This document shows positions 1 through 64,000 of a stretch of DNA of 64,000 nucleotides, piece by piece (position 1 is the stretch's first letter; each line of letters starts with the position of its first letter). Under the pieces are notes generated by a model. The model was not told where the DNA came from, made no database searches, and saw only the letters and a list, made by a program, of their open reading frames with translations. The position numbers were made by a program, and so were the translations under genes. The stretch comes from Synechococcus sp. GreenBA-s. Lineage in GTDB: Bacteria > Cyanobacteriota > Cyanobacteriia > PCC-6307 > Cyanobiaceae. The stretch is from positions 1 to 64,000 of the forward strand of contig NZ_JAGQBX010000007.1 in the NCBI RefSeq assembly GCF_024345855.1, in the 5' to 3' direction.

Positions 1-65
1 ATCAACTGTTCGGCGGTCTTGAGCTTGCGGATGATTTGCTCCGCCGTGTGCCTGGTGCGTTTCAT
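1..65 (-). CDS. IS3-family transposase OrfA, N-terminal fragment (runs off left edge)
   Basis: Read on the minus strand from the ATG at 65, the frame gives MKRTRHTAEQIIRKLKTAEQ. This is the typical opening of IS3-family OrfA proteins, which start the helix-turn-helix that binds the element's ends. Only about 21 codons are inside the window. The terminal repeat of the same element lies just upstream (66-139), so the gene sits where orfA should. Family assignment is by recognition of this short N-terminus. Whether the rest is intact cannot be seen. Confidence 0.7.
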   Translation of the reverse strand, partial: MKRTRHTAEQIIRKLKTAEQL

Positions 66-139
66 GGTCGAGTCCCCGGCCCAGTCTGGCCAGATGAGGA
101 CTCTCATTCACCCTGGACCGATTGCCGGGGTCCACGTCA
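66..139 (-). repeat. Terminal inverted repeat and leader of the left-edge IS3-family element
   Basis: On the minus strand the element begins TGACGTGGACCCCGG at 139 and runs to the orfA start. The block TGAATGAGAGTCCTC in it recurs at 563-577 and, inverted, at 596-610, and a diverged form is present near 950-993. IS3-family elements normally begin with TG, as here. The element's first three bases (TGA) supply the stop codon of the neighbouring truncated frame. Confidence 0.7.
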
Positions 140-529
140 GAAGCTCTCGCTGAGTTCCCTATGGCCCATGATGTTGAAGGCGTTGTCGTCGATGGGGGTG
201 GAAGCGATCTCGTGGCAATGGCTGTCGAGGGCTGCGATCACATCGGCAGCATTGGCATTGCCATGGCTGTCGAAGCCAATGGCCGACGACTCGGCCAGAT
301 GTTGCTCATGCAGATTGGCCGCAATGGTGTTGAACACATCTTGCTGCGCTGCGTTGTAGGTCTCTGCTAAGAACTGATTCTCCTCAAGGTAGGTGCTGAT
401 CACCTGTTCGAGTGCACGCATCAGTTCCGCTGGGCTGTCGGCGGCTGCGGTACCGAGATCGGCTGCTGAGGAAAGGGCTTCGAAGAAGGTCTCCACCAAC
501 TCGATCACGGAGTAGTCCGGAGTTGGTGA
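137..529 (-). pseudogene. Truncated unknown protein, cut by the left IS element
   Basis: An open minus-strand frame of about 130 codons lies between two insertion-sequence ends. It is acidic and alanine-rich, with features such as DYSVIELVETFFEAL and LEENQFLAETYNAA. It has no recognisable start; a GTG in the DYSVIEL region is the only candidate. It ends with ...SESF and a TGA that belongs to the IS terminus, so the original C-terminus is lost or lies beyond the element. It is downstream of and co-oriented with the type I secretion genes, so it could be a remnant of that operon or its cargo. That is inference from position only. I do not recognise the family. Confidence 0.5.
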
Positions 530-993
530 TGACGTGGTGTCCGACGACAATCTGGTTGAGGGTGAATGAGAGTCCTCAGCCGGCCAGACTGGGCCGAGGA
601 CTCTCATTCACCCTCGACCGAATTCCGGGGTCCACGTCACAGGCGTTCATCCGCAGCGACAATGGTCCGGAGTTCATCGCCGAGGCCCTACGGAACTGGT
701 GTGAGGTCAGCTCCACCACCAGCAAGGCCTACATCGCGCCGGGATCCCCATGGGAGAACGGATTCGCGGAATCCTTCAATAGCCCCGCTGCCGGGATGAG
801 TTCCTCAACACTGAGCTATTCCCTACAGCCCCGGAGGCGCAGATCCTGGCCGATCGCTGGCGCTAGCAATTCAATCAGGCCGGCACTCGGCCCTCCAGGG
901 GCGTCAGCCCCTGGAGGGCGCTCAACAGGGAGCTGGTGCATGACCACAACCACCCACTCTCATCAGACCTGGACCGACAAAGGGGGTCACGTT
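530..993 (+). mobile_element. Internally deleted IS3-family copy
   Basis: A left end beginning TGACGTGG at 530 matches, in plus orientation, the end of the left-edge element. A diverged right end finishes near 993 (plus-strand ...GGGTCACGTTA). Between them only a C-terminal piece of the transposase remains and no orfA is present. At about 464 bp it is far shorter than a full IS3 element of roughly 1.2-1.5 kb, so it is a deletion derivative. An extra inverted copy of the end at 596-639 makes 530-639 nearly palindromic. Confidence 0.6.
641..945 (+). pseudogene. IS3-family transposase OrfB, C-terminal remnant
   Basis: The plus frame reads AFIRSDNGPEFIAEALRNW and then SPWENGFAESFN. These are the second aspartate and the glutamate of the DDE catalytic triad in IS3/IS150-type OrfB transposases. 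After about 785 the frame shifts: DEFLNTELFPTAPEAQ appears in another frame and then meets a TAG. The N-terminal part with the first catalytic aspartate is missing. It is a non-functional relic. Confidence 0.75.
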
Positions 994-1001
994 AGCTGGA
1001 C

Positions 1002-2471
1002 TCAGCGCGACTCGCGGAAAGCCGAGTTCATCGTGCGGGTCAGCGGCTGGAACAGGTAGCGCAGCACGCTGCGCTTGGGGCCCTGGATATCGGCCGTGAG
1101 GGTCATGCCCGGCAGAATGGGGTAGCGACGGTTCTTGGGGTCCACATACTGCTCATCCAGGGCGATCTTGACCCGGTAGTAGTACTGTCGGTCGTCCGGA
1201 TTCTGGAAGGTTGTGGGGGAGATGGCGATTACCTGGCCGGGTACTGCACCGTAGATGGAGTAGTCGTAGGGCTGGAGCTTGATCTCGGCCTTCTGGCCCA
1301 TCTTCACAAAGCCGATGTCCGCTGGCCGCACCCGGGCCTCCACGAGACGTGGTGTGCCATCGGGCACCACAGAGGCGATCACCGCGCCAGGGCCCACAAC
1401 CGCGGATTCATTCTTGTAGCGCACGTCCTGCACCAGGCCGCCCACCGGAGCCAGGATGCTGGTGCGCTCCAGCCGGTTGCGCACCTTGCGGATGTCCTCG
1501 GCCACCACGGCCTCTTCGTTGGTCAGGGCGGCGATCTTGGAGTTGTCCTCCAGGCGCAGTCCGGATCGCAGGCTGCGCAGTTTCGCCTCTGCTTCCGTCA
1601 GGAGCTTGTACGACACAGCCCGGTTGCCCCGCAGCTCGGCCAGGCGTGTGTTGGACGCTGCCAGTTCCCGCTGGGCATTCACCACCTGCAGCCTGGACAC
1701 GGCCCCCTGGTTGTCGAGCTTTTCGTACATGCTCACCCCCTGACGTAGCAGATCCTGCTCGCGTAGGAACTTGGCTTCCTGGTCGTTAAAGCGAGCGATC
1801 TCGGCGCGTTTCTGATCAATCTGGGCCTGCACTGTGGCGATTTGATCCTGGGTGTTGTCGAGCCGGCTGTTGAGCAGGTTGAGCTGGGCTGTCTGTACCT
1901 TGTTGCCGAGTGCACCCAGTTCCTTGAGCGAAGGTGGCAGGGTGTTATCGCCACGTATGGCAGCCTGCAGTTGCGCCTGTTGCAGTGTGAGCGCCTGCAG
2001 CTTCTGACGTGTCGCCTTGTATTCGCTGTCAACCAGGTTGGGACGGAGCTGCATGATCAGATCGCCCTTCTTCACCTGATCCCCTTCTTGTACGGCGATG
2101 CGCTCCACGATTCCGCCTTCGAGGTGCTGAATGGTGTTCACATTGCCCTCCGGCACCACTTCGCCCGAGGCAATCACCACTTCATTCACAGGGGTTAGAG
2201 CAGCCCAGGGAATGAAGATCAAAAACGCTGCTCCAAGCCCGTAGAGCACCATGCGCAGGTAGCGACTATCGGGCTTTTCCTCCAGTTCAAGCGCTTGGCT
2301 CAGCCGGTTGCGACCCACTAGGCCCATGGCATCCGGGCTGTCGAGGCCCGGTAACTGCCGCAGCAGGGCACCTCCGGGTGGGAGAGCCAGCTGGCCCCCG
2401 CGACTATGACTCGACTCTGTGATCGCGGAGCTGTCTGGGTTGGTGGTTGGATTAGTGGGGGTGTCGCTCAT
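1002..2471 (-). CDS. HlyD-family type I secretion membrane fusion protein
   Basis: 489 residues. A cytoplasmic N-terminus of about 80 residues is followed by one membrane segment (near 90-112: VLYGLGAAFLIFIPWAAL), a lipoyl-like half motif (VVPEGNVNTIQHLEGGIVE), a long coiled-coil hairpin (about 170-320), the second lipoyl half (ILAPVGGLVQDV) and a beta-barrel ending in PILPGMTLTADI. This is the HlyD/PrtE architecture that bridges the inner-membrane ABC exporter to a TolC-type channel. It lies 44 bases downstream of the ABC gene on the same strand, so an operon is likely. No TolC gene is in the window. IS debris begins 8 bases after the stop codon. Confidence 0.9.
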   Translation of the reverse strand: MSDTPTNPTTNPDSSAITESSHSRGGQLALPPGGALLRQLPGLDSPDAMGLVGRNRLSQALELEEKPDSRYLRMVLYGLGAAFLIFIPWAALTPVNEVVIASGEVVPEGNVNTIQHLEGGIVERIAVQEGDQVKKGDLIMQLRPNLVDSEYKATRQKLQALTLQQAQLQAAIRGDNTLPPSLKELGALGNKVQTAQLNLLNSRLDNTQDQIATVQAQIDQKRAEIARFNDQEAKFLREQDLLRQGVSMYEKLDNQGAVSRLQVVNAQRELAASNTRLAELRGNRAVSYKLLTEAEAKLRSLRSGLRLEDNSKIAALTNEEAVVAEDIRKVRNRLERTSILAPVGGLVQDVRYKNESAVVGPGAVIASVVPDGTPRLVEARVRPADIGFVKMGQKAEIKLQPYDYSIYGAVPGQVIAISPTTFQNPDDRQYYYRVKIALDEQYVDPKNRRYPILPGMTLTADIQGPKRSVLRYLFQPLTRTMNSAFRESR

Positions 2472-2515
2472 GGCCGCAGAGGGAGAGGGGAACGGAAACG
2501 GTGAATGGGGAAAAA

Positions 2516-4648
2516 TCAGACTGCGGTGCGCTGCTTCATCTGAGCCCGTAGCTCTTCGGCGGTGCCCTGGAAGGCGGTCACCCCCTTGTCGAGGATGCAG
2601 AGCCTGTCGGCTAACTCCAGCAGGGCCTTATTCTCGGTGGAGAGGATCACACTGCGTTCCTGGCCGCTGAAGGCGCAGCGCCGAAGGCTGGGGAGCACAT
2701 CGAGAACCCGCTGGTACTGATCTGGAGCCAAGCCCTGGCTGATGTCGTCGAGCAGTAGGATCGGCGTGTCCTTGATGACGGCCTGGGCCAGGGCGATCAA
2801 TTTACGGACCCCAAAGGGAATCTTGTAGGAGATGTCCTTGATGAGAGGTGTATAGAGCCCGTCAGGAAGAGATTCGAGAAGCTGAAGTATTCCAAGCTGC
2901 TGGCAGACCCGTCGTACACCCTCCACCGTTGCATCGGGGTTCATTGCCGTAAGGTTCGACCAGATCGTGCCAGGAAGGAGTTCCACGGTTGGCATGAGGT
3001 AGGCGATGTTGCGTTGGAGAGCCTCGGTGCTGAACTGGCGGTAGTCGTTGCCATCGAACAGCAGGGTGCCGGTGGCCAGCGGGTAGAGCTGGTCGATCAC
3101 CTTGAGGGCCACACTCTTGCCAGACCCTGCGGTTCCGGTGACCGCCAGGATCTGTCCTGGCGCCACAGACAGGGAGACCCGGCTAAGGGCAAGACCACCA
3201 TCGGCGCTGAGCCGGCAGGCGGCTGAATCCAGGATCACGTTGCCCCGCAGGCGTGGGGTGCTGGTGCCAAACCCGGTTTTCCCCGAGCCGCTGCTGCGTA
3301 GCTTGAGGAACTGATCCAGTTGTTTGTACTGGCTATTCATGTTGGCGTAGCGCAGTAGCGCATTCATCAGCAGCTGGAAAGGTGTGAAGATGCGCCACAC
3401 GAAGAACATCGCTGCAATGAGTGAGCCCATCGCAGCAGGATCAGGCCGGCTGTTGCCGATCACCATCCAGGCACCGAGCGAGAGGGTCAACACCCCCGCC
3501 AGCTGCGACATTGTGCTGAGTAGGGCCTGCAGTCGGTTGGCCTGCTTGTTGAGCGCCAGGCTGCTCATGCTGCTCTGGGCCGAGAGCCCCCGGAGTTTCT
3601 GTAGCCAAACCCACTCGATATTGGCGGTCTTTACCTCCAGGAAGCGGGAGACGAGTTCCTGCTGGGCAAGGCCGATACCGGCCCCGGTGCTCTGGGTGAG
3701 GTCGGCAGCACCGGCGTAGTAACGGGTGAGGAACAGCACCACCACGGCCGTGACCATCATCAGCAGGATCGGCACCATCACTAGCCAGCCCATGATCAGG
3801 GCCACGGCGGCCAGGTAGATCAAGATGAACGGGAAGTCCAGGCAGGCCAGGGCCAAGGGTCCCTGTAGGTAGCCCAGCAGGCTCTCGAGGTTGCGCAGCC
3901 GGAAGTAGAGGCCATTGCGGCCCATCGACTCGATCTGGCGGTAATCGAGCGAGAACAGCTTCTCGACGATGCTCACTCCCATCAGGCTCTCGATCCGGCC
4001 CGAGAGCAGGGCTAGCTGGCTGGCGCGCCACTGTCTCAGCACCCAGTCGAGACCGAACAGCACCAGCACCCCAATGAAGATCCACACCGTGGAGACGATG
4101 CTGTTGCTCGGGATCGAAATGTTGTAGATCGCCCGGATGTAGAAGGGCAGCGCCAGGGCCAGCAACGCCAGGGCGAAGCTGATGCCGTAGAGCACCGTGA
4201 TGCGGTTGGTGAAGCGGTAGGCGATCTGCTGCAGCAGGCCCACCCGTTCCACTGCGTAGCGCTCCTGCAGCACCACCAGCTGGCCGCCGCAGGTCAGGCT
4301 GGTGGGATCCACCCTCCCGCCCACGTTGCCGGCCACGATTTCACCCTTGGTGTCGCGTGACAGCACATAGGGGACGTTGTCGGGCGCGAGGTAAAGCGAT
4401 GGCAGAAGGTTGGGGTTGAGCTGGCTCCAGCTCTGCAGGGTCTCGCTGCGGCTGCCGTAGCCCAGGCGCAACAGCACGTTGCGCACATCCACCAGATCCA
4501 TGGCGCGTGGATCGTCGCCGATCAGCTCGAACAGCTCCTCGGGCTGGCCTGTCCACATCAGCTGCTGCAGCAGCAGCCGCAGGCAGAAGGCCAGCGGGGC
4601 CTCGGGGCTGAGGGTGAGGTCGCGGAGCAGGAGGTTACGGCTGGTCAT
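2516..4648 (-). CDS. Type I secretion ABC transporter subunit with altered ATPase motifs
   Basis: 710 residues. An N-terminal domain (about 1-135) resembles the position of C39-like domains but shows no peptidase Cys/His pair. A six-helix exporter transmembrane domain follows (about 150-430), then a nucleotide-binding domain. Walker A is intact (GTAGSGKS, 505-512). The LSGGQ signature is replaced (SYKIPFGVRKL, near 607-617), Walker B ends in DD rather than DE (ILLLDD, 630-635), and the switch histidine position reads STEN. Its start codon overlaps the stop of the upstream ABC gene by ATGA, which points to translational coupling and probably a heterodimer. Substrate unknown. Confidence 0.85.
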   Translation of the reverse strand: MTSRNLLLRDLTLSPEAPLAFCLRLLLQQLMWTGQPEELFELIGDDPRAMDLVDVRNVLLRLGYGSRSETLQSWSQLNPNLLPSLYLAPDNVPYVLSRDTKGEIVAGNVGGRVDPTSLTCGGQLVVLQERYAVERVGLLQQIAYRFTNRITVLYGISFALALLALALPFYIRAIYNISIPSNSIVSTVWIFIGVLVLFGLDWVLRQWRASQLALLSGRIESLMGVSIVEKLFSLDYRQIESMGRNGLYFRLRNLESLLGYLQGPLALACLDFPFILIYLAAVALIMGWLVMVPILLMMVTAVVVLFLTRYYAGAADLTQSTGAGIGLAQQELVSRFLEVKTANIEWVWLQKLRGLSAQSSMSSLALNKQANRLQALLSTMSQLAGVLTLSLGAWMVIGNSRPDPAAMGSLIAAMFFVWRIFTPFQLLMNALLRYANMNSQYKQLDQFLKLRSSGSGKTGFGTSTPRLRGNVILDSAACRLSADGGLALSRVSLSVAPGQILAVTGTAGSGKSVALKVIDQLYPLATGTLLFDGNDYRQFSTEALQRNIAYLMPTVELLPGTIWSNLTAMNPDATVEGVRRVCQQLGILQLLESLPDGLYTPLIKDISYKIPFGVRKLIALAQAVIKDTPILLLDDISQGLAPDQYQRVLDVLPSLRRCAFSGQERSVILSTENKALLELADRLCILDKGVTAFQGTAEELRAQMKQRTAV

Positions 4649-6363
4649 GGGGTCACCTCCACAGCGAGGCGGGGCAGATCGATGGCCTGGTCGGTCACGG
4701 CTTTGAGGGCGTTACCGGCGCCACAGATCAGCACAGTGGTGCGGCCCTTGGTGCGCTTTACGAGCCGCGCTAGGCCGTCGATGAACTCCTTGCCGTAGGA
4801 GCTGTCGCTGAGGTCGATCAACAGCAGCAGTGGGTCTCGGGAGATGCCGCGGATTACCTGGAACTGGTGCAGGCTGTCGCGGGACAGGCCGCTGGGCTGG
4901 CTGGTGCCCAGGGGGGTGCTGTATCCCTCCGAGAGGGCGCGCACCTTTGTATCCACACCCATGAGCACCGACCAGAACATTGCCTTGCGGCCGTAGCGGT
5001 TGGGCTGGAAGGCGGTGATGTTCTGCAGCAGGGTGCCGTCGAAGAAGTCCTGTGATGGATCCACGTACACCACGTCCTGGCGCAGGCGCTCGCGGCCGTA
5101 CTCGCCGATCGGTTGACCGTTCAGCGTCAGCTCCCTGGTGTCTTGCACCTGCAGTAGCTGCAGGAACAGGCGCCGGGCATCGCCACCGAGGTTCAGGTCG
5201 CGCACCAGCACCGCCGACCCTGCCTGGATGGGGCTCAAGGTCTGGCCCTGGATCGTGATCTCAAGGGGTAGGCCGGCCTTCAGGGCCTCAGGTCCCCCGT
5301 CCGGTTCCGACGGCAGGGCCATCAGTGTCTCCAGCTCGTCGCGGGCGTGGATCAGGCGGCGGTAGCTGCTCCAGAGGCCGAGGGCCTGCTGCCAGGGTTG
5401 GAGGATCTTGCCCCCGAGCAGCAGGGCTGCCGCCAGGCCGCCCACTGGCAGACGGCCGGTGATCACCAGAAACGCCCCCCAGGTGACGAGAGCGGCCATG
5501 GTGACTTGGCTCATCAGACTGCCGAAGGCTTGGTACTGGCCCGAGAACATGTTGTTCTGCATCCGCTGCCAGGCCACCCGCTCCTGGCGCTCTTCGTTCC
5601 CCGTGAGGAATACCCGGCCTAGGCCGTTGGACTTGATCAGATCAATCGAGCCCATGATCTGCGACTGGTAGTTGATGCGCTCCAGTTCCAGCTGATCCTT
5701 GCCCCGGGAGATCGCCTCGAATTCGCGGGCGAACTGCAGGGCCCGGAACAGGTACACCACAATGGCCAGCAGGGCGATCAGGCCGAGGCTGCCGCCGATC
5801 AAGAAGAGCACCAGCACGAACAGCAGCGAGAAGGCCAGGTCGATCGCCGTGGTGAAGGCCTGGATCGCGCTCTCGTCCCGTAGCAGGTTGATGCTGTTGA
5901 GCCGCTCGGCATGGGTGGCCGGCGAGTCCTTGAGGTAGTCGCTCAGGCGCAGCTGGGTGAAGTGGGCCAGTGCCTCCATGCGTCGCTGGTGTTCGATGCG
6001 TGCGCCGTCAAATCCCGTGAGGTTGCCCCGCACCGCTCGCAGCCAGCCGGCCAGGCCCAGCAGCACCACGATCCCCACCGTGAGCACCAGCAGGCTGGAT
6101 ACCGAGCGGGTGGGCAGGATCGTGGTGTAGACGAGGTTGATGTAGACGGGTGAGGCCAGCTCCAGCAGGTTGATCAGGATTGAGCTGACCACAATGGGTC
6201 CAACCTGATACTCGCTCCAGTTGGTTTGCTTGAGACTTGAGAAGAACTTGTGGTGCCAAAGCTCCTCGAGCAGGTCGAGGAGGTGGTTGAAGAAGCTCTG
6301 CAGCGATCGGCCGGCCCGCCGGGCCGCGGATCCTGCGGTGCTGACGGCTGATGATCCGACCAC
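4645..6363 (-). CDS. ABC exporter-like subunit with a collapsed nucleotide-binding domain
   Basis: 572 residues; GTG start with a good AGGAG four bases upstream. The transmembrane domain (about 55-320) resembles type I secretion exporters. The C-terminal part aligns in order with an ABC ATPase domain but has lost its motifs. Walker A is replaced by LNLGGDARR (near 391-399), the signature by PSGLSRDSLHQ, Walker B by LLLLIDLSD without the glutamate, and the H-loop by LICGAGN. This looks like a catalytically dead partner of the following ABC protein, to which it is joined by an ATGA overlap. First gene of the operon. Frame is open throughout, so it is not a simple pseudogene. Confidence 0.8.
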   Translation of the reverse strand: MVGSSAVSTAGSAARRAGRSLQSFFNHLLDLLEELWHHKFFSSLKQTNWSEYQVGPIVVSSILINLLELASPVYINLVYTTILPTRSVSSLLVLTVGIVVLLGLAGWLRAVRGNLTGFDGARIEHQRRMEALAHFTQLRLSDYLKDSPATHAERLNSINLLRDESAIQAFTTAIDLAFSLLFVLVLFLIGGSLGLIALLAIVVYLFRALQFAREFEAISRGKDQLELERINYQSQIMGSIDLIKSNGLGRVFLTGNEERQERVAWQRMQNNMFSGQYQAFGSLMSQVTMAALVTWGAFLVITGRLPVGGLAAALLLGGKILQPWQQALGLWSSYRRLIHARDELETLMALPSEPDGGPEALKAGLPLEITIQGQTLSPIQAGSAVLVRDLNLGGDARRLFLQLLQVQDTRELTLNGQPIGEYGRERLRQDVVYVDPSQDFFDGTLLQNITAFQPNRYGRKAMFWSVLMGVDTKVRALSEGYSTPLGTSQPSGLSRDSLHQFQVIRGISRDPLLLLIDLSDSSYGKEFIDGLARLVKRTKGRTTVLICGAGNALKAVTDQAIDLPRLAVEVTP

Positions 6364-6561
6364 GTTCTCCTGCCCCTTGGCCTTCTATTTCAGCCTTATC
6401 TAGATGCTTTTTGGGCGCTTGGCAACGCACCCCTGCAGGAGCTGACACAACTGCAGCTCTGTGATGCAGGCGTTGGGATTAGGCTTGATTCCCTCCATAC
6501 CACGCCTGGGGTAGTTCTAGCCGCTTGATCGGCGCGCGCTGTCAGGCCTGGCTGTCCCCGC

Positions 6562-6567
6562 TAGGGT
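6562..6567 (+). promoter_or_regulatory. Putative -10 element TAGGGT
   Basis: TAGGGT lies 28 bases before the ATG at 6596, in the 232-base divergent gap between the secretion operon and the MshEN-like gene. The same TAGNNT pattern precedes many other genes in this window. No clear -35 is visible. Confidence 0.4.
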
Positions 6568-6595
6568 CCGCTCAGCGCTCCGTCTCTACCCCGCG

Positions 6596-7267
6596 ATGCT
6601 CCGCATCCGTCTGCCTGCCCCCCAGGTTCAGCTTGAGCTGATTGCTCCCGGCCGGGGCCAGCGCCAGCCCTTCCAGGTGCTCGGCCCCAGCACCGAGGTG
6701 GCCTTCGTGGAGGAGTTGCTGGAGCAGCAGTTCGGCAGCCTCACCATCAACCCCACCGAGCTCCTCCAGTTCCTCTCCACCGACCCCTGGGTGCGCGAGC
6801 AGTTCTCCGAACCCCAGGTGGTGGAGGGTGATCTCGCCGTCAGCGAGCAGCAGGAAGCCTCCTTCCATCGCAAGACATTGGGCGACAAGCTCGTTCAGGC
6901 CGGCGTGATCGATGCCGCTGAACTCGATCGCCTGCTGGAGGACTACCGGCCCTTCTCCGGCAGCCAGCGCTTTGGTGAATTCCTCAAGCTCAACCTGCAG
7001 ATTCCCCCGGCTCTGCTGGAACTGCTTCTCAACCCCTCCCTGTTCGATGAAGCCGGCTTCAACGACAAGCGCCTAGGGGAGCGGCTCGTCGAGAGTGGCG
7101 TGATCAGCCAGGAGCAGTTGCAGGAGGCTCTGGCGGCCCAGAAGGCCGGCGGCGGCCTGCTCGGTGAGGTGCTGGCGGCCAAAGGCCACATCTCCGATGC
7201 CACCGCACGCTTCTTCTCCAATGCCCGGATCAGCAGCGACGGCCACATCGAGTTCACCCCTGCCTGA
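6596..7267 (+). CDS. Protein with two MshEN/GspE-N-like repeats
   Basis: 223 residues, soluble. Two repeats of the type found at the N-terminus of GspE/PilB ATPases are visible: KTLGDKLVQAGVIDAAELDR (about 98-117) and KRLGERLVESGVISQEQLQE (about 161-180). Each is followed by a GEFLK or GEVLA element. In MshEN domains such (R/K)LG..L motifs bind cyclic di-GMP, which is established for the family but untested here. No ATPase domain is attached, so it may be a stand-alone sensor or adaptor. Its 3' end overlaps that of folP by 14 bases, tail to tail. Confidence 0.6.
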   Translation: MLRIRLPAPQVQLELIAPGRGQRQPFQVLGPSTEVAFVEELLEQQFGSLTINPTELLQFLSTDPWVREQFSEPQVVEGDLAVSEQQEASFHRKTLGDKLVQAGVIDAAELDRLLEDYRPFSGSQRFGEFLKLNLQIPPALLELLLNPSLFDEAGFNDKRLGERLVESGVISQEQLQEALAAQKAGGGLLGEVLAAKGHISDATARFFSNARISSDGHIEFTPA

Positions 7268-8111
7268 GCCGCCAGAGGGCATCGGCCATGCGGGCCGTCT
7301 GCACGATCGGTCCCCCATCGTGAACCCGCAGGATGTCGGCGCCGCCTGCGATCGCCTTGGCCGCCACGGCGGCCGTGCCCCACAGCCGTGCCCGGGGCCT
7401 GGGCTCGCCCAGCACCTCGCCGATGAAGCGCTTGCGTGAGGGGCCCACCAGCAGCGGAAAGCCTTCGCTTCGCAGCTGGGGCAGGGCGTCGAGCAGCTCC
7501 AGGTTGTGGCGGGTGGTCTTGGCGAAGCCCAGGCCCGGATCCCAGATCAGCTGCTCCCGCTGAATCCCCGCCGCCAGGGCCCGCTCCGTGCTGCGCCGCA
7601 GCTCCTCCAGCACCTCGGCTGCCACGGCGTCGTACTGGGCCAGCTGGTCCATCGTGCGGCTGTCACCCCTGCTGTGCATCAGTACGTAGGGGCAGCCTGC
7701 GGCGGCCACCACCTTCAGGATGGCGGGATCCAGCTGGCCGCCGCCCACGTCGTTGATCCAGTCGGCGCCGGCTTCGAGGGCCGCCGCTGCCACGGGGGCC
7801 CGGAAGGTGTCGATCGAGAGCAGCGGGGTGAAGCCCTCGGGATGGGGCAGATCGCCCGCGGCGCGCGCCTCCAGGATCAGCTGCAACGCCGGCAGCAGCC
7901 GGGCCCGTTCTTCGCTGGTGCCGATGTCCGCCGCGCCGGGGCGCGTGCTCTGGGCCCCCAGATCCAGCAGGTGCACCCCCTGGGCCACCAGCCGCCGGGC
8001 CTGGGCCAGGGCCCGCTCCGGCGCGTTGAAGCGGCCGCCGTCACTGAAGGAGTCGGGGGTGAGGTTGATCACCCCCATCACGTAGGTCTGCGATCCCCAG
8101 GCCAGGGCCAT
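7254..8111 (-). CDS. folP: Dihydropteroate synthase
   Basis: 285 residues from the ATG at 8111 (MALAWGSQTYVMGV). It condenses 6-hydroxymethyl-7,8-dihydropterin diphosphate with p-aminobenzoate in folate synthesis. Family motifs are clear: NLTPDSFSDGG near the N-terminus, DLGAQSTRPGA (about 47-57), DVGGG in the middle and PSRKRFIGEVLG near the C-terminus. It lies 29 bases downstream of tpiA on the same strand, so the two are probably co-transcribed. An upstream extension of the open frame is rejected because it would overlap tpiA. Confidence 0.95.
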   Translation of the reverse strand: MALAWGSQTYVMGVINLTPDSFSDGGRFNAPERALAQARRLVAQGVHLLDLGAQSTRPGAADIGTSEERARLLPALQLILEARAAGDLPHPEGFTPLLSIDTFRAPVAAAALEAGADWINDVGGGQLDPAILKVVAAAGCPYVLMHSRGDSRTMDQLAQYDAVAAEVLEELRRSTERALAAGIQREQLIWDPGLGFAKTTRHNLELLDALPQLRSEGFPLLVGPSRKRFIGEVLGEPRPRARLWGTAAVAAKAIAGGADILRVHDGGPIVQTARMADALWRLRQG

Positions 8112-8140
8112 GGTGGCTGCCTTGCGGCCGGTGGCGGCGC

Positions 8141-8881
8141 TCAGGCCGCCACCGGCACCTGGTAGTTGGCGATGCGGGCGAAGCTCTCGGGCTGCAGGGA
8201 GGCACCGCCCACCAGCACGCCGTCGATGTCGCTCTGGGCCATCAGCTGGTCGATGCTGGCCGGATTCACCGAGCCGCCGTACTGGATCACCACCTCGGGG
8301 TAGCCCACCCACTGGCGGATCAGGCCGCAGATGCGGTTGGCCTCGGCGGCCTCGCAGGTCTTGCCGGTGCCGATGGCCCAGATCGGTTCGTAGGCCACGA
8401 TCAGCCGGGCCGGATCGAGGCCGTCGATGCCCTGCTCCACCTGGCGCCGGATCACCCGCTCGGCCTCACCGCCCTCGCGCTGGGAGTCGCTCTCACCCAC
8501 GCACAGGATCGGGATCAGCCCGGCCTTCTGGGCCGCCCGGGCCCGCAGGTTGATCTGCTCGTCGGTTTCGGAGAAGTATTTGCGCGGCTCGCTGTGGCCC
8601 ACGATCGCGTGGGTCACGCCGTGCTCCAGCAGCATCGCCGCCGAGATCATGCCGGTGTAGGCGCCGGAGCCATCCCAGTGCACGTTCTGGGCGCTGACGC
8701 GGATGCCGGTGCCGGCCAGGGCGGCGCTCAGGGTGGCGATCGCGGTGAAGGGGGGAGCCAGCACCACATCCCGGCCGGCCGGCAGGTTGGCCACCAGGGG
8801 CTTGAAAGCGTCCGCAAAGGCCTGCGCTTCGGCGCAGGTCATGTGCATCTTCCAGTTGCCCGCGATGACCGACTTGCCCAC
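8141..8881 (-). CDS. tpiA: Triosephosphate isomerase
   Basis: 246 residues, full length. It interconverts dihydroxyacetone phosphate and glyceraldehyde 3-phosphate in glycolysis and the Calvin cycle. The substrate-binding AGNWKM is at residues 7-12, the catalytic histidine in [11 protein letters not shown], the catalytic glutamate in [13 protein letters not shown], and the phosphate-binding GGSVNP near 210. First gene of a tpiA-folP unit. Confidence 0.97.
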
Positions 8882-8962
8882 GGCGTCCAGGGAAAAAACT
8901 GATCATTAACCTAAAGGCCGGCCCTCCGGGCGCTCCCGGACGCCCAGCACCCGCGTCAGGAC

Positions 8963-9208
8963 TCAGGTCGCCGGTGGCACGGGGTGCGTCTGGCCGCCGA
9001 TCTCCACCCGGTCGCCCGGCTTGAGCTTGCGGCCCCGGCGCGTCTCCTGGAAGCCGTTGACCCGCACCTCGCCCCCCTGGATGCGCTGCTTGGCCTCGCC
9101 GCCGGTGCCCACCAGCCCCTGGAACTTCAGGAACTGATCGAGTCGGATGGGTTCGGGAACGTCCGCCAAAACAGCGCTGATAGCTTGCCCCGATGCTCGC
9201 ACCCCCAT
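8963..9208 (-). CDS. Small S4-domain RNA-binding protein
   Basis: 81 residues at most. The core IRLDQFLKFQGLVGTGGEAK, with VRVNG and RRGRKLKPGDRVEI following, is an S4 domain of the YlmH/YaaA stand-alone type that binds structured RNA, usually rRNA. The ATG at 9208 would overlap the divergent ABC gene start by 16 bases. A TTG start in the stretch before ADVPEP, giving about 68 residues, is an alternative that removes the overlap. Located 81 bases upstream of tpiA on the same strand. Confidence 0.8.
   Translation of the reverse strand: MGVRASGQAISAVLADVPEPIRLDQFLKFQGLVGTGGEAKQRIQGGEVRVNGFQETRRGRKLKPGDRVEIGGQTHPVPPAT
9181..9186 (+). promoter_or_regulatory. Putative extended -10 (TGA-TAGCTT) placing the transcript start at the ATG
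   Basis: TGATAGCTT ends 6 bases before the ATG of the ABC transporter at 9193. A -10 element at this distance puts the transcript start at or next to the start codon, which would give a leaderless mRNA. No Shine-Dalgarno sequence is present in the gap. Confidence 0.4.
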
Positions 9209-10932
9209 CGGCCGGTTTCCGGCGCCTGCTGCCGCTGCTGCAGCCCCATCGCCGCAGCCTGGTGGCCGGGTGGCTGTGCACCCTCGTGTTCGTGGTCTGC
9301 TGGCCGCTGCTCGCCTGGCTGGCGGGCCAGCTGATTCCCGCCATCGGCGCCGGCGACTTCAACCGGGTGCTGCGGGTCGTTGGCCTGGCCCTCTCGGTGT
9401 TCCTGCTGCAGAAGCTGGCCCAGTTTGGCCAGGACACACTGCTGGCCGACCCTGCCCTGCAGGTGAGCCAGGAGCTGCGCCGCAGGCTGTTCGCCCGGCT
9501 GCAGAGGCTGGAGTTCGGCGCCCTGGAAAAGCTCTCCTCGGGCGATCTCACCTACCGCCTCACCGAGGACGCGGACCGCGTCGGCGAGGTGATCTACAAG
9601 ACGATTCAGGACACCACCCCATCGGCCCTGCAGCTGCTGGTGGTGTTCGGCTACATGGTGTGGCTCGACTGGAAGCTGTCCGTTGGCACGCTGCTGCTGG
9701 CGCCGCTGGTGGCCGTGCTGGTGAGCCTGTTCGGGGCCCGGGTGATGGGCGCCGCGGAGCGGAGCCAGAAACAGGTGAGCGAGCTGGCCGCCCTGCTGGC
9801 CGAGGCGATCGGCGGTCTGCCGCTGGTGCGGGCCTTCGCGGCCGAGCCCTGGCTGCAGCGCCGCTTCGACACCGAGATCGACCTGCACCGCCGAGCCCGC
9901 TACCGCACCCAGCAGCTGCTGGCCCTGCAGTTCCCGGTGGTGGGCTTCCTGGAGGCCGCCGGCATCCTGGCGGTGCTGCTGATGGGCGCCGCGCGCATCC
10001 AGGCCGGCGAGCTCACGGGTCAGGGCTTCAGCAGCTACGTAGCGGCCCTGCTGATGCTGATCGACCCGATCAGCCACCTCACAACCAACTACAACGAGTT
10101 TCAGCAGGGCCAGGCCTCACTGCGGCGTCTGCGTCAGATCGAGCAGGAGCCCGTGGAGCCCCCCGATCATGCCGATGCCCGGGCCCTCGGGCAGGTGCAG
10201 GGGGAGCTGGTGCTGGAGGGGGTGGCTTTCGGCTACGACCACGCCCAGCCGGTGCTGCAGGACCTCGACCTGCGCATCGAACCCGGCCAGGTGGTAGCCC
10301 TGGTGGGCCCTTCTGGCGCCGGTAAGAGCACCCTGTTTTCCCTCTTGCTGCGCTTCAACACCGCCCAGCAGGGCCGCATCCTGTTGGACGGCCAGGATCT
10401 GGCGGACCTGCGGGCCGCCGAACTCCGCCGGGCCGTGGCTCTGGTGCCCCAGCAGAGCAATGTGTTTTCCGGCACTGTGGCCGAGGCGATCGCCTTCGGC
10501 CGCGAGGTGAGCCGCGAGCAGATCCTCGCCGCCGCCAGGTTGGCCAACGCCGATGGCTTCATCGAGGCCCTGCCAGGTGGCTACGACAGCCGCGTGGAGG
10601 AGCGGGGCAGCAATTTCTCCGGAGGCCAGCTGCAGCGCCTGGCCATTGCGCGCGCCGTGCTCGGGGATCCGGCGATCCTGCTGCTGGATGAGGCCACCAG
10701 CGCCCTCGATGCCGAGTCGGAGCAGGCGGTGCAGCGGGGGCTGGACCAGGCGATGGCCGGCCGCACCGTGCTGGTGATCGCCCACCGCCTCTCCACCGTG
10801 CAGGAGGCCGATCGCATCGTGGTGCTGGAGCAGGGCCGCATCGTGGATCAGGGCAGCCACGACCTGCTGATCAGCCGGCCCGGCCGCTACCGCGATCTGT
10901 GCGAGCGCCAGCTGATCCGCGGGGCCAGCTGA
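9193..10932 (+). CDS. ABC exporter half-transporter (MsbA/LmrA type)
   Basis: 579 residues. A six-helix exporter domain (about 1-320) is fused to a canonical ATPase domain: Walker A GPSGAGKST (about 374-382), signature FSGGQLQRLAIARA, Walker B ILLLDEATSALD and H-loop IAHRLSTV. All catalytic motifs are intact, in contrast to the type I pair at 2516-6363. It probably works as a homodimer exporting a lipid or hydrophobic compound. The substrate cannot be told from sequence. Confidence 0.9.
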   Translation: MLAPPSAGFRRLLPLLQPHRRSLVAGWLCTLVFVVCWPLLAWLAGQLIPAIGAGDFNRVLRVVGLALSVFLLQKLAQFGQDTLLADPALQVSQELRRRLFARLQRLEFGALEKLSSGDLTYRLTEDADRVGEVIYKTIQDTTPSALQLLVVFGYMVWLDWKLSVGTLLLAPLVAVLVSLFGARVMGAAERSQKQVSELAALLAEAIGGLPLVRAFAAEPWLQRRFDTEIDLHRRARYRTQQLLALQFPVVGFLEAAGILAVLLMGAARIQAGELTGQGFSSYVAALLMLIDPISHLTTNYNEFQQGQASLRRLRQIEQEPVEPPDHADARALGQVQGELVLEGVAFGYDHAQPVLQDLDLRIEPGQVVALVGPSGAGKSTLFSLLLRFNTAQQGRILLDGQDLADLRAAELRRAVALVPQQSNVFSGTVAEAIAFGREVSREQILAAARLANADGFIEALPGGYDSRVEERGSNFSGGQLQRLAIARAVLGDPAILLLDEATSALDAESEQAVQRGLDQAMAGRTVLVIAHRLSTVQEADRIVVLEQGRIVDQGSHDLLISRPGRYRDLCERQLIRGAS

Positions 10933-10975
10933 TCGCCTTAGCCTGCCCTCCAGGACGACAGCGGCGGTGCGATCC

Positions 10976-11323
10976 ATGGCGCAGTGGGAATACCGGGTGA
11001 TCCACATCAACGTGGACAGCAATAGCCCCCCCCAACCGCCCGATCCCCAGGCCGCCAGCGAGAAGCTGCACGGTGTGCTCAGTCCGGAATTCATCGCCCG
11101 GGAGTTCCCCGACCAGTACGGCAGCGCCTCGGCCCAGGTTCCGAAGCACCCGGCTGAGCAGCTTCAGTACTTCCTCAATCTGCTGGGGAAGGAGGGCTGG
11201 GAAATGGTGGAGGCTTCACCGGTGGGACCGCTGCTGATGTTCTTCTTCAAGCGCCCCCTAGTGCCCAGCCTGCCGGCGGCCCGGTCCATAGGTTCCACGG
11301 ACAGCTCCCCGAGCCAGGCCTAG
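10976..11323 (+). CDS. DUF4177-like small protein
   Basis: 115 residues from the ATG at 10976 (MAQWEYRVIHINVDS). A GTG three codons upstream is possible. WEYRVI at the start and LLGKEGWEMVEASP followed by FFFKRP form the beta-strand/'GWE' pattern of DUF4177-type proteins, whose function is unknown. The middle (about 20-65) is a proline-rich insertion that includes SPEFIAREFPDQYG. TAGCCT at 10939-10944 is a plausible -10. Confidence 0.6.
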   Translation: MAQWEYRVIHINVDSNSPPQPPDPQAASEKLHGVLSPEFIAREFPDQYGSASAQVPKHPAEQLQYFLNLLGKEGWEMVEASPVGPLLMFFFKRPLVPSLPAARSIGSTDSSPSQA

Positions 11324-11349
11324 GCTGGGATCTGGACTTTCCAGCTCCT

Positions 11350-11574
11350 GTGACCGATTCCGCCCAGCAACCGCCCGTGCTCACCTTCGAGGGCAAGCGC
11401 TACGACCTCAACGGCCTGCCGGAGGACCTCAAGGAACTGGTGCGGGGCCTTCAGGTGGCCGACACCCAGCTGCGCATCCATGAGGACACGCTCAAGGTGC
11501 TGGCCGTGGGCCGCCAGTCGCTGGCGGTGCAGCTCAACGAGCGGCTCAAGAGCATCACCCCCCTGCCGGGCTGA
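11350..11574 (+). CDS. DUF6447-like small cyanobacterial protein
   Basis: 74 residues with a GTG start. The sequence FEGKRYDLNGLPEDLKELVR is followed by a helical stretch (about 34-70). This is a pattern I associate with DUF6447-type proteins of cyanobacteria and phages, of unknown function. TAGGCT at 11321-11326 is a plausible -10. The gene is independent of its neighbours. Assignment is by memory of the family and is only moderate. Confidence 0.6.
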   Translation: MTDSAQQPPVLTFEGKRYDLNGLPEDLKELVRGLQVADTQLRIHEDTLKVLAVGRQSLAVQLNERLKSITPLPG

Positions 11575-11610
11575 TCCGGAGGGGGGCAGGTGGCCTGCCG
11601 GGCCCGAGGC

Positions 11611-12594
11611 TCAGGCCGTGACCGGCAGGCCCCGCTCGTTGAAGATCCCCTCGAACAGCACTGAACTGAGGTAGCGCTCACCGGAATCCGGCAGCACCAC
11701 CACGATCGTCTTGCCGGCGTAGGTGTCTTCGTGGGCCAGGCGCACCGCCGCCACCGCGGCCGCCCCGCAGCTGATGCCCGCCAGGATCCCCTCCTCCTTG
11801 GTGAGCCGGCGGGCCATCGCCACGGCCTCCTCGTCGCTCACCTGTTCGACCCGGTCCACCAGGCCGAGATCCAGGTTGCCGGGCACGAAGCCCGCGCCGA
11901 TGCCCTGGATCTTGTGGGGGCCCGGCTGCAGGGCCAGGCCGCCCTTGGTCTGGCTGATCACCGGGCTGTTCTTGGGCTCCACCGCCACGCTCACCAGGGG
12001 CTTGCCCAGGGTTGTCTTGATGTAGCGGCTCACCCCCGTGATCGTGCCGCCGGTGCCCACGCCCGACACAAGCACATCCACCTGGCCCTCGGTGTCGTTC
12101 CAGATCTCGGGGCCGGTGGTGTCGTGGTGGATCTGGGGGTTGGCCGGATTTACGAATTGCTGCAGCAGCACGTAGCGAGCTGGATCACTGGCGGCGATCT
12201 CCTTGGCCCGGTTCACGGCGCCGGTCATGCCAAGGCGGCCCTCGGTGAGCTCCAGCCTGGCGCCGTAGGCCGTGAGCAGCTTGCGGCGCTCCAGGCTCAT
12301 CGTCTCCGGCATGGTGAGGGTGAGCGGGATGCCCTTGCTGGCCGCCACGAAGGCCAGGGCAATGCCGGTGTTGCCGCTGGTGGGCTCGATGATCTCCTTG
12401 CCCTCGCCCAGCAGTCCGTCGCGCTCGGCCGCCGCGATCATCGCCGCGCCGATCCGGCACTTCACCGAATAGGCGGGGTTGCGGCCTTCGATCTTGGCCA
12501 GCACCTGGGCCTTGGCTCCGGCGCTCACCCGGTTCAGGCGCACCAGCGGCGTCTTGCCGATCGTCAGGCTGTTGTCGCTGTAGATCGCGGCCAT
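11611..12594 (-). CDS. cysK: Cysteine synthase A (O-acetylserine thiol-lyase)
   Basis: 327 residues. A PLP-dependent enzyme that makes cysteine from O-acetylserine and sulfide. The PLP lysine lies in [11 protein letters not shown] (near 45), the substrate loop is TSGNTG (near 72-77), the phosphate-binding loop is [11 protein letters not shown] (near 178) and a conserved SCGAA lies near the C-terminus. Family members usually read SVKDR; the residue after lysine here is cysteine rather than aspartate, also seen in some true CysK proteins. Monocistronic by position. Confidence 0.95.
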
Positions 12595-12664
12595 GAAGGG
12601 GGAGCAGGTGACTCTGCACGAAGCCTAAGGATGGCGTCGAGCCGGGCCAACGGGGGACGGCCGC

Positions 12665-12670
12665 TAGGGT
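12665..12670 (+). promoter_or_regulatory. Putative -10 TAGGGT placing the transcript start at the ATG
   Basis: TAGGGT ends 6 bases before the ATG at 12677. This is the same geometry as at 9181-9193 and is compatible with a leaderless transcript of the MAPEG gene. Confidence 0.35.
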
Positions 12671-12676
12671 TCGGCG

Positions 12677-13090
12677 ATGTGTCTCGATCTCTCCAGCCCT
12701 GCACTGGCCAGCGCCAGCCTGGTGACCCTGGCGGCGCTGATCACCTACCAGGGCCTGGTCATGGCCGTGGGTCGGGCCCGCCTCCGCTATGGCGTGAGAC
12801 CGCCCGCTACCACAGGCCCCGACGGGTTCGAGCGGGTGCTGCGGGCCCAGCAGAACACCCTCGAGCAGCTGCCGGTGTTTCTGCCGGCCCTCTGGCTGGC
12901 CAGCCTCTACGCCGACCCCCGCGTGGCCGGCATCACCGGCATGGTGTGGGTGGGTGCTCGCATCGCCTACGCCGTGGGCTACGCCCAGGCATCGGAGAAG
13001 CGGGCCCCCGGATTCGGCCTCAGCTTTCTGGCCTCCACCCTGCTTCTGGTGCTGGCGGCCGTGGGGCTGTTCCAGGCAATCAGAGCCTGA
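12677..13090 (+). CDS. MAPEG-family membrane protein
   Basis: 137 residues with four predicted membrane helices (about 10-30, 55-80, 80-100 and 112-133). The signature RVLRAQQNTLEQLPVFLPAL (about 53-72) is the MAPEG glutathione-binding region (RaxxNxxE). Family members include microsomal glutathione transferases; cyanobacterial ones detoxify lipid peroxides. No ribosome-binding site is visible, in line with a leaderless transcript. Confidence 0.85.
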   Translation: MCLDLSSPALASASLVTLAALITYQGLVMAVGRARLRYGVRPPATTGPDGFERVLRAQQNTLEQLPVFLPALWLASLYADPRVAGITGMVWVGARIAYAVGYAQASEKRAPGFGLSFLASTLLLVLAAVGLFQAIRA

Positions 13091-13175
13091 GAGGGGGTAC
13101 CGGGACCGCGTCCGGGTGGGCCAGCGGGGCAGCGTCGTCGCCTCTGCCTAGCCTGGGCCCGCAGACCCGCACGCC

Positions 13176-13679
13176 ATGACCCCCAAGACCCTTCGCTGGA
13201 TCACCGCCGCCCTGCTGTTCCTGGCGGCGGCCGCCTCGGTGGCCCTGCCCTTTCTCTCCGCCACGGCCCTCACCCTCAGCATCGGTGTGATCGCGGCCGT
13301 GGCCGGCGTGAGTCAGCTGCTGCGCCTCGGCCAGGTGGAGGGCGCCAAAGCCAGGATCTTCCGGGGCCTCACCGCCCTCTTCTATCTGGTGGCCGGCCTC
13401 TGGGTGGTGGCCTTCCCGGTGCAGAGCGAGGTGAGCCTCACGCTGTTTGTGGGGCTGCTGCTGATCGCCGAGGGGGTGATGGAACTGGCGGCGGCCGCCG
13501 CCAGCCAGGCCGAAGCCCGCCCGCTGGTGCTCGCCGATGGGGTGATCACGGCCCTGCTGGGCGGGCTGCTCGTGGCCGAATGGCCCACCGACAGCCTCTG
13601 GGCCGTGGGCACGCTGTTCGGCATCTCCCTGTTCTTCACCGGAGTGCGCCTGCTCGGCGCACCGGCGGCCGAGGCCTGA
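13176..13679 (+). CDS. HdeD/DUF308-family membrane protein
   Basis: 167 residues with six short hydrophobic helices in three pairs, spaced as in HdeD proteins (acid-resistance membrane protein family). A typical FLAAAASVALPFLSAT opening is followed by GVIAAVAGVSQLLRL. The biochemical role of the family is unclear. TAGCCT at 13149-13154 is a plausible -10. The 3' end lies 12 bases from the convergent histidine kinase. Confidence 0.8.
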   Translation: MTPKTLRWITAALLFLAAAASVALPFLSATALTLSIGVIAAVAGVSQLLRLGQVEGAKARIFRGLTALFYLVAGLWVVAFPVQSEVSLTLFVGLLLIAEGVMELAAAAASQAEARPLVLADGVITALLGGLLVAEWPTDSLWAVGTLFGISLFFTGVRLLGAPAAEA

Positions 13680-13691
13680 GCCCCTGCCGCT

Positions 13692-14999
13692 TCAGCCCAG
13701 CAGCGGCAGCTCCACCCGGAAACAGCTGCCCTGCCCCGGCTGGCTCGACACCTGGATCGTGCCGCCATGGGCCTCGCAGATCAGTGCGGCGATCGCCAGC
13801 CCCAGGCCGGTGCCGCCCCTTCCCCGTTCGGCGCTGGCCCGCCAGAAGCGGTCGAACACCCGCGGCAGCTCCTCAGCGCTGAGGCCCACGCCGGCATCGC
13901 TCACGGCCAGCACAGCCTGGCCGCCCTGGGCCTCCACCCCCACGCCGATGGCGCCGCCTCGGGGCGTGTAGCGCTGGGCGTTGTCGAGCAGATTGCGCAC
14001 CAGCCGCTGCAGCAGTGGCCCCTGGCCCAGCACCCTCACACCTGGGTCGATCGCCACGGTGAACGGGTGCCCCCCCAGGGCCAGGCCATCGCGGTGCAGG
14101 TCGAGCTGCTGGGCCACCAGCAGGGAGAGATCGAGGGGGCGTGGGGCCTCCAGGCGCTGGGTGTCCTGGCGGGCCAGCAGCAGTAGGTCGTCCACGAGCT
14201 GCTGCATCTGCTCCGTGGCGCTGGCGATCGCGTCAAAGCGGCGGCGTTGGCGGTCGTCGCAGGGCGGTGCGGCCCCCGGTGGGTCTGTGGGCCTGGAGTC
14301 GCAATCGAGCAGGCCCATCTCGGCATTGGCCGCCAGCGCCGCCAGGGGCCCGCGCAGTTCATGGGAGGCATCGAGGCTGAACTGGCGCAGACGATCGAGG
14401 CTGCGTTCCAGGGGCTGCACGGCCCGGCGCGTCAGCCCCCAGGAGCAGAGGCCGCTCAGCAGCAGGGCCAGCAGCACCGCAAGGGCCAGGGCCAGATCCA
14501 GCTGGCGCAGATGCTCCTCCACGGGCTCCAGGCCGGCGCTGATCCGCAGCCAGACAGCGCGGCCCCCGCCATCCATCGGGCGCACCAGGGCCAGCCAGCC
14601 CGGCCCTTCCTGCCAGCTGAACCTCCGGCCTGGGAGTTGCGGCGGCAGGGCCCCGAGGCTGCGCGCCTCGCCGAGCCGGGCCACCGGCTCCTGGCGTCCC
14701 TCCACGAACCACTCCACCTGCTTGTGGGTCGTGGTGAAGTTCCTGTGGCTGTCCTGCAGCGGCTGCCCATGGCCGGCATCCGGCACCGGCAGGCTGGCGA
14801 GGTCCTCGCCGATCAGGCTGAGCTGGCTGCGCAGCTCGGCGAGCTCCGTCTCCCGCGACACCCCCCGCACCACCGCCGCCACGATCAGCAGCAGGGCCGC
14901 CAGGCTGCCGAGGTAGAGCAGGAACAGTTCGCGCTGCTGGCGCCTGAGGGAGCGGGCGGGGCGGCCGGTGGGCCGGCAGCGGCGCAGGGGCCACCTCAT
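13692..14999 (-). CDS. Membrane sensor histidine kinase (RppB-like)
   Basis: 435 residues from the ATG at 14999, which overlaps the response-regulator stop by ATGA. Membrane segments lie near 22-45 and 155-178 and enclose a periplasmic sensor of about 110 residues. The H-box is FSLDASHELRGPLAAL (near 205-220), the N-box NLLDNAQRYTPRGG, the G1 box DAGVGLS and the G2 box GGTGLGLAIA. No HAMP-like linker longer than about 25 residues is evident. Together with the upstream OmpR-type regulator this resembles RppA/RppB or NrsR/NrsS pairs of cyanobacteria (redox or metal sensing). The signal is not readable from sequence. Confidence 0.9.
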   Translation of the reverse strand: MRWPLRRCRPTGRPARSLRRQQRELFLLYLGSLAALLLIVAAVVRGVSRETELAELRSQLSLIGEDLASLPVPDAGHGQPLQDSHRNFTTTHKQVEWFVEGRQEPVARLGEARSLGALPPQLPGRRFSWQEGPGWLALVRPMDGGGRAVWLRISAGLEPVEEHLRQLDLALALAVLLALLLSGLCSWGLTRRAVQPLERSLDRLRQFSLDASHELRGPLAALAANAEMGLLDCDSRPTDPPGAAPPCDDRQRRRFDAIASATEQMQQLVDDLLLLARQDTQRLEAPRPLDLSLLVAQQLDLHRDGLALGGHPFTVAIDPGVRVLGQGPLLQRLVRNLLDNAQRYTPRGGAIGVGVEAQGGQAVLAVSDAGVGLSAEELPRVFDRFWRASAERGRGGTGLGLAIAALICEAHGGTIQVSSQPGQGSCFRVELPLLG

Positions 15000-15676
15000 G
15001 GCTGCGGCGCCGCCAGCCGGTAGCCGAGCCCGTGCACGGTCTGGATGGGATCCTCGCTGCCGGCCGCCCGCAGCTTGCGCCGCAGGTTGTTGAGGTGGGT
15101 CTTCACGGTGTTCTCGCCGGACTCCACCTCCATGGACCAGAGCTGCTCGAGCAGCTGGGCGCGGCTGAACAGCTGCCCGGGATGGCGCAGGAACCACTCC
15201 AGCAGTTGCAGTTCCTTGGCGGTGAGGCTGAGCTCCTGCTCCCCCAGGCTCACCCTTGCCCCCACTGGATCGAGCCGCAGGCTTCCCCAGCCCAGTTCAG
15301 CCGGCAGGTAGGGCCGCTCGCTGCGGCGCTCCAGCGAGTGGATCCGGGCCGCCAGCTCCACCATTCGGAAGGGCTTCACCACGTAGTCGTCGGCACCGCC
15401 CTGAAGCCCGGCCACCACATCGGCCTCGGCGTCGCGGGCGGTGAGCATCAGCACCAGGGTGCCGTTGCCCTGGCGCCGCAGCTCCTGCACCACCGCCAGG
15501 CCGTCGCGGCCGGGCAGCATCCAGTCGAGCAGGGCCAGGTCGTAGCTGTCGCCCAGCAGGGCTTCCAGGGCCCGGTCGCCGTTGGACACCCAGGTGACAC
15601 GGTGCTGATCTCGGCTCAGGTAGTCGATCAGCGGTTCCGCCAGGCGATCGTCGTCTTCAGCCAACAGGATGCGCAT
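14996..15676 (-). CDS. OmpR-family response regulator (RppA-like)
   Basis: 226 residues. The receiver domain (1-118) carries the acidic pocket AEDDD near residue 6-10, the phospho-accepting aspartate in LALLDWMLPG (residue 51), the LTA switch threonine and the conserved lysine in VVKPF. The winged-helix DNA-binding domain (130-222) includes VKTHLNNLRRKL and TVHGLGYRL. It precedes and is translationally coupled to its kinase. A 271-base gap to the divergent monooxygenase gene holds its promoter; no clear repeat operator was found. Confidence 0.93.
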   Translation of the reverse strand: MRILLAEDDDRLAEPLIDYLSRDQHRVTWVSNGDRALEALLGDSYDLALLDWMLPGRDGLAVVQELRRQGNGTLVLMLTARDAEADVVAGLQGGADDYVVKPFRMVELAARIHSLERRSERPYLPAELGWGSLRLDPVGARVSLGEQELSLTAKELQLLEWFLRHPGQLFSRAQLLEQLWSMEVESGENTVKTHLNNLRRKLRAAGSEDPIQTVHGLGYRLAAPQP

Positions 15677-15947
15677 CGCGGTCGGGATGGGCGTGGGGGC
15701 GGCAGGGGTGGGGCAGGTTGAAGCGGTGGATCCTGCGCTGTGGATCCTTCCATGGTGATCGGGATCCAGCTCGTGGTGGCGGCCATCGTTGGCGGCTTGT
15801 CAGAGTGACCTTCTGCAGGCCTGTGCCATGGGCGGTCAGTTCCCCGTCGCCGTGTCTCCCGCGGAGGAGTCCCTTGGTCCCAGAGGCGATCCCCCTGGTG
15901 CTGCTGCTGCTCCGTCCCCGCTCCGTCCTCCCGGCTGTAGGGACGCG

Positions 15948-17222
15948 ATGAACCGGTGTGGCGTGCTGGTGGTGGGGGCGGGCCCGGCCGGCGCCACCCT
16001 GGCCCTGCAGCTGGCCCGTGCTGCTGTGCCCGTCACCCTGGTGGAGGCCCGCGATGGCTTTGCCCGTCAGTTCCGCGGCGATGCCCTGATGCCCTCGGGC
16101 CTGGAGGCGCTGGCCCGTATGGGCCTCTGGGATCTGGTTGAGCGCCTGCCGCGGCGACCGCTCGATGGCTGGAGTGTGCGGGTGGAGGGCCGCGAGCTGT
16201 TCTGGGTGGCGGAGCCCCTGGGCTCGCTGCAGCCCTGCACCCTTGTGCGCCAGCAGGATCTGCTCGAGGCGGTGCTGGCCGAGGGCCGGCGGCTGCCGAC
16301 GCTGCAGTGGCGCTCCGGCGTGGCGGTCACGGGGCTGCTGCGCGAGGGCGAGCGGGTGGTGGGGGTGCGCCTCGCGGATGGTGAGGAGCTGCCGGCGGCG
16401 CTGGTGGTAGTGGCCGATGGGCGCGACTCGCCGCTGCGCCAGCAGGCCGGCCTGACCCTGCACCGGCCCGCGGCGCCCATCGATGTGCTGTGGTTCCGGC
16501 TGCCGGGCCACCCCCAGCTTGAGCGCCGCAACGACTTCCTCACCCTGGTGGGCGGCGGCGCCATCGCCAGCGCCTTCGGTGGGGCCGATGGCCACCTGCA
16601 GATCGGCTGGGTGGTGGCCCCGGGGGAGCCGCAGCCCCAGCTGACGGCGCCGGCCTGGTGCGAGCGGTTTGCGGCTCTGGCACCCCCCTGGCTGGCGGAG
16701 CACTGCCAGCGCTCGGCGGCGGCGCTGCAGGGGCCTCTGCGGCTGCGGGTTCAGGTGGGGCTGGCACCGCGCTGGTGGCGGCCCGGGCTGCTGCTGCTCG
16801 GGGATGCCGCCCACCCGATGAGCCCGGTGCGGGCCCAGGGCATCAACATGGCCCTGCGCGACAGCCTGGTGGCCGCGGAGGCCTTGATCCCGCTGTGGTG
16901 CGCTCCCGACGGTGCTGGTGCCGCCGGCCCGCCTCTGGTCTGGGAGCGTCTCGATCGGACCCTGGCGGCGATCCAGGCTCGCCGTGAGCCCGAGATCCGG
17001 CGCATGCAGGCGCTGCAGGCGGCCGAAGCCCGCCAGGGCCGGCTGATCGCTCACCAGGCCCAGCTGCGCCGGCTGCTGGCGGCGGCGGCACCCCTGCTGG
17101 GTCCACTGGCCAAGGCGAGCTGGCTGCGGCGCCAGAAGCCCCTGCGGGAGGGGCTGGCCGGCTCACTGCCCGCGTCCCCGTTCGACGTCCCCGTTCGGGA
17201 ACGGACCGATCGGCAGGCCTGA
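15948..17222 (+). CDS. FAD-dependent monooxygenase (PHBH/UbiH type)
   Basis: 424 residues from the ATG at 15948. The Rossmann FAD-binding motif GAGPAGATLALQLARA is at residues 9-24, the DG motif VVADGRDSPLRQQAG near 160, and the GDAAHPMSPVRAQGINMALRD motif (split here: GDAAHPMSPV then RAQGINMALR) near 285-305. These are diagnostic of aromatic-hydroxylase/UbiH-like flavoproteins. The substrate is unknown. The C-terminal helical part and closeness in size to plain PHBH-type enzymes argue against a fused thioredoxin domain. Upstream open frame (to 15789) is low-complexity and was not included. Confidence 0.85.
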   Translation: MNRCGVLVVGAGPAGATLALQLARAAVPVTLVEARDGFARQFRGDALMPSGLEALARMGLWDLVERLPRRPLDGWSVRVEGRELFWVAEPLGSLQPCTLVRQQDLLEAVLAEGRRLPTLQWRSGVAVTGLLREGERVVGVRLADGEELPAALVVVADGRDSPLRQQAGLTLHRPAAPIDVLWFRLPGHPQLERRNDFLTLVGGGAIASAFGGADGHLQIGWVVAPGEPQPQLTAPAWCERFAALAPPWLAEHCQRSAAALQGPLRLRVQVGLAPRWWRPGLLLLGDAAHPMSPVRAQGINMALRDSLVAAEALIPLWCAPDGAGAAGPPLVWERLDRTLAAIQARREPEIRRMQALQAAEARQGRLIAHQAQLRRLLAAAAPLLGPLAKASWLRRQKPLREGLAGSLPASPFDVPVRERTDRQA

Positions 17223-17236
17223 TCGTGCTGCGTCGC

Positions 17237-17515
17237 TCAGCTGCCGCTGAGCAGCTTGGCGGGCACCTCCACCTGGAGCACGCTCCGATCCTCGGGTGGG
17301 GTGCCCTCGGGATCGTCCACGAGCATGTGCTGCAGCACCCGCTCCGGCCGTTCGCTGTCGCGCCAGCGGATCACGTAGGCGGGCATGCGGGTGCCGCGGG
17401 TGGTGCGCTGTTCGGCGGGCGCCAGGATCCAGCCGCGCCGGGAGCGGCCGTTGGGATTGCGCTTGATCACGCTGTCTCCCACCTGATAGCGGTGGCCGAT
17501 GCGATCGCCGCTCAT
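17237..17515 (-). CDS. Small SH3-like protein of unknown function
   Basis: 92 residues from the ATG at 17515 (MSGDRIGHRYQVGDSVI). A compact all-beta pattern is visible, with RYQVGDSVIKRNPNGRSRRG, GWILAP, YVIRWRDSERPE and a C-terminal LQVEVPAKLL. It looks like an SH3-barrel small protein of the kind common in cyanobacteria. I do not recognise a named family. It follows the RHH regulator on the same strand, 61 bases downstream, so co-expression is possible. Confidence 0.6.
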   Translation of the reverse strand: MSGDRIGHRYQVGDSVIKRNPNGRSRRGWILAPAEQRTTRGTRMPAYVIRWRDSERPERVLQHMLVDDPEGTPPEDRSVLQVEVPAKLLSGS

Positions 17516-17576
17516 GGGCTGGTGTGCAAGGGGATGGGTGGTGTGGGCCGAGGCGGGCGAGGGCCGGGTGGCAGGG

Positions 17577-17906
17577 CTACGCCGGTGGCTCCTCGCCCAG
17601 CACCTGGCCGCGCCAGTCGGCACCCAGACGCTCTTCGATGAAGCCGCGGATCAGCTGGCGCACCGCCTGGGAGGGGGTGATGTCCTCCCGGCGGCAGAGC
17701 TCCTCGAAACAGGCTTTCTTCTTCGGGTCGATCAGGACGCTCAGGCGAGCGGTCCTCTCTTCACTCAGCACGGGAGCAGTGGCCTGGCGGGCGGTATGTG
17801 GGACTGACTCTGCACATGCAATGACCCTCCCCACTCTCTTCAGATTGAGCAAAATAATATCAGGTGCATCTTTGCTGGTCTGCTGGTCCAGCTGCCAGGC
17901 TCCCAA
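17577..17906 (-). CDS. Ribbon-helix-helix (CopG-like) regulator
   Basis: 109 residues if the ATG at 17906 is used. The conserved part RTARLSVLIDPKKKACFEEL, continuing to CRREDITPSQAVRQLIRGFI, is a ribbon-helix-helix DNA-binding fold (beta strand RLSVLID, helices about 62-75 and 79-93). The first 40-odd residues are poorly conserved in character, so a shorter protein is quite possible. No toxin gene is adjacent; the next gene downstream is the SH3-like protein at 17237. Confidence 0.65.
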   Translation of the reverse strand: MGAWQLDQQTSKDAPDIILLNLKRVGRVIACAESVPHTARQATAPVLSEERTARLSVLIDPKKKACFEELCRREDITPSQAVRQLIRGFIEERLGADWRGQVLGEEPPA

Positions 17907-17970
17907 GGCCTGGTGACGGCAGGGCTGGTCAAGATCTCCATCGGGCTGCTCGGAGGGCCGAATCTGGGTC

Positions 17971-18087
17971 TTGCTGAAGCTGGCTCACTACGATGGGGTG
18001 CAGTTGCTGGTTGGTGTGCTGGCTCTCACCGTCACAGCCGTGATCGTCTTGTTCCGGAGCCGCCGCAGGCCCGACGCCCGTATCTGA
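17971..18087 (+). CDS. Candidate 38-residue single-span membrane protein
   Basis: A plus-strand frame opening with TTG at 17971 encodes one clean membrane segment (GVQLLVGVLALTVTAVIVLF) followed by a basic tail RSRRRPDARI. The positive-inside pattern suggests N-out/C-in topology. GGAGG lies upstream but farther than ideal (about 14 bases). It occupies the otherwise empty gap between the RHH gene and glnN and is followed by a hairpin at 18109. No similarity is recognised. It is listed because the composition is non-random, but it could be a chance frame. Confidence 0.3.
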   Translation: MLKLAHYDGVQLLVGVLALTVTAVIVLFRSRRRPDARI

Positions 18088-18108
18088 AGGGTTGCGAAGA
18101 AACGCAAA

Positions 18109-18132
18109 GGGCGGTGCCCTGAAGCACCGCCC
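18109..18132. other. Perfect 9-bp stem-loop
   Basis: GGGCGGTGC (18109-18117) and GCACCGCCC (18124-18132) form a perfect stem with a 6-base loop, 21 bases after the small frame at 17971-18087. No T-run follows on either strand, so it is not a textbook terminator. It may end the small transcript by another route or be part of an RNA. Confidence 0.5.
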
Positions 18133-18262
18133 CCCTGGTTAGACCGGATTCACAGCCGAGGTCGGGGCGCGGCCACCAGTGCCCCCGCTGTTCCAGGCCG
18201 GCTGCAATGGGCATCCAGATCGGATCACCTCCAGAACGGACGCACCATTCCTCACACCACGG

Positions 18263-18284
18263 CCCCGGCTCGCGCCGGGGTTTT
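18263..18284 (+). terminator. Rho-independent terminator (plus strand)
   Basis: CCCCGGC (18263-18269), loop TCGC, GCCGGGG (18274-18280), followed by TTTTC. It would stop plus-strand transcription just before the convergent end of glnN. Its presence implies a plus-strand transcript in 17907-18260 (the small membrane frame, a small RNA, or read-through). Confidence 0.6.
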
Positions 18285-18339
18285 CTGGTGTTGGGGGGCC
18301 GCTTGGCGGCCCAGGCTCGGTGGCCTCAGCGCGGCGGCC

Positions 18340-20508
18340 TCAGCGGATGAACAGCATCTCCTGGTAGGTGGGCAGGGGCCAGGCGCCGTCGTCCACGAGG
18401 GACTCCAGGGCGTCCACGGCAGCCCGCAGCTCACCCATCAGGGGCAGCAGGCCGTTGGCGCAGTGGGCCATGTGGGCCTCGCTGCCGTGGGGAGCCGAGC
18501 CGAGGGCGGCCTCCAGGGAGGCTGTCTTGTCGAGCAGCTGCTGGGCAAACCCGGCGATCTCCTGGGCAATGGCCCGCGAGGGGGAGAGGCCGATGGCCTC
18601 CTGCTCCTGCAGGGAGCCGGCCAGATCGCCGAGGTAGGCGGTCACGGCGGGGTACACCTGGGTGCGGGCGATGCGCAGGGCCAGCTTGGCCTCCACTTCG
18701 ATCGCCAGGATGTACTGCTCGGCGTACACCTCGTAGCGGCTCTCCAGCTCCACCGGGCTGAGCACGCCGTGGCGGGCGAACAGGTCGCGCACCTCGGGGC
18801 GGCGCAGCACCGGCAGGGCATCGGCGCTGGTGCGCAGGTTCTCGAGGCCGCGCTCGCGGACGGCCATCTCGTGCCACTCGCTGGAGTAGCCGTCGCCGCC
18901 GAAGACCACCGCGCCATTTTCCTGGGTGATCTGCTTGAGCACCGCGAAGGCGGCCGACGCAATGGATTCACCGGCCCCGAGCCGCGCCTCCAGCTGATCC
19001 GCCACCCAGCTCAGCGAGTCCGCCAGGATCGTGTTCATCGCCACCAGTGGCCCCGCCACCGACTGGCCCGAACCCACGGCGCGGAACTCGAAGCGGTTGC
19101 CGGTGAAGGCGAAGGGAGAGGTGCGGTTGCGATCACCCGGATCCTTGGGGAACTCGGGCAGGGTGTCCACGCCCAGCTGCATCACACCGCCGCTGGAGGA
19201 ACCCTTGAGCTCGCCGTCGCGGATCTGGTTGTAGACGTCCTCGAGCTGGCTGCCGAGGTAGATCGAGATGATCGCCGGCGGCGCCTCATTGGCCCCCAGG
19301 CGGTGATCGTTGCCGGCGGTGGCCACCACCGAGCGCAGCAGCGGCCCGTACTTGTGCACGCCCCGGATCACGGCCCCGCAGAACAGCAGGAACTGCATGT
19401 TGTCGTGCGGGGTGTGGCCGGGATCGAGCAGGTTGCCCTGGCTGGCGTTGCCGATCGACCAGTTGACGTGCTTGCCGGAGCCGTTGACGCCGGCGAAGGG
19501 CTTCTCGTGCAGCAGGCAGGTGAAGCCGTGCTTCTTGGCCGTGCTCTTGAGCACGGTCATGATCAGCTGCTGGTGGTCGGTGGCCACGTTGGCGGCCTCA
19601 TACACCGGTGCGATCTCGAACTGGCCGGGGGCCACCTCGTTGTGGCGGGTCTTGGCGGGCACGCCCAGGCGATAGAGCTGGTGCTCCACGTCCTGCATGA
19701 ACACCTGCACCCGCTCGGGGATGGCGCCGAAGTAGTGGTCGTCGAACTGCTGGCCCTTGGCCGGCGGGGCGCCGAAGAGGGTGCGGCCGGCCAGCAGCAG
19801 GTCGGGACGCAGGCCCAGGTAGGCGTTATCCACCAGGAAGTATTCCTGCTCCGCGCCGCAGCTGGAGTTGACCGGCGCGATCTCCTTGTTGCCGAGCAGC
19901 TTGAGCAGGCGCTGGGCCTGCTGGTTCATGGCCGCGTTGGAGCGCAGCAGCGGCGTCTTCTTGTCCAGGGCCTCACCGGTCCACGACACGAAGACCGTGG
20001 GGATGCAGAGCGTCAGCCCGTTGGGCGTCGGCATCAGGTAGGCCGGGCTGGTCACATCCCAGGCGGTGTAGCCGCGGGCCTCGAAGGTGGAGCGGATGCC
20101 GCCGTTGGGGAAGGAGGAGCCGTCGGGTTCGCCCTGCACCAGCAGCTTGCCGGTGAATTCGGTGATGGCGGAACCGTCGCTCTGGGGGGCGATGAAGCCG
20201 TCGTGCTTCTCGGCGGTGAGGTTGGTGAGCGGGTAGAAGACGTGGGCGTAATAGAGGGCGCCACGGCTGGTGGCCCACTCCTTCATCGCCTGGGCCACCA
20301 CGTCGGCCACGGAGGCATCCAGCTTGCCGCCCTCACGGATCGTGCGCTGGATCGACTTGAAGGCCTCCTTGGGCAGGGCCGCCTTCATCTTGCCCAGGGT
20401 GAAGACGTCACTCGCCCAGATCTTCTCGAGGGCCGGTGTCGGCTCGACAGCCGCGGGCTTGCGCCGCAAGATCGACTGAAGGGCGGCGAAACGCTCGGTA
20501 CTGGGCAT
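18340..20508 (-). CDS. glnN: Glutamine synthetase type III
   Basis: 722 residues, the length typical of GSIII and much longer than GlnA (about 470). It makes glutamine from glutamate, ammonium and ATP. GSIII landmarks are visible: [13 protein letters not shown] (metal-binding glutamates, near 215-227), [19 protein letters not shown] (near 285), [17 protein letters not shown] (ATP/metal site, near 330) and [16 protein letters not shown] (near 455). An NtcA-type site lies upstream, so nitrogen-stress induction is expected, as is known for cyanobacterial glnN. No glnA is in the window. Confidence 0.96.
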
Positions 20509-20532
20509 GAGGGCTCAAGGGAGTGTGGTGGC

Positions 20533-20538
20533 ATGCAA
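20533..20538 (-). promoter_or_regulatory. Putative -10 (TTGCAT) of glnN
   Basis: On the minus strand TTGCAT starts 23 bases after the NtcA-like palindrome. This is the spacing of class II NtcA-activated promoters, where TAN3T is usual; here the second base is T. It lies 24 bases before the glnN start codon. Confidence 0.45.
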
Positions 20539-20561
20539 GGCCCCGGAGGGGGCCCTGCTTG

Positions 20562-20575
20562 GTATCAACTGTTAC
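20562..20575 (-). promoter_or_regulatory. NtcA-type binding site GTA-N8-TAC upstream of glnN
   Basis: GTATCAACTGTTAC on the plus strand (GTAACAGTTGATAC on the minus) is an exact GTA-N8-TAC palindrome. It is centred about 60 bases upstream of the glnN start and 23 bases from a -10-like hexamer. This is the canonical arrangement for activation by NtcA with 2-oxoglutarate. Confidence 0.8.
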
Positions 20576-20607
20576 CGAAATCGACTGATGCGGCTGGCGC
20601 CGGGTCT

Positions 20608-20859
20608 TCAGGCGCCCGGCGGGCGCAGGGTGCGCCAGTCGCCGCTGGTGGTGCTCACCTCCACGCCGATGGCCATGGCGGCGCTGTTGCCAGGTGGATC
20701 CACGCTTGGGCCGAGCTGGCTCTGCCACCAGCTCTGGGCTTCGCCCCAGGCGCTCTCCAGGGAGTCGTAGAGGCCATCGAGCACGGGGTGGGGAGCGCCC
20801 TGCTGGTCCACCAGCCGGTAGAGCCGGGGCGATTGGAGCGAGAAAGCCATGGCGGCCAA
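20608..20859 (-). CDS. Small protein, paralogue of the 21012 gene
   Basis: 83 residues (or 79 from the inner MAFSLQ). It has the pattern RLYRLVD..G.PHP.LD..(Y/F)DS.E.AW, then W, and a C-terminal GVEVSTTSGDWRTLRPPG. Both halves match the next gene upstream (21012-21383), so this is a tandem duplication. The family looks cyanobacterium-specific and I know no function. It lies upstream of glnN on the same strand; the glnN regulatory site falls within the 99-base gap between them, so glnN has its own promoter. Confidence 0.7.
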   Translation of the reverse strand: MAAMAFSLQSPRLYRLVDQQGAPHPVLDGLYDSLESAWGEAQSWWQSQLGPSVDPPGNSAAMAIGVEVSTTSGDWRTLRPPGA

Positions 20860-21011
20860 GGCTGTCGGGATCGCTTCACCATCCCGCGCTGGCCACCCTC
20901 CCCACTGTCACCGTGGCTGCCGTTTCGCCAACCAGTCGCCGGCCCAGGCAAAGCGCCAGCCCAGCCCCACAAGGTTGAGCACCCGGCCCCAGCCCCGCCC
21001 CTGAGGGCGAC

Positions 21012-21383
21012 CTAGCCATGGGGCAACGCGAGGGGCCGCTTCGGGGCGGCCAGCGCCGGCGGGGCGGCATGGCGCAGGGTGCGCCAGTCGCCGCGGCGGG
21101 TGCTCACCTCCATCCCGAAGTGGGAGCCCAGCACCAGGATCCGATCCAGGGGCGCCGTCTCGGCGGGCAGCAGGCCCTGGCCCTCGCACCACGCCAGGGC
21201 TGCGTCCCAGGCCGCCTCGATCGAGTCGAACTGGTCGTCGAGGAACGGATGGGGCTGGCCGCTTGCATCCACCAGCCGGTAGACCCGGCCAGGGTCGGCG
21301 GGGGAGGGAGGCGTGGCGGCGGGCAAGGGAGGCGCGGCCGGGGCGCGGCGAACGGCGTGAGTAGGCCTCAGGCTGGCCCCCAT
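21012..21383 (-). CDS. Small protein, paralogue of the 20608 gene
   Basis: 123 residues. A low-complexity Ala/Pro-rich N-terminus (1-30) is followed by VYRLVDASGQPHPFLDDQFD, SIEAAWDAALAWCEGQGL and a C-terminal GMEVSTRRGDWRTLRH. These elements are shared with the 83-residue neighbour. A short insertion with APLDRILVLGSHF distinguishes it. No membrane segment or known catalytic motif is present. Function unknown. Confidence 0.65.
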   Translation of the reverse strand: MGASLRPTHAVRRAPAAPPLPAATPPSPADPGRVYRLVDASGQPHPFLDDQFDSIEAAWDAALAWCEGQGLLPAETAPLDRILVLGSHFGMEVSTRRGDWRTLRHAAPPALAAPKRPLALPHG

Positions 21384-21435
21384 CGCCTTGGGGGGTGGTG
21401 ACCGTCACAACATCGGCAGGTCGCCCCCATGGCGC

Positions 21436-22182
21436 TCAGTGCAGTTCGAACAGCAGCAGGTCGGCGGCCTCGGGTCCGGCCGTGAAGCCCGTCAGGGCGG
21501 CTGGGTGGAAGCCCAGGCCGTCGCCGCGCACCAGGGCCGCGCTCGGCTGACCGCCCGCCCGCTGGATGGTGCCGCTGCCGTCGATCAGCTGGATCCAGCC
21601 CTGGCTGCCGGCCGCCAGCGCGATCGGCAACTGTTCGCCGGCGCTGGGCCTGGCCCGCCACAGCCGCACAGGGCGGTGGATCGCCATGGCGCCGCCGGCC
21701 TGCTCGGGATCCAGCAGCGGCGTCCAGCCGGCCCCGATCTCGAAGGGTTGCTGCCCGTAGGCGGGGGCGATGCCGGCCTCGCTGGGTTCGATCCAGATCT
21801 GCAGCAGCCGGCAGGGGCGATCGCCCTCATTCACCTCGCTGTGCACCACGCCGGTGCCGGCGCTCATGTGCTGCACCTCGCCGGCGCGCAGCACCTCGGC
21901 GTGGCCCATCGAATCGCGGTGGTTGAGCTGGCCCTCCACCATCACCGTGATGATCTCCATGTCGCGGTGGGGATGCATGCCGAAGCCTCGGCCGGCGGCG
22001 ATGGTGTCGTCGTTGATCACGCGCAGGGGGCCGAAGCCCATCCAGGCCGGGTCGTAGTGGCTGGAAAAGGAGAAGCTGTGCCAGCTGTCGAGCCAGTCGA
22101 GCTGGCTGTGGAAGCGCTCGGCGGCGGGGCGGAACACCAGGGTGTCGGTGGCGCTCGGGTCCGGGGCTTGGGTGGTGGTCAT
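21436..22182 (-). CDS. Pirin-family bicupin (YhhW-like)
   Basis: 248 residues, soluble. The N-terminal cupin carries the metal ligands in GFGMHPHRDMEIITVMVEG (two histidines), then HMSAGTGVVHSEVNE (a histidine and the glutamate). The family includes quercetin 2,3-dioxygenases and redox-sensing pirins. It follows an FMN reductase and an old yellow enzyme on the same strand, with a 5-base gap to the reductase, so it is the last gene of a likely three-gene operon for electrophile or quinone handling. Confidence 0.88.
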   Translation of the reverse strand: MTTTQAPDPSATDTLVFRPAAERFHSQLDWLDSWHSFSFSSHYDPAWMGFGPLRVINDDTIAAGRGFGMHPHRDMEIITVMVEGQLNHRDSMGHAEVLRAGEVQHMSAGTGVVHSEVNEGDRPCRLLQIWIEPSEAGIAPAYGQQPFEIGAGWTPLLDPEQAGGAMAIHRPVRLWRARPSAGEQLPIALAAGSQGWIQLIDGSGTIQRAGGQPSAALVRGDGLGFHPAALTGFTAGPEAADLLLFELH

Positions 22183-22187
22183 CGGTT

Positions 22188-22715
22188 TCAGGCCAGGGGG
22201 ATGGACAGGTGCTGCAGGCGGCGCACGAGATCGGCGATCGAGTCGTCCTTGGCGGGATGGCTGCTGTTGCTCACCAGCTGGCGGCCCACCACATGGGCGC
22301 CGAGATGGGCCAGCTGCAGGCGGAGGGCCGTGAGCACCGTGTGGCCGCCGCCGCCGGAGTGACTGGCGATTGCCACGGGGCGGCCGTTGAACAGGGCCCG
22401 GAAGTCGTCGCCCTGCACCGACAGCCAGGCGATGGCGCTGGTGAGCACGGGCGGAATCGAGCCGTTGTATTCCGGAGCGCAGATCACCAAGCGGGGGGCG
22501 GCGGCCAGCCGGGTCTGCAGCCCCGCCAGTTCAGGCGGCGTACCGGCGGCCTGGGCCCGGGGGGTAAAGAGCGGCAGGTCGATGGCGGTGAGATCGAGCA
22601 CCTCCGCCCGCTGGCCCTGCTGGCGGGCGGCCGCCGCGAAACGCTCCGCCAGCTGGAGGTTCTGGCCGTTGCTGGCGGCGATCACCAGCACATCGGGCGA
22701 GGTGGGGGCACTCAT
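22188..22715 (-). CDS. NAD(P)H-dependent FMN reductase/quinone reductase
   Basis: 175 residues. A flavodoxin-like fold with the FMN phosphate loop ASNGQNLQLAERFA (about 14-27) and ICAPEYNGSIPPVLTSAIAW (about 78-97), the YNGS motif of the NADPH-dependent FMN reductase (azoreductase/ChrR-like) family. Its start overlaps the stop of the old yellow enzyme gene by ATGA. It may reduce quinones or supply reduced flavin. Confidence 0.88.
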   Translation of the reverse strand: MSAPTSPDVLVIAASNGQNLQLAERFAAAARQQGQRAEVLDLTAIDLPLFTPRAQAAGTPPELAGLQTRLAAAPRLVICAPEYNGSIPPVLTSAIAWLSVQGDDFRALFNGRPVAIASHSGGGGHTVLTALRLQLAHLGAHVVGRQLVSNSSHPAKDDSIADLVRRLQHLSIPLA

Positions 22716-23782
22716 GGCTGGGGCTCCAGGGTGGGGTAATCGGTGTAGCCAGTCGGGCCAGGGCTGTAGAAGGTGGCGGGATCCGGCGCCTGCAGGGGCG
22801 CCTCCCGGCGGATGCGCTCCGGCAGGTCGGGGTTGGCGAGAAAGCCGGTGCCGAAGGCCACCACATCCACGGCCCCGGCGGTGATGGCGGCGTTGGCCTC
22901 CGCCGCCGTGTAGCCCATGTTGGCCACCAGCACGCCCCGGAACTGCTGGCGTGCCGGCGTGAGCACATCGCCGTGCTGCTGTCCCAGCAGGTCGCCGCGC
23001 ATCAGGTGCAGATAGGCCAGCGGCAGCGCGTTGAGCCGCTGGGCCAGCCAGGAGATCAGCCCGATCGGATCGGAATCGGCCATGGCGTTGAAGCTGTTGA
23101 GGGGCGAGAGGCGCAGCCCCATCAGCGGCGTCTCCTGGGCCACGGCCTCGAGCACCTCCAGCAGCAGCCGCGCCCGGTTCTCGAGCGCGCCGCCATAGGC
23201 GCCGGAGCGACGGTTGCTGCCATCGCGCAGGAAGGAATCCAGCAGGTAGCCGTTGGCGCCGTGTACCTCCACGCCGTCGAAGCCGGCGTCCATGGCGGCG
23301 CGGGCCGCCCGGCGGAAGCCCGCCACGATGGCGGGCAGTTCGTCGTCGCGCAGTTCGTGCGGCAGCACGTAGGGCTGCTTGCCCTCGGGGGTGTGCACCC
23401 CATCGCCGGTGATGGCGATCGGGCTGGGGGCCACCGGCTGGGCGCCGCCATTGAGCAGGGGATGGCAGGCGCGGCCGCCGTGCCAGAGCTGCAGCACGAT
23501 GTGGCCGCCGCCACGGTGCACCGCCTCGGTGGTGAGCCGCCAGCCCTCGATCTGTGCCTGGCTGTGGATGCCCGGCTCATGCCAGAAGGCGGAATGTCCC
23601 TCCATCACCATCGTGGCCTCGGCCACGATCAGCCCGGCACTGGCGCGCTGGCCGTAGTACTCCGCCATCAGCGGCCCCGGCCGGTGCCCCTCCTCGGCGC
23701 GGCAGCGGGTGAGCGGCGCCATCCAGATGCGGTTGGGGAGCTCCAGGGAGCCGAGGCGCATGGGAGAGAAGAGGTCGGTCAT
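22712..23782 (-). CDS. Old yellow enzyme (NADH:flavin oxidoreductase, alkene reductase)
   Basis: 356 residues from the ATG at 23782 (MTDLFSPMRLGSLELPNRIW). TIM-barrel FMN enzyme of the NemA/OYE class. APLTRCRA near 22-29, QLWHGGR near 98-104 and the catalytic/substrate motif VHGANGYLLDSFLRDGSNRR near 174-193 are diagnostic. It reduces alpha,beta-unsaturated carbonyls and similar electrophiles. First gene of an operon with an FMN reductase and pirin, divergent from an HxlR regulator. Confidence 0.93.
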   Translation of the reverse strand: MTDLFSPMRLGSLELPNRIWMAPLTRCRAEEGHRPGPLMAEYYGQRASAGLIVAEATMVMEGHSAFWHEPGIHSQAQIEGWRLTTEAVHRGGGHIVLQLWHGGRACHPLLNGGAQPVAPSPIAITGDGVHTPEGKQPYVLPHELRDDELPAIVAGFRRAARAAMDAGFDGVEVHGANGYLLDSFLRDGSNRRSGAYGGALENRARLLLEVLEAVAQETPLMGLRLSPLNSFNAMADSDPIGLISWLAQRLNALPLAYLHLMRGDLLGQQHGDVLTPARQQFRGVLVANMGYTAAEANAAITAGAVDVVAFGTGFLANPDLPERIRREAPLQAPDPATFYSPGPTGYTDYPTLEPQP

Positions 23783-23941
23783 GGCCGTGGAGGAGGGGAG
23801 AGCGGGCGCAAGGCAGCGCCGGGGCGCTTCAGGGGATGGGGGCGAGGATGGGGCCCGTGACGGATCAGCCGATGCTCCGACCTCCCAGGGTGGCGGCGCA
23901 AGAACGCACCGCAACGTGGCCGAGGCACCTGTGGGTAACCC

Positions 23942-24325
23942 ATGGATGAGCCGATGGGGTTCAGCGCCAGCCACGACCACACCAACTGCAAGGCGGAGCT
24001 GGCCCTGCGGGTGATCCAGGGCCGCTGGAAGCTGCTGGTGCTGCGGGAACTGATGGAGGGAATCCAGCGCTTCTCGGCGCTGCAGCGGGCCCTGCCGGGG
24101 GTGAGCCAGAAGGTGCTCACGGCCCAGCTCCGGGAGCTGGAGGCCGATGGGGTGCTGCAGCGCACCGTGTATCCGGAGGTGCCGCCGCGGGTGGAGTACG
24201 GGCTCACGGCCCTGGGCCGCGAACTGATTCCCGTGCTGGAGGGGCTGCATGCCTGGGGCCAGCAGGTGGCGGCCGGCTCGGCGGCGCCCCAGGCCGAAGG
24301 CGACGTGCAGGCGGCTAACTCATAG
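23942..24325 (+). CDS. HxlR-family transcriptional regulator
   Basis: 127 residues. Winged helix with the family signature GRWKLLVLRELMEGIQRFSA, GVSQKVLTAQLRELEADGVL and RTVYPEVPPRVEYGLTALG. A single cysteine (TNCKAELAL, near residue 17) lies just before helix 1, where YodB, HypR and QorR regulators carry their redox- or quinone-sensing cysteine. Divergent from the old yellow enzyme operon over a 159-base gap, so it probably represses that operon until electrophiles modify it. That is inference from context. Confidence 0.9.
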   Translation: MDEPMGFSASHDHTNCKAELALRVIQGRWKLLVLRELMEGIQRFSALQRALPGVSQKVLTAQLRELEADGVLQRTVYPEVPPRVEYGLTALGRELIPVLEGLHAWGQQVAAGSAAPQAEGDVQAANS

Positions 24326-24343
24326 TCACTCCGACTTAGTTGC

Positions 24344-24349
24344 TAGGTT
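24344..24349 (+). promoter_or_regulatory. Putative extended -10 (TGC-TAGGTT) of rubrerythrin
   Basis: TGCTAGGTT lies 29 bases upstream of the rubrerythrin ATG at 24379. It begins 18 bases after the HxlR stop codon, so rubrerythrin seems to have its own promoter. Confidence 0.4.
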
Positions 24350-24378
24350 GGGCTTCTTCATCCCGCCTGAGGGCGCCC

Positions 24379-25092
24379 ATGGACCTCTCCAAGCCCAGCA
24401 CCCACGCCAACCTCGAGGCCGCCTTCGGCGGCGAGAGCATGGCCAACCGCAAATACCTGTTCTTCGCCGATGTGGCCAAGCAGCTCGGCAACGCCGAACT
24501 CGCCAAGCTGTTCCGCGACACCGCCGCCCAGGAGACCGAGCACGCCTTCGCCCACTTCCGCCTGCTCCATCCCGAGCTGGTGATCGGCGATCCCGCCAGC
24601 CTCGGTGAGGCCGAGAGGCAGGTGATCCTCTCCCGCTGTCTGGAGCTGGCGATCGAGGGTGAAACCTACGAGTACACCACCATGTACCCGGAGTTCGCCG
24701 CCCAGGCCCACGCCGACCACGACGGCGGCGCCGAGGCCGAGTTCAACGAGCAGATCGACGAATCCAGGGAGCATGCCGGCGTGTTCCGCACCGCCGCCAA
24801 GAACTTCGGCCTGCTGGCTCCGATCGAGCAGCACCACGCCGAGCGCTACGGCGTGGCCCTGGAGGCCCTGCAGGGCAAGGGGGTGGCCGGGGAGGCCGCC
24901 GAGCCGGTGGCCGGCAAGTGGATCTGCAAGGTCTGCTCGATGATCTACGACCCGGCCGTGGGTGACCCCGACTCCGGGATCGCCGCCGGCACCCCCTTCG
25001 AGGCGATCCCCGACGGCTGGGTCTGTCCGATCTGCGGCACCCGCAAGGCCAACTTCATCCCCTACCGGGAGCCCGAGCTGCAGGCTGCCTGA
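24379..25092 (+). CDS. Rubrerythrin with C-terminal rubredoxin domain
   Basis: 237 residues from the ATG at 24379. The N-terminal ferritin-like four-helix domain (about 1-160) carries repeated di-iron ligands, including [12 protein letters not shown] near 55-66 and the EHAGVFR helix. The C-terminal rubredoxin domain (about 185-235) has [10 protein letters not shown] and [11 protein letters not shown], four iron-binding cysteines. It reduces hydrogen peroxide using electrons passed through the rubredoxin iron. Cyanobacterial members are linked to oxidative protection. Next to a redox-sensor module. Confidence 0.95.
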
Positions 25093-25156
25093 TCTCTTAC
25101 CACGGCCAAGTTGCCAATTGCCGATCTAGTGTGGGAACCAGCACAGGCGCATCCGC

Positions 25157-25324
25157 ATGAGCCAGTTCCCCGCTGCCGGCTCCGGTCCGGCTGACGACCG
25201 CGTCAGCACCAGTCTCAAATGGGGCCGTGACGGCGAGCTCTCGCCGGTGGATCTGCAGCGGGTGCTGGAGCGGCTGCAGGTGCCGACCCTGATGGAATGT
25301 CCCCTGCGCGATGAGCGGAACTGA
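25157..25324 (+). CDS. Small hypothetical protein, 55 residues
   Basis: ATG at 25157 to TGA at 25322-25324. Sequence features: a polar N-terminus, RVSTSLKWGRDGELSPVDLQ, then a helix-like RVLERLQVPTLMECPLRDER. TAGTGT at 25127-25132 gives a plausible -10, 24 bases before the ATG. Codon third positions are mostly G/C, as in real neighbours. No family recognised. It fills the gap between rubrerythrin and the secreted protein gene. Confidence 0.55.
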   Translation: MSQFPAAGSGPADDRVSTSLKWGRDGELSPVDLQRVLERLQVPTLMECPLRDERN

Positions 25325-25390
25325 ACGGTTCTGAGCGGATCTGAACGGCAGGTGCCCCCTAGTCTGGCGCCGGTTTTTCAACGGCATGCC

Positions 25391-25918
25391 ATGTCCTGTC
25401 ACCGCCTTGTCGCGCCGTCCCGCCGGCTGAGCGCTTCCCTGGTTGCGGCACCCCTGCTGACGGCTGCGGCGCTGCTTGCCTCGCCCTTCGCCGGCGGAGC
25501 GCCTGCCCAGGCCGCTCCCTTGTGCACGTTCCTGCAGCCCATCGGTGGCAACGGCGCCACGCCGATCGTGTCCAAGCAGGTGGGCCGTGGCAAGCTGCTC
25601 GGCCGCACCAACTGGAACACCGATTTCATCGTGGATCGGCCCTACGACAGCTACAAGTTCTTCTTCACGGCCAACTCCTCCAGCGGCAGCGCCCAGTACC
25701 CCGTCACCGGCTATCTCAAGTTCAGCGACGGCACCAACCTGCAGGTGTTCAACGAGATCATGAGCCCGCCGATCGGCACGGGCCGCATGTTCGGCCCCTT
25801 CCCCGCCATCCCCGGCAAGCAGACCAGCCAGGCCAACTTCAAGATCGGCGCCAGCGACGATCCCGGGGCCCTGGGCTTCAGCTACCGCATCTCGGTGCAG
25901 GGCTGCAGCGGCAGCTGA
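25391..25918 (+). CDS. Secreted protein of unknown function
   Basis: 175 residues from the ATG at 25391. A signal peptide is clear: basic start, hydrophobic core VAAPLLTAAALLASPFAGG, and an APAQAA|PLC cleavage-like site near residue 38. The mature part contains LLGRTNWNTDFIVDRPYDSY, FFFTANSSSGSAQYPVTGYL and a C-terminal ISVQGCSGS; two cysteines (near 40 and 172) could form a disulfide. It is probably periplasmic. I do not recognise the family. TAGTCT at 25360-25365 is a plausible -10. Confidence 0.7.
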   Translation: MSCHRLVAPSRRLSASLVAAPLLTAAALLASPFAGGAPAQAAPLCTFLQPIGGNGATPIVSKQVGRGKLLGRTNWNTDFIVDRPYDSYKFFFTANSSSGSAQYPVTGYLKFSDGTNLQVFNEIMSPPIGTGRMFGPFPAIPGKQTSQANFKIGASDDPGALGFSYRISVQGCSGS

Positions 25919-26040
25919 GGTGATCGGCTGAGTTCATCGGCCCGGCCGCTGTCGCGCCGAGGGGATCAGCGGCTGGCGTGATCGAGGACCAGCGGTCGGG
26001 CCTGGGGATCTGTCTAGGGTTTTGCGGTGACAGGTCCGCG

Positions 26041-27324
26041 GTGAAAGGTCTCTCCCGATCGCGACAGATGGCGGCCGCCACCGCGGGGGTCGTCGTTGCC
26101 ATAGCCCTGGTGCGGGGTCTGTGGCCCCGCCAGGAGGCCCCGCGCCAGCGCCCGCCCGTGCCCGTGGACCTGGCCACGGCCCGGGTGGGGGCGATCAGCG
26201 TCACCTACCCGATCACCGGCGAGGTGCGGGCCGTGGCCTCGGCCCAGATCCGCCCGGAGGTGAGCGGCATCCTCGAGCGGGTCTACTTCCGCGAGGGCCA
26301 GGAGGTAAGGGCGGGCCAGCCCCTGCTCGGCCTCGATCGCGCCCCCTTCCTGGCGGCCCTGAACCAGGCCATTGCCAACCGCCGCAAGGCCGCCGCCGCC
26401 GTGCAGGTGGCCGCCGCCAAGGCCCGCAGCGCCCACACCCTGGCCCGCACGGCGCGGCTGCGGGCCGACCGCTATTCGCGGCTCGGCAGTCAGGGTGCCG
26501 TCAGCCGCGACCAGGAGGATCAGTTCCGCAGCGATGCGGACTCGCGGCAGGCCGAGGCCCTCAGCCGCGACAGCGAGGTGGTGAGTGCCCGCGCCGACCT
26601 GGCCGCCGCCCAGGCCGCCGAGGCCGCCGCCCGCCTGCGCTACGACCGCACGACCGTGCGCTCGCCGATCAGCGGCCGCACCGGCCAGCTGCGGGTCACA
26701 CCCGGGAACCTGCTGCAGGAGGGCAACGCCCAGATCCTGCTGGTGGTGAACCAGTTCCGCCCGATCGATGTGGTCTTCGCCCTGCCCCAACGGATGCTGG
26801 CCCAGGTGCGGCGGGGCCTGGCCGTGCGGCTGGAGGGGGGCGAGCAGGGCAGCGTCAGCTCCATCGACAACGCCGTGGATCCCAGCACCGGCACCACGCC
26901 GATCAAGGCCTCCTTCAGCAACACGGCTCTGCGCCTGGTGCCGGGGCAGTTCGTGAAGGGGGCGCTGCAGCTGGAGCGGCTCAACGGCGTGACGCTGATT
27001 CCCCAGGTCGCCGTGCAGAGCGGTCAGAAGGGCAGCTTCGTGTACGTGGCGGTCCCTGCCCAGGGCGCGGCGCCCGGGTCCGCTCCCGCCTCGGCCGGCG
27101 CCGGCGCCACGGCCAGGCCTGGCCGCGCGGTGGAGGCCCGCAGCCTGGAGCTCGGCCCCGCCAACGACGGCCTGGTGGTGGTGCGACGCGGCCTGGTCCC
27201 CGGTGAGCAGGTGGTGATTCGCGGCCAGTTCGCCCTCGGCCCCGGCGCCCGCATCCTCACGCGCCCCCCTGGCGGTGGCGCTCCGCAACCGCCAGGTCCG
27301 GGCGCGTCGCCACGCCAGCCATGA
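26041..27324 (+). CDS. RND efflux membrane fusion protein
   Basis: 427 residues from the GTG at 26041; an ATG nine codons later (MAAATAGVV) or a GTG at 25978 are alternatives. One N-terminal membrane anchor (AAATAGVVVAIALVRGL) is followed by the biotinyl-lipoyl half motif SAQIRPEVSGILERVYFREG, a coiled-coil hairpin (about 100-190), SPISGRTGQLRVTPG and a beta-barrel. This is the AcrA/MdtA layout. Its stop overlaps the start of the RND pump (ATGA). TAGGGT at 26015-26020 is a plausible -10. Confidence 0.92.
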   Translation: MKGLSRSRQMAAATAGVVVAIALVRGLWPRQEAPRQRPPVPVDLATARVGAISVTYPITGEVRAVASAQIRPEVSGILERVYFREGQEVRAGQPLLGLDRAPFLAALNQAIANRRKAAAAVQVAAAKARSAHTLARTARLRADRYSRLGSQGAVSRDQEDQFRSDADSRQAEALSRDSEVVSARADLAAAQAAEAAARLRYDRTTVRSPISGRTGQLRVTPGNLLQEGNAQILLVVNQFRPIDVVFALPQRMLAQVRRGLAVRLEGGEQGSVSSIDNAVDPSTGTTPIKASFSNTALRLVPGQFVKGALQLERLNGVTLIPQVAVQSGQKGSFVYVAVPAQGAAPGSAPASAGAGATARPGRAVEARSLELGPANDGLVVVRRGLVPGEQVVIRGQFALGPGARILTRPPGGGAPQPPGPGASPRQP

Positions 27325-30300
27325 AGCTCTCCGTTGCCCTGATCCGCCGGCCGGTCACCACCATCCTGCTGAGCCTGGCCCTGGTGGTGTTCGGGGTTGT
27401 CGGCTACCTGAGGTTGCCGATCAGCGACCTGCCCAGCATCGATTTCCCCACGCTGCAGGTGAGCGCCTCCCTGCCCGGCGCCAACCCCCAGACCATGGCC
27501 ACGGCGGTGGCCACACCCCTGGAGCAGCAGTTCTCGAGCATCGCCGGCCTCAGTGCGATCACCTCGAGCAGCAGCCAGGGCAGCACCCAGATCAGCCTGC
27601 AGTTCAACCTCGACCGCGACATCGACGTCGCTGCCCAGGACGTGCAGACCGCCATCAGCCAGGCCTCGCGCCTGCTGCCGCCGGACATGCCCACGGCGCC
27701 GTCGCTGCGCAAGGTGAACCCCGCCGAGCAGCCGATCTTCTACCTGGTGCTCAGCTCCGAGGTGCTCCCCCTCTCGGAGGTGAGCCGGGCCGCCGAGGTG
27801 CAGATGGCCCAGCGCCTCTCGATGCTCGACGGGGTGTCGCAGGTGCAGGTGTTCGGGGCCCAGAAGTATGCGGTGCGCATCCGCGTGGATCCCCAGGCCC
27901 TCACCGCCAAGGGGATCGGCCTCGACGAGGTGGCGGGAGCTATCCGCTCCGGCAACTCCAACCTGCCCACCGGCAACCTCTACGGCCGCCAGCGCACCTA
28001 CAGCGTGGAGGACAACACCCGCCTGGAGGATGCCGGCGCCTACCGGCAGCTGGTGGTGGCCTTCCGCAACGGCTCGCCGGTGCGCCTGGGCGATGTGGCC
28101 GAGGTGATCGACAGCGTGGCCAACGAGCGGCTGGCCAGCTGGTACAACGGCACGCGCTCGATCGTGCTGGCGGTGCAGCGGCAGCCCGGCAGCAACACGG
28201 TGGCCATCGCCGATGCGATCCGGGCGCTGCTGCCCGAGCTGGAGCAGCAGATTCCCGGCGCCATCCAGGTCGACGTTCTGTTCGACCGCTCCGAATCGAT
28301 CCGCGAGGCCATCCACGACGTCCAGATCAATCTGGTGGTGACCGTGGCCCTGGTGGTGGCGGTGGTGGCCCTGTTCCTGGGCACCGGCATCGCCACGGCC
28401 CTGCCGTCGCTGGCGGTGGTGGTGTCGCTGGTGGCCACCTTCGGGGCCATGGCGGTGCTGGGCTTCTCGCTCGACAACATCTCGCTGATGGCGCTCACCC
28501 TGAGCGTGGGCTTCGTGGTCGACGACGCGATCGTGATGGTGGAGGCGATCGTGTGGCGTCAGGAGCAGGGCGAAAGCCGTTGGCAGGCCGCCATCAACGG
28601 CGCCCGCGAGATCGGGCCCACGATCGTGTCGATGACCCTGGCCCTGGTGGCGGTGTTCATCCCCGTGCTGTTCATGGGCGGGCTGCTGGGCCGCCTGTTC
28701 CGGGAATTCGCCGTGACCATGAACCTGGCGGTGACCTTCTCGGCCCTCGTGGCCCTCAGCCTCACGCCGATGATGGCGGCCCGGCTGCTGCCAGCTCCTG
28801 GCTCCGAGCGGCGCGACAATCCCCTGCTGCTGCGCTTCGACGCGCTCTTCGCCCGCATCACCCGCCTCTACGACCGCACGCTGCTGGCGGCCCTGCGGCG
28901 TCCCCGGCCGGTGCAGCTCATCTCGGTGGCGCTGCTGCTGCTCTCCGTGGTGCTGGTGCCCCTGGTGCCCAAGGGCTTCATCCCCGACCAGGACAGCGGC
29001 CAGCTCACGGTGATCACCCAGGCCGCCGAGGGCATTTCCTTCGAGGAGATGTCAGGCCTGCATCGACGCCTCAGCGCCAGGCTCCAGGCCCATCCCGCCA
29101 TCGCCGGGGTGAACAGCACGATCGGTTCCGGAGGGCCGAATGCCTCCGCCAACACCGGACGGATGTTCGTGAAGCTCAAGCCCCGCTCCGAGCGCGGCAT
29201 CGGCGCGGAGGAGCTCAGCACCCAGCTGCGGCGCACGGTGAACGGCATCCCGGGCCTGCGGGCCTTTGTGCGGGTCCCGGCCGCCGTGAACATCGGTGTG
29301 GGCCAGACCCGGGCCAAGTACCAGTACACGATCCAGGCCATCGACCTGGAGGCGCTGCTGGAGCAGGCCCCGGTCTTTGAGCAGCGGCTGCGGGCCCTGC
29401 CCGAGCTCACGGATGTGAGCAGCGATCTGCTGCCCAACAATCCGGAACTCCAGCTGCGCATCGACCGTGACCGGGCCGCGGCCCTCAGCGTTGACGCCGC
29501 TGCCCTGCAGGGTGCCCTGCGCAATGCCTATGGCGAGAACCAGGTCTCCACGATCTACAAGCCCGATGGCCAATACCCCGTGATCGCGGGTGTGAAGCGC
29601 GGGGCCCAGAGCGAACCGGCCGATCTTGATCGCCTCTCGATCCGCAACGGGGAAGGCAAGCTGATCCCGCTGGCCACCATCGCCTCCCTCGAGCAGGGCA
29701 GCGGTGCCGCCAGCATCAACCACACGTCGCAGTTGCCCTCGGTCACCTTTTCCTTCAACCTGCGCCCGGGGGTATCGCTGGATGCGGCCACCGCCCGGAT
29801 CCGCACTCTGGCCCGCGAAGCCCTGCCTCCCGGCACCACCGGCTCCTTCCAGGGCAGCGCCCGGGTGTTCGAGGAATCGCTGGCCGGCATGGGCTGGCTG
29901 ATCCTGGCGGCGGTGCTCGTGATCTACGTGGTACTCGGCATCCTCTACGAAGATGCGATTCACCCGCTCACGATCCTCACGAGCCTGCCTTCAGCCGCCG
30001 TGGGAGGTCTGCTGGCCCTGCTGCTGTTCGGCTCGGAGCTGAACATCTACAGCATCATTGGCCTGGTGCTGCTGATCGGCACTGTGAAGAAGAATGGCAT
30101 CATGATGGTGGATGCAGCCATCGCCAATCGCCGCGACGGACTGGAGGTGGTGGAGGCGATTCACCGCGCGTCGCTGGTGCGCTTCCGCCCAATCATGATG
30201 ACCACCGTGGCGGCGATCGTGGGCACGATCCCGATCGCCCTGGGCTGGGGCGCGGGTGCCGAGTCCCGTCGCCCGCTGGGTTTGGTGGTGCTGGGCGGCA

Positions 30301-30443
30301 TGGTGCTCTCCCAGCTCGTGACCCTCTACATCACCCCGGTGTTCTATGTGCAGGCCGAGCGGATCGCCAGCCGTCTGGGGCTGCGGGGGGCGTCGCTCCA
30401 GGGTGCTGCCGAGCCGGCTGAACACCCCACCTCCGCCGGTTAA
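27321..30443 (+). CDS. RND-family efflux pump (AcrB/MdtB-like)
   Basis: 1040 residues, the usual length for HAE1-type RND pumps. Twelve membrane helices are expected: one near the N-terminus (IRRPVTTILLSLALVVFG), five after about 340, and the second half after about 530. SVGFVVDDAIVMVEAI in TM4 carries the paired aspartates needed for proton transfer, and the second-half lysine lies in GTVKKNGIMMVD. It exports hydrophobic compounds with the upstream adaptor. An outer-membrane TolC protein is not encoded nearby. Its TAA stop lies in a TTAA shared with the convergent gene. Confidence 0.94.
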   Translation: MKLSVALIRRPVTTILLSLALVVFGVVGYLRLPISDLPSIDFPTLQVSASLPGANPQTMATAVATPLEQQFSSIAGLSAITSSSSQGSTQISLQFNLDRDIDVAAQDVQTAISQASRLLPPDMPTAPSLRKVNPAEQPIFYLVLSSEVLPLSEVSRAAEVQMAQRLSMLDGVSQVQVFGAQKYAVRIRVDPQALTAKGIGLDEVAGAIRSGNSNLPTGNLYGRQRTYSVEDNTRLEDAGAYRQLVVAFRNGSPVRLGDVAEVIDSVANERLASWYNGTRSIVLAVQRQPGSNTVAIADAIRALLPELEQQIPGAIQVDVLFDRSESIREAIHDVQINLVVTVALVVAVVALFLGTGIATALPSLAVVVSLVATFGAMAVLGFSLDNISLMALTLSVGFVVDDAIVMVEAIVWRQEQGESRWQAAINGAREIGPTIVSMTLALVAVFIPVLFMGGLLGRLFREFAVTMNLAVTFSALVALSLTPMMAARLLPAPGSERRDNPLLLRFDALFARITRLYDRTLLAALRRPRPVQLISVALLLLSVVLVPLVPKGFIPDQDSGQLTVITQAAEGISFEEMSGLHRRLSARLQAHPAIAGVNSTIGSGGPNASANTGRMFVKLKPRSERGIGAEELSTQLRRTVNGIPGLRAFVRVPAAVNIGVGQTRAKYQYTIQAIDLEALLEQAPVFEQRLRALPELTDVSSDLLPNNPELQLRIDRDRAAALSVDAAALQGALRNAYGENQVSTIYKPDGQYPVIAGVKRGAQSEPADLDRLSIRNGEGKLIPLATIASLEQGSGAASINHTSQLPSVTFSFNLRPGVSLDAATARIRTLAREALPPGTTGSFQGSARVFEESLAGMGWLILAAVLVIYVVLGILYEDAIHPLTILTSLPSAAVGGLLALLLFGSELNIYSIIGLVLLIGTVKKNGIMMVDAAIANRRDGLEVVEAIHRASLVRFRPIMMTTVAAIVGTIPIALGWGAGAESRRPLGLVVLGGMVLSQLVTLYITPVFYVQAERIASRLGLRGASLQGAAEPAEHPTSAG

Positions 30444-31240
30444 GGCGCGGCGGCGGTGTCCTCGCGGGGGCTGGATTTGAGGGGGGTGCGGATCAGCCAC
30501 AGGGCCTCACCATCGCGCCAGAGCAGCAGCAGCGCGTCGCGCTCCACCACGGTGAGGCCCTGGGGCTGGGTGCGGCCCAGCTCGGCAGCGGTTCCAGGCC
30601 CAAGGCGCCGTACTTCTGTGCCTGCGCCAAGGTCACCGAAGGGGGAACTGGCGGGCTGGGCACGGCGCCAGAGGGTCTGCAGCCGCTGGCCGAGGGGCGC
30701 ATCGGGCCAGAGCAGGCGCCGGCGCACCGCCTGGGCGGGGGCGCTGAAGCTGTCGAAGGCACCTTCCCTGGCCCCGGGCATCCAGCCGCGGGCCAGCTCC
30801 AGCACCTCGGCGGGCTGGGCGGGCAGGTCCGCCTCCCCATCCGGGGGCTGGCTGCTGCTGCCGGCCGCTCTGGTGGCGGACCTGGCCGTCGGGTTGGCGG
30901 CGGGCTTCGCCTTCCCGGCCCTGGGTTGGCCGGCCTCCGGCAGCAGATCGGGCGGCGGCGGCGGCAGGGCATCGAGGGCCGCCAGCGAGGCGACGCTCAG
31001 GGGCTGCAGTCCCCCCGCCCCCGGCCGTGCCTGGGCCTCCAGGCGGGCCTGGGCGGCCTGCAGCCGGCGCCCCAGGCGCAGTAGCTGGGGCGTGTCATCC
31101 ACCGGTCGGGACGCGGCCTGTCCGGAGCGGGCCACGCCGCCCGTGGGCCGGCTCGCCGGGGTGAGGGCGGCGATCACCAGCAGCAGCGCGTTGACGCCAA
31201 GGGCCAGCAGGAAGGCCCGGCCCAGGGGATGGGCCCACAT
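30440..31240 (-). CDS. Membrane-anchored protein in TonB position of an ExbB/ExbD-like operon
   Basis: 266 residues from the ATG at 31240 (MWAHPLGRAFLLALGVN). One N-terminal membrane anchor (FLLALGVNALLLVIAAL) is followed by a long Ala/Pro-rich periplasmic linker (about 30-140, including PPPPPDLLPEAGQP) and a C-terminal region with RRRLLWPDAPLG and DALLLLWRDGEALWLI. The layout (anchor, Pro-rich arm, small C-terminal part) is TonB-like, but I see no clear TonB C-terminal domain. It lies 31 bases downstream of the second ExbD-like gene. Function inferred only from layout and context. Confidence 0.5.
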   Translation of the reverse strand: MWAHPLGRAFLLALGVNALLLVIAALTPASRPTGGVARSGQAASRPVDDTPQLLRLGRRLQAAQARLEAQARPGAGGLQPLSVASLAALDALPPPPPDLLPEAGQPRAGKAKPAANPTARSATRAAGSSSQPPDGEADLPAQPAEVLELARGWMPGAREGAFDSFSAPAQAVRRRLLWPDAPLGQRLQTLWRRAQPASSPFGDLGAGTEVRRLGPGTAAELGRTQPQGLTVVERDALLLLWRDGEALWLIRTPLKSSPREDTAAAP

Positions 31241-31271
31241 CCGCTGCCCGTGGCGTGGCCACTGGCTGGGA

Positions 31272-31616
31272 TCAACCCTGGGGAAGCTGGAGTTCAAGGG
31301 AGAGGCCTCCGTCGTCGAGCTGGTGGAGCAGGCCCAGCACCTCACCCCAGGGGGTGGCTGGATCGGGCAGCAGGCGCAGGTGCAGGTCGGGCCGGCGCTG
31401 GCGCGCCTGGCGCAGCAGCGCCACCAGCTCCGGGCGCGACACGGGCTGGTTCCATAGGCGCAGCACCCCGCCGGGGGCCACCTGCAGGGTCAGGAGGCCC
31501 TGGGCCATGGGGCGCTGGGCCAGCCGCTGGGGCAGCAGCAGCAGGGCCAGGCCGAAGCCGGCCAGGCCCGTGCCCAGCAGGCCGTAGCCCAGGGAGGGCA
31601 GCCACAAGCGCGTCAT
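31272..31616 (-). CDS. ExbD/TolR-like protein 2, lacking the membrane aspartate
   Basis: 114 residues. One membrane helix (LGYGLLGTGLAGFGLALLLL) is followed by a periplasmic ExbD-like domain: LTLQVAPGGVLRLWNQPVSR, then ALLRQARQRRPDLHLRLLPD and a C-terminal LLHQLDDGGLSLELQL. ExbD/TolR/MotB proteins normally have an aspartate inside this helix for proton conduction; none is present here. The start codon overlaps the upstream ExbD-like stop (ATGA). Confidence 0.6.
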   Translation of the reverse strand: MTRLWLPSLGYGLLGTGLAGFGLALLLLPQRLAQRPMAQGLLTLQVAPGGVLRLWNQPVSRPELVALLRQARQRRPDLHLRLLPDPATPWGEVLGLLHQLDDGGLSLELQLPQG

Positions 31617-32005
31617 CCGCCCCCCGCCAGTTGCAGCTGCACCGGGCTGCCGCTCTGGCGCTGCAGCCAGGTGAGGCTGCGGCTCACCTCCCCACTGCCG
31701 AGGCCCGGTGAGGGCAGAAAGTGAAGTCGCACGCTGGGGCCCTGGGGGCCGGCCTGGACCAGGCGCAGCCGCTGGCGGCGCAGGCGTACCCCCAGAACGG
31801 CCTCGCTCAGGGGGCTGCCGTTGACGCTCCAGGCACCGATGGCACTGCGCACGATCAGCAGGGTCTCGGCGCCGGCCGTGGGCTGGCTTGCCTGGGCCGC
31901 GGGCTCCGGGGATCCCACCAGCAGTGCCGGCAGGCTCGCCGTGGCAGTGAGCACCACCAGGGTGGTGGCGGTGGCGGGCATCACCAGGGCCAGCATCCCG
32001 GTCAC
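31613..32005 (-). CDS. ExbD/TolR-like protein 1, lacking the membrane aspartate
   Basis: 130 residues using the GTG at 32005, which overlaps the ExbB-like stop by GTGA; the ATG three codons later is an alternative. One membrane helix (MPATATTLVVLTATASLPAL) is followed by an ExbD-like periplasmic domain: LLIVRSAIGAWSVNGSPLSE and VRLHFLPSPGLGSGEVSRSL, ending SPVQLQLAGG. As in its paralogue, no aspartate lies in the membrane helix. Product of a tandem duplication within the operon. Confidence 0.6.
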   Translation of the reverse strand: MTGMLALVMPATATTLVVLTATASLPALLVGSPEPAAQASQPTAGAETLLIVRSAIGAWSVNGSPLSEAVLGVRLRRQRLRLVQAGPQGPSVRLHFLPSPGLGSGEVSRSLTWLQRQSGSPVQLQLAGGG

Positions 32006-32496
32006 GGGCCGACCTCGCGCTGGCGCAGCTCCAGGTCGAGCAGACCGCGCTGCCAGCGCCGCAGCCCCTGGTTGAGCAGCAGCAGCGCCAGGGCCGCCAG
32101 GGCCAGCTCCAGACCCACAACCGTGCTGGCCAGGACATCCGCATAGCCCGCCAGGGGGTTGGCGGGGGGTAGCAGCAACTGGGGCCCCAGCTCCCTCAGC
32201 ACGCCCATCAGGCCAAGCACCGTGCCCACCAGCCCCAGCAGCGGTGCCAGCAGCACGGCGGCCTGGAGCACCGGCTCGCCGAAGGCCATCGCCCGCTGGC
32301 GCCGCTCCAGCAGCAGGCGGGCCGCCGCCGGATTCAGGGTGTCCGCCAGCTCGCGCCGCAGGCTGTCGCGCTGGCGGGCCGGCGGCCGCCACCAGCGCCA
32401 CCAGAACGAGATCCGCTCAAAGGCAATGGTGAACACCGCCAGCGAGAGCAGAGCCAGGGGAAGGGCCACAGCCCCGCAGGCCTTCAACAGGGACAT
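32002..32496 (-). CDS. ExbB/TolQ/MotA-family proton-channel-like protein
   Basis: 164 residues with three membrane segments (about 8-28, 78-102 and 122-142). The family core is visible: AVLLAPLLGLVGTVLGLMGV in the second segment and YADVLASTVVGLELALAALA in the third. It is short compared with E. coli ExbB (about 244) and has a basic cytoplasmic loop rich in WRWWRPPARQRD. First gene of a four-gene operon with two ExbD-like proteins and a TonB-position protein. In known systems this complex turns proton flow into mechanical force; the partner and energy source here are unclear. Confidence 0.75.
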   Translation of the reverse strand: MSLLKACGAVALPLALLSLAVFTIAFERISFWWRWWRPPARQRDSLRRELADTLNPAAARLLLERRQRAMAFGEPVLQAAVLLAPLLGLVGTVLGLMGVLRELGPQLLLPPANPLAGYADVLASTVVGLELALAALALLLLNQGLRRWQRGLLDLELRQREVGP

Positions 32497-32564
32497 GGCT
32501 CCGGGCGGGAGAGAAGGGCTCTGGCCGCGGAGATGTTATCGACTCACCCGTCTGTTCCCCGGTA

Positions 32565-33593
32565 TCAGCCCTGAGGGTCCGCGGTAGCGATCGCACTTGA
32601 CGGCTGGTTGGGCCCCAGGCCCAGCTGCATCAGGCGGAACTGCTCCTGGGTCTGGGGATTGAGCATGGTCGCCGAGGAGGTCTGCCACAGACCCCAGGTC
32701 TGGGCCCGCTGTTCCAGGATCAGGCTGCAGAGCGTCGGCAACAGCCGATCCAGATCACCTTCCACCTGGTCTTCCAGGGCGCGCTGTAGCACCAGCAGGT
32801 CGTTGAAATCCCCCAGCTGCTCCTGTATGGCCTTGAAGCGCTCGATCCAGGGGCTGAGCGCGTCACCCTCCAGCGCCTCCAGGTTGGTGAGGGCGTAGCG
32901 GGCGGCTTTGATGCGCTTGCGCAGGTCGTGCAGGGCTTCGTGATCGCCCGCGGCGCCGTAGCCGCGGCAGCGCCAGCCGGGGTGCAGCATCAGCCCCGCC
33001 AGGGCGTCGGCCTTCCACTCCGGCAGCCAGGCGCGCACCGGCTCCTCGCCGAGGGTTGTGTAGCGGGGCTGCTTGAGCCAGCCCTGCAGGGCGGCAATCA
33101 GCTGCAGGTAGCGCTTGCCCTTGAGCGTGTCGACCAGTGCCTCGAAGGCCAGCCGCCGCTCCCGCTTCAGCTGCTTCTGCACCCGTTTGAGATTGGCCAG
33201 CTCGCGCGGGGGCAGCTGGGGCAGCAGTTCCCCCTCGAGCCGGCCCCGCAGCACATCGAGATCGCGGGCCAGGCCCAGGCTGCGGCCGAACTTCGCCAGC
33301 CGCTGGTCCGTCACCGCCTCCGGCAGCTCCAGGGCCGGCGCGAACTGGGCCAGGGTGGCCCGCATCCGTCGGAACCGCACCCGCAGCTGGTGCAGGGGTT
33401 CGGGGTCCGTGTCCTCCAGCACCGGGGTCTGCAGCTCCACGATGCGCCGCAGGTGGCTCTGTACCAGTTCGGCGGCGTAGGCCCCACCGCTGAGCACGGG
33501 GATGGCGGTCATCGTCGCTCTCGCGTCACAGCGCTCTCGCGTTACGGCCATGGGGCGGGGGTTGGCTCGGGGGTCGAGCGTGAACCTCTCCAT
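32565..33593 (-). CDS. CHAD-domain protein
   Basis: 342 residues from the first ATG; a start at the inner MTAIPVLSGG (33512) is possible. The all-helical CHAD domain spans most of the protein, with paired histidine/basic motifs: EPLHQLRVRFRRMRATLAQF (about 65-84) and EALHDLRKRIKAARYALTNL (about 221-240). CHAD domains bind polyphosphate and inorganic phosphate. No CYTH domain is fused. It lies at the edge of a phosphate-related cluster (PhoX-like, Na/Pi, pst), which fits a polyphosphate role, though this is inference. Confidence 0.85.
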   Translation of the reverse strand: MERFTLDPRANPRPMAVTRERCDARATMTAIPVLSGGAYAAELVQSHLRRIVELQTPVLEDTDPEPLHQLRVRFRRMRATLAQFAPALELPEAVTDQRLAKFGRSLGLARDLDVLRGRLEGELLPQLPPRELANLKRVQKQLKRERRLAFEALVDTLKGKRYLQLIAALQGWLKQPRYTTLGEEPVRAWLPEWKADALAGLMLHPGWRCRGYGAAGDHEALHDLRKRIKAARYALTNLEALEGDALSPWIERFKAIQEQLGDFNDLLVLQRALEDQVEGDLDRLLPTLCSLILEQRAQTWGLWQTSSATMLNPQTQEQFRLMQLGLGPNQPSSAIATADPQG

Positions 33594-33684
33594 TTCCTCT
33601 CTCTAGGACGGATACGGATGACGGTCCCAGGACGGCTCAGCGTCCCGTCGCCATGGCCGCCGAGCAGGAGGGGGAACCCCGGCT

Positions 33685-33843
33685 TCAGCTCTTCAGGTTT
33701 GCCGGCAGGCTCAGATGGCTGTCGAGGGGCTGGCGCAGCTCGGGATGCAGCGACACCAGCCAGGAACCCAGCAGCAGGATCGTGCCCTGAATCGCCAGGC
33801 AGGTGCCGATCGAGGTCAGGCGGTCAGCGGAGGGGGGCGCCAT
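33685..33843 (-). CDS. Small membrane protein, 52 residues
   Basis: ATG at 33843, TGA at 33685-33687. One membrane segment (CLAIQGTILLLGSWLVSL, about 14-31) is flanked by a polar start MAPPSADRLTSIG and a tail PELRQPLDSHLSLPANLKS. Third positions are G/C-rich like neighbouring genes. No family recognised. It sits between the CHAD gene and the divergent PhoX-fusion promoter. Confidence 0.55.
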   Translation of the reverse strand: MAPPSADRLTSIGTCLAIQGTILLLGSWLVSLHPELRQPLDSHLSLPANLKS

Positions 33844-34005
33844 GAGCCAATGGCTGGTTGCACCACTTCAGAGGACGATCCCGTGTAGCGGCGGTGCTGG
33901 AGGCCACCAGCTGCTGGTCGGCCAGCCGACAGGAGAGGGGCCCTAGGTCCGGGCCATGTCGTCTGGGATGCAGGTGCCGGTGATCTGGGAATCGCCTTGA
34001 TACTT
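33844..34005. other. Divergent gap before the PhoX-fusion gene
   Basis: The 242-base interval between the small membrane protein gene (start 33843) and the PhoX fusion (34086) holds the Pho-box-like repeats described separately. In 33844-34005 I see no coding frame that I trust and no hairpin with a T-run. Confidence 0.4.
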
Positions 34006-34035
34006 CCTTAACCCGATCCTTGTTCCGCCTTAAAG
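34006..34035 (+). promoter_or_regulatory. Pho-box-like repeats upstream of the PhoX-fusion gene
   Basis: CCTTAACC at 34006-34013 and CCTTAAAG at 34028-34035 have TTAA cores exactly 22 bases (2 x 11) apart. A weaker CCTTGTTC sits between them. This matches the cyanobacterial SphR/PhoB operator plan (CTTAACCT-like repeats every 11 bases). The set ends 50 bases before the ATG at 34086. Confidence 0.55.
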
Positions 34036-34085
34036 ACGGGCGCCTGGGGTAAGGAGATGGTTGCAAGGACAACGGCAAGACATCC

Positions 34086-37000
34086 ATGCCTGGCCCCAGC
34101 ACCAGTGCCAATCCTTCCCTGAGCTCCCTCAACCTGACTCCCACTGGCACGAGTGGCGAGCAGTTCCAGAGCGAGATCTCTGCCACCGTGACAATTGGCC
34201 GCAAGCTGTTTGTTCTTTCCAGCGGTGGTGGCACCACCTTGCAGGTGACCAACGCCACCAATCCCTCGGCACCGGCCCTTCTGGAGCGTCTGAGCTACGG
34301 CGACGGCTACGTCTCCCAGGCGGTGGCTACCTACGGCAACCTGGTGGCGGTCGCCCTGTCTCCGGGCGATTACGGCACCAGCTCCGGCAAGGGCCTGGTG
34401 CGTTTCTACCGCCTCGGTAAGGAGGGCAAGCTCACCCAGATCGCCGATGTGGAAGTGGGTTACCTCCCCGACGGTCTGGCCTTCAACGCGCAGGGCACCA
34501 AGCTGGTGATCGCCAATGAGGGTGAACCGATTGCCAACTATGCAATCGATCGGCCTGGCAGCATCGGCATCATCGATATCAAGCCCCGCGATGGTAAGGA
34601 GCGCTTCAGCTACACCGACCTCGACTTTTCTGGGGTGACACTGCCGCAGGAGGGTATCCGCATCTCCGGCCCTGCTGGCACCACCCAGATCACTGACATC
34701 GAGCCGGAGTACGTCACGGTGCTTGGCAAATATGCCTACGTGACCCTGCAGGAAAATAACGGCGTGGCCAAGGTGAAGCTGGCCACCAATACGATCGAAA
34801 AAATCTTTGCCTTAGGCACGGTCGACTACAGCAACCAGCTGGTGGACCTGAGTGATAAGGATGGCGGCTTCAAGCCGCTTCTGGGCCAGGCCTTCGAAGG
34901 GCTGCGCATGGCTGATGGCATTGCGGCTTACAGCATCAAGGGCAAGGACTACTTCATCACTGCTAACGAGGGTGATGGTCGCGACTATGGAGGATACAAG
35001 GATGAGTCCGGCAATGGGCCAGATCCCAACGTCCGTACCCTGACGGACGATGCCTCTGTCGGTACTGGTCTCGCTACCACGTTCGGCAGTCGCAGCATCA
35101 GCATCTTCGATGCCAACACTGGAGCCCTGCTTTGGGACAGCGGCAACACCCTGCAGACGATTGCCTTCGCGGCGGGCGTGTATGCCGATGGCCGTAGCGA
35201 CAGCAAGGGGGTGGAGCCCGAAGGTGTCCTTGTGGTCCGGATCAATGGGCGCAGCTACGCGATCGTGAGTCTTGAGCGCACCACCAGCTCGATGCTGGCT
35301 GTGTTCGACGTGACTGATCCCACCGCCGGTCAGTTCGTGACCAGCCAGGTGATCGCCGGCAGCATTTCTCCCGAAGGCCTGACAGTGGTGGATGCCAAGC
35401 AGAGTCCCACGGGTCGGGCACAGTTGGTGGTGTCCAATGAAGCGTCCAACACCCTCAATCTGTTTGACCTGGAGACTCTGATAGCTGCGCCTCCTGTTGC
35501 GGGTGCGGGCACCTTCGACGGCACCATGCTGAAGGACGTGGATGGTGGCTCCGCCCTCAAAATCAGCAGCCTGATCACCAACGGCGAATTCACCAATGGT
35601 CTGAATCCGGGCGACAGCGTCTATGCGCCAATTGGCATTTTTGATGGCATGGGTGCCTACGCCAACGGCGATGGCACCTACACCTTGCTCGTGAACAACG
35701 AGTTGGCGGCCGACCGGGGCTATGGCTATCAGCTGGAAGGGGTGCAAGGTGTGTTTACTGGTGCCCGTATCGCTTCCTACAAGGTTGATGTCGACATCGA
35801 TAATAAGGCCAGCAACGGCTACCAGAGTCGCGTCATCTCTGGCGGCCTCGCCTACGACCGGATCTTTGATCGCTCCGGCTCCCAGATCACCGATGTGGAC
35901 CAGCTCAGCGCTATCGCCACCGAGGATCTCGATGGGTTCAAGCGCTTCTGCTCCGCCAACCTGGTGGAAGCCTTGAGCTTCGGTGGTGGTCGTGGCTTCA
36001 GCGACCGCATTTACCTAGTGGGCGAGGAGGAATTCGCTGGGGATGGGGGTTCCTTCTTTGCGCTCGATGTCAATGATCGCTCACTGCATCAGGTGGCCGG
36101 ATTCGGCAAGGGCACCTGGGAGTCGGCCACGGCTATCGACACTGGCAACCCGAACACGGTGGCTGTGTTGCTGTTCGATGATGCCAACGCCCCCCTCTAC
36201 CTCTGGGTTGGCACCAAGAGCACGGATCCCAATGCCAGCTTCCTGGAGCGCAATGGTCTGGCCGAGAGCAGCGGTTCTCTCTATACCTTCGTGGCCGATC
36301 TGGCGGATACGGGTCTGCCTGGCCTGAACTCTCAGGATTTGCAGGGCCTCGGTCTGAATGCGCCCGTGGGCGGTCAGTGGGTCAATCTCGAGACCCTCAA
36401 TCCCAATTACGCTGCCCTTGGTGCCGGCGACCTGCGCACCCTCGCGGTCAATGCCGGAGCGATTCAGCTCAGTCGGATTGAAGATGGTGAGGTCAATCCT
36501 CTCAACGGAAAACAAGCGGCGTTTGTGTCAACGGGCACCACAGCCTTTGACAAGGGGGATCTCTATGGCAACGTCTACACCCTGGATTTCACCAATGCAT
36601 TTGACGCCTCTGGTCAGCTCAAGGCCGGTGTGAACCTCACTGACCTCCGGGTGATCTACGACGGCGATCGCCTTGTCGATCCCACCACAGGCCTGCGCAA
36701 CCCCGATAATCTCACCTGGAGCCCCGACGGGTTCATCTACCTGCAGGAGGACCGGGCCAATGGCGGTGGCTCCAACATCGCCAACGGCAACTTCGGTGCC
36801 GCGGAGGCATCCATTTGGAAGCTGGACCCCAACGACTTTGATCTGGTCACTGGCCAGGCCCTGAGCGAGCGTTGGGCCCAGATCGATCGCACGGCGGTGC
36901 CCACCGCCTACGGCCAGAGCCAGCCCTCGTTTGCGGGCCTGGATACCAACGGCGTCGGCAACTGGGAGTCCTCCGGCATCATTGATGTTTCGGCTCTCTA

Positions 37001-37139
37001 TGGTGCCACTGCTGGCACCTACTTCCTCGCCAACATCCAGGCCCACAGCCTTGGTGGTGGCAACATCGGCGGTGCCAACTATCTGGTGGAAGGCGGCCAG
37101 ATCGATCTGATCCAGCAGCTCAGCACCTTCGGGATCTGA
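34086..37139 (+). CDS. Large propeller-PhoX fusion: choice-of-anchor I domain plus PhoX-like phosphatase domain
   Basis: 1017 residues. Residues about 15-460 form a beta-propeller-like region of the 'choice-of-anchor I' type (GYLPDGLAFNAQGTKLVIAN, ITANEGDGRDYGGYKDE, NGRSYAIVSLERTTSSMLAV). Residues about 490-1017 resemble PhoX/DUF839 alkaline phosphatases (YTLLVNNELAADRGYG, DRIYLVGEEEFAGDGGSFFA, RNPDNLTWSPDGFIYLQEDR). PhoX enzymes are Ca/Fe phosphatases, usually Tat-exported. Here no signal peptide is visible, so export could be by another route. Codons end in A/T more often than in neighbours. A Pho-box-like element lies upstream and a terminator follows. Catalytic activity is inferred. Confidence 0.8.
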   Translation: MPGPSTSANPSLSSLNLTPTGTSGEQFQSEISATVTIGRKLFVLSSGGGTTLQVTNATNPSAPALLERLSYGDGYVSQAVATYGNLVAVALSPGDYGTSSGKGLVRFYRLGKEGKLTQIADVEVGYLPDGLAFNAQGTKLVIANEGEPIANYAIDRPGSIGIIDIKPRDGKERFSYTDLDFSGVTLPQEGIRISGPAGTTQITDIEPEYVTVLGKYAYVTLQENNGVAKVKLATNTIEKIFALGTVDYSNQLVDLSDKDGGFKPLLGQAFEGLRMADGIAAYSIKGKDYFITANEGDGRDYGGYKDESGNGPDPNVRTLTDDASVGTGLATTFGSRSISIFDANTGALLWDSGNTLQTIAFAAGVYADGRSDSKGVEPEGVLVVRINGRSYAIVSLERTTSSMLAVFDVTDPTAGQFVTSQVIAGSISPEGLTVVDAKQSPTGRAQLVVSNEASNTLNLFDLETLIAAPPVAGAGTFDGTMLKDVDGGSALKISSLITNGEFTNGLNPGDSVYAPIGIFDGMGAYANGDGTYTLLVNNELAADRGYGYQLEGVQGVFTGARIASYKVDVDIDNKASNGYQSRVISGGLAYDRIFDRSGSQITDVDQLSAIATEDLDGFKRFCSANLVEALSFGGGRGFSDRIYLVGEEEFAGDGGSFFALDVNDRSLHQVAGFGKGTWESATAIDTGNPNTVAVLLFDDANAPLYLWVGTKSTDPNASFLERNGLAESSGSLYTFVADLADTGLPGLNSQDLQGLGLNAPVGGQWVNLETLNPNYAALGAGDLRTLAVNAGAIQLSRIEDGEVNPLNGKQAAFVSTGTTAFDKGDLYGNVYTLDFTNAFDASGQLKAGVNLTDLRVIYDGDRLVDPTTGLRNPDNLTWSPDGFIYLQEDRANGGGSNIANGNFGAAEASIWKLDPNDFDLVTGQALSERWAQIDRTAVPTAYGQSQPSFAGLDTNGVGNWESSGIIDVSALYGATAGTYFLANIQAHSLGGGNIGGANYLVEGGQIDLIQQLSTFGI

Positions 37140-37164
37140 TCCACCCGCTTTACGACTGCACCTG

Positions 37165-37188
37165 GGGCCCCTGCGGGGGCTCTTTTTT
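37165..37188 (+). terminator. Rho-independent terminator after the PhoX-fusion gene
   Basis: GGGCCCC (37165-37171), loop TGCG, GGGGCTC (37176-37182; one G-T pair), then TTTTTT. It starts 26 bases after the stop codon. Confidence 0.85.
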
Positions 37189-37265
37189 GTTGGTCATGGA
37201 CCGGCTGAAATCCTGCCGATCGGCCCCACCGCACCTAGACCGGACACAGCGATGGGGGCAGCGCT

Positions 37266-38861
37266 CTGGACCAAGGCAGCTCCCTGCTCAATGCCCTCGG
37301 CGGGCTCGGCCTGTTCCTGCTGGGCCTGGCCCTGCTCAGTGAGGGCCTGCGCAGCCTGGCGGGCCAGCAGCTGCGCCGGGTGCTGCTCCGCTTCACCCGT
37401 TCTCCGCTGTCCGGTGCCATCACCGGCGCCTGTGCCACGGCGCTGCTGCAGTCGTCCACGGCGGTGACGGTGGCCACGGTGGGCTTTGTGGCCGCCGGGC
37501 TGATCAGTTTCCCCTCCTCCCTGGGGCTGGTGATGGGGGCGAATGTGGGCAGCACCAGCCTCGGCTGGCTGGTGGCCCTGGTGGGGATCCGGCTACAGCT
37601 CAGCCAGCTGATGCTGCCGCTGCTGCTGCTGGGGGCGGGGCTGAAGCTGCTCGGCCGGGGTCGGGCCGCCCGCCTGGGCCTCACCCTTGCCGGCTTTGCC
37701 CTGCTGTTTCTCGGCCTGGCCACCCTGCAGGGGGCGATGGCCGGCCGGGGCCTGCTGCTCGACCCCGGCCACTTCGACGCCGCCACGGCCGCGGGGCGGC
37801 TGCAGCTGCTGGCCCTGGGGTTCGTCACCACCCTGGTCACCCATTCCTCCGGGGCGGGGGTGGCCGCCAGCCTCACGGCCCTGGCGGCCGGTGGCCTCAA
37901 CCTCGGCCAGGCCTGCGCCCTGGTGATCGGCATGGACCTCGGCTCCAGCATCACGGCCCAGATCGCCGCCATCGGCTCGGGTCTGAGCGCCCGCCGCACC
38001 GCCACGGCCCACCTGTTGTTCAACGTTGTGACGGCAGCCCTGGCCTTCGTGCTGCTTCCGCCCTACCTGCGGCTGCTCGCGGCGCCGTCGCTGCCGTCCA
38101 GTCAGCTGGAGCCCGCCTTTGCCCTCACGCTGTTCCAGAGCGGTTTCAATCTGCTGGGCCTGGCGTTGCTGTTGCCCCTCACGGGGCCGTTCGCCGGCCT
38201 GATCCGCCGGCTGGTGCGTACCTCCCAGGAGCGGGAGGTCGACGATCTCGACGCCATTCCGCCGCCGCAACCGGACCAGGCCCTCGAACCGGCCGCCGAT
38301 GCCCTGCGCCAGACCTTCGGCGATCTGGTGGTGCACTTGGGCTGCTTGCTCGGGGCAGAGTCCGGCCCGGCGCCACCCCAGCCCACGGGCCTCAACGGAC
38401 TGCAGGGGGAGCTCGATCGGATTGAGCTCTATCTCGATCAGATCCATGTGGAGCAGCTGGAGGCCCCCGAAGGCCGGCGCCTGCTGCACCTGCTGCACGG
38501 CCTGGACCATCTGCAACGGCTGCATGAGCGGCTGGAGGAGGAGCCCGATCGGGCCCGCACCGTGCGCACGGATCCAGCCCTGGCGGGGCTGCGTCAGGAG
38601 CTCCTGGGCCTGGTGCGTGCGCTGCCCGACATCCTGGCGATGGACCACTGGACGGCGGCGAGCCAGGGCACTGCTGCGGCGGCCCGGCTGATCGAGGTCA
38701 GCGTGCAGCCGCTGCGCCATCGGGTGATGGCGGCCATCGCCACGGGCGAACTGGAGCTGGAGCAGGGAACCCACAGCCTTGAAGCCATCCGCTGGCTGGA
38801 GCGGGTCAGCCGCCACCTGCAGCAGATCTGCCGCCACATGGCCAGGGCCACGGGCCGTTGA
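37266..38861 (+). CDS. Na/Pi cotransporter-family protein with PhoU-like tail; 5' end disturbed
   Basis: About 531 residues. The membrane part (1-310) has two inverted QSST-type repeats: ALLQSSTAVTVATVGFVAAG near 60 and VTHSSGAGVAASLTALAAGG near 200, as in NptA/PNaS transporters. The C-terminal part (about 330-520) is a helical PhoU-like domain. No ATG, GTG or TTG opens the conserved frame between a TAG and residue 39. The only nearby ATG (37252, ATGGGGG) is out of frame, and one extra G would join it to the conserved frame. The start given is a CTG and is provisional. It lies just downstream of the PhoX-fusion terminator. Confidence 0.75.
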   Translation: MDQGSSLLNALGGLGLFLLGLALLSEGLRSLAGQQLRRVLLRFTRSPLSGAITGACATALLQSSTAVTVATVGFVAAGLISFPSSLGLVMGANVGSTSLGWLVALVGIRLQLSQLMLPLLLLGAGLKLLGRGRAARLGLTLAGFALLFLGLATLQGAMAGRGLLLDPGHFDAATAAGRLQLLALGFVTTLVTHSSGAGVAASLTALAAGGLNLGQACALVIGMDLGSSITAQIAAIGSGLSARRTATAHLLFNVVTAALAFVLLPPYLRLLAAPSLPSSQLEPAFALTLFQSGFNLLGLALLLPLTGPFAGLIRRLVRTSQEREVDDLDAIPPPQPDQALEPAADALRQTFGDLVVHLGCLLGAESGPAPPQPTGLNGLQGELDRIELYLDQIHVEQLEAPEGRRLLHLLHGLDHLQRLHERLEEEPDRARTVRTDPALAGLRQELLGLVRALPDILAMDHWTAASQGTAAAARLIEVSVQPLRHRVMAAIATGELELEQGTHSLEAIRWLERVSRHLQQICRHMARATGR

Positions 38862-38872
38862 GACCCGTTTGC

Positions 38873-39166
38873 TCAGATTTCGAAGTCCAGCAGCTGCGAG
38901 CGGCTGGCATCCAGCTGCTTCCAGAGGCTGCGGATCTGCTCATAGGCAGCATCCTGCTCGAGCTTGCCACCGGCCTGCAGCGCCACGATCAGGCCGATGC
39001 GATCGGCGAACTGTTCGAGATTCTGGTGAAAGGCCAGCTTCTGGGGGGACCAGTCGGCGCCGCGATAGCGGCTGAAGCCCTCCAGGGGTGCGTGGACTCC
39101 GGCTAATGGCGTGGCATCAGGGGGTGGGGGATTCTCACCACCCTTGGGGTGCAGCGGGTGGCTCAT
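38873..39166 (-). CDS. DUF7219-like small protein A
   Basis: 97 residues. A proline-rich start is followed by FSRYRGADWSPQKLAFHQNL, EQFADRIGLIVALQAGGKLE and AAYEQIRSLWKQLDASRSQL. This is a helical cyanobacterial small-protein family of unknown function that I associate with DUF7219. It is a clear paralogue of 40502-40771; the two flank corA. Convergent with the Na/Pi gene and divergent from corA. Confidence 0.7.
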   Translation of the reverse strand: MSHPLHPKGGENPPPPDATPLAGVHAPLEGFSRYRGADWSPQKLAFHQNLEQFADRIGLIVALQAGGKLEQDAAYEQIRSLWKQLDASRSQLLDFEI

Positions 39167-39327
39167 CGGCCCTGAACTTTCGTGTCAGCTTAGCGATGCC
39201 ACAGAGAGCCTGAAGCTCCCTGCGAACACTCACCTCCCAGCCCAGCAATCGCGGCCCTTGCGGTTGTGCAGGGTGACGATCCGGAGGCCGGCAGTAGGAT
39301 GAAACTGCCGGTTGATTCAGGAGTTCG

Positions 39328-40455
39328 TTGATCCCCGATCTACGGCAGCTGAGGCCCACTCCAGGTTCCCTTGAATCGCGGCGGCTGGAAGAGCGACCCG
39401 GCACGATGCCCACCGCGCTCTACGTGGCCGGGGGGCGGGCCAAGACTGAATTCTGCGTGGTTGATCTGGATCCGGCTGGTGTGCAGTTGATTCCCCTGGC
39501 CCGGGTCTCGGCCCTGCGGGAGCACTGCCAGTCGGGCCGGCCGATGTGGCTGCGCATCACGGGCCTGGCACAACCCCATGCCATCCAGGAGGCCCTCACC
39601 ATACTGGGGGTTCCCGATCTGTTTCATCCCCTGCTGCTCGATGTGCCCCAGGCCACCCGGGTGGACTCCTTGGGTGATGTCATCACTGTGGTCATGCATC
39701 GCCTGCGCCTCTCCCGGGATCCGACGGTGCTGGTGAGCGATCAGGTGGGCATGGTGCTGCTGCCGCACGTGTTGATCTCGGTGGAGGAGTGTCCCTCGGA
39801 GCATCCCTTCGCTCCGCTGATCCAGTGGCTGCAGACCAAGACGCCCCCACCCGGCGCCGAGGATCTCGATGATCTGCTGCATTTCATGGTGGACAGCCTG
39901 CTGGATCCCCTGCTGCCCATGCTGGAGCAGATGGCGAATCGGCTCGATGATCTGGAGGAGGCCGCCCTGCGTGACCCCAGCCCCAAGCTGCTCAACCGAG
40001 CCTTTCAGATCCGCAGCAACCTGCGGGAGATCCGACGCCAGCTCTGGCCGCTGCGCAACCAACTGATGGTGTTCCTGCGCCAGAACCAACCGATCATGGG
40101 TCCGGAGGGCCTGAAGGGATTCAAGGACATGATCCAGACGGTGGCCCATCTCTTCGACACCTGCGAAATGTTGCGGCACCAGTGCGATTCGGTGACGGAA
40201 GCCCACGTGGCCAGCACCGGCAATCGCATGAATCAGATCATGAAGACGCTCACGATCGTCTCTACCATCTTTGCACCCCTAACCTTCCTGGCTGGCATCT
40301 ATGGCATGAACTTTGAGTTCATGCCCGAACTGAAGTGGAGCTACGGCTATCCCGCCTGTCTGGCGGTGATGGCCCTGATCGCCAGCGTTCAGGCCACCTG
40401 GCTGTGGCGGCGGGGCTGGTTCGTGGATTGGACCGGCAGTCGCCCGAAGCGCTGA
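39328..40455 (+). CDS. corA: CorA-type magnesium/cobalt transporter
   Basis: 375 residues with a TTG start preceded by AGGAG at four bases, the best-supported start; an inner ATG at 39406 would remove a plausible N-terminus (TPGSLESRR). A cytoplasmic alpha/beta domain is followed by a long helix and two C-terminal membrane segments. The selectivity signature YGMNFEFMPEL (near 329-339) is the GMN motif of CorA channels. Located in the phosphate cluster between two DUF7219-like genes. Confidence 0.93.
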   Translation: MIPDLRQLRPTPGSLESRRLEERPGTMPTALYVAGGRAKTEFCVVDLDPAGVQLIPLARVSALREHCQSGRPMWLRITGLAQPHAIQEALTILGVPDLFHPLLLDVPQATRVDSLGDVITVVMHRLRLSRDPTVLVSDQVGMVLLPHVLISVEECPSEHPFAPLIQWLQTKTPPPGAEDLDDLLHFMVDSLLDPLLPMLEQMANRLDDLEEAALRDPSPKLLNRAFQIRSNLREIRRQLWPLRNQLMVFLRQNQPIMGPEGLKGFKDMIQTVAHLFDTCEMLRHQCDSVTEAHVASTGNRMNQIMKTLTIVSTIFAPLTFLAGIYGMNFEFMPELKWSYGYPACLAVMALIASVQATWLWRRGWFVDWTGSRPKR

Positions 40456-40501
40456 ACGCCGTGTCTTGGTCAGAGCTGCGCCGCCCGGATCGGCAGGAGA
40501 T

Positions 40502-40771
40502 CTATTTCAGCAGCTGTTTGCGGCTGCTCTTGAGTTCTGCGAGCAGGTCTTTGATCTGCCTGTAGGCATCCTCCTGGCTCATCTTGCCATTGCCCTGAAG
40601 GCCCACAATCAGGCCCACGCGCTCGGCAAACTGCTCAAGATTCTGATGGAAGGCCAGCCGGTTGGGGCTCCACTGGCTGCCGTGGTACGAGCTGAAGGAT
40701 TCCATCGGCGAATGGACCCCTTCAGCGGAACCTAGCGGTTCATCCCCGTGGGTCGCTGGGCTGCTGCTCAT
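40502..40771 (-). CDS. DUF7219-like small protein B
   Basis: 89 residues. FSSYHGSQWSPNRLAFHQNL, EQFAERVGLIVGLQGNGKMS and DAYRQIKDLLAELKSSRKQL match the gene at 38873 nearly segment for segment, so the two are paralogues around corA. It ends 47 bases after corA's stop on the opposite strand and lies 18 bases downstream... upstream of no other gene on its strand except pstB, whose stop is at 40790; here the order on the minus strand is pstB then this gene, 18 bases apart, so it may be read through from pst. Confidence 0.7.
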   Translation of the reverse strand: MSSSPATHGDEPLGSAEGVHSPMESFSSYHGSQWSPNRLAFHQNLEQFAERVGLIVGLQGNGKMSQEDAYRQIKDLLAELKSSRKQLLK

Positions 40772-40789
40772 GGCGGCGGCTCCTGGGCT

Positions 40790-41614
40790 TCAGCCGAAGC
40801 GCCCAGAGACATAGTCCTGGGTGGCCTGCTGGCTGGGTGCATTGAAGATCTGCTCCGTGGGAGCGAATTCCTCCAGGCAACCCACCTTGCCGTCGATATC
40901 GGCCTTGGCCTGCACGTTAAAGAAGCCGGTCATGTCGCTGACACGCACCGCCTGCTGCATGTTGTGGGTGACGATCACGATGGTGTAGCTCTTCTTGAGC
41001 TCGTGGATCATTTCCTCGATCTTGAGGGTGCTGATCGGATCGAGGGCCGAGCAGGGTTCATCCATCAGGATCACTTCCGGTTCGATGGCCACGGTGCGGG
41101 CGATGCAGAGGCGCTGCTGCTGACCGCCGCTGAGGGCGCAGCCACTCTGTTTGAGTTTGTCCTTGGTTTCGTCCCAGATGGCGGCCTTGCGCAGGGAGCG
41201 CTCCACCAGTTCATCCATGTCGCCCTTGTAGCCATTGATGCGGGCACCGAAGGCGATGTTCTCGTAGATGCTCTTGGGGAAGGGGTTGGGCTTCTGGAAC
41301 ACCATGCCGATGCGGCGGCGCACCTCCACTGCATCCACGTCACGCGCGTAGAGGTCCTGGCCATGGAAGAGCACCCGGCCCTTGAGGGTGCATCCTTCGA
41401 TCAGGTCGTTCATGCGGTTGAGGGCACGCAGCACGGTGCTCTTGCCGCAGCCGGAGGGTCCGATGAAGGCCGTCACCTGGCCCTTGGGAATGTCCATGAA
41501 GACATTGCGCACGGCCTCGTTGGTGCCGTAGCTGATGCCCACATTCTCCAGCGACAGGCAGATGTCCGACTGGCTGCTGGAGGAGGCGCTGGTGGTGGGA
41601 GAGGAGGAGGTCAT
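40790..41614 (-). CDS. pstB: Phosphate ABC transporter ATP-binding protein
   Basis: 274 residues. Energises high-affinity phosphate uptake. Walker [20 protein letters not shown] (near 54-72), signature [16 protein letters not shown], Walker [17 protein letters not shown] and H-loop [24 protein letters not shown] after Walker A is typical of PstB. Last core gene of pstC-pstA-pstB, 14 bases after pstA. Confidence 0.97.
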
Positions 41615-41628
41615 GGCGAGTGCGGGTG

Positions 41629-42564
41629 TCAGGCGCGGGCGAGTTGGCTGAGCCAGCGGGCCAGGAGATTGGCGGCCAGGATCATCAGCACGAGCACAAA
41701 CGAAGCGGCCCAGGCCAGGGAGATCTGGGCCTGGTAGGGCATGATCGCGAAGTTGTAGATCAGCACCGACATCGTGGCGATGGGGTTGAAGACCCCCTCG
41801 GGCCAGAAGGGTGAGAACAGGGCCGTGAAGATCAGCGGAGCCGTTTCGCCGGCGGCGCGGGCAATGCCGAGCACGATGCCGGTCGCGATGGGGGAGAAGG
41901 CGGCCGGCAGGGTGATGTGGGTGATGGTCACCATCTTGCTGGCACCCACCCCGAGGGCCCCCAGGCGGAGCTCCTGGGGCACGAGCTTGAGCCCCTCGTC
42001 GGTGGTCTTGATGACGGTGGGAATCATCAGCACGGCCAGGGCGATGCCGCCGGCCATGGCGCTGTAGCTCTGGCCGAAGAAGATGCGGGTGCTGACGATC
42101 AGGCCGTAGACGAAGACGCCGCAGATGATCGAGGGCACACCGGCCAGCACGTTGGTGCCGAAGCGTACGAAGCTGGCGAAGGAGCCGCCGCTGGAGTATT
42201 CGGCCAGGTAGATGCCACCGCCGACCCCCACCGGTATCGCGATCAGGGCGGCGATGGCGGTGACGAGCAGGGTGCCAACGATTGCGTTGCCGATGCCGCC
42301 CCCCTCAAGCCCAGGCGCGGGGGGAAGCTGGGTGAGCAGCGAGAAGCTGATCAGCGAGCCACCCTTGATCAGCACGTAGGCCAGCACCAGCACCAGGGGC
42401 AGCACGGCGATGGTGGTCGCCAGGCCGGCCAGCCCCGTGAGCACGGCATTCCAGCGGTTGCGGGAGAGCTGGGGGCGGAAGGTGAGTGAGCCGCGCTGGA
42501 ACCCGCCTGCACTGGCGGCGGGGATGCGGGATCCGGGTGCCTGAGGAGAGAGAGAGGTGTGCAT
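41629..42564 (-). CDS. pstA: Phosphate ABC transporter permease
   Basis: 311 residues with six membrane segments. The permease EAA-like loop lies in [20 protein letters not shown], and [20 protein letters not shown] is the characteristic PstA stretch. It forms the membrane channel with PstC. It starts 10 bases after the pstC stop. Confidence 0.96.
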
Positions 42565-42574
42565 CGGAGCCGGA

Positions 42575-43573
42575 TCAGGTGTATTTCAGGCTGAGGCGCC
42601 GCACCACCCACTGGGCCAGCACATTGACCAGCAGGGTGAGCAGCATCAGCACCAGGGCCGCATACATCAGGGCCGACACCTGGTTGCCATCCGCTTCACC
42701 GAACTGGTTGGCGAGCATCGAGGAGATGGTGTTACCCGGTGCCAGGAGGCTCCAGCTGAAGTTGTTGGAGTTGCCGATGATCATGGTCACGGCCATGGTT
42801 TCGCCCATGGCGCGGCCCAGGGCGAGCATCACGCCGCCGGCGATGCCGGAGACGGCGGCCGGCAGGATCACCTGCAGGATGGCGCCCCAGCGGGTGGTGC
42901 CGATGCCGTAGGCGGCCTGACGCAGTTCGGGCGGCACCTGTAGCAGGGAATCCCGGGCGATGGCCGTGATGATCGGCAGGATCATCACCACAAGGATCAG
43001 GATGGCGGGTGCCATGCCGGGACCCTGGGGATCGGTGGAGAAGACCGGCAACCAGCCCAGCCTGGTGTAGAGGAAGCTCAGGAAGGGCCGCAGGAAGGGC
43101 TCCATCACGAAGATGGCCCACAGGCCGAGCACCACTGAGGGGATGGCCGCCAGCAGCTCCACCATCAGCGCGAGGATGTCGCGCAGCTTGGTGGGAATGA
43201 TGTTTTCGGTGAGGAAGATCGCGGTGCCCACGCCGAGGGGCACGGCGATCACCAGGGACAGCGCCGACGTGACAATCGTGCCGTAGATGGCGGTGAGGGC
43301 GCCGTACTGATCGCCCACCGGATCCCAGTTGGAGGTGGTGAGGAAGGCCAGGCCGTAGGCGCTGATGGCCTGGCGGGAGCCGCCCATCACGGTCAGCAGG
43401 ATGCCGAGCAGCACCAGGCCCACCAGAGAGGCCAGGGCCACGGTCAACCAGCGGAAGCCGCGATCCGCCAGCTTGTCGCTGACCGGCCGGCGGCGCAGGG
43501 TGAAGAGATCAGGGCCTGAATCCAAGCGCATCGGCACGATGGCGAACGGCTGTGAACAGCTTGACTTCACCAA
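42575..43573 (-). CDS. pstC: Phosphate ABC transporter permease
   Basis: 332 residues with the TTG at 43573; the ATG at 43531 (MRLDSGPDLF) is an equally plausible start, 14 codons shorter. Six membrane segments; LLQVPPELRQAAYGIGTTRW is the EAA-like cytoplasmic loop and GGVMLALGRAMGETMAVTMI the PstC signature. First gene of pstCAB, transcribed toward lower coordinates from a promoter region with three 11-bp Pho-box-like repeats. Confidence 0.96.
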   Translation of the reverse strand: MVKSSCSQPFAIVPMRLDSGPDLFTLRRRPVSDKLADRGFRWLTVALASLVGLVLLGILLTVMGGSRQAISAYGLAFLTTSNWDPVGDQYGALTAIYGTIVTSALSLVIAVPLGVGTAIFLTENIIPTKLRDILALMVELLAAIPSVVLGLWAIFVMEPFLRPFLSFLYTRLGWLPVFSTDPQGPGMAPAILILVVMILPIITAIARDSLLQVPPELRQAAYGIGTTRWGAILQVILPAAVSGIAGGVMLALGRAMGETMAVTMIIGNSNNFSWSLLAPGNTISSMLANQFGEADGNQVSALMYAALVLMLLTLLVNVLAQWVVRRLSLKYT

Positions 43574-43597
43574 TCTCCCACGCAGAAGTTCTCTTGG

Positions 43598-43628
43598 GTT
43601 TAAGGGCCGATTAACGACCGATCAACGT
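43598..43628 (-). promoter_or_regulatory. Pho-box-like triple repeat upstream of pstCAB
   Basis: TTAA at 43600-43603, TTAA at 43611-43614 and TCAA at 43622-43625 recur with an exact 11-base period. Read on the minus strand the units are CGTTGATC, CGTTAATC and CCTTAAAC. Three repeats spaced 11 bases are the known plan of SphR/PhoB operators in cyanobacteria. The block ends about 25 bases from the longer pstC start and about 67 from the shorter, which favours the shorter. Confidence 0.7.
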
Positions 43629-43686
43629 CTGGGCAACAGCCGGGGGCTGTTCGGTCAAGGGGGCCCGGGTCCGGGGCGGCCTCGGC

Positions 43687-44067
43687 TCAGGCGCCTCCGC
43701 CCTTGACCTGCTCCAGCCGCTCCTCCAGGCCGGCGATCAGGGCCAGGGCGAACATCGGTGTCTCCTGAACGGCAAACAGGAACGTCTCCCGGTCCAGTTC
43801 CAGGAGGCGGCAGGGCTCCAGCGCCACGGCCGTGGCCTGGCGTCGGTGCCCGCCCGTCACCAGGGCGGCGGCTCCGAAGACGTGGCCTGCCGTGATCCGT
43901 TCTGCGGCGGAGCCCCTGGCCTCGCGCAGTTCGATGACCCCCTCCAGTAGCCCATAGAGCCGTTCCCCCGGATCGCCCTCGCGAAACAGCGTTGCGCCGG
44001 CCTGAAGGTCGCGGACAGAGCTGGCGTCGGTGAAGGCCTGCACGGTTCGAAGGGCATCGAGCGACAT
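43687..44067 (-). CDS. Stand-alone cyclic-nucleotide-binding-domain protein
   Basis: 126 residues, a single CNB beta-roll: LQAGATLFREGDPGERLYGL, GVIELREA, HVFGAAALVTGGHRRQATAV and a C-terminal helix FLFAVQETPMFALALIAGLE. CRP/FNR regulators add a helix-turn-helix after this domain; here it ends without one, so it is not a DNA-binding regulator by itself. It lies between pstC (same strand) and pstS (divergent). In marine Synechococcus a CRP-like regulator (PtrA) takes part in phosphate control, but that protein has a DNA-binding domain, so equivalence is doubtful. Confidence 0.8.
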   Translation of the reverse strand: MSLDALRTVQAFTDASSVRDLQAGATLFREGDPGERLYGLLEGVIELREARGSAAERITAGHVFGAAALVTGGHRRQATAVALEPCRLLELDRETFLFAVQETPMFALALIAGLEERLEQVKGGGA

Positions 44068-44116
44068 GGTCCACCGGGCGGGTCAGGGGCAGTCTGCGCG
44101 ATTGACGCTTCCAGAG

Positions 44117-44137
44117 GATTAAGAACCCCTTAAAGGT
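44117..44137 (+). promoter_or_regulatory. Pho-box-like repeat pair 1 between CNB gene and pstS
   Basis: Two TTAA cores at 44119-44122 and 44130-44133, exactly 11 bases apart (GATTAAGA and CCTTAAAG). They are 50 bases from the CNB gene start and 111 from pstS, so they may serve either gene. Confidence 0.55.
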
Positions 44138-44172
44138 TTGATTGTGTTGCTCATTCAATCAACCTGCCCGGC

Positions 44173-44191
44173 CATAACCCAGGCATAACCT
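44173..44191 (+). promoter_or_regulatory. Pho-box-like repeat pair 2 upstream of pstS
   Basis: CATAACCC at 44173 and CATAACCT at 44184 are direct repeats with an 11-base period, close to the CTTAACCT unit reported for cyanobacterial Pho boxes. They lie about 53 bases upstream of the pstS ATG at 44244. Confidence 0.6.
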
Positions 44192-44243
44192 CTCTGGCCT
44201 GTTTGTGGGCCAGAGTTGTACAAAGTTGCCCCTCTTCGGCGTC

Positions 44244-45293
44244 ATGCGCGGACGACCCCTGGCCTGTCTTCTGGTGGTGCTGCTGGTAAGCGTCCGCCCC
44301 GGCGCTGCCCAGACCGCCGCTTCGAAGCCCGCCAGCGCAAAGCCGGCAGGCACGGTGCGGATCAATGGCTCCAGCACGGTGCTGCCCCTGGCCCGTGAGG
44401 CCGTGCGCAGTTTTCAGGCAAGCGGCCAGAACCGCGGCAGCCGCTTTGAGCTGGGAGCCAGCGGCACCAGTGCCGGCTTCCGCCAGTTCTGCGCAGGTCG
44501 GCTGAGCATCGCCACGGCCTCACGGCCCATCAGCGGCACCGAGCTCGCGCAGTGTGAAGCCCGCGGGGTGCGTTTCATCGAGCTTCCCGTGGCCTTTGAC
44601 GCCATCACCGTGGTGGTACATCCCAGCAACCGTTGGCTCGCTCAGATCACCACGGCCCAGCTCAGAAGGCTCTGGAACCGCAAGGCCGAAGGAACCATCC
44701 GACACTGGAAGCAGGTCGATCCCACCTGGCCGGATCTGGCGATTCGTCTGTGCGGACCCGGCCAGGATTCGGGAACCTTTGACACCTTCAACAAGGCGAT
44801 CAATGGCCAGGAGGACAATTCCCGACGTGATTACACCGCCAGCGAGGACGATGACGTTCTCGTGCGCTGCGTGGCCACCAACCCGGATTCCCTCGGCTAC
44901 TTCGGCTTCGACTACTACCAGTCCAACCGCAAGGCCCTGAAGGCCCTGGCTGTGGTGGGACCGCGGGGCCCGGTTCTGCCGTCCCAGGCCACGGTGCAGC
45001 AGTCGCAGTACATCCCCCTCTCGCGCGCGCTGTTCCTCTACGTGAATGAGCGTGATCTTCAGCAGCAGCCCCTCGTGCGGCAGTTCGTCAATGCCACCCT
45101 GCAGCAGGGAACGGCTGTGGCCGAGCGCTCCGGTGTGATCCCCCTGCCCGATTCCACCTATCGCCTGGTGGCGGCCAAGCTCTATCGCAACATCGCCGGC
45201 ACGGCTTTTGATGGCACCCTGCCGGTGGGCCTCACCCTCGGCAAGATCCTGCAGCGCAGCTTCGCCGAACACAAACAGCCGCAGTTCCGCTAG
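44244..45293 (+). CDS. pstS: Phosphate-binding protein PstS/SphX type
   Basis: 349 residues from the ATG at 44244. Signal peptide (RPLACLLVVLLVSVRPGAAQ) with cleavage after about residue 23. The PBP fold shows INGSSTVLPLAREAVRSFQ, GASGTSAGFRQFCAGRLSIA and CGPGQDSGTFDTFNKAINGQ, the phosphate-contacting loops. The SRP-type ISGTELAQCEA insert resembles the SphX branch. It delivers phosphate to PstCA. Divergent from the CNB/pst side, with Pho-box-like repeats between. Confidence 0.93.
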   Translation: MRGRPLACLLVVLLVSVRPGAAQTAASKPASAKPAGTVRINGSSTVLPLAREAVRSFQASGQNRGSRFELGASGTSAGFRQFCAGRLSIATASRPISGTELAQCEARGVRFIELPVAFDAITVVVHPSNRWLAQITTAQLRRLWNRKAEGTIRHWKQVDPTWPDLAIRLCGPGQDSGTFDTFNKAINGQEDNSRRDYTASEDDDVLVRCVATNPDSLGYFGFDYYQSNRKALKALAVVGPRGPVLPSQATVQQSQYIPLSRALFLYVNERDLQQQPLVRQFVNATLQQGTAVAERSGVIPLPDSTYRLVAAKLYRNIAGTAFDGTLPVGLTLGKILQRSFAEHKQPQFR

Positions 45294-45341
45294 GGATCGC
45301 CCGACTCCGCCCAGAATGGGCCCGTTGCCCCCTCCGCTCCT

Positions 45342-45866
45342 ATGGCCCCCAGCAGCGATCCCGGCGCCGACCGCCAGCTCACCCTGCTGAAGATCGCCTG
45401 CAGCGTGGCCTGGGCCGATGGCGAGGTGTCGCCGGAGGAGCGCAGCCTGCTGCTGAAACTGGTGGCCCGCTACTTCCCTGCGGAGCCGGATCAGGAGTCC
45501 CTGGAGTCCGCCGCTGAACAGCTCACGGCCTGGGCCCAGGATTCCGCCCTGCTGGACGGGCTGATCGCCCGGCTGGAGAGCGAGGAAGACCGGCTGCTCG
45601 CCCTCAAGCTCGGCTACCTGATGGCCCGGGTCGGCCAGCGCCCAGAGGACAGCTCCCCGATCAACAGCCAGGAGAAGGCGGCCTACCGACGGCTCGTGGA
45701 GGGTCTGGGCCTGGGTGAGGCCCAGATCCAGGAGGTGGAATGGGCTTCCGAGCAGGAGCTGACCGCCCGCAAGGGCCCCTGGGGCGTGCTGGGCTCCCTG
45801 TTCGGCGACCTGGGCAACTGGCCCACCCGGGAGATGCTGGAGATCCCCGGGGTGCAGTGGCTGTGA
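45342..45866 (+). CDS. TerB-like helical protein
   Basis: 174 residues, soluble and all-helical. The opening LTLLKIACSVAWADGEVSPE followed by ERSLLLKLVARYF is the TerB/DUF533-like pattern with the ADGEVSPEE metal-binding-like turn. The C-terminus (SEQELTARKGPWGVLGSLFG...) is extended. TerB-domain proteins occur in membrane-stress and tellurite loci; here nothing else of that kind is nearby. Function uncertain. Confidence 0.75.
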   Translation: MAPSSDPGADRQLTLLKIACSVAWADGEVSPEERSLLLKLVARYFPAEPDQESLESAAEQLTAWAQDSALLDGLIARLESEEDRLLALKLGYLMARVGQRPEDSSPINSQEKAAYRRLVEGLGLGEAQIQEVEWASEQELTARKGPWGVLGSLFGDLGNWPTREMLEIPGVQWL

Positions 45867-45888
45867 GCCGCCGCTTTCTGCTGGGCGT

Positions 45889-48447
45889 TCAGTTCAGCCG
45901 CGCCCCCTGGCTGAGCCGCTGGCGCTGATCCGTCAGCACCTGGGCCAGGTCCGGATGGCGGTGCAGTTCGGGATCTGAGGCCATCAGGTCCTGGGCCACG
46001 CGGCGGGCCTGCTCCAGCACCTCGCCGTCGTCGGTGAGGCTGGCCAGGGCCAGGTCCGGCAGGCCGCTCTGGCGGGTGCCCAGCACCGCCCCCGGGCCCC
46101 GCAGCCGCAGGTCCATCTCGGCGATCTCGAAGCCGTCGGTGGAGTGCACCAGCACCTCCAGCCGCTGGCGGGCCACGGCGTTGCGGCTGTCGTTGATCAG
46201 CAGGCAGTGGCTGGCGGCCGCCCCGCGGCCCACCCGGCCCCGCAGCTGGTGCAGCTGGGCCAGGCCGAAGCGATCGGCGTGCTCGATCACCATCACGCTT
46301 GCCTCCGGCACGTCCACGCCCACCTCCACCACCGTGGTGCTCACCAGCACGTGGCTCTCGCCCCGGGCGAAGGCGCCGATGGCGGCCTGCTTGTCGGCGC
46401 TGCCCATGCGGCCGTGGAGCAGGCCCACCGACAGCTCGGGGAACACCTCCTCGCTGAGCTGGCGGTGCACCTCCACCGCCGAGCGCAGATCCAGCTTCTC
46501 CGACTCCTCCACCAGGGGCAGCACCACGTAGGCCCGCTGGCCGGCGGCCACCTCCTCGCGGATCAGGCCATAGGCCTCGTGCCGCTCGCCCCCCTTGAGC
46601 ATCGCCGTGCGGATCGGCGTGCGGCCCGGCGGCAGCTCGTCGATCTGGCTCACCTCCAGGTCGCCGTGCAGCGAAAGGGCCAGGGTGCGCGGGATCGGCG
46701 TGGCCGTCATCGTCAGCAGGTGGGGCTGCAGGCCCTTGTCCAGCAGCCGGTTGCGCTGGGCCACCCCGAAGCGGTGCTGCTCGTCCACCACCACCAGGCC
46801 CAGGCGCGCGAACTGCACCGGGTCCTCCAGCAGGGCGTGGGTGCCCACCAGCATCTGCAGGTTGCCGTTGGCCAGATCCGCCAGCAGTTCCCGCCGCCGC
46901 CGGGCCGGGGTGGAGCCCGTGAGCAGGGCGCAGCTCACGTGCAGCTGGGGCAGCCAGGCGCAGAGCTTCTGGTAGTGCTGCTCCGCCAGCACCTCGGTGG
47001 GGGCCATCAGCGCCCCCTGGCAGCCGGCATCGATGGCGGTGAGCAGGGCGGCGATGGCCACCACGGTCTTGCCGCTGCCCACGTCGCCCTGCACGAGCCG
47101 GGCCATGGGCTGCTCCTGGGCCAGATCGGCGCGGATCTCCACCAGCACCCGCCGCTGGGCCCCGGTGAGGGGGAAGGGCAACAGCTCCAGGAAGGCCTGC
47201 ACCAGGCTGCGGCCGGCACCCGTGCCGGCCAGCGCCGGGGCCGTTGGTGCCAGGGCGGGGGCGGGTCGGCTGGTGAGCTCACGGCGGCGCTGCAGCAGCC
47301 CCAGCTGCAGCAGCAGAAACTCGTCGAACACCAGCCGGCGCCGCGCGGCGCTGAGGCTCTCCTGGTTGGCGGGCTGGTGGATCTGGGTCAGGGCGGTGGG
47401 CAGAGCCACCAGCCCCTGCTGCTCCAGCAGCTCCGCCGGCAGTGGATCGCCCCAGGCGGCGGCCGCCGCCAGCACGGGCTGGATCGCCGCCCGCACCCGC
47501 TCGGCCGTGAGCCCCTCGGTGAGCCCGTACACCGGCAGCAGGCGCCCGATCTGCTGGCTCTGCAGCGGCGCGTTGGAGCCCTCCAGCACCTCCATCAGCG
47601 GGTCCTGGAACACCGGGCCGTAGGGCGTTTCCTTCACCAGGCCGCTCACCGCCACGGTGGCCCCCAGCGGGTACTGGCGCTGCTGGGCCTTGAGCCAGCC
47701 GGGGGAGGAGAAGCGCTTGCCCGCGAAGAACTTCGAGACCCGCAGCCGCCCGGTGATGTCCTGCAGCTGCAGCTCCAGGATCGAGAGGTTGGGGTTGCGG
47801 GGGCTGGTGAAGCTGTTGGTACGCCGCACCGTGGCCACGATCGTGGCGGTGCGGCCCGGCTCCAGGGAAGCGATGCGCACCAGGTTGGCGTAGTCGAGAT
47901 AGTCGCGCGGGTAGTAGCGCAGCAGATCGCGGGCCACAAACAGGCCGAGGGCCGCCAGCTTCTGGGCGGTCCTGGGGCCGACGCCGCGGATCTCCGCCAG
48001 GGGCGTGTCGGGGTGCAGGGCTGGGGTGGCGCCGGGGCGCAGCGGTTCCCGGGCGGGTTGCTCCGGTGCTACCTCCGGTGCCGCCGCCAGCCGCAGCCGC
48101 GGTGGCGCCACGGGGGTTGGGGGCTCCAGGGCCCGCTGCAGCTCGTGCAGGGCCTGGCGGGTGCGCCGCACCAGCCCCTGGCGGCGGGCCAGGTTGAGGT
48201 CGCCGTAGCCGGCGTAGGCAGCGGCTAGCTCCTGCAGCAACTGGCGCTGGGGAGGATTCAGGCCGGCCGGAGGCTCCAGGCACTGGCGGGCCAGGAAGGC
48301 GCTGAAGCGCTCGCGACGGCCCTGCAGGTCGTCGAAGCCGCGCTCGGCCTCCAGCTGCAGGGCCTGCTGCAGCGGCCGGATCCAGGCCTGGCTCGCCGGA
48401 GCGGACCCGCCTAGGGGTTCGGTTTCGGGACGCTGTCCTGCAACCAC
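45889..48447 (-). CDS. recG: ATP-dependent DNA helicase RecG
   Basis: About 852 residues. It remodels stalled forks and Holliday junctions. A helical extension of about 130 residues (WIRPLQQALQLEAERGFDDL) precedes the wedge/OB domain (DTPLAEIRGVGPRTAQKLAA, ATVRRTNSFTSPRNPNLSIL). The helicase core shows GDVGSGKTVVAIAALL (Walker A), VVVDEQHRFGV and RGRVGRGAAASHCLL. The start is uncertain: the open frame continues upstream inside the neighbouring gene, and a GTG at 48447 gives the best length and a 37-base overlap with that gene. Confidence 0.9.
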   Translation of the reverse strand: MVAGQRPETEPLGGSAPASQAWIRPLQQALQLEAERGFDDLQGRRERFSAFLARQCLEPPAGLNPPQRQLLQELAAAYAGYGDLNLARRQGLVRRTRQALHELQRALEPPTPVAPPRLRLAAAPEVAPEQPAREPLRPGATPALHPDTPLAEIRGVGPRTAQKLAALGLFVARDLLRYYPRDYLDYANLVRIASLEPGRTATIVATVRRTNSFTSPRNPNLSILELQLQDITGRLRVSKFFAGKRFSSPGWLKAQQRQYPLGATVAVSGLVKETPYGPVFQDPLMEVLEGSNAPLQSQQIGRLLPVYGLTEGLTAERVRAAIQPVLAAAAAWGDPLPAELLEQQGLVALPTALTQIHQPANQESLSAARRRLVFDEFLLLQLGLLQRRRELTSRPAPALAPTAPALAGTGAGRSLVQAFLELLPFPLTGAQRRVLVEIRADLAQEQPMARLVQGDVGSGKTVVAIAALLTAIDAGCQGALMAPTEVLAEQHYQKLCAWLPQLHVSCALLTGSTPARRRRELLADLANGNLQMLVGTHALLEDPVQFARLGLVVVDEQHRFGVAQRNRLLDKGLQPHLLTMTATPIPRTLALSLHGDLEVSQIDELPPGRTPIRTAMLKGGERHEAYGLIREEVAAGQRAYVVLPLVEESEKLDLRSAVEVHRQLSEEVFPELSVGLLHGRMGSADKQAAIGAFARGESHVLVSTTVVEVGVDVPEASVMVIEHADRFGLAQLHQLRGRVGRGAAASHCLLINDSRNAVARQRLEVLVHSTDGFEIAEMDLRLRGPGAVLGTRQSGLPDLALASLTDDGEVLEQARRVAQDLMASDPELHRHPDLAQVLTDQRQRLSQGARLN

Positions 48448-49889
48448 TGCTGTTCCGCCTGGAGGGCCAGCGCCCGCTGCTGCCAGTAGCGGTGCCGCTG
48501 GGCCATTGTGCGCAATTCCCGGCGCCGCTGCTCCAGCCGGCGCCGGCAGCTGCGCAGCCTGGGCTGCTCGTACTCCAGATCGCCGGCCCGCAGCAGCACC
48601 GCCAGAACCTGCGGCGGCGTGCCCTGCGGGCCGTTGCCCTCCGGGAAGGGCAGCGGCAGGCGCAGCAGGTTGGCGGGGGCGGACTGGGCCTCCACCTGCC
48701 CGGTCAGCACCGCATCCAGCAGGTTGGGCGGCAGCAGGCTGCGGCTGAGCCGCAGCCGCATCAGCTCCAGGTTGAGGGCGTGGGAGAGGTTGCGCAGCCG
48801 CCGATCCAGGGCCCGATCCAGCTGGTGCCACCAGCGCAGCAGCGCCGCCGGATCGCGGGGCAGCAGGCCGTCGCTGCAGTCATGCGCCTCCGCAGCGGAC
48901 GACGGTTCCGGCCTGGCGCCTGCGTCCGGGTCCAGCGGGCTCTCCTCGTCGTCTGCTTCGAAACCCTCCGGCTCGCCTGGCGGGCGCAGGCCTGCGTTGA
49001 CGGGCTGGCCCAGGCCTTCGGCCGCCATGGCGAACAGAGCCTCGAACACGGCCTGCCGCTGCGCGTCCTGCTCCCCGGACCCTTGGGGGCTGGAGGAGCG
49101 CGCCGGCCGCCGGGGCGGCTGTGATGGGCCCTCGGAGGCGGCCCCAGGGGGGTTCCCAGCTGCTGCGTCAGGCCAAGCCACAGGCGTGTCCGCAGCAGCG
49201 GCTTCCGGCGCCCACTCCTCGGGCAGCTCCTGGTCGGGAGTCTCCTCTTCAGGAGCTTCCTCTGCCGCAGCCTCCTCCTCGTCGGGCAGCGGCGCGCCAG
49301 CCACGTCCAGGTCTGGCGGCGCCGCGACACTCTCCGTCAGGCCCAGCAGATCGGCCAGGCCCGGCATGCCCTGCAGGAACAGGTCGGCGGAGAGGGGCAG
49401 ATCCAGCCCCAGGCTCACGGACCCCTGCGGCAGGGCGGCTGCCTCGTCGTCGTTCTCGTTGTCGTCCTCGTGGTCGTCCTCGCCGTCGCCGTCGGATCCA
49501 GCGTCGGGTTCGCTGGCATCGGCGGCCAGGGCCTCCAGCAGGCGGCGCTGCTCGGCCCGCTCGCGGCGCTGCCGTTGCCGCTCCACCTGGCCGGCCAGGC
49601 TCAGTAGCTGCTCCACCGTGAGCAGACAGCCGCAGCGCTGGCTCAGCTCCCGCAGCCGCTCCTGCAGCCCCCGACGCTGCTCGCCATCCAGGCGGGCGTA
49701 GCGCTCGGGGTGCACCTGGGTGGCCAGATGAAAACAGGCCTGCTGCACAGCCGGCAGCAGGCCTTCACGCAGCACCTGGAGGTAGAGGGCCAGGTCGCGG
49801 TACAGACCCGGCGCCAGCTGTTCCTGCTGATGCAGCAGCAGCTGCAACTGGCGCTGGGCCTCCGCCAGGGGCCGGGCGTTGGGGTGCAA
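48411..49889 (-). CDS. Coiled-coil and acidic protein, function unknown
   Basis: 492 residues with a TTG start two bases after the tsf stop. An N-terminal helical region (about 1-125) ends in a coiled coil rich in RQRRERAEQRR. An acidic disordered centre (about 130-320) includes EDDHEDDNENDDE and EEEAAAEEAPEEETPDQELP. A C-terminal helical region (about 330-492) has two coiled segments (RRLEQRRRELRTMAQRHRYW). No catalytic motif or membrane segment is seen. Its 3' end overlaps recG. I do not recognise it beyond being probably cyanobacterial. Confidence 0.65.
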   Translation of the reverse strand: MHPNARPLAEAQRQLQLLLHQQEQLAPGLYRDLALYLQVLREGLLPAVQQACFHLATQVHPERYARLDGEQRRGLQERLRELSQRCGCLLTVEQLLSLAGQVERQRQRRERAEQRRLLEALAADASEPDAGSDGDGEDDHEDDNENDDEAAALPQGSVSLGLDLPLSADLFLQGMPGLADLLGLTESVAAPPDLDVAGAPLPDEEEAAAEEAPEEETPDQELPEEWAPEAAAADTPVAWPDAAAGNPPGAASEGPSQPPRRPARSSSPQGSGEQDAQRQAVFEALFAMAAEGLGQPVNAGLRPPGEPEGFEADDEESPLDPDAGARPEPSSAAEAHDCSDGLLPRDPAALLRWWHQLDRALDRRLRNLSHALNLELMRLRLSRSLLPPNLLDAVLTGQVEAQSAPANLLRLPLPFPEGNGPQGTPPQVLAVLLRAGDLEYEQPRLRSCRRRLEQRRRELRTMAQRHRYWQQRALALQAEQQWLQDSVPKPNP

Positions 49890-49891
49890 GG

Positions 49892-50551
49892 TCAGGCAGC
49901 CTTGCCCATGGCGGCCACTTCGGCGGCGAAGTCGGCCTTCTCCACCTCGATGCCCTCGCCCAGGTTGAAGCGGGTGAAGCGGCGCACCTGAATGTTCTCG
50001 CCCACCTTGCCGGCCACCTGCTTCACGAGCTCGCCCACGGTGAGGCTGCTGTCCTTGATGAAGGGTTGATCCAGCAGGGCCAGCTCCTTGAGGCGCTTGC
50101 CGATGCGGCCCTCAACGATCTTGACCTTCATCTCCTCCTTCTTGCCGGCCAGGTCGTCACGACCCATCTCGATCGCCTTTTCGCGCTCGGCCACCGCGGC
50201 GGGGATCTCGTCGGTGGTCACGTACTCCACGCCGGGGCAGGCGGCGATCTGCATCGCCACGTTGCGCAGCAGCTCCTGGAACACATCGCCGCGGGCGACG
50301 AAGTCGGTCTCGCAGTTCACCTCCACGAGCACGCCCACGCGGGCACCGGTGTGGATGTAGCTGCCGATGGCGCCTTCGGCGGCGGTGCGGCCCGACTTCT
50401 TCTCGGCGGTGGCAATGCCCTTCTGGCGCAGCCACTCGGTGGCCTTGGCGGCGTCACCGTTGTTCTCGGTGAGGGCCTTCTTGCAATCCATCATGCCTGC
50501 GCCGGTCTTGTCGCGCAGTTCCTTGACGAGCTTGGCGGAGATCTCAGCCAT
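49892..50551 (-). CDS. tsf: Translation elongation factor Ts
   Basis: 219 residues, the short cyanobacterial/chloroplast-type EF-Ts. [20 protein letters not shown] (about 10-29) is the UBA-like N-terminal domain, and [14 protein letters not shown] (near 80-93) is the core motif that contacts EF-Tu. It recycles EF-Tu-GDP. It lies 154 bases downstream of rpsB, the usual pairing. Confidence 0.97.
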
Positions 50552-50705
50552 GGGAGGAAGGGGGGAGGGGGTATGGGTTGGGTCGTGGAGCCGCCGCGGA
50601 CCGGGCTGCCGGCAGCGGTTGCAAACAGACATGGAGCCCCCACCAGGGAGCTCCAGGAAAGACATGGGAGGCGGAGGCCGGTGCGAGAGCAGCACCGGAG
50701 AGGGA

Positions 50706-51428
50706 TCAGCCCTCTTCGTCCTCGTAGCCGCCGCGCTGGTCGTTGGCGCCGTGGCGACCCTCATTGATGGCATCGGCCAGGCGACCTAGCACCAGCTGCA
50801 CCGAGCGCACGGCGTCGTCGTTGCAGGGGATGGGCACGTCGCAGAGGTCGGGATCGCAGTTGGTGTCGAGCATCGACACCAGGGGGATATCGAGCTTGCG
50901 GGCCTCGAGCACGGCGTTGGTCTCGCGGCGCTGGTCCACCAGCACCACCACGTCGGGCAGGCGGCGCATGTTCTTCAGACCACCCAGGTACTTCTGCAGG
51001 CGCTCCAGTTCGCGGCGCAGCACGGCACCTTCCTTCTTGGGACGCATGGCGATGGCGCCGGAAGACTCCATGCGCTCCAGGTCCTTGAGGCGGTCGATGC
51101 GGGCGCGCATCGTGGTCCAGTTGGTGAGCATGCCGCCCAGCCAGCGCTGGTTCACGTAGGCGGCGCCGCAGCGGGTCGCCTCCTGGGCGATCACCTCGGA
51201 GGCCTGCTTCTTGGTGCCCACGAACAGGAAGCGCTTGCCGCTGCGGGCGGCACTGCGGGTCCACTTGTAGGCGTTGTTCATGCAGACGGCGGTCTGCACG
51301 AGGTCAATGATGTGGACACCGTTGCGCGCGCAGTAGATGTAGCGCGACATCTTCGGGTTCCAGCGGCGGGTTTGGTGCCCGAAGTGGGCACCCGCCTCCA
51401 TCATTTCGGCGAGGGTAACGACAGCCAT
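50706..51428 (-). CDS. rpsB: 30S ribosomal protein S2
   Basis: 240 residues. [20 protein letters not shown] (about 12-31) and [20 protein letters not shown] and [16 protein letters not shown] are classic S2 motifs; [16 protein letters not shown] lies near the C-terminus. First gene of rpsB-tsf. It has a leader of about 125 bases after a likely promoter. Confidence 0.98.
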
Positions 51429-51557
51429 TTCAGTGGGGGTTTCGGGTTCGCCTCCACCTGCCTAGGGATCCGGGAGGCCACCGGCCCGGAACGGGGCTGG
51501 GGCTGGTCTCAGATCACCCGAAACACGCAGGTGTGCGGAGTGAAGTTGGACCTCGGC

Positions 51558-51563
51558 ACCCTA
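51558..51563 (-). promoter_or_regulatory. Putative extended -10 (TGA-TAGGGT) of rpsB-tsf
   Basis: On the minus strand TTTGATAGGGT reads as an extended -10. It sits 130 bases upstream of the rpsB ATG and just outside the end of the glycosyltransferase gene. It implies an rpsB 5' leader of about 120 bases. Confidence 0.5.
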
Positions 51564-51574
51564 TCAAATGGCCG

Positions 51575-52522
51575 TCAGGCCAGGCCTTCGGCCCGGGCCT
51601 CGGCGAACAGGGCCCGCACGCCGATGCGGTTCAGCGGCAGCCGCAGCAGCTCCATCGCCAGCCCCGGCTTGCCGTGGCGGATCAGCCAGGCCAGCAGCGG
51701 CCGCAGGCTGCGCTCGTTGAGCAGTCCCCCCAGCGTCAGCAGTTCCCAGAGCAGCCGGTGCAGCACGGTGAACTGGATGATGAAGCGCACCCGCCGGGTG
51801 GGGTGCTTGCGGTAGAAGACCAACCCCATCTTGGCCCGCTCCCGCTCCACCTGGATCAGGCGTGGGATCTGCTCCAGGCTCAGGGCCGGGTGCCAGTGGT
51901 AGCCCACGGCCTCGGGGCAGCGCACCAGCACCACCCCCAGGCGGCGTAGCCGCTCGCCCAGTTCCAGGTCCTCCCAGCCGTAGAGGCGGAAGCGGGTGTC
52001 GAACAGGCCGCTGGTCTCCAGCACCTGGCGGTCGATCGCCACGTTGCCGGTGGCGAAGTAGGCCCAGGAGAGGTCCCGCAGCTTGTGGGGCTCGCTGCTG
52101 GGGTGCTCGAAGTTGGCGGTGTTGATCACCGCGCCGTAGGTGAAGCAGAGCCGGTTGCCGCTGCGCCGCCAGTGGGCAGCCAGGGCCTCGGCGTGGGCCG
52201 CCAGGAAGCCCTCGGTCACCACCAGGTCGCTGTCGATGAACACGATCACATCGCCGCGGGCCTGCTCCACGCCGCGGTTGCGGCCCTCGGCCGGGCCGCC
52301 GTGGTCCTGCTGGACCAGGCGCACGTGGGGGAACTGCTGCGCCTCGCGCTGCAGCCAGGCCACGGTGTCGTCGGTGGAGCCGTCGTCCACCAGCACCACC
52401 TCATAGCCCTCGATCGCCTCGCCCTCCAGGCGGGCCTGCAGCTGCTGCTGCTCCAGGGCCCGCAGGCACTTCTCGAGGATCGACCGGCGGTTGTAGGTGG
52501 GGATGACGACGCTGAAGAACAT
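51575..52522 (-). CDS. Family 2 glycosyltransferase
   Basis: 315 residues. GT-A fold: VVIPTYNRRSILEKCLRALE at the start, nucleotide-binding VVLVDDGSTDDTVAWL (near 48-63), the metal-binding DxD as VIVFIDSDLVV (near 96-106) and LYGWEDLELGERLRRLG (the ED motif, near 184-200). No membrane helix. Acceptor unknown. It is not obviously part of a polysaccharide cluster. Confidence 0.9.
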   Translation of the reverse strand: MFFSVVIPTYNRRSILEKCLRALEQQQLQARLEGEAIEGYEVVLVDDGSTDDTVAWLQREAQQFPHVRLVQQDHGGPAEGRNRGVEQARGDVIVFIDSDLVVTEGFLAAHAEALAAHWRRSGNRLCFTYGAVINTANFEHPSSEPHKLRDLSWAYFATGNVAIDRQVLETSGLFDTRFRLYGWEDLELGERLRRLGVVLVRCPEAVGYHWHPALSLEQIPRLIQVERERAKMGLVFYRKHPTRRVRFIIQFTVLHRLLWELLTLGGLLNERSLRPLLAWLIRHGKPGLAMELLRLPLNRIGVRALFAEARAEGLA

Positions 52523-52572
52523 GGCCCGGGCCCTTGAGGTGTGAACGGGTCAACGTGAACGGGTCAAAAAAA

Positions 52573-52592
52573 GGGGATCCCGCAGGATCCCC
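52573..52592 (-). terminator. Rho-independent terminator downstream of the small basic protein gene
   Basis: GGGGATCC/GGATCCCC form a perfect 8-bp stem with loop CGCA. Seven A's at 52566-52572 become a T-run on the minus strand. It lies about 112 bases after the stop of the 51-residue basic protein. Confidence 0.85.
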
Positions 52593-52638
52593 GAGCCAGC
52601 TCCGTGATCGGCAGATGCGCACGATCGGAAATGGTTCC

Positions 52639-52715
52639 GTCGGCGACGGCGATCAGTCGGCGACGGCGATCAGTCGGCGCTGCCGATCAATCAGCGCTGC
52701 CGATCAATCAGCGGC
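52639..52715. repeat. Four and a half 17-bp tandem repeats
   Basis: Units start at 52639, 52656, 52673, 52690 and 52707 (partial). The first two are identical (GTCGGCGACGGCGATCA); the later two drift (GTCGGCGCTGCCGATCA, ATCAGCGCTGCCGATCA). The array covers the stop codon and 3' untranslated region of the minus-strand basic protein gene. Confidence 0.85.
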
Positions 52716-52859
52716 GCCGCCGTTGTTGGCGGTTCCGGTCACACCGTTGCCGGCACCTTCACCACGGCCGTCGTTGCGGAGCTTGCGCTTCTTGAACTTG
52801 CGGGCGTAGGCGCGGTTGCGCTCCTGCTTTTCCTTCTTGAGGTTGCGGCGCTTGGCCAT
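52704..52859 (-). CDS. Very basic 51-residue protein
   Basis: ATG at 52859, TGA at 52704-52706. The first 28 residues, MAKRRNLKKEKQERNRAYAR then KFKKRKLR, are almost entirely basic and helical; the rest is a flexible Gly/Ala/Asn tail (GRGEGAGNGVTGTANNGGAA). The composition suggests RNA or ribosome binding. I recall similar short basic proteins in other picocyanobacteria but no named function. It has its own terminator at 52573-52592. The tail and stop codon sit in a tandem repeat. Confidence 0.75.
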   Translation of the reverse strand: MAKRRNLKKEKQERNRAYARKFKKRKLRNDGRGEGAGNGVTGTANNGGAAD

Positions 52860-52892
52860 GGCGGCGGTGGATCGGGTGGAAGAACCTCCACC

Positions 52893-53672
52893 CTACTGAA
52901 CCGGGACATCCGCCAGGTGCTCCCGGCTCCACAGGCGCTGACCCGAGCCCGGCTCCACCAGACGGCCGTCCTCCATGCGCAGCACGCGATCGGCCAGGTC
53001 GAGGATGCGGGGGTCGTGGGTCACCATCAGCACGGCGCAGCCCTGCTCCCGGGCCAGCTGCTGCAGCAGTTCCACCACCTCGCGGCCGGTGCGGCTGTCG
53101 AGGGCGGCGGTGGGTTCATCGGCCAGCAGCAGCCGCGGCCGGGCCGCCAGGGCACGGGCGATCGCCACCCGCTGCTTCTGGCCGCCGGAGAGGTCGTGGG
53201 GCAGCTTGTGCAGCTCATCGCCCAGGCCCACCGCCCGCAGCCACTCCCGCGCCTGATCGCGGCGGGCCCGGTAGCTGAAGCCCGGCAGCAGGTCGGCGCC
53301 CATCTGCACGTTCTGCTCGGCGCTGAGGCAGCGCAGCAGGTTGTGGCCCTGGAAGATCATGCCGATCGAGCGGCGCAGCTGCTGGCGGGTCCGCCGCCCG
53401 GATCCGTTCAGCTCCTGGCCCAGCACCTGTACCTGCCCCTGCTGCACCGAGCGCAGGGCCCCCACCAGGGAGAGCAGGGTGGTCTTGCCGCAGCCCGAAG
53501 GGCCCGTGAGCAGCACCACCTCGCCGGCGGCTACGCGGAACTGCAGCCCATCGATCACCTGGCGGCGCATGCTGCCGTGGCCGTACCAGTGGCTGAGGTC
53601 CTCCACCGCAATGGCGATCGGGGCGCCGCTGGCCGGCGCCTGGGGGTCGAGGCTGAGCAGGCTGTCGGCCAT
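52893..53672 (-). CDS. devA: ABC transporter ATP-binding protein (DevA family)
   Basis: 259 residues from the ATG at 53672, which overlaps the permease stop by one base. Walker A GPSGCGKTTLLSLVGALRSV (near 57-76), signature LSGGQKQRVAIARALA, Walker B LLLADEPTAALDS and H-loop VLMVTHDPRI. FQGHNLL after Walker A is typical of DevA/LolD-type ATPases. It powers the DevBC exporter. The symbol denotes homology to the heterocyst-glycolipid exporter; this is presumably a unicellular organism, so its substrate must be another one. Confidence 0.88.
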   Translation of the reverse strand: MADSLLSLDPQAPASGAPIAIAVEDLSHWYGHGSMRRQVIDGLQFRVAAGEVVLLTGPSGCGKTTLLSLVGALRSVQQGQVQVLGQELNGSGRRTRQQLRRSIGMIFQGHNLLRCLSAEQNVQMGADLLPGFSYRARRDQAREWLRAVGLGDELHKLPHDLSGGQKQRVAIARALAARPRLLLADEPTAALDSRTGREVVELLQQLAREQGCAVLMVTHDPRILDLADRVLRMEDGRLVEPGSGQRLWSREHLADVPVQ

Positions 53673-54859
53673 CAGAAGATCTCCGCTGGATCGGCATCGC
53701 CCAGCCGGCGCATCGCCAGGGCCGCCGAACCCATGCACATGATCAGGATCAGGCTGAACACCAGGGTGGCCCGGCCGGTGTCCATCGCCACGGGAAGGTT
53801 GGTGGCGTTGCGCACCACCAGGTAGAGGCCCTGGCCGGCGGCGAAGGCGGGGATGTAGCCGAGGATCGCCAGCAGCAGACCCTCCCGCGCCACCACGCCC
53901 AGCAGGTGGGTGAGCCGATAGCCCATGGCCATCAGGGTGGCGTATTCGGGCAGGTGATCGCTCACATCCGAATAGAGGATCTGGTACACGATCACGCAGC
54001 CCACCACGAAGCCCATGCCGGCCCCGAGGGTGAAGATGAAGCCGATCGAGGTGCTGGTGCGCCAGTAGTCCTGCTCGAAGGCGATGAAGCCCGCCTTGGT
54101 CAGCACCTGCACATCGGATGGCAGCTCGCGGCGCAGGCGGGCCTGAACCGCCGCCACATCGGCCCCGGGCCGCAGCCGTACCAGGCCCACCTCGATGCTG
54201 CCGGGGGGCGTGTTGGGCAGCAGCTGCAGGAAGGTCTCGCTGCTGGTGAGCAGGTTGCCGTCGGCGCCGAAGGAGGTGCCGAGGCTCACCAACCCACCGA
54301 CGCGGATGCGCTTGCCGGAGATCTCGCTCTCCACCGTGCGGCCCTGTTTGAACCACGGGGCCACCGGGCCGAATTCCGGCCGGGAGAGCTCATCGAACAG
54401 CACCCGGCCCCGCTCGCTCAGCACCCGCGCCTTGGCGGCCAGGCCCGGGTCGGTGAACAGGGGATCGGTGGGCTCGAAGCCCAGGGTGAGGATCGATCGG
54501 GTGGCCCGGGTCTCGGGGTTGCGCCAGAGCAGCAGGCTCCAGTGCACCGGGGTCACGCCAGTGACCTCCGGGTCGGCCAGGGCCTGCACCAGGCGCCGGC
54601 GCGGGAAGCCGGCCATGCTCACCGAGCTGCTGGAGCGGGGGCTGATCAGCACCAGATCGGCGTCGAACAGCCTGTGGATGGTCACGCTGGCGTCGAACAG
54701 TCCGTCGCGGAAGCCGAACTGCATGAACATCAGGATCCCGGCGAAGCTGATGCCCGCCAGGGCCACCGCCAGGCGCACCGGCTGGCGGGTCAGCAGCAGC
54801 CAGGCCAGGGGGATGCGCCGGGATCCCCACCAGGCGGTCAGCCAGGCCAGGGGGTTCAA
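53672..54859 (-). CDS. devC: ABC exporter permease (DevC family)
   Basis: 395 residues. MacB/FtsX-like permease: one N-terminal membrane helix (about 25-45), a large periplasmic domain (about 50-260) and three C-terminal helices. LTRQPVRLAVALAGISFAGI and GVVAREGLLLAILGYIPAFA are typical of DevC. Overlaps devB by four bases. Confidence 0.9.
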   Translation of the reverse strand: MNPLAWLTAWWGSRRIPLAWLLLTRQPVRLAVALAGISFAGILMFMQFGFRDGLFDASVTIHRLFDADLVLISPRSSSSVSMAGFPRRRLVQALADPEVTGVTPVHWSLLLWRNPETRATRSILTLGFEPTDPLFTDPGLAAKARVLSERGRVLFDELSRPEFGPVAPWFKQGRTVESEISGKRIRVGGLVSLGTSFGADGNLLTSSETFLQLLPNTPPGSIEVGLVRLRPGADVAAVQARLRRELPSDVQVLTKAGFIAFEQDYWRTSTSIGFIFTLGAGMGFVVGCVIVYQILYSDVSDHLPEYATLMAMGYRLTHLLGVVAREGLLLAILGYIPAFAAGQGLYLVVRNATNLPVAMDTGRATLVFSLILIMCMGSAALAMRRLGDADPAEIF

Positions 54860-55770
54860 GGCTGGAAGCGGGCGATGATCTTCAGACCCGCCAGCCGCGC
54901 CACCCGCTCGGCATCGGCCGGATCGATCGCCAGCCGCACCTCCACCACCCGGGCATCGGCGTCGCCGGTGGGGTCGGTGGAGAGCACCTGTCGCTGGCGC
55001 ACCTGGGGCGTGATCCGGATCACCCGGGCCCGCAGGCTGCCGCTGAAACCGCCGTTCTCGCTGGTGAGGGTCACCGACTGGCCGGGGCGCACCCGGCCGA
55101 TGTCGCTCTCGTACACCTCCGCCACCGCCTCCATGGCGGTGCCGGCGCCGAGCTCGAGGATGCCGTTGTCGCCGGGGCGCTCGCCGGTGCGGGCATGGAG
55201 CCGCAGCACGGTGCCGTCGATCGGGGCCCGCAGCTCGCTCTGGATCAGGTCGGTTTCCACTTTGGCCAGGGAGGCGCGGGCCTCATCGCGCTGGCCGCGC
55301 AGCTCCAGCAGCTTGATCTCGCGGTTCTCCAGGTCGCCGGCGGCGGTGGCTCCGCGGCTGGCCAGCTGGCGGTAGCGGGCGGTGTCGCGCTCCAGAAGCA
55401 CCAGCTGGCGCTCAAGGCTGGCGATGCGGGTCTGCAGCACCCGGCGATCGGCCAGCAGGCCGGGGCGGTTGTCGAAGCTGGCCAGCAGCTGGCCCTGGCT
55501 GACGCGGTCGCCCTCCTGCACCAGCAGCGTGCTGATGCGGGGGCTGCCGCCCGGGCCGCTGATCGGCGCCGCCAGCTTGCGCACGTCGCCGGCCGGCTCG
55601 AGCCGGCCCAGGGCTGACACCGCCTCGATGCGGGCCACCGGGGCCTTGGCCACCGCCGGCGCCGGCTTGCTGGGCGGGCGGCTGCGCAGCAGCACAACAC
55701 CGGTCAGCAGCGCCAGCACGGCGACGCCGCCGATCAGCAGCGGCCTGGGCCAGCCCTGTTCACCCGTCAT
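54856..55770 (-). CDS. devB: DevB-type membrane fusion protein
   Basis: 304 residues from the ATG at 55770. N-terminal membrane anchor ([19 protein letters not shown]), lipoyl-like halves around [11 protein letters not shown] and [20 protein letters not shown], a coiled coil (about 95-190) and a barrel. Adaptor between the DevCA ABC unit and an outer-membrane TolC channel. The start overlaps the pcyA stop (ATGA). Confidence 0.9.
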
Positions 55771-56510
55771 GGGGCGAAGGAGGCCAGGGGCGCCGGGTCG
55801 TCGAAGAGCAGCTCCTCGATGTAGCGGTCCGCCCACTGGGGGTTGAACGCCTTCTCCAGCACGCGGCGGGTCTTGTCGTTGCGTTTCTGTTGCTGGCAAT
55901 AGGAGAGCTGGCCCTGGTGGCGTTCAACGCTAGAGGGATGCCCCACGGGTTGCGGTTCGCAACGACGGCTGGCTTCTGCCAGCACTCTGAGGTAGTCGGC
56001 CACCAGGTCCACGAACTGCTGCTCCTCCGCCGCATCGGCCGGGCGGATGAAGCGCACGTAGGGGGAGAAGATCGTGCCCCAGGCCGGCAGCTCCCGCTCC
56101 TGGCTGAAGGGGCGCGGCGGCAGGCCCTCCAGGGCCGTCACGACCGCCTCAGGCAGGCTGCCGGTGACCGGCGACAGGTCCACGATCGCGGCGGACACCA
56201 CGCCGCGGCCGGCCACGATGTCGGCTCCGAACACCGGCAGGTCGCAGCGGGGATCGGGGAAGAACACGCAGTGCAGGATCTGCAGGCCGGCGCCGAGCCG
56301 GGCGGTTTCCAGGTGCAGCTTGCGCAGGCCCCGGCTGCGGCGCAGCTCGTTGCGGATGTAGAGGTCCTCGCCGTCGAGGCTGCCGCTGATCGCCTCCAGG
56401 GCCGGATCCACCGCCAGGGGCTCGAGCTCCGGCAGCTCCGCCCAGCACTGGCGGATCCGCTCGGCCAGGGCGTCCACCAGCGGGTGCACCCCCAATGCGG
56501 AAGACGTCAT
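55767..56510 (-). CDS. pcyA: Phycocyanobilin:ferredoxin oxidoreductase
   Basis: 247 residues. A ferredoxin-dependent bilin reductase that turns biliverdin IXalpha into phycocyanobilin, the chromophore of phycobilisomes. The active-site region is clear: [37 protein letters not shown] (carrying the conserved glutamate/histidine neighbourhood and the catalytic aspartate), then SPYVRFIRP and a C-terminal [18 protein letters not shown]. This gene identifies the organism as a phycobilin-making cyanobacterium. It leads a pcyA-devB-devC-devA unit with overlapping starts. Confidence 0.96.
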
Positions 56511-56551
56511 GGCGCGGGCAGCGGCAACACTGCCGCGATCCTGCCAGCAGA

Positions 56552-57835
56552 ATGCGGTGTCTCACCCGGTCCCACCGGCTTTGCCCCCAGCGCGAGCAGC
56601 TGGCCAACGGGGTGGAGCTGGTGGCCCTCGACCTGCCCGAGGCACCGGTGGTGTGCCTGGACTTCTGGTGCCGGGCCGGCAGTGCCCAGGAGCGGGAGGC
56701 GGAATCGGGGCTGGCCCACTTCCTCGAGCACATGGTGTTCAAGGGCAGCGAGCACCTGGCCGCCGGCGACTTCGACCTGCAGGTGGAGGCCCTCGGTGGC
56801 ACCAGCAACGCCGCCACCGGCTTCGACGACGTTCACTACCACGTGCTGATCCCGCCGGCGGCGGCCGGCGAGGCCCTGGAGCTGCTGCTGGATCTGGTGC
56901 TGCACCCCCGCCTCGACGCCGGCGACTTCGCCATGGAGCGCCAGGTGGTGCTCGAGGAGCTGGCCCAGAGCGAGGACCAGCCGGAGGAGGTGGCCTTCCA
57001 GGAGCTGCTGCGCCGCGCCTGCCCCGACCACCCCTACGGCCGGCCGATCCTGGGGCGCCGCGAGGCCCTGGAGGGCCATGACCCCACCGGCATGGCCGCC
57101 TTCCAGCGGCGCCACTACCGCTCCGACCGGGTCTGCCTGGCCCTGGCCGGGCCCCTGGGGGATGCCGCCGGGCAACGGTTGCTGGAGGGGGTGCGGCACT
57201 CCGCCCTGGCCGGCCTGCAGCCCGCGGTGGCGCTCGGCTCCGGGGCGCCCGCGGACGGACCCGAGCCCCTGAACTTGCAACCCGGTGAGCACACGCTGGA
57301 GCTGCCGCGGCTGGAGGCGGCCCGGCTACTGATGGCCTGGCAGCTGGCCCCTGCCCACGACCAGGAGGCCGTGGTGGGTGCCGACCTGCTCACCACCCTG
57401 CTGGCCGAGGGGCGCCGCAGCCGGCTGGTGGAGCGGCTGCGGGAACAGCGCCGGCTGGTGGAGAGCGTGGACCTGGATCTGAACGTGCTGGAGGCCGGCA
57501 GCCTGGTGCTGCTCGAAGCCGTGGCCGACCCCGAGCACCTCGACGCGGTGCAGCGGGAGGTGCAGCAGGTGTGGGAGGAGCTGGCCGAGGCGCCACCGTC
57601 GGAGGCGGAGCTGGAGCGGGCCCAGCGGCTCGTGGGCAACGGCTACCGCTTCGGCCTCGAGGCCGCCGGCTCGGTGGCCGGGCTGCTGGGCAATAACAGC
57701 GTCTGGGGCCGGCGCCAGGGGCTGGCGGCGCCGCTGGAGCTGATGCAGCGCTGGAGCGCCGAGCGGCTCTGGCGGGAGCTGGTGCCGCAGCTCGATCCCT
57801 GCCACGCCTTCACCCTGCGGGCCCTGCCGACATGA
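56552..57835 (+). CDS. M16 zinc metallopeptidase, catalytic-type subunit
   Basis: 427 residues from the ATG at 56552 ([17 protein letters not shown]). The inverted zinc motif HFLEH (HxxEH, near 57-61) lies in [20 protein letters not shown], and the downstream glutamate in [13 protein letters not shown]. This is the PqqL/MPP-beta-like class. Its stop overlaps the start of the second M16 gene (ATGA), so the two probably form a heterodimeric protease. Substrate unknown. Confidence 0.92.
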
Positions 57836-59154
57836 CCAGCACCCGTCCCACCCCCGCGCTTGCCGATCCCGCCGTGGAGGGGCCCGGCCTGCGCCGCTTC
57901 GCTCTGCCCGGCGGTCTGCCGGTGTGGGTGATCGAGCGCGCCGGTCCGGCGATCCTCTCGGCCAAGCTCTGGATCCGCGGCGGCAGCAGTGCCGACCCCG
58001 GGGGTGAGCGCGGCGTGCACCAGCTGCTGGCCGGCGTGCTCAGCCGCGGCTGCGGGCCCTGGAGCGGCGAGGCCCTGGCGGACCTGGTGGAGGGCCGCGG
58101 TGCCGGCCTGCGCTGCGAGGCCGCCGAGGACGGCCTGCTGGTGAGCCTCAAGTGCGCCTCGGCGGACGCCCCGGCCCTGCTGCCGCTGCTGCTGAGCCTG
58201 GTGCAGCAGCCCTGGCTGGTGCCGGATCAGATCGATCTGGAGCGCCAGCTCAACCTGCAGACCCTGCAGCGCCAGCAGGAGGATCCCTTCCAGGTGGCCC
58301 ATGACGGCCTGCGGGAGCTGCTCTACGGCACGGGGCCCTACGGCCACGACCCGCTGGGGGTGGAGGCGGAGCTCGAGGGCCTTGGCCGTGAGGCGCTGCA
58401 GCGCCAGGCGGGCGCCCTGGGCCAGGCGGGGGCCGTGCTGGTGCTGGCCGGCCAGGCGCCCGCGGATCTGGAGCCGCTGCTGCTGCAGGGCCAGGGCGAT
58501 GGGCCCTGGGCGGTGCAGGCCCCGGCGCGGCGGCCCGGGCCCGCGGGGCACAGCGGCGAGCGTCTGGCTACGGCGATCGATGAGACCGAGCAGCTGGTGC
58601 TGATGCTTGGGGCCACCACCACGGCCCTGGGCGAACCCCAGGCCCTGGCCCTGCGGCTGCTGCACTGTCACCTGGGCATCGGCATGTCCAGCCGCCTTTT
58701 CGTAGCCCTGCGCGAGGAGCACGGCCTGGCCTACGACGTGGGGGTGCACCATCCGGCCCGGCTGGGGGCGGCCCCGTTCGTGTTCCACCTCTCCAGTTCG
58801 GCGGAGCGGGCCGTGCTGGCCACCCGGGAGCTGCTCAACGAGTGGCAGCGCCTGCTGGACCAGCCCCTCAGCGAGGCGGAACTGGCGCTGGCCAAGGCCA
58901 AGTTCCGCGGCCAGGAGGCCCTGGGTCGCCAGACCTGCAGCCAGGTGGCGGATCGCCACGCCCTGGTGCTGGGCCATGGCCTCCCCTTCGACTTCGCCGA
59001 CCGGTCGCTGACCGCCGCCGAAGCGCTCACCGCCGCGGATCTGCAGGCGGCGGCGCGGCAGCTGCTGGCGCGACCCTGCCTCAGCCTCTGCGGCCCCCAG
59101 CAGGCCCTGGCGGAGGCGGAGCGGGCCTGGAGCGGCCACGCCCTGGCTGCGTGA
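57832..59154 (+). CDS. M16 peptidase-like subunit lacking the zinc site
   Basis: 440 residues, homologous to the upstream gene. The expected HxxEH is replaced by RGVHQLLAGVLSRGC (near 61-75), so the zinc ligands are not all present. Later conserved features (LHCHLGIGMSSRLFVALREE, HGLAYDVG) are kept. In two-subunit M16 proteases one partner lacks the zinc site and shapes the chamber, which fits here. Confidence 0.92.
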   Translation: MTSTRPTPALADPAVEGPGLRRFALPGGLPVWVIERAGPAILSAKLWIRGGSSADPGGERGVHQLLAGVLSRGCGPWSGEALADLVEGRGAGLRCEAAEDGLLVSLKCASADAPALLPLLLSLVQQPWLVPDQIDLERQLNLQTLQRQQEDPFQVAHDGLRELLYGTGPYGHDPLGVEAELEGLGREALQRQAGALGQAGAVLVLAGQAPADLEPLLLQGQGDGPWAVQAPARRPGPAGHSGERLATAIDETEQLVLMLGATTTALGEPQALALRLLHCHLGIGMSSRLFVALREEHGLAYDVGVHHPARLGAAPFVFHLSSSAERAVLATRELLNEWQRLLDQPLSEAELALAKAKFRGQEALGRQTCSQVADRHALVLGHGLPFDFADRSLTAAEALTAADLQAAARQLLARPCLSLCGPQQALAEAERAWSGHALAA

Positions 59155-59166
59155 CGCCGGGCTGAC

Positions 59167-59523
59167 TCAGTGCGCCACCACCTCCAGCTGGCTGCGCTCC
59201 AGCAGGAACGTGCCGCGCCGGAAGCGAACCGCCAGCTGCTCCAGGGCCCGCAGACCCACCACCTGGCCCAGCTCATCCGCATCCACCAGATCGGGCGGCC
59301 GCAGCATCGGCATCGGATCGGCCGTCTTGAGGTAAGTGGGGGCTGCGACCAGGCGCACGGTCGCCCCCACCGCCACGGTCATCTCCGCGGCGCCCGCCGC
59401 GGCCTCCTGGGCCGGCGCTGCTGCTGAGCCCGCCGCAGGGGAGCGCTGGTCCCCGGCAGCCGCGGGCATGGCCAGGGGCTGGGCCGTGGGCGTGGGCTGC
59501 GGCTCGGGGGCGGTGCCGTCCAT
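59167..59523 (-). CDS. DUF3148/SipA-like protein
   Basis: 118 residues from the ATG at 59523. An Ala/Pro-rich N-terminus (1-50) is followed by the family core VAVGATVRLVAAPTYLKTAD, PMPMLRPPDLVDADELGQVV and AVRFRRGTFLLERSQLEVV. This is the DUF3148 pattern of SipA, the small protein that binds the NblS/DspA (Hik33) sensor kinase and raises its activity in cyanobacteria. The N-terminal extension is longer than in the small SipA proteins I know. Head-to-head with bioY. Confidence 0.75.
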   Translation of the reverse strand: MDGTAPEPQPTPTAQPLAMPAAAGDQRSPAAGSAAAPAQEAAAGAAEMTVAVGATVRLVAAPTYLKTADPMPMLRPPDLVDADELGQVVGLRALEQLAVRFRRGTFLLERSQLEVVAH

Positions 59524-59560
59524 GGGATCCGGGGTTGCAGCTGACCCACTCTCCTGCAGG

Positions 59561-60160
59561 ATGGTCCCAGCCTTCGGCCCCCCTTTGCGCGCGCTTGCCA
59601 ACTGGACTGGTGCCGTCGCCGGCCTGCTGCTGATCCTCACGGGCGGACTGATCCAGGCGGCCCTGCCCCTGCCGGGCGCGGCCGGGGTCCAGCTCGTGAG
59701 CCTGCCGATCACCCTGCAGGTGCCCGCCCTGCTGCTCACGGCCCTGGTCTGCGGCCCGCGGCCGGCCCTGCTGGCGGGGGTGGCCTACATCAGCCTGGGC
59801 CTGTTCCAGCTGCCTGTGTTCCACACCGGCGGTGGCCTGGCCTATCTGCTGGATCCCGGCTTCGGCTACCTGGCGGGTTTCCTGCCGGCGGCCTGGGTCA
59901 CGGGCCGGCTGGCCAGGCAGCAGGGCATGGACAACGTGCTCAGCCTGGCGATGGCGGCGCTGGTGGGTCTGGCGGTGCTGCAGCTCTGCGGCCTCGCCAA
60001 CCTGCTGCTCGGCGGCCTGGCCGGTCGCTGGGGCGGCGGCCTGCCCCAGCTGCTGCTGAGCTACAGCGTGGGCCCCTTGCTGCCCCAGGTGCTGCTCTGC
60101 TGCGCGGTGGCGGTGCTGGCCCGGGGCCTGAGGCGCCTGCTGCTGATCGAGGCCCCGTGA
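59561..60160 (+). CDS. bioY: BioY-family transporter substrate-binding subunit
   Basis: 199 residues from the ATG at 59561, six membrane segments. LPITLQVPALLLTALVCGPR, GVAYISLGLFQLPVFHTGGG and FGYLAGFLPAAWVTGRLA match BioY, the S component of biotin ECF transporters. Solitary BioY without its own ATPase is common. Followed 10 bases later by lspA on the same strand. Confidence 0.85.
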   Translation: MVPAFGPPLRALANWTGAVAGLLLILTGGLIQAALPLPGAAGVQLVSLPITLQVPALLLTALVCGPRPALLAGVAYISLGLFQLPVFHTGGGLAYLLDPGFGYLAGFLPAAWVTGRLARQQGMDNVLSLAMAALVGLAVLQLCGLANLLLGGLAGRWGGGLPQLLLSYSVGPLLPQVLLCCAVAVLARGLRRLLLIEAP

Positions 60161-60170
60161 GGCAGCCCCG

Positions 60171-60686
60171 ATGAACCCGTCCAGTTCCCCGCGCAGCGCC
60201 CTGGCAGGTCGGCGGCGCCTGGCCGCCTATGGCCTCGCCCTGCTGGTGGTGCTGGTGGATCAGCTCAGCAAGGCCTGGGTTGTGGAGCACCTGGCCCTGC
60301 GCGGCAGCGCCCCCCTGCTGCCGGGGCTGCTGCGGCTGCAGCTGGCCTACAACACGGGCGCCGCCTTCAGCCTGCTGCGGGATTCAACCCTGGCCCTGGG
60401 CCTGGTGAGCCTGGTGGTGAGCCTGGCCCTGGTGGTGTGGATCCAGGGCAGCGGGCCGCTGCGGCGCTGGCAGCTGCCGGCGGCCGGCCTGCTGCTGGGG
60501 GGTGCCGTGGGCAACGGCATCGACCGCTGGCGCCTCGGCAGCGTGGTCGACTTCCTGGAGTTCGTGCCCGTCCGCTTCCCGATCTTCAACGCCGCGGATG
60601 TGGCCATCAACCTGGCGGTGCTCTGCCTGCTGATCGACCTGCTGCGACGCGATGGCCCCGGCGATCAGCCACCCCATGACCGCTGA
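60171..60686 (+). CDS. lspA: Lipoprotein signal peptidase (signal peptidase II)
   Basis: 171 residues, four membrane segments. The family boxes are visible: LVVLVDQLSKAWV (near 24), YNTGAAFSLLRDSTLAL (near 60), GGAVGNGIDRWRLGSVVDF (first catalytic aspartate, near 110-128) and FNAADVAINLAV (second aspartate). It cleaves prolipoprotein signal peptides at the lipobox. The 3' end overlaps the PBP gene. Confidence 0.95.
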   Translation: MNPSSSPRSALAGRRRLAAYGLALLVVLVDQLSKAWVVEHLALRGSAPLLPGLLRLQLAYNTGAAFSLLRDSTLALGLVSLVVSLALVVWIQGSGPLRRWQLPAAGLLLGGAVGNGIDRWRLGSVVDFLEFVPVRFPIFNAADVAINLAVLCLLIDLLRRDGPGDQPPHDR

Positions 60687-62931
60687 GGGCCTGCGCCGCT
60701 GGCTGACTCCAGCCCGTCCGGGCGTTGCGGCCGAGCTGGAGCTGCTCTGCCCAGGCCAGGATCCGCGGCAGCTGGTGCTGCACGGCGGCACCTACCGCCT
60801 CGGCCGCGACCCTCGCCAGGAGATCGCCCTGCCCCACGGGGCCGTGAGCAAGCAGCATGCCCTGCTGGAGCAGATGGGCCGCCACTGGCTGCTGCGCGAT
60901 GTCGGCTCCACCAACGGCCTCTGGTGGCACGGCAGGCGCGTGCGCGAGCTGCTGCTGGCCGACGGGGATCGGGTGCGCTTCGGTCCCGCCTCGGAGCCCG
61001 AGCTGCCGGAGCTGGTGTTCCGCTGCCGTCAGGCCTCGCCGCTGGCCCCCCTGGCCCGCTTCGCCAGCCTGGCCCTGGCGGCGACGGCCGCTGGTGGCCT
61101 GGCCCTGCTGGGGCTCTCGCTGCTGGCTCAGCCCCTGCGGGGCAGCCTGGCCAGCGTGCGCGGCCCCCTGGCCCTGTTCGACGGCGCCAACCGCCCCCTC
61201 CCCTCGGCCGACACCAGCCTGCACCGGGAGAACCGCCGTCTGGATGGCTATCCACAGGTTCTGGTGGATGCCCTGCTCGCCAGCGAGGACAGCCGCTTCT
61301 GGTGGCATCCGGGCGTGGATCCGATCGGCACCGGCCGCGCCCTCGTGACCAACGTGCTGGGGGGCCGGGTGCTGGAGGGGGGCAGCACGCTCACCCAGCA
61401 GCTCGCCCGCAGCCTCTACCCCGAGCAGGTGGGTCAGGGCGAGAATCTGGCGCGCAAGTGGCGCGAACTGCTGGTGGCTCTGCAGCTGGAGGCTCGCTTC
61501 AGCAAGCACGACCTGCTGCTCAGCTATCTCAACCGGGTGTATCTGGGGGTGGGCTGGGGCTTTGAGGATGCCGCCCGCAGCTTCTTCGCCAAGCCGGCCC
61601 GGGAGCTGCGGCTGGAGGAGGCGGCCCTGCTGGTGGGTCTGCTGCCTTCCCCCAACGGCCACGACCCCTGCATCAACCCCCAGGCGGCGCTGGAGGCCCG
61701 CAACACCGTGCTCAACAAGATGGCGGACACGGGCCGGCTCGATGCCGGTGCCGCCCGCCGGGCCCGGCGCCGGCCGATCACCCTGGCGCCCACGGCCTGC
61801 AGCGGTGGAGGCGCCACGGAGGCTGCCCCGGCCGGCAAGGCTGGCGGCAGCTCCGGCCATGCCGCCAGCTCCGTCAGCGCCGTCCGGCGGCCGGTGCCCT
61901 TCTACACCGATCAGGTGCGCCGCGATCTCGATGCCCTGCTGGGGCCGGACGTGGCCGGCGAGGGCAACTTCCTGGTGGAGACGCACCTCGACCCGCTGCT
62001 GCAGGAGGTGGTGGAGCGGCGGCTGCGGGAGCTGCTGGCCAGCACCGCCCCGGCGGTGAGCGAGGGGGCCGTGGTGGTGCTCGATTCCCGCAGCGGCGGC
62101 GTGCTGGCCATCGCCGGTGGGCGTGACTACCGGCGCAGCCAGTTCAACCGGGCCTCGATGGCCCTGCGCCAGCCGGGCAGCACCTTCAAGCTGTTCACCT
62201 ACCTGGCGGCCCTGGAGAAGGGCCTCCGTCCGGGCGACACGGTGAGCTGCGCCCCCCTCGACTGGGGCGGCCAGGCCTTTGCCAGCGGCTGTGACGGCCG
62301 GCTGTCCCTCCGCTCCGCCTTTGCCACCAGCAGCAACACTGCCGCCCTGCGCCTGGCCAAGCGGGTGGGGCTCGATGCCGTGGTCCAGCAGGCCCGCGAC
62401 CTGGGCATCAGCACCCCCCTGGATCCGGTGCCAGGCCTGGCCCTGGGCCAGAGCGAAGTGCGCCTGATCGAACTCACGGCCGCCTATGCCGCCATCGCCA
62501 ACGACGGCGTCTGGCATGCGCCGAGCACCGTGCGGCGCCTCACCGACGCCGAGACCTGCGGCGGCCTTGAGAGCAGCCGCTGCCGCAGCCGCAAGGGGGC
62601 CAGCGAGCGGCCGATCAGCCCGGCCCGGCGCGTGACCACGGCGGCCACGGCGACGCAGATGCAGGGCCTGCTGCGGGGGGTGGTGCGGGGCGGCACCGGC
62701 GGCGCCGCCAGCCTCGGCGGCGAGGAGGGCGGCAAGACCGGCACCACCAACGAGGGCCGCGACCTGCTGTTCGTGGGTTATGAACCGCGCCGCCACTGGG
62801 TGATCGGCATCTGGCTCGGCAACGACGACAACCGCCCCACCGGCAGCAGCAGCGCCCTGGCGGCGGGCCTGTGGAGCGCCATCATCCGCTCCGCCGGCAG
62901 CGGCAGCCTGCCGGTCAGCGCCAAGCTGTGA
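60676..62931 (+). CDS. Class A penicillin-binding protein with N-terminal FHA domain
   Basis: 751 residues from the ATG at 60676; an ATG at 60652 would add eight. The FHA domain (about 25-110: TYRLGRDPRQEIALPHGAVS, DVGSTNGLWWHGRRV) is followed by a membrane helix (about 130-155), glycosyltransferase motifs (SEDSRFWWHPGVDP, EGGSTLTQQLARSLYP, RKWRELLVALQLE) and transpeptidase motifs: SxxK in GSTFKLFTYL, SSN in ATSSNTAALR and GGKTGTTNEG. It polymerises and crosslinks peptidoglycan; the FHA domain suggests recruitment by phosphothreonine proteins. Overlaps lspA by 11 bases. Confidence 0.92.
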   Translation: MTAEGLRRWLTPARPGVAAELELLCPGQDPRQLVLHGGTYRLGRDPRQEIALPHGAVSKQHALLEQMGRHWLLRDVGSTNGLWWHGRRVRELLLADGDRVRFGPASEPELPELVFRCRQASPLAPLARFASLALAATAAGGLALLGLSLLAQPLRGSLASVRGPLALFDGANRPLPSADTSLHRENRRLDGYPQVLVDALLASEDSRFWWHPGVDPIGTGRALVTNVLGGRVLEGGSTLTQQLARSLYPEQVGQGENLARKWRELLVALQLEARFSKHDLLLSYLNRVYLGVGWGFEDAARSFFAKPARELRLEEAALLVGLLPSPNGHDPCINPQAALEARNTVLNKMADTGRLDAGAARRARRRPITLAPTACSGGGATEAAPAGKAGGSSGHAASSVSAVRRPVPFYTDQVRRDLDALLGPDVAGEGNFLVETHLDPLLQEVVERRLRELLASTAPAVSEGAVVVLDSRSGGVLAIAGGRDYRRSQFNRASMALRQPGSTFKLFTYLAALEKGLRPGDTVSCAPLDWGGQAFASGCDGRLSLRSAFATSSNTAALRLAKRVGLDAVVQQARDLGISTPLDPVPGLALGQSEVRLIELTAAYAAIANDGVWHAPSTVRRLTDAETCGGLESSRCRSRKGASERPISPARRVTTAATATQMQGLLRGVVRGGTGGAASLGGEEGGKTGTTNEGRDLLFVGYEPRRHWVIGIWLGNDDNRPTGSSSALAAGLWSAIIRSAGSGSLPVSAKL

Positions 62932-62968
62932 GGCCTGGCCCCCTGCCCCCCGTGACCCCGCCCTTCCC

Positions 62969-64000
62969 GTGAAGACCCCGCCGCGCCTGTGGATCTGGCT
63001 GGGGGTGGCGCTCGCTGCCCTCGTGGCGATCACGGCCGCGCTGCAGGCCCTGAACAACCTGCTGTGGCAGCTGAGCTACCTGCTGCCGGGCTGGCTGGTG
63101 GGGCCCGTGGCCCTGCTGCTGTTCGGCGGCGGGGCCCTATTGCTGGCGCGGCTGGCCTGGCCCTGGCTGGTGGACCTGCGCCGCCAGGGATGGAAGGGTT
63201 CGGGATCGGGCGGCGGCCGGCCGTCGCCGTCGGCCCCGGGCAGCCGCCAGGAGGCGGCCCAGCAGAACCTTGAGGCCATCGATCAGCTGCTCAGCCGCAT
63301 CCGCGACGACGTGGGCCGCCAGGCCCTGCAGCAGGAGCGCGAGCGGGTGGCGGCGGAACTGCAGCGCGGCGATCTGGTGCTGGTGCTGTTCGGCACCGGC
63401 TCCGCCGGCAAGACCTCGCTGATCCGCGCCCTGCTCCAGGAGGTTGTGGGCCAGGTGGGTGCCGCCATGGGCTCCACCGACGCCTGCAGCACCTACCGGC
63501 TGCGGCTGCGGGACCTGCCGCGCGGCCTGCGGCTGGTGGACACCCCCGGCATCCTCGAGGCCGGCAGCGCGGGGCGCGAGCGGGAGCGGATCGCCCGCCG
63601 GCAGGCCGCCAACGCCGACCTGCTGCTGCTGGTGGTGGACGGCGACCTGCGGGCCGCCGAGCAGGAGGTGTTCGACGCCCTGGCGAGCCTGGGCAAACGC
63701 CTGATCCTGGTGCTCAACAAGGCCGACCTGCGCGGCGAGGAGGAGGAGCGCCGCCTGCTGGCCCTGCTGCGCCAGCGCTGCCTCGGCCGCATCGCCCCCG
63801 AGGATGTGGTGGCCGCCAGCGCCGCCCCCCAGAGCGTGCCCAGGCCCGGTGGCCAACCGCTGCAGCCGCCGCCGGAACTCGATGCCCTGCTGCGCCGCAT
63901 CGCCCAGGTGCTGCACAGCGATGGCGAGGAGCTGATCGCCGACAACATCCTGCTGCAGAGTCGCCGGCTGAGCGAGGCCGGCCGCCAGCTGCTCGGCCAG
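62969..64000 (+). CDS. Membrane-anchored GTPase, C-terminus beyond the window
   Basis: 344 codons visible from a GTG at 62969, open to the right edge. Two membrane segments (LGVALAALVAITAALQAL and GWLVGPVALLLFGGGALLLA), a basic linker, then a GTPase domain: P-loop LFGTGSAGKTSLIRALLQ, switch region GSTDACSTYRLRL, G3 LVDTPGILEAGS and G4 LVLNKADLRGEEEE. This is the layout of cyanobacterial GTP-binding proteins that carry a DUF697 tail, which would lie outside the window. Role unknown. Confidence 0.8.
   Translation, partial: MKTPPRLWIWLGVALAALVAITAALQALNNLLWQLSYLLPGWLVGPVALLLFGGGALLLARLAWPWLVDLRRQGWKGSGSGGGRPSPSAPGSRQEAAQQNLEAIDQLLSRIRDDVGRQALQQERERVAAELQRGDLVLVLFGTGSAGKTSLIRALLQEVVGQVGAAMGSTDACSTYRLRLRDLPRGLRLVDTPGILEAGSAGRERERIARRQAANADLLLLVVDGDLRAAEQEVFDALASLGKRLILVLNKADLRGEEEERRLLALLRQRCLGRIAPEDVVAASAAPQSVPRPGGQPLQPPPELDALLRRIAQVLHSDGEELIADNILLQSRRLSEAGRQLLGQ

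Follow-up and report, generated by a model that had tools for sequence, protein, structure and literature searches.

An operon for one ExbB-like protein, two ExbD-like proteins and a proline-rich single-span protein has been kept by one clade of Cyanobiaceae in a form where the proton-carrying aspartate is missing from both ExbD membrane helices, and we regard this evolutionary part of the account on its own, that is the homology, the conserved loss, the single clade and the selection, as very probable. In ExbD, TolR and MotB the membrane Asp is seen as the defining element of the motor family. A clade that has lost it in both axle chains, and in which the operon stayed under selection with the ring threonines kept, is a case in nature where architecture and proton coupling have come apart. 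More tentatively, with a confidence that falls slightly short of an even balance, we propose that the products make up a 5:2 ExbB/ExbD complex, conserved over a long time, whose axle is a heterodimer and which would function without any proton-carrying carboxylate. If true, the 5:2 architecture would serve the cyanobacterial envelope in a way that does not depend on the pmf.

The operon was found in the window, by which we mean the whole 64,000-nucleotide stretch of DNA that was analysed, and the host is a Vulcanococcus-like picocyanobacterium (the ExbB of V. limneticus is 93% identical to that of the window). The four genes are one translationally coupled unit on the minus strand (32496-30440), and the initial annotation, which had described an ExbB/ExbD/ExbD/Pro-rich single-span operon with GTGA and ATGA overlaps, was correct in coordinates, strand and overlaps (Table 1). 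The start of the fourth gene is uncertain, GTG at 31345 or TTG at 31297, and either one lies within the ExbD2 gene. Thr92, Asp120 and Thr125 of the ExbB-like protein are at positions which we take to be those of T148, E176 and T181 in E. coli ExbB, respectively.

Table 1 Coordinates of the four genes and of the residues discussed in the text.
Feature	Position	Strand	Remarks
ExbB-like ring subunit, 164 aa	32002..32496	-	Pfam MotA_ExbB 8e-11, passes cut-off
ExbD1-like protein, 130 aa	31613..32005	-	GTG start; GTGA overlap with ExbB stop
ExbD2-like protein, 114 aa	31272..31616	-	ATG start; ATGA overlap with ExbD1 stop
Fourth protein, Pro-rich, single-span, TonB-like, 285-301 aa	30440..31345	-	Directly downstream of ExbD2 in relatives
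ExbD1 Ala13 codon, at position of proton-carrying Asp	31967..31969	-	Alignment column
ExbD2 Gly15 codon, at position of proton-carrying Asp	31572..31574	-	Alignment column
ExbB-like Thr92, pore-ring Thr	32221..32223	-	Thr in 31/33, Ser in 2/33 Asp-less operons
ExbB-like Asp120, acidic pore residue position	32137..32139	-	Glu in 5/5 Asp-bearing operons
ExbB-like Thr125, pore-ring Thr	32122..32124	-	Alignment column without variation

An acid-free helix would say little unless the chains that carry it were ExbDs, and the tests of homology therefore matter. Of the four products, the ExbB-like protein alone scores above a family cut-off, and it is the sole MotA/ExbB match in the window's genome (PF01618 family search). 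PF02472 has no match anywhere in this genome; ExbD2 matches the Pfam ExbD family weakly (E=0.033, under the cut-off), ExbD1 gives no ExbD-family match, and neither ExbD1 nor the fourth protein has a convincing match in Pfam or NCBIfam. When profiles made from Asp-less sequences only were compared with 49 canonical ExbDs by HHalign, E-values of 3.4e-7 for ExbD1 and 2.9e-7 for ExbD2 were obtained, at probabilities of 93.0% and 93.2%, respectively. Against their own counterparts in the Asp-bearing operons described below the values were 6.6e-15 for ExbD1 and 1.5e-16 for ExbD2, and against the other Asp-bearing chain they were much weaker (4e-5 and 2e-5). Searches of the PDB with family profiles returned ExbB 7ajq (5.6e-12) and TolQ 8odt (1.7e-10) for the ExbB-like protein, and ExbD 7ajq (8.8e-5) for ExbD1. 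The AF2 model of ExbD1, which is confident for the periplasmic domain (block means 87-95 for residues 51-120) and poor in the TM region, had only ExbD or TolR structures among its top seven PDB matches, including ExbD 8p9r (3.1e-4) and TolR 5by4. From the profile comparisons of both chains and the predicted fold of ExbD1 it is clear that ExbD1 and ExbD2 are ExbD homologues; a predicted fold unrelated to ExbB/ExbD, named beforehand as an outcome that would speak against the operon's identity, is not what the model gave.

As the initial annotation had it, the ExbD1 and ExbD2 helices of the window are free of acidic residues. The canonical Asp aligns to Ala13 of ExbD1 in independent MAFFT and HHalign alignments, and the corresponding residue of ExbD2 is Gly15. 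The multi-species alignment that had been proposed as a check bears out that the absence is conserved: in 28 aligned Asp-less loci, representing nine numbered genera and two MAGs, the Asp column holds Gly (13), Ala (11), Ser (2) or Val (2) in ExbD1, and Ala (14), Gly (8) or Ser (6) in ExbD2, giving a small A/G/S residue in 26/28 and 28/28 loci, respectively. The same column is Asp in both ExbDs of all five Asp-bearing operons. The conserved helix Asp expected of a TonB energizer is absent from the window and from all the aligned loci, and the core TM positions of both ExbDs are acid-free across the Asp-less operons. Local loss or a sequencing error was rejected as an explanation, the Asp-less state being common to all 28 loci. 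In the Asp-less ExbD2, small residues also recur at helix positions -7, -3, 0, +4 and +7 relative to the site once held by Asp, a row that may form a tight helix-packing face in place of the proton site. Some Asp-less relatives, though not the window, have an Asp or Glu where the ExbD1 helix meets the periplasm.

To place this state in the family, 201 Cyanobiaceae genomes were sampled and the operons behind the PF01618 matches, present in 61 of them, were read. Thirteen genomes encode canonical ExbB/ExbD and have both TonB_C and TonB-dependent receptors. Five genomes from the genera g24, g32 and g44 have a four-gene operon as in the window with the Asp kept; the two ExbD helices read 'LIPLIDVLLVVL' and 'WLPLADVLLVLI', and there is a Glu in TM3 of ExbB and a His in the anchor helix, features in which these operons differ from the Asp-less ones. 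Gene order is shared between the two types, and each ExbD best matches its own counterpart. The Asp-less type was found in 35 of the 201 genomes, distributed over 10 GTDB genera, and additionally in two MAG loci outside the sample (L006 and L007); in the window's own genus 2 of the 11 members searched have it. Outside Cyanobiaceae no strong orthologue was found among 173 other cyanobacteria sampled, where only weak ExbD matches appeared (best 6.7e-9). In a maximum-likelihood tree of ExbB rooted on canonical ExbBs, the Asp-less operons group as a single clade with support of 100/100, recovered in 99% of bootstrap trees, and the Asp-bearing four-gene operons lie at its base. The Asp is present in these operons and in those canonical first ExbDs whose sequences were read, so we consider it ancestral, and the simplest account would be a single loss from both chains in the ancestor of the Asp-less clade before the genera diversified. 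Orthologues with Asp, which were anticipated as evidence for a local loss, were indeed found in the five operons, but as the ancestral form at the base of the tree they do not make the loss a local one.

The fourth protein consists of a TM helix, a conserved DDTPxLLRxSR box, an LPPPPP run and a C-terminal W..R..LLLW.G..LW domain. This layout is shared with TonB-type transducers, and the parallel is one of position only. The claim that it occupies the TonB place without a clear TonB C-terminal domain held up: it has no TonB_C match, PF03544 is absent from the window's genome, and the modelled C-terminal domain found no match in PDB, a weak negative at the moderate confidence of the model; a TonB-like fold for this domain was dropped as a candidate on that basis. 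The TM helix of the window's anchor is LGRAFLLALGVNALLLVIAA, which has no His and no SxHxLxS-type motif, while a His is present in the anchor helix of several other Asp-less operons. It was considered whether the operon could be an orphan TonB energizer serving unseen receptors, and this was rejected. The Plug domain (PF07715) has no match in the window's genome or in 34 of the 35 genomes with the Asp-less operon, and TonB_C is likewise absent from 34 of the 35; the exception (G030) carries a second, canonical TonB system. Neither domain occurs in the genomes with the Asp-bearing four-gene operon, and both are present in 13/13 genomes with canonical ExbB/ExbD/TonB. Compared with the ExbB-ExbD-TonB system of the E. 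coli type, the window's operon shares the ExbB family and the periplasmic ExbD fold but is without the ExbD Asp, TonB_C and genomic TonB-dependent receptors.

The most likely role for the products is that of an envelope scaffold or tether, or of a sensor, for which we infer function and stoichiometry. Stated in full, our preferred reading is a TonB-type 5:2 complex without the carboxylate proton relay that is kept as a pmf-independent envelope scaffold or tether, and we hold the arguments for and against it to be evenly balanced. In the ancestor of the clade the Asp was lost from both ExbD helices; a small residue took its place in both chains, and the acidic pore residue of ExbB came to vary freely. 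An ExbB pentamer would surround one ExbD1 and one ExbD2 as a heterodimer, and the anchor would dock laterally. Such a heterodimer is plausible, since one operon encodes both ExbDs and the two belong to different orthologous groups. The former Asp sites would lie in small-residue helix-packing faces, so that the axle is held and not driven, and the Pro-rich arm and C-terminal domain of the anchor would reach into the periplasm, tethering the inner membrane to peptidoglycan and a putative outer partner.

The pore residues of ExbB bear directly on this scaffold reading, and not all of them agree with it. Both ring threonines are conserved, as would be expected if the passage of ions still mattered. 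At the Glu176 position the 33 Asp-less operons have Q (17), D (10), M (2) or one each of E, R, L and T, and no acid is conserved in any TM core of any chain across the clade. The window itself has Asp120 here, as does its subclade, and a further acid, Glu130, in TM3, and these could act in the way of Glu49 in GldL. In GldL-GldM of Bacteroidota, a 5:2 complex, an essential protonatable acid has been reported in the ring subunit (GldL Glu49, PMC8986121). Following this precedent the complex could still be a 5:2 motor driven by ions, its protonatable residue having shifted to the ExbB-like ring. The conserved threonines and the D or E found at the Glu176 position in 11/33 operons fit such a motor, but Q, M, T, R or L in the other 22/33 and the lack of any other conserved helix acid make it unlikely. 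Glu49 of GldL is highly conserved and essential, in contrast to the ring acid of the present type. Of the proposal of a distinct motor-like or signalling complex, the distinctness is supported, by a single Asp-less clade in 10 genera, whereas a motor in the sense of a carboxylate proton motor is not, as no acidic pore residue is conserved in any chain.

Signalling in the place of tethering would mean that periplasmic domains of the ExbDs or of the anchor sense the state of the envelope and that this is relayed by an ExbB ring that does not turn, perhaps in connection with phosphate status. The genomic neighbourhood is what suggests this. No neighbour is common to all loci of the Asp-less type, and by eye neither TolB nor Pal was recognised among the listed neighbours. 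Within approximately 6 kb, 19 of 33 loci have at least one of ptrA, response regulator, phoB-like or phoR-like genes, where PtrA passes its curated cut-off and PhoB and PhoR are best matches under the cut-off. The window's operon is flanked by an RND-type pump on one side and a CHAD gene on the other, and beyond the CHAD gene there are genes for a PhoX-like phosphatase and an Na/Pi symporter, a CorA-like gene, pstBA and a PstS-family gene. Against a phosphate sensor, ptrA is located on another contig in the window's genome, other genera do not show the linkage, and it may be the inherited synteny of one clade. Pho-box-like sites upstream of the operon scored at the level of shuffled sequence, although the PstS, phosphatase and pstC-upstream controls scored higher, and regulation through an upstream Pho box was rejected. 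Because the linkage is mostly that of one clade and no such site is present, we treat phosphate as a lead only, and a sensor or signalling complex as decidedly unlikely.

A missing Asp could also reflect relaxed constraint in a decaying operon heading for loss. The distribution is patchy (see the 2 of 11 members of the window's genus), and one operon copy (G106) looks frame-shifted, which indicates that loss of the operon does happen. By the Nei-Gojobori method on 14 close pairs, dN/dS was 0.03-0.23 for ExbB, mostly 0.11-0.57 for ExbD1, 0.03-0.51 for ExbD2 and mostly 0.20-0.44 for the anchor, with values near 0.9 for the anchor and ExbD1 in some pairs that are very close. Apart from these pairs, which are what a relic would lead one to expect, the genes are mostly under purifying selection; gene order and the 4-base overlaps have largely persisted over 10 genera, and A, G or S has been retained at the Asp site, all of which makes decay quite improbable. 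That the chains are not ExbB/ExbD but unrelated small membrane proteins beside an ExbB-like gene, to which the lack of convincing Pfam or NCBIfam matches for ExbD1 and the fourth protein might point, is hardly credible and was rejected on the HHalign, PDB profile and AF2 fold matches of ExbD1 to ExbD/TolR and the match of ExbD2 to its Asp-bearing counterpart.

The Asp-less operon is a variant of the ExbB/ExbD family and not a new type of machine. No description of Asp-less ExbD systems was found in the open-access literature (subscription papers were not covered), nor was a published description found of the Asp-bearing four-gene operon, and the finding suggests that picocyanobacteria of ecological importance have an envelope complex that has yet to be described. 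Together with their Asp-less relatives, the Asp-bearing sister operons offer a matched before/after pair for probing the roles of the Asp and the ring threonines. The make-up of the operon has parallels elsewhere. AglR-AglS-AglV of Myxococcus likewise combines one TolQ-like with two TolR-like chains; these TolR-like chains carry the Asp, unlike those of the window, and we regard this as a resemblance only. An exbB-exbD-exbD-tonB order, with ExbB, two ExbDs and a Pro-rich single-span protein as in the window, is also found in the Cyanobiaceae genera g9 and g49. In one of the genomes with the Asp-bearing four-gene operon (G044), the operon sits at a devC-devA-glycosyltransferase-rpsB locus.

In the canonical exbB-exbD-exbD-tonB operons of Cyanobiaceae genera g9 and g49 (L009-L017), the first ExbD retains the proton-carrying aspartate of the membrane helix, while in all nine the second has an asparagine at this site, its helix reading LPLINMVFLLL. 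These ExbD pairs are natural one-Asp pairs.

The orthologous four-gene operon that keeps the aspartate in both ExbDs lies, in the Cyanobiaceae genome G044, at the rpsB/family 2 glycosyltransferase/devC-like locus. This locus is present in the window, but without the Asp-bearing operon.

Phosphate genes are found close to the Asp-less operon in many relatives (examples in the table). The window's set comprises a fusion of a PhoX-like phosphatase with a choice-of-anchor I domain, a Na/Pi symporter and pst genes, and the operon-side phosphate genes of relatives outside the window include ptrA with PhoB-like and PhoR-like genes. On the other side of the window's operon, the end of the RND-type pump gene overlaps that of the anchor gene by 4 bases (30440-30443).

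Several Cyanobiaceae encode a second, longer MotA/ExbB-family protein of about 275 aa with WVLPMLGFLGTVLG (L049, L081-L085, L092), which is separate from the Asp-less four-gene operon. In the G106 copy of the operon (L071), the ExbB-like gene carries what looks like an internal frame-shift.

Features near the Asp-less operon and at the rpsB locus
Feature	Location	Remark
Genes for an RND-type pump and its membrane fusion protein	window:25978-30443	convergent with the operon
Phosphate genes near the operon	window:34086-45293	
Phosphate genes near the operon	L003:8027-11249	
Phosphate genes near the operon	L046:2659-3636	
rpsB, family 2 glycosyltransferase, devC-like gene	window:50706-54859
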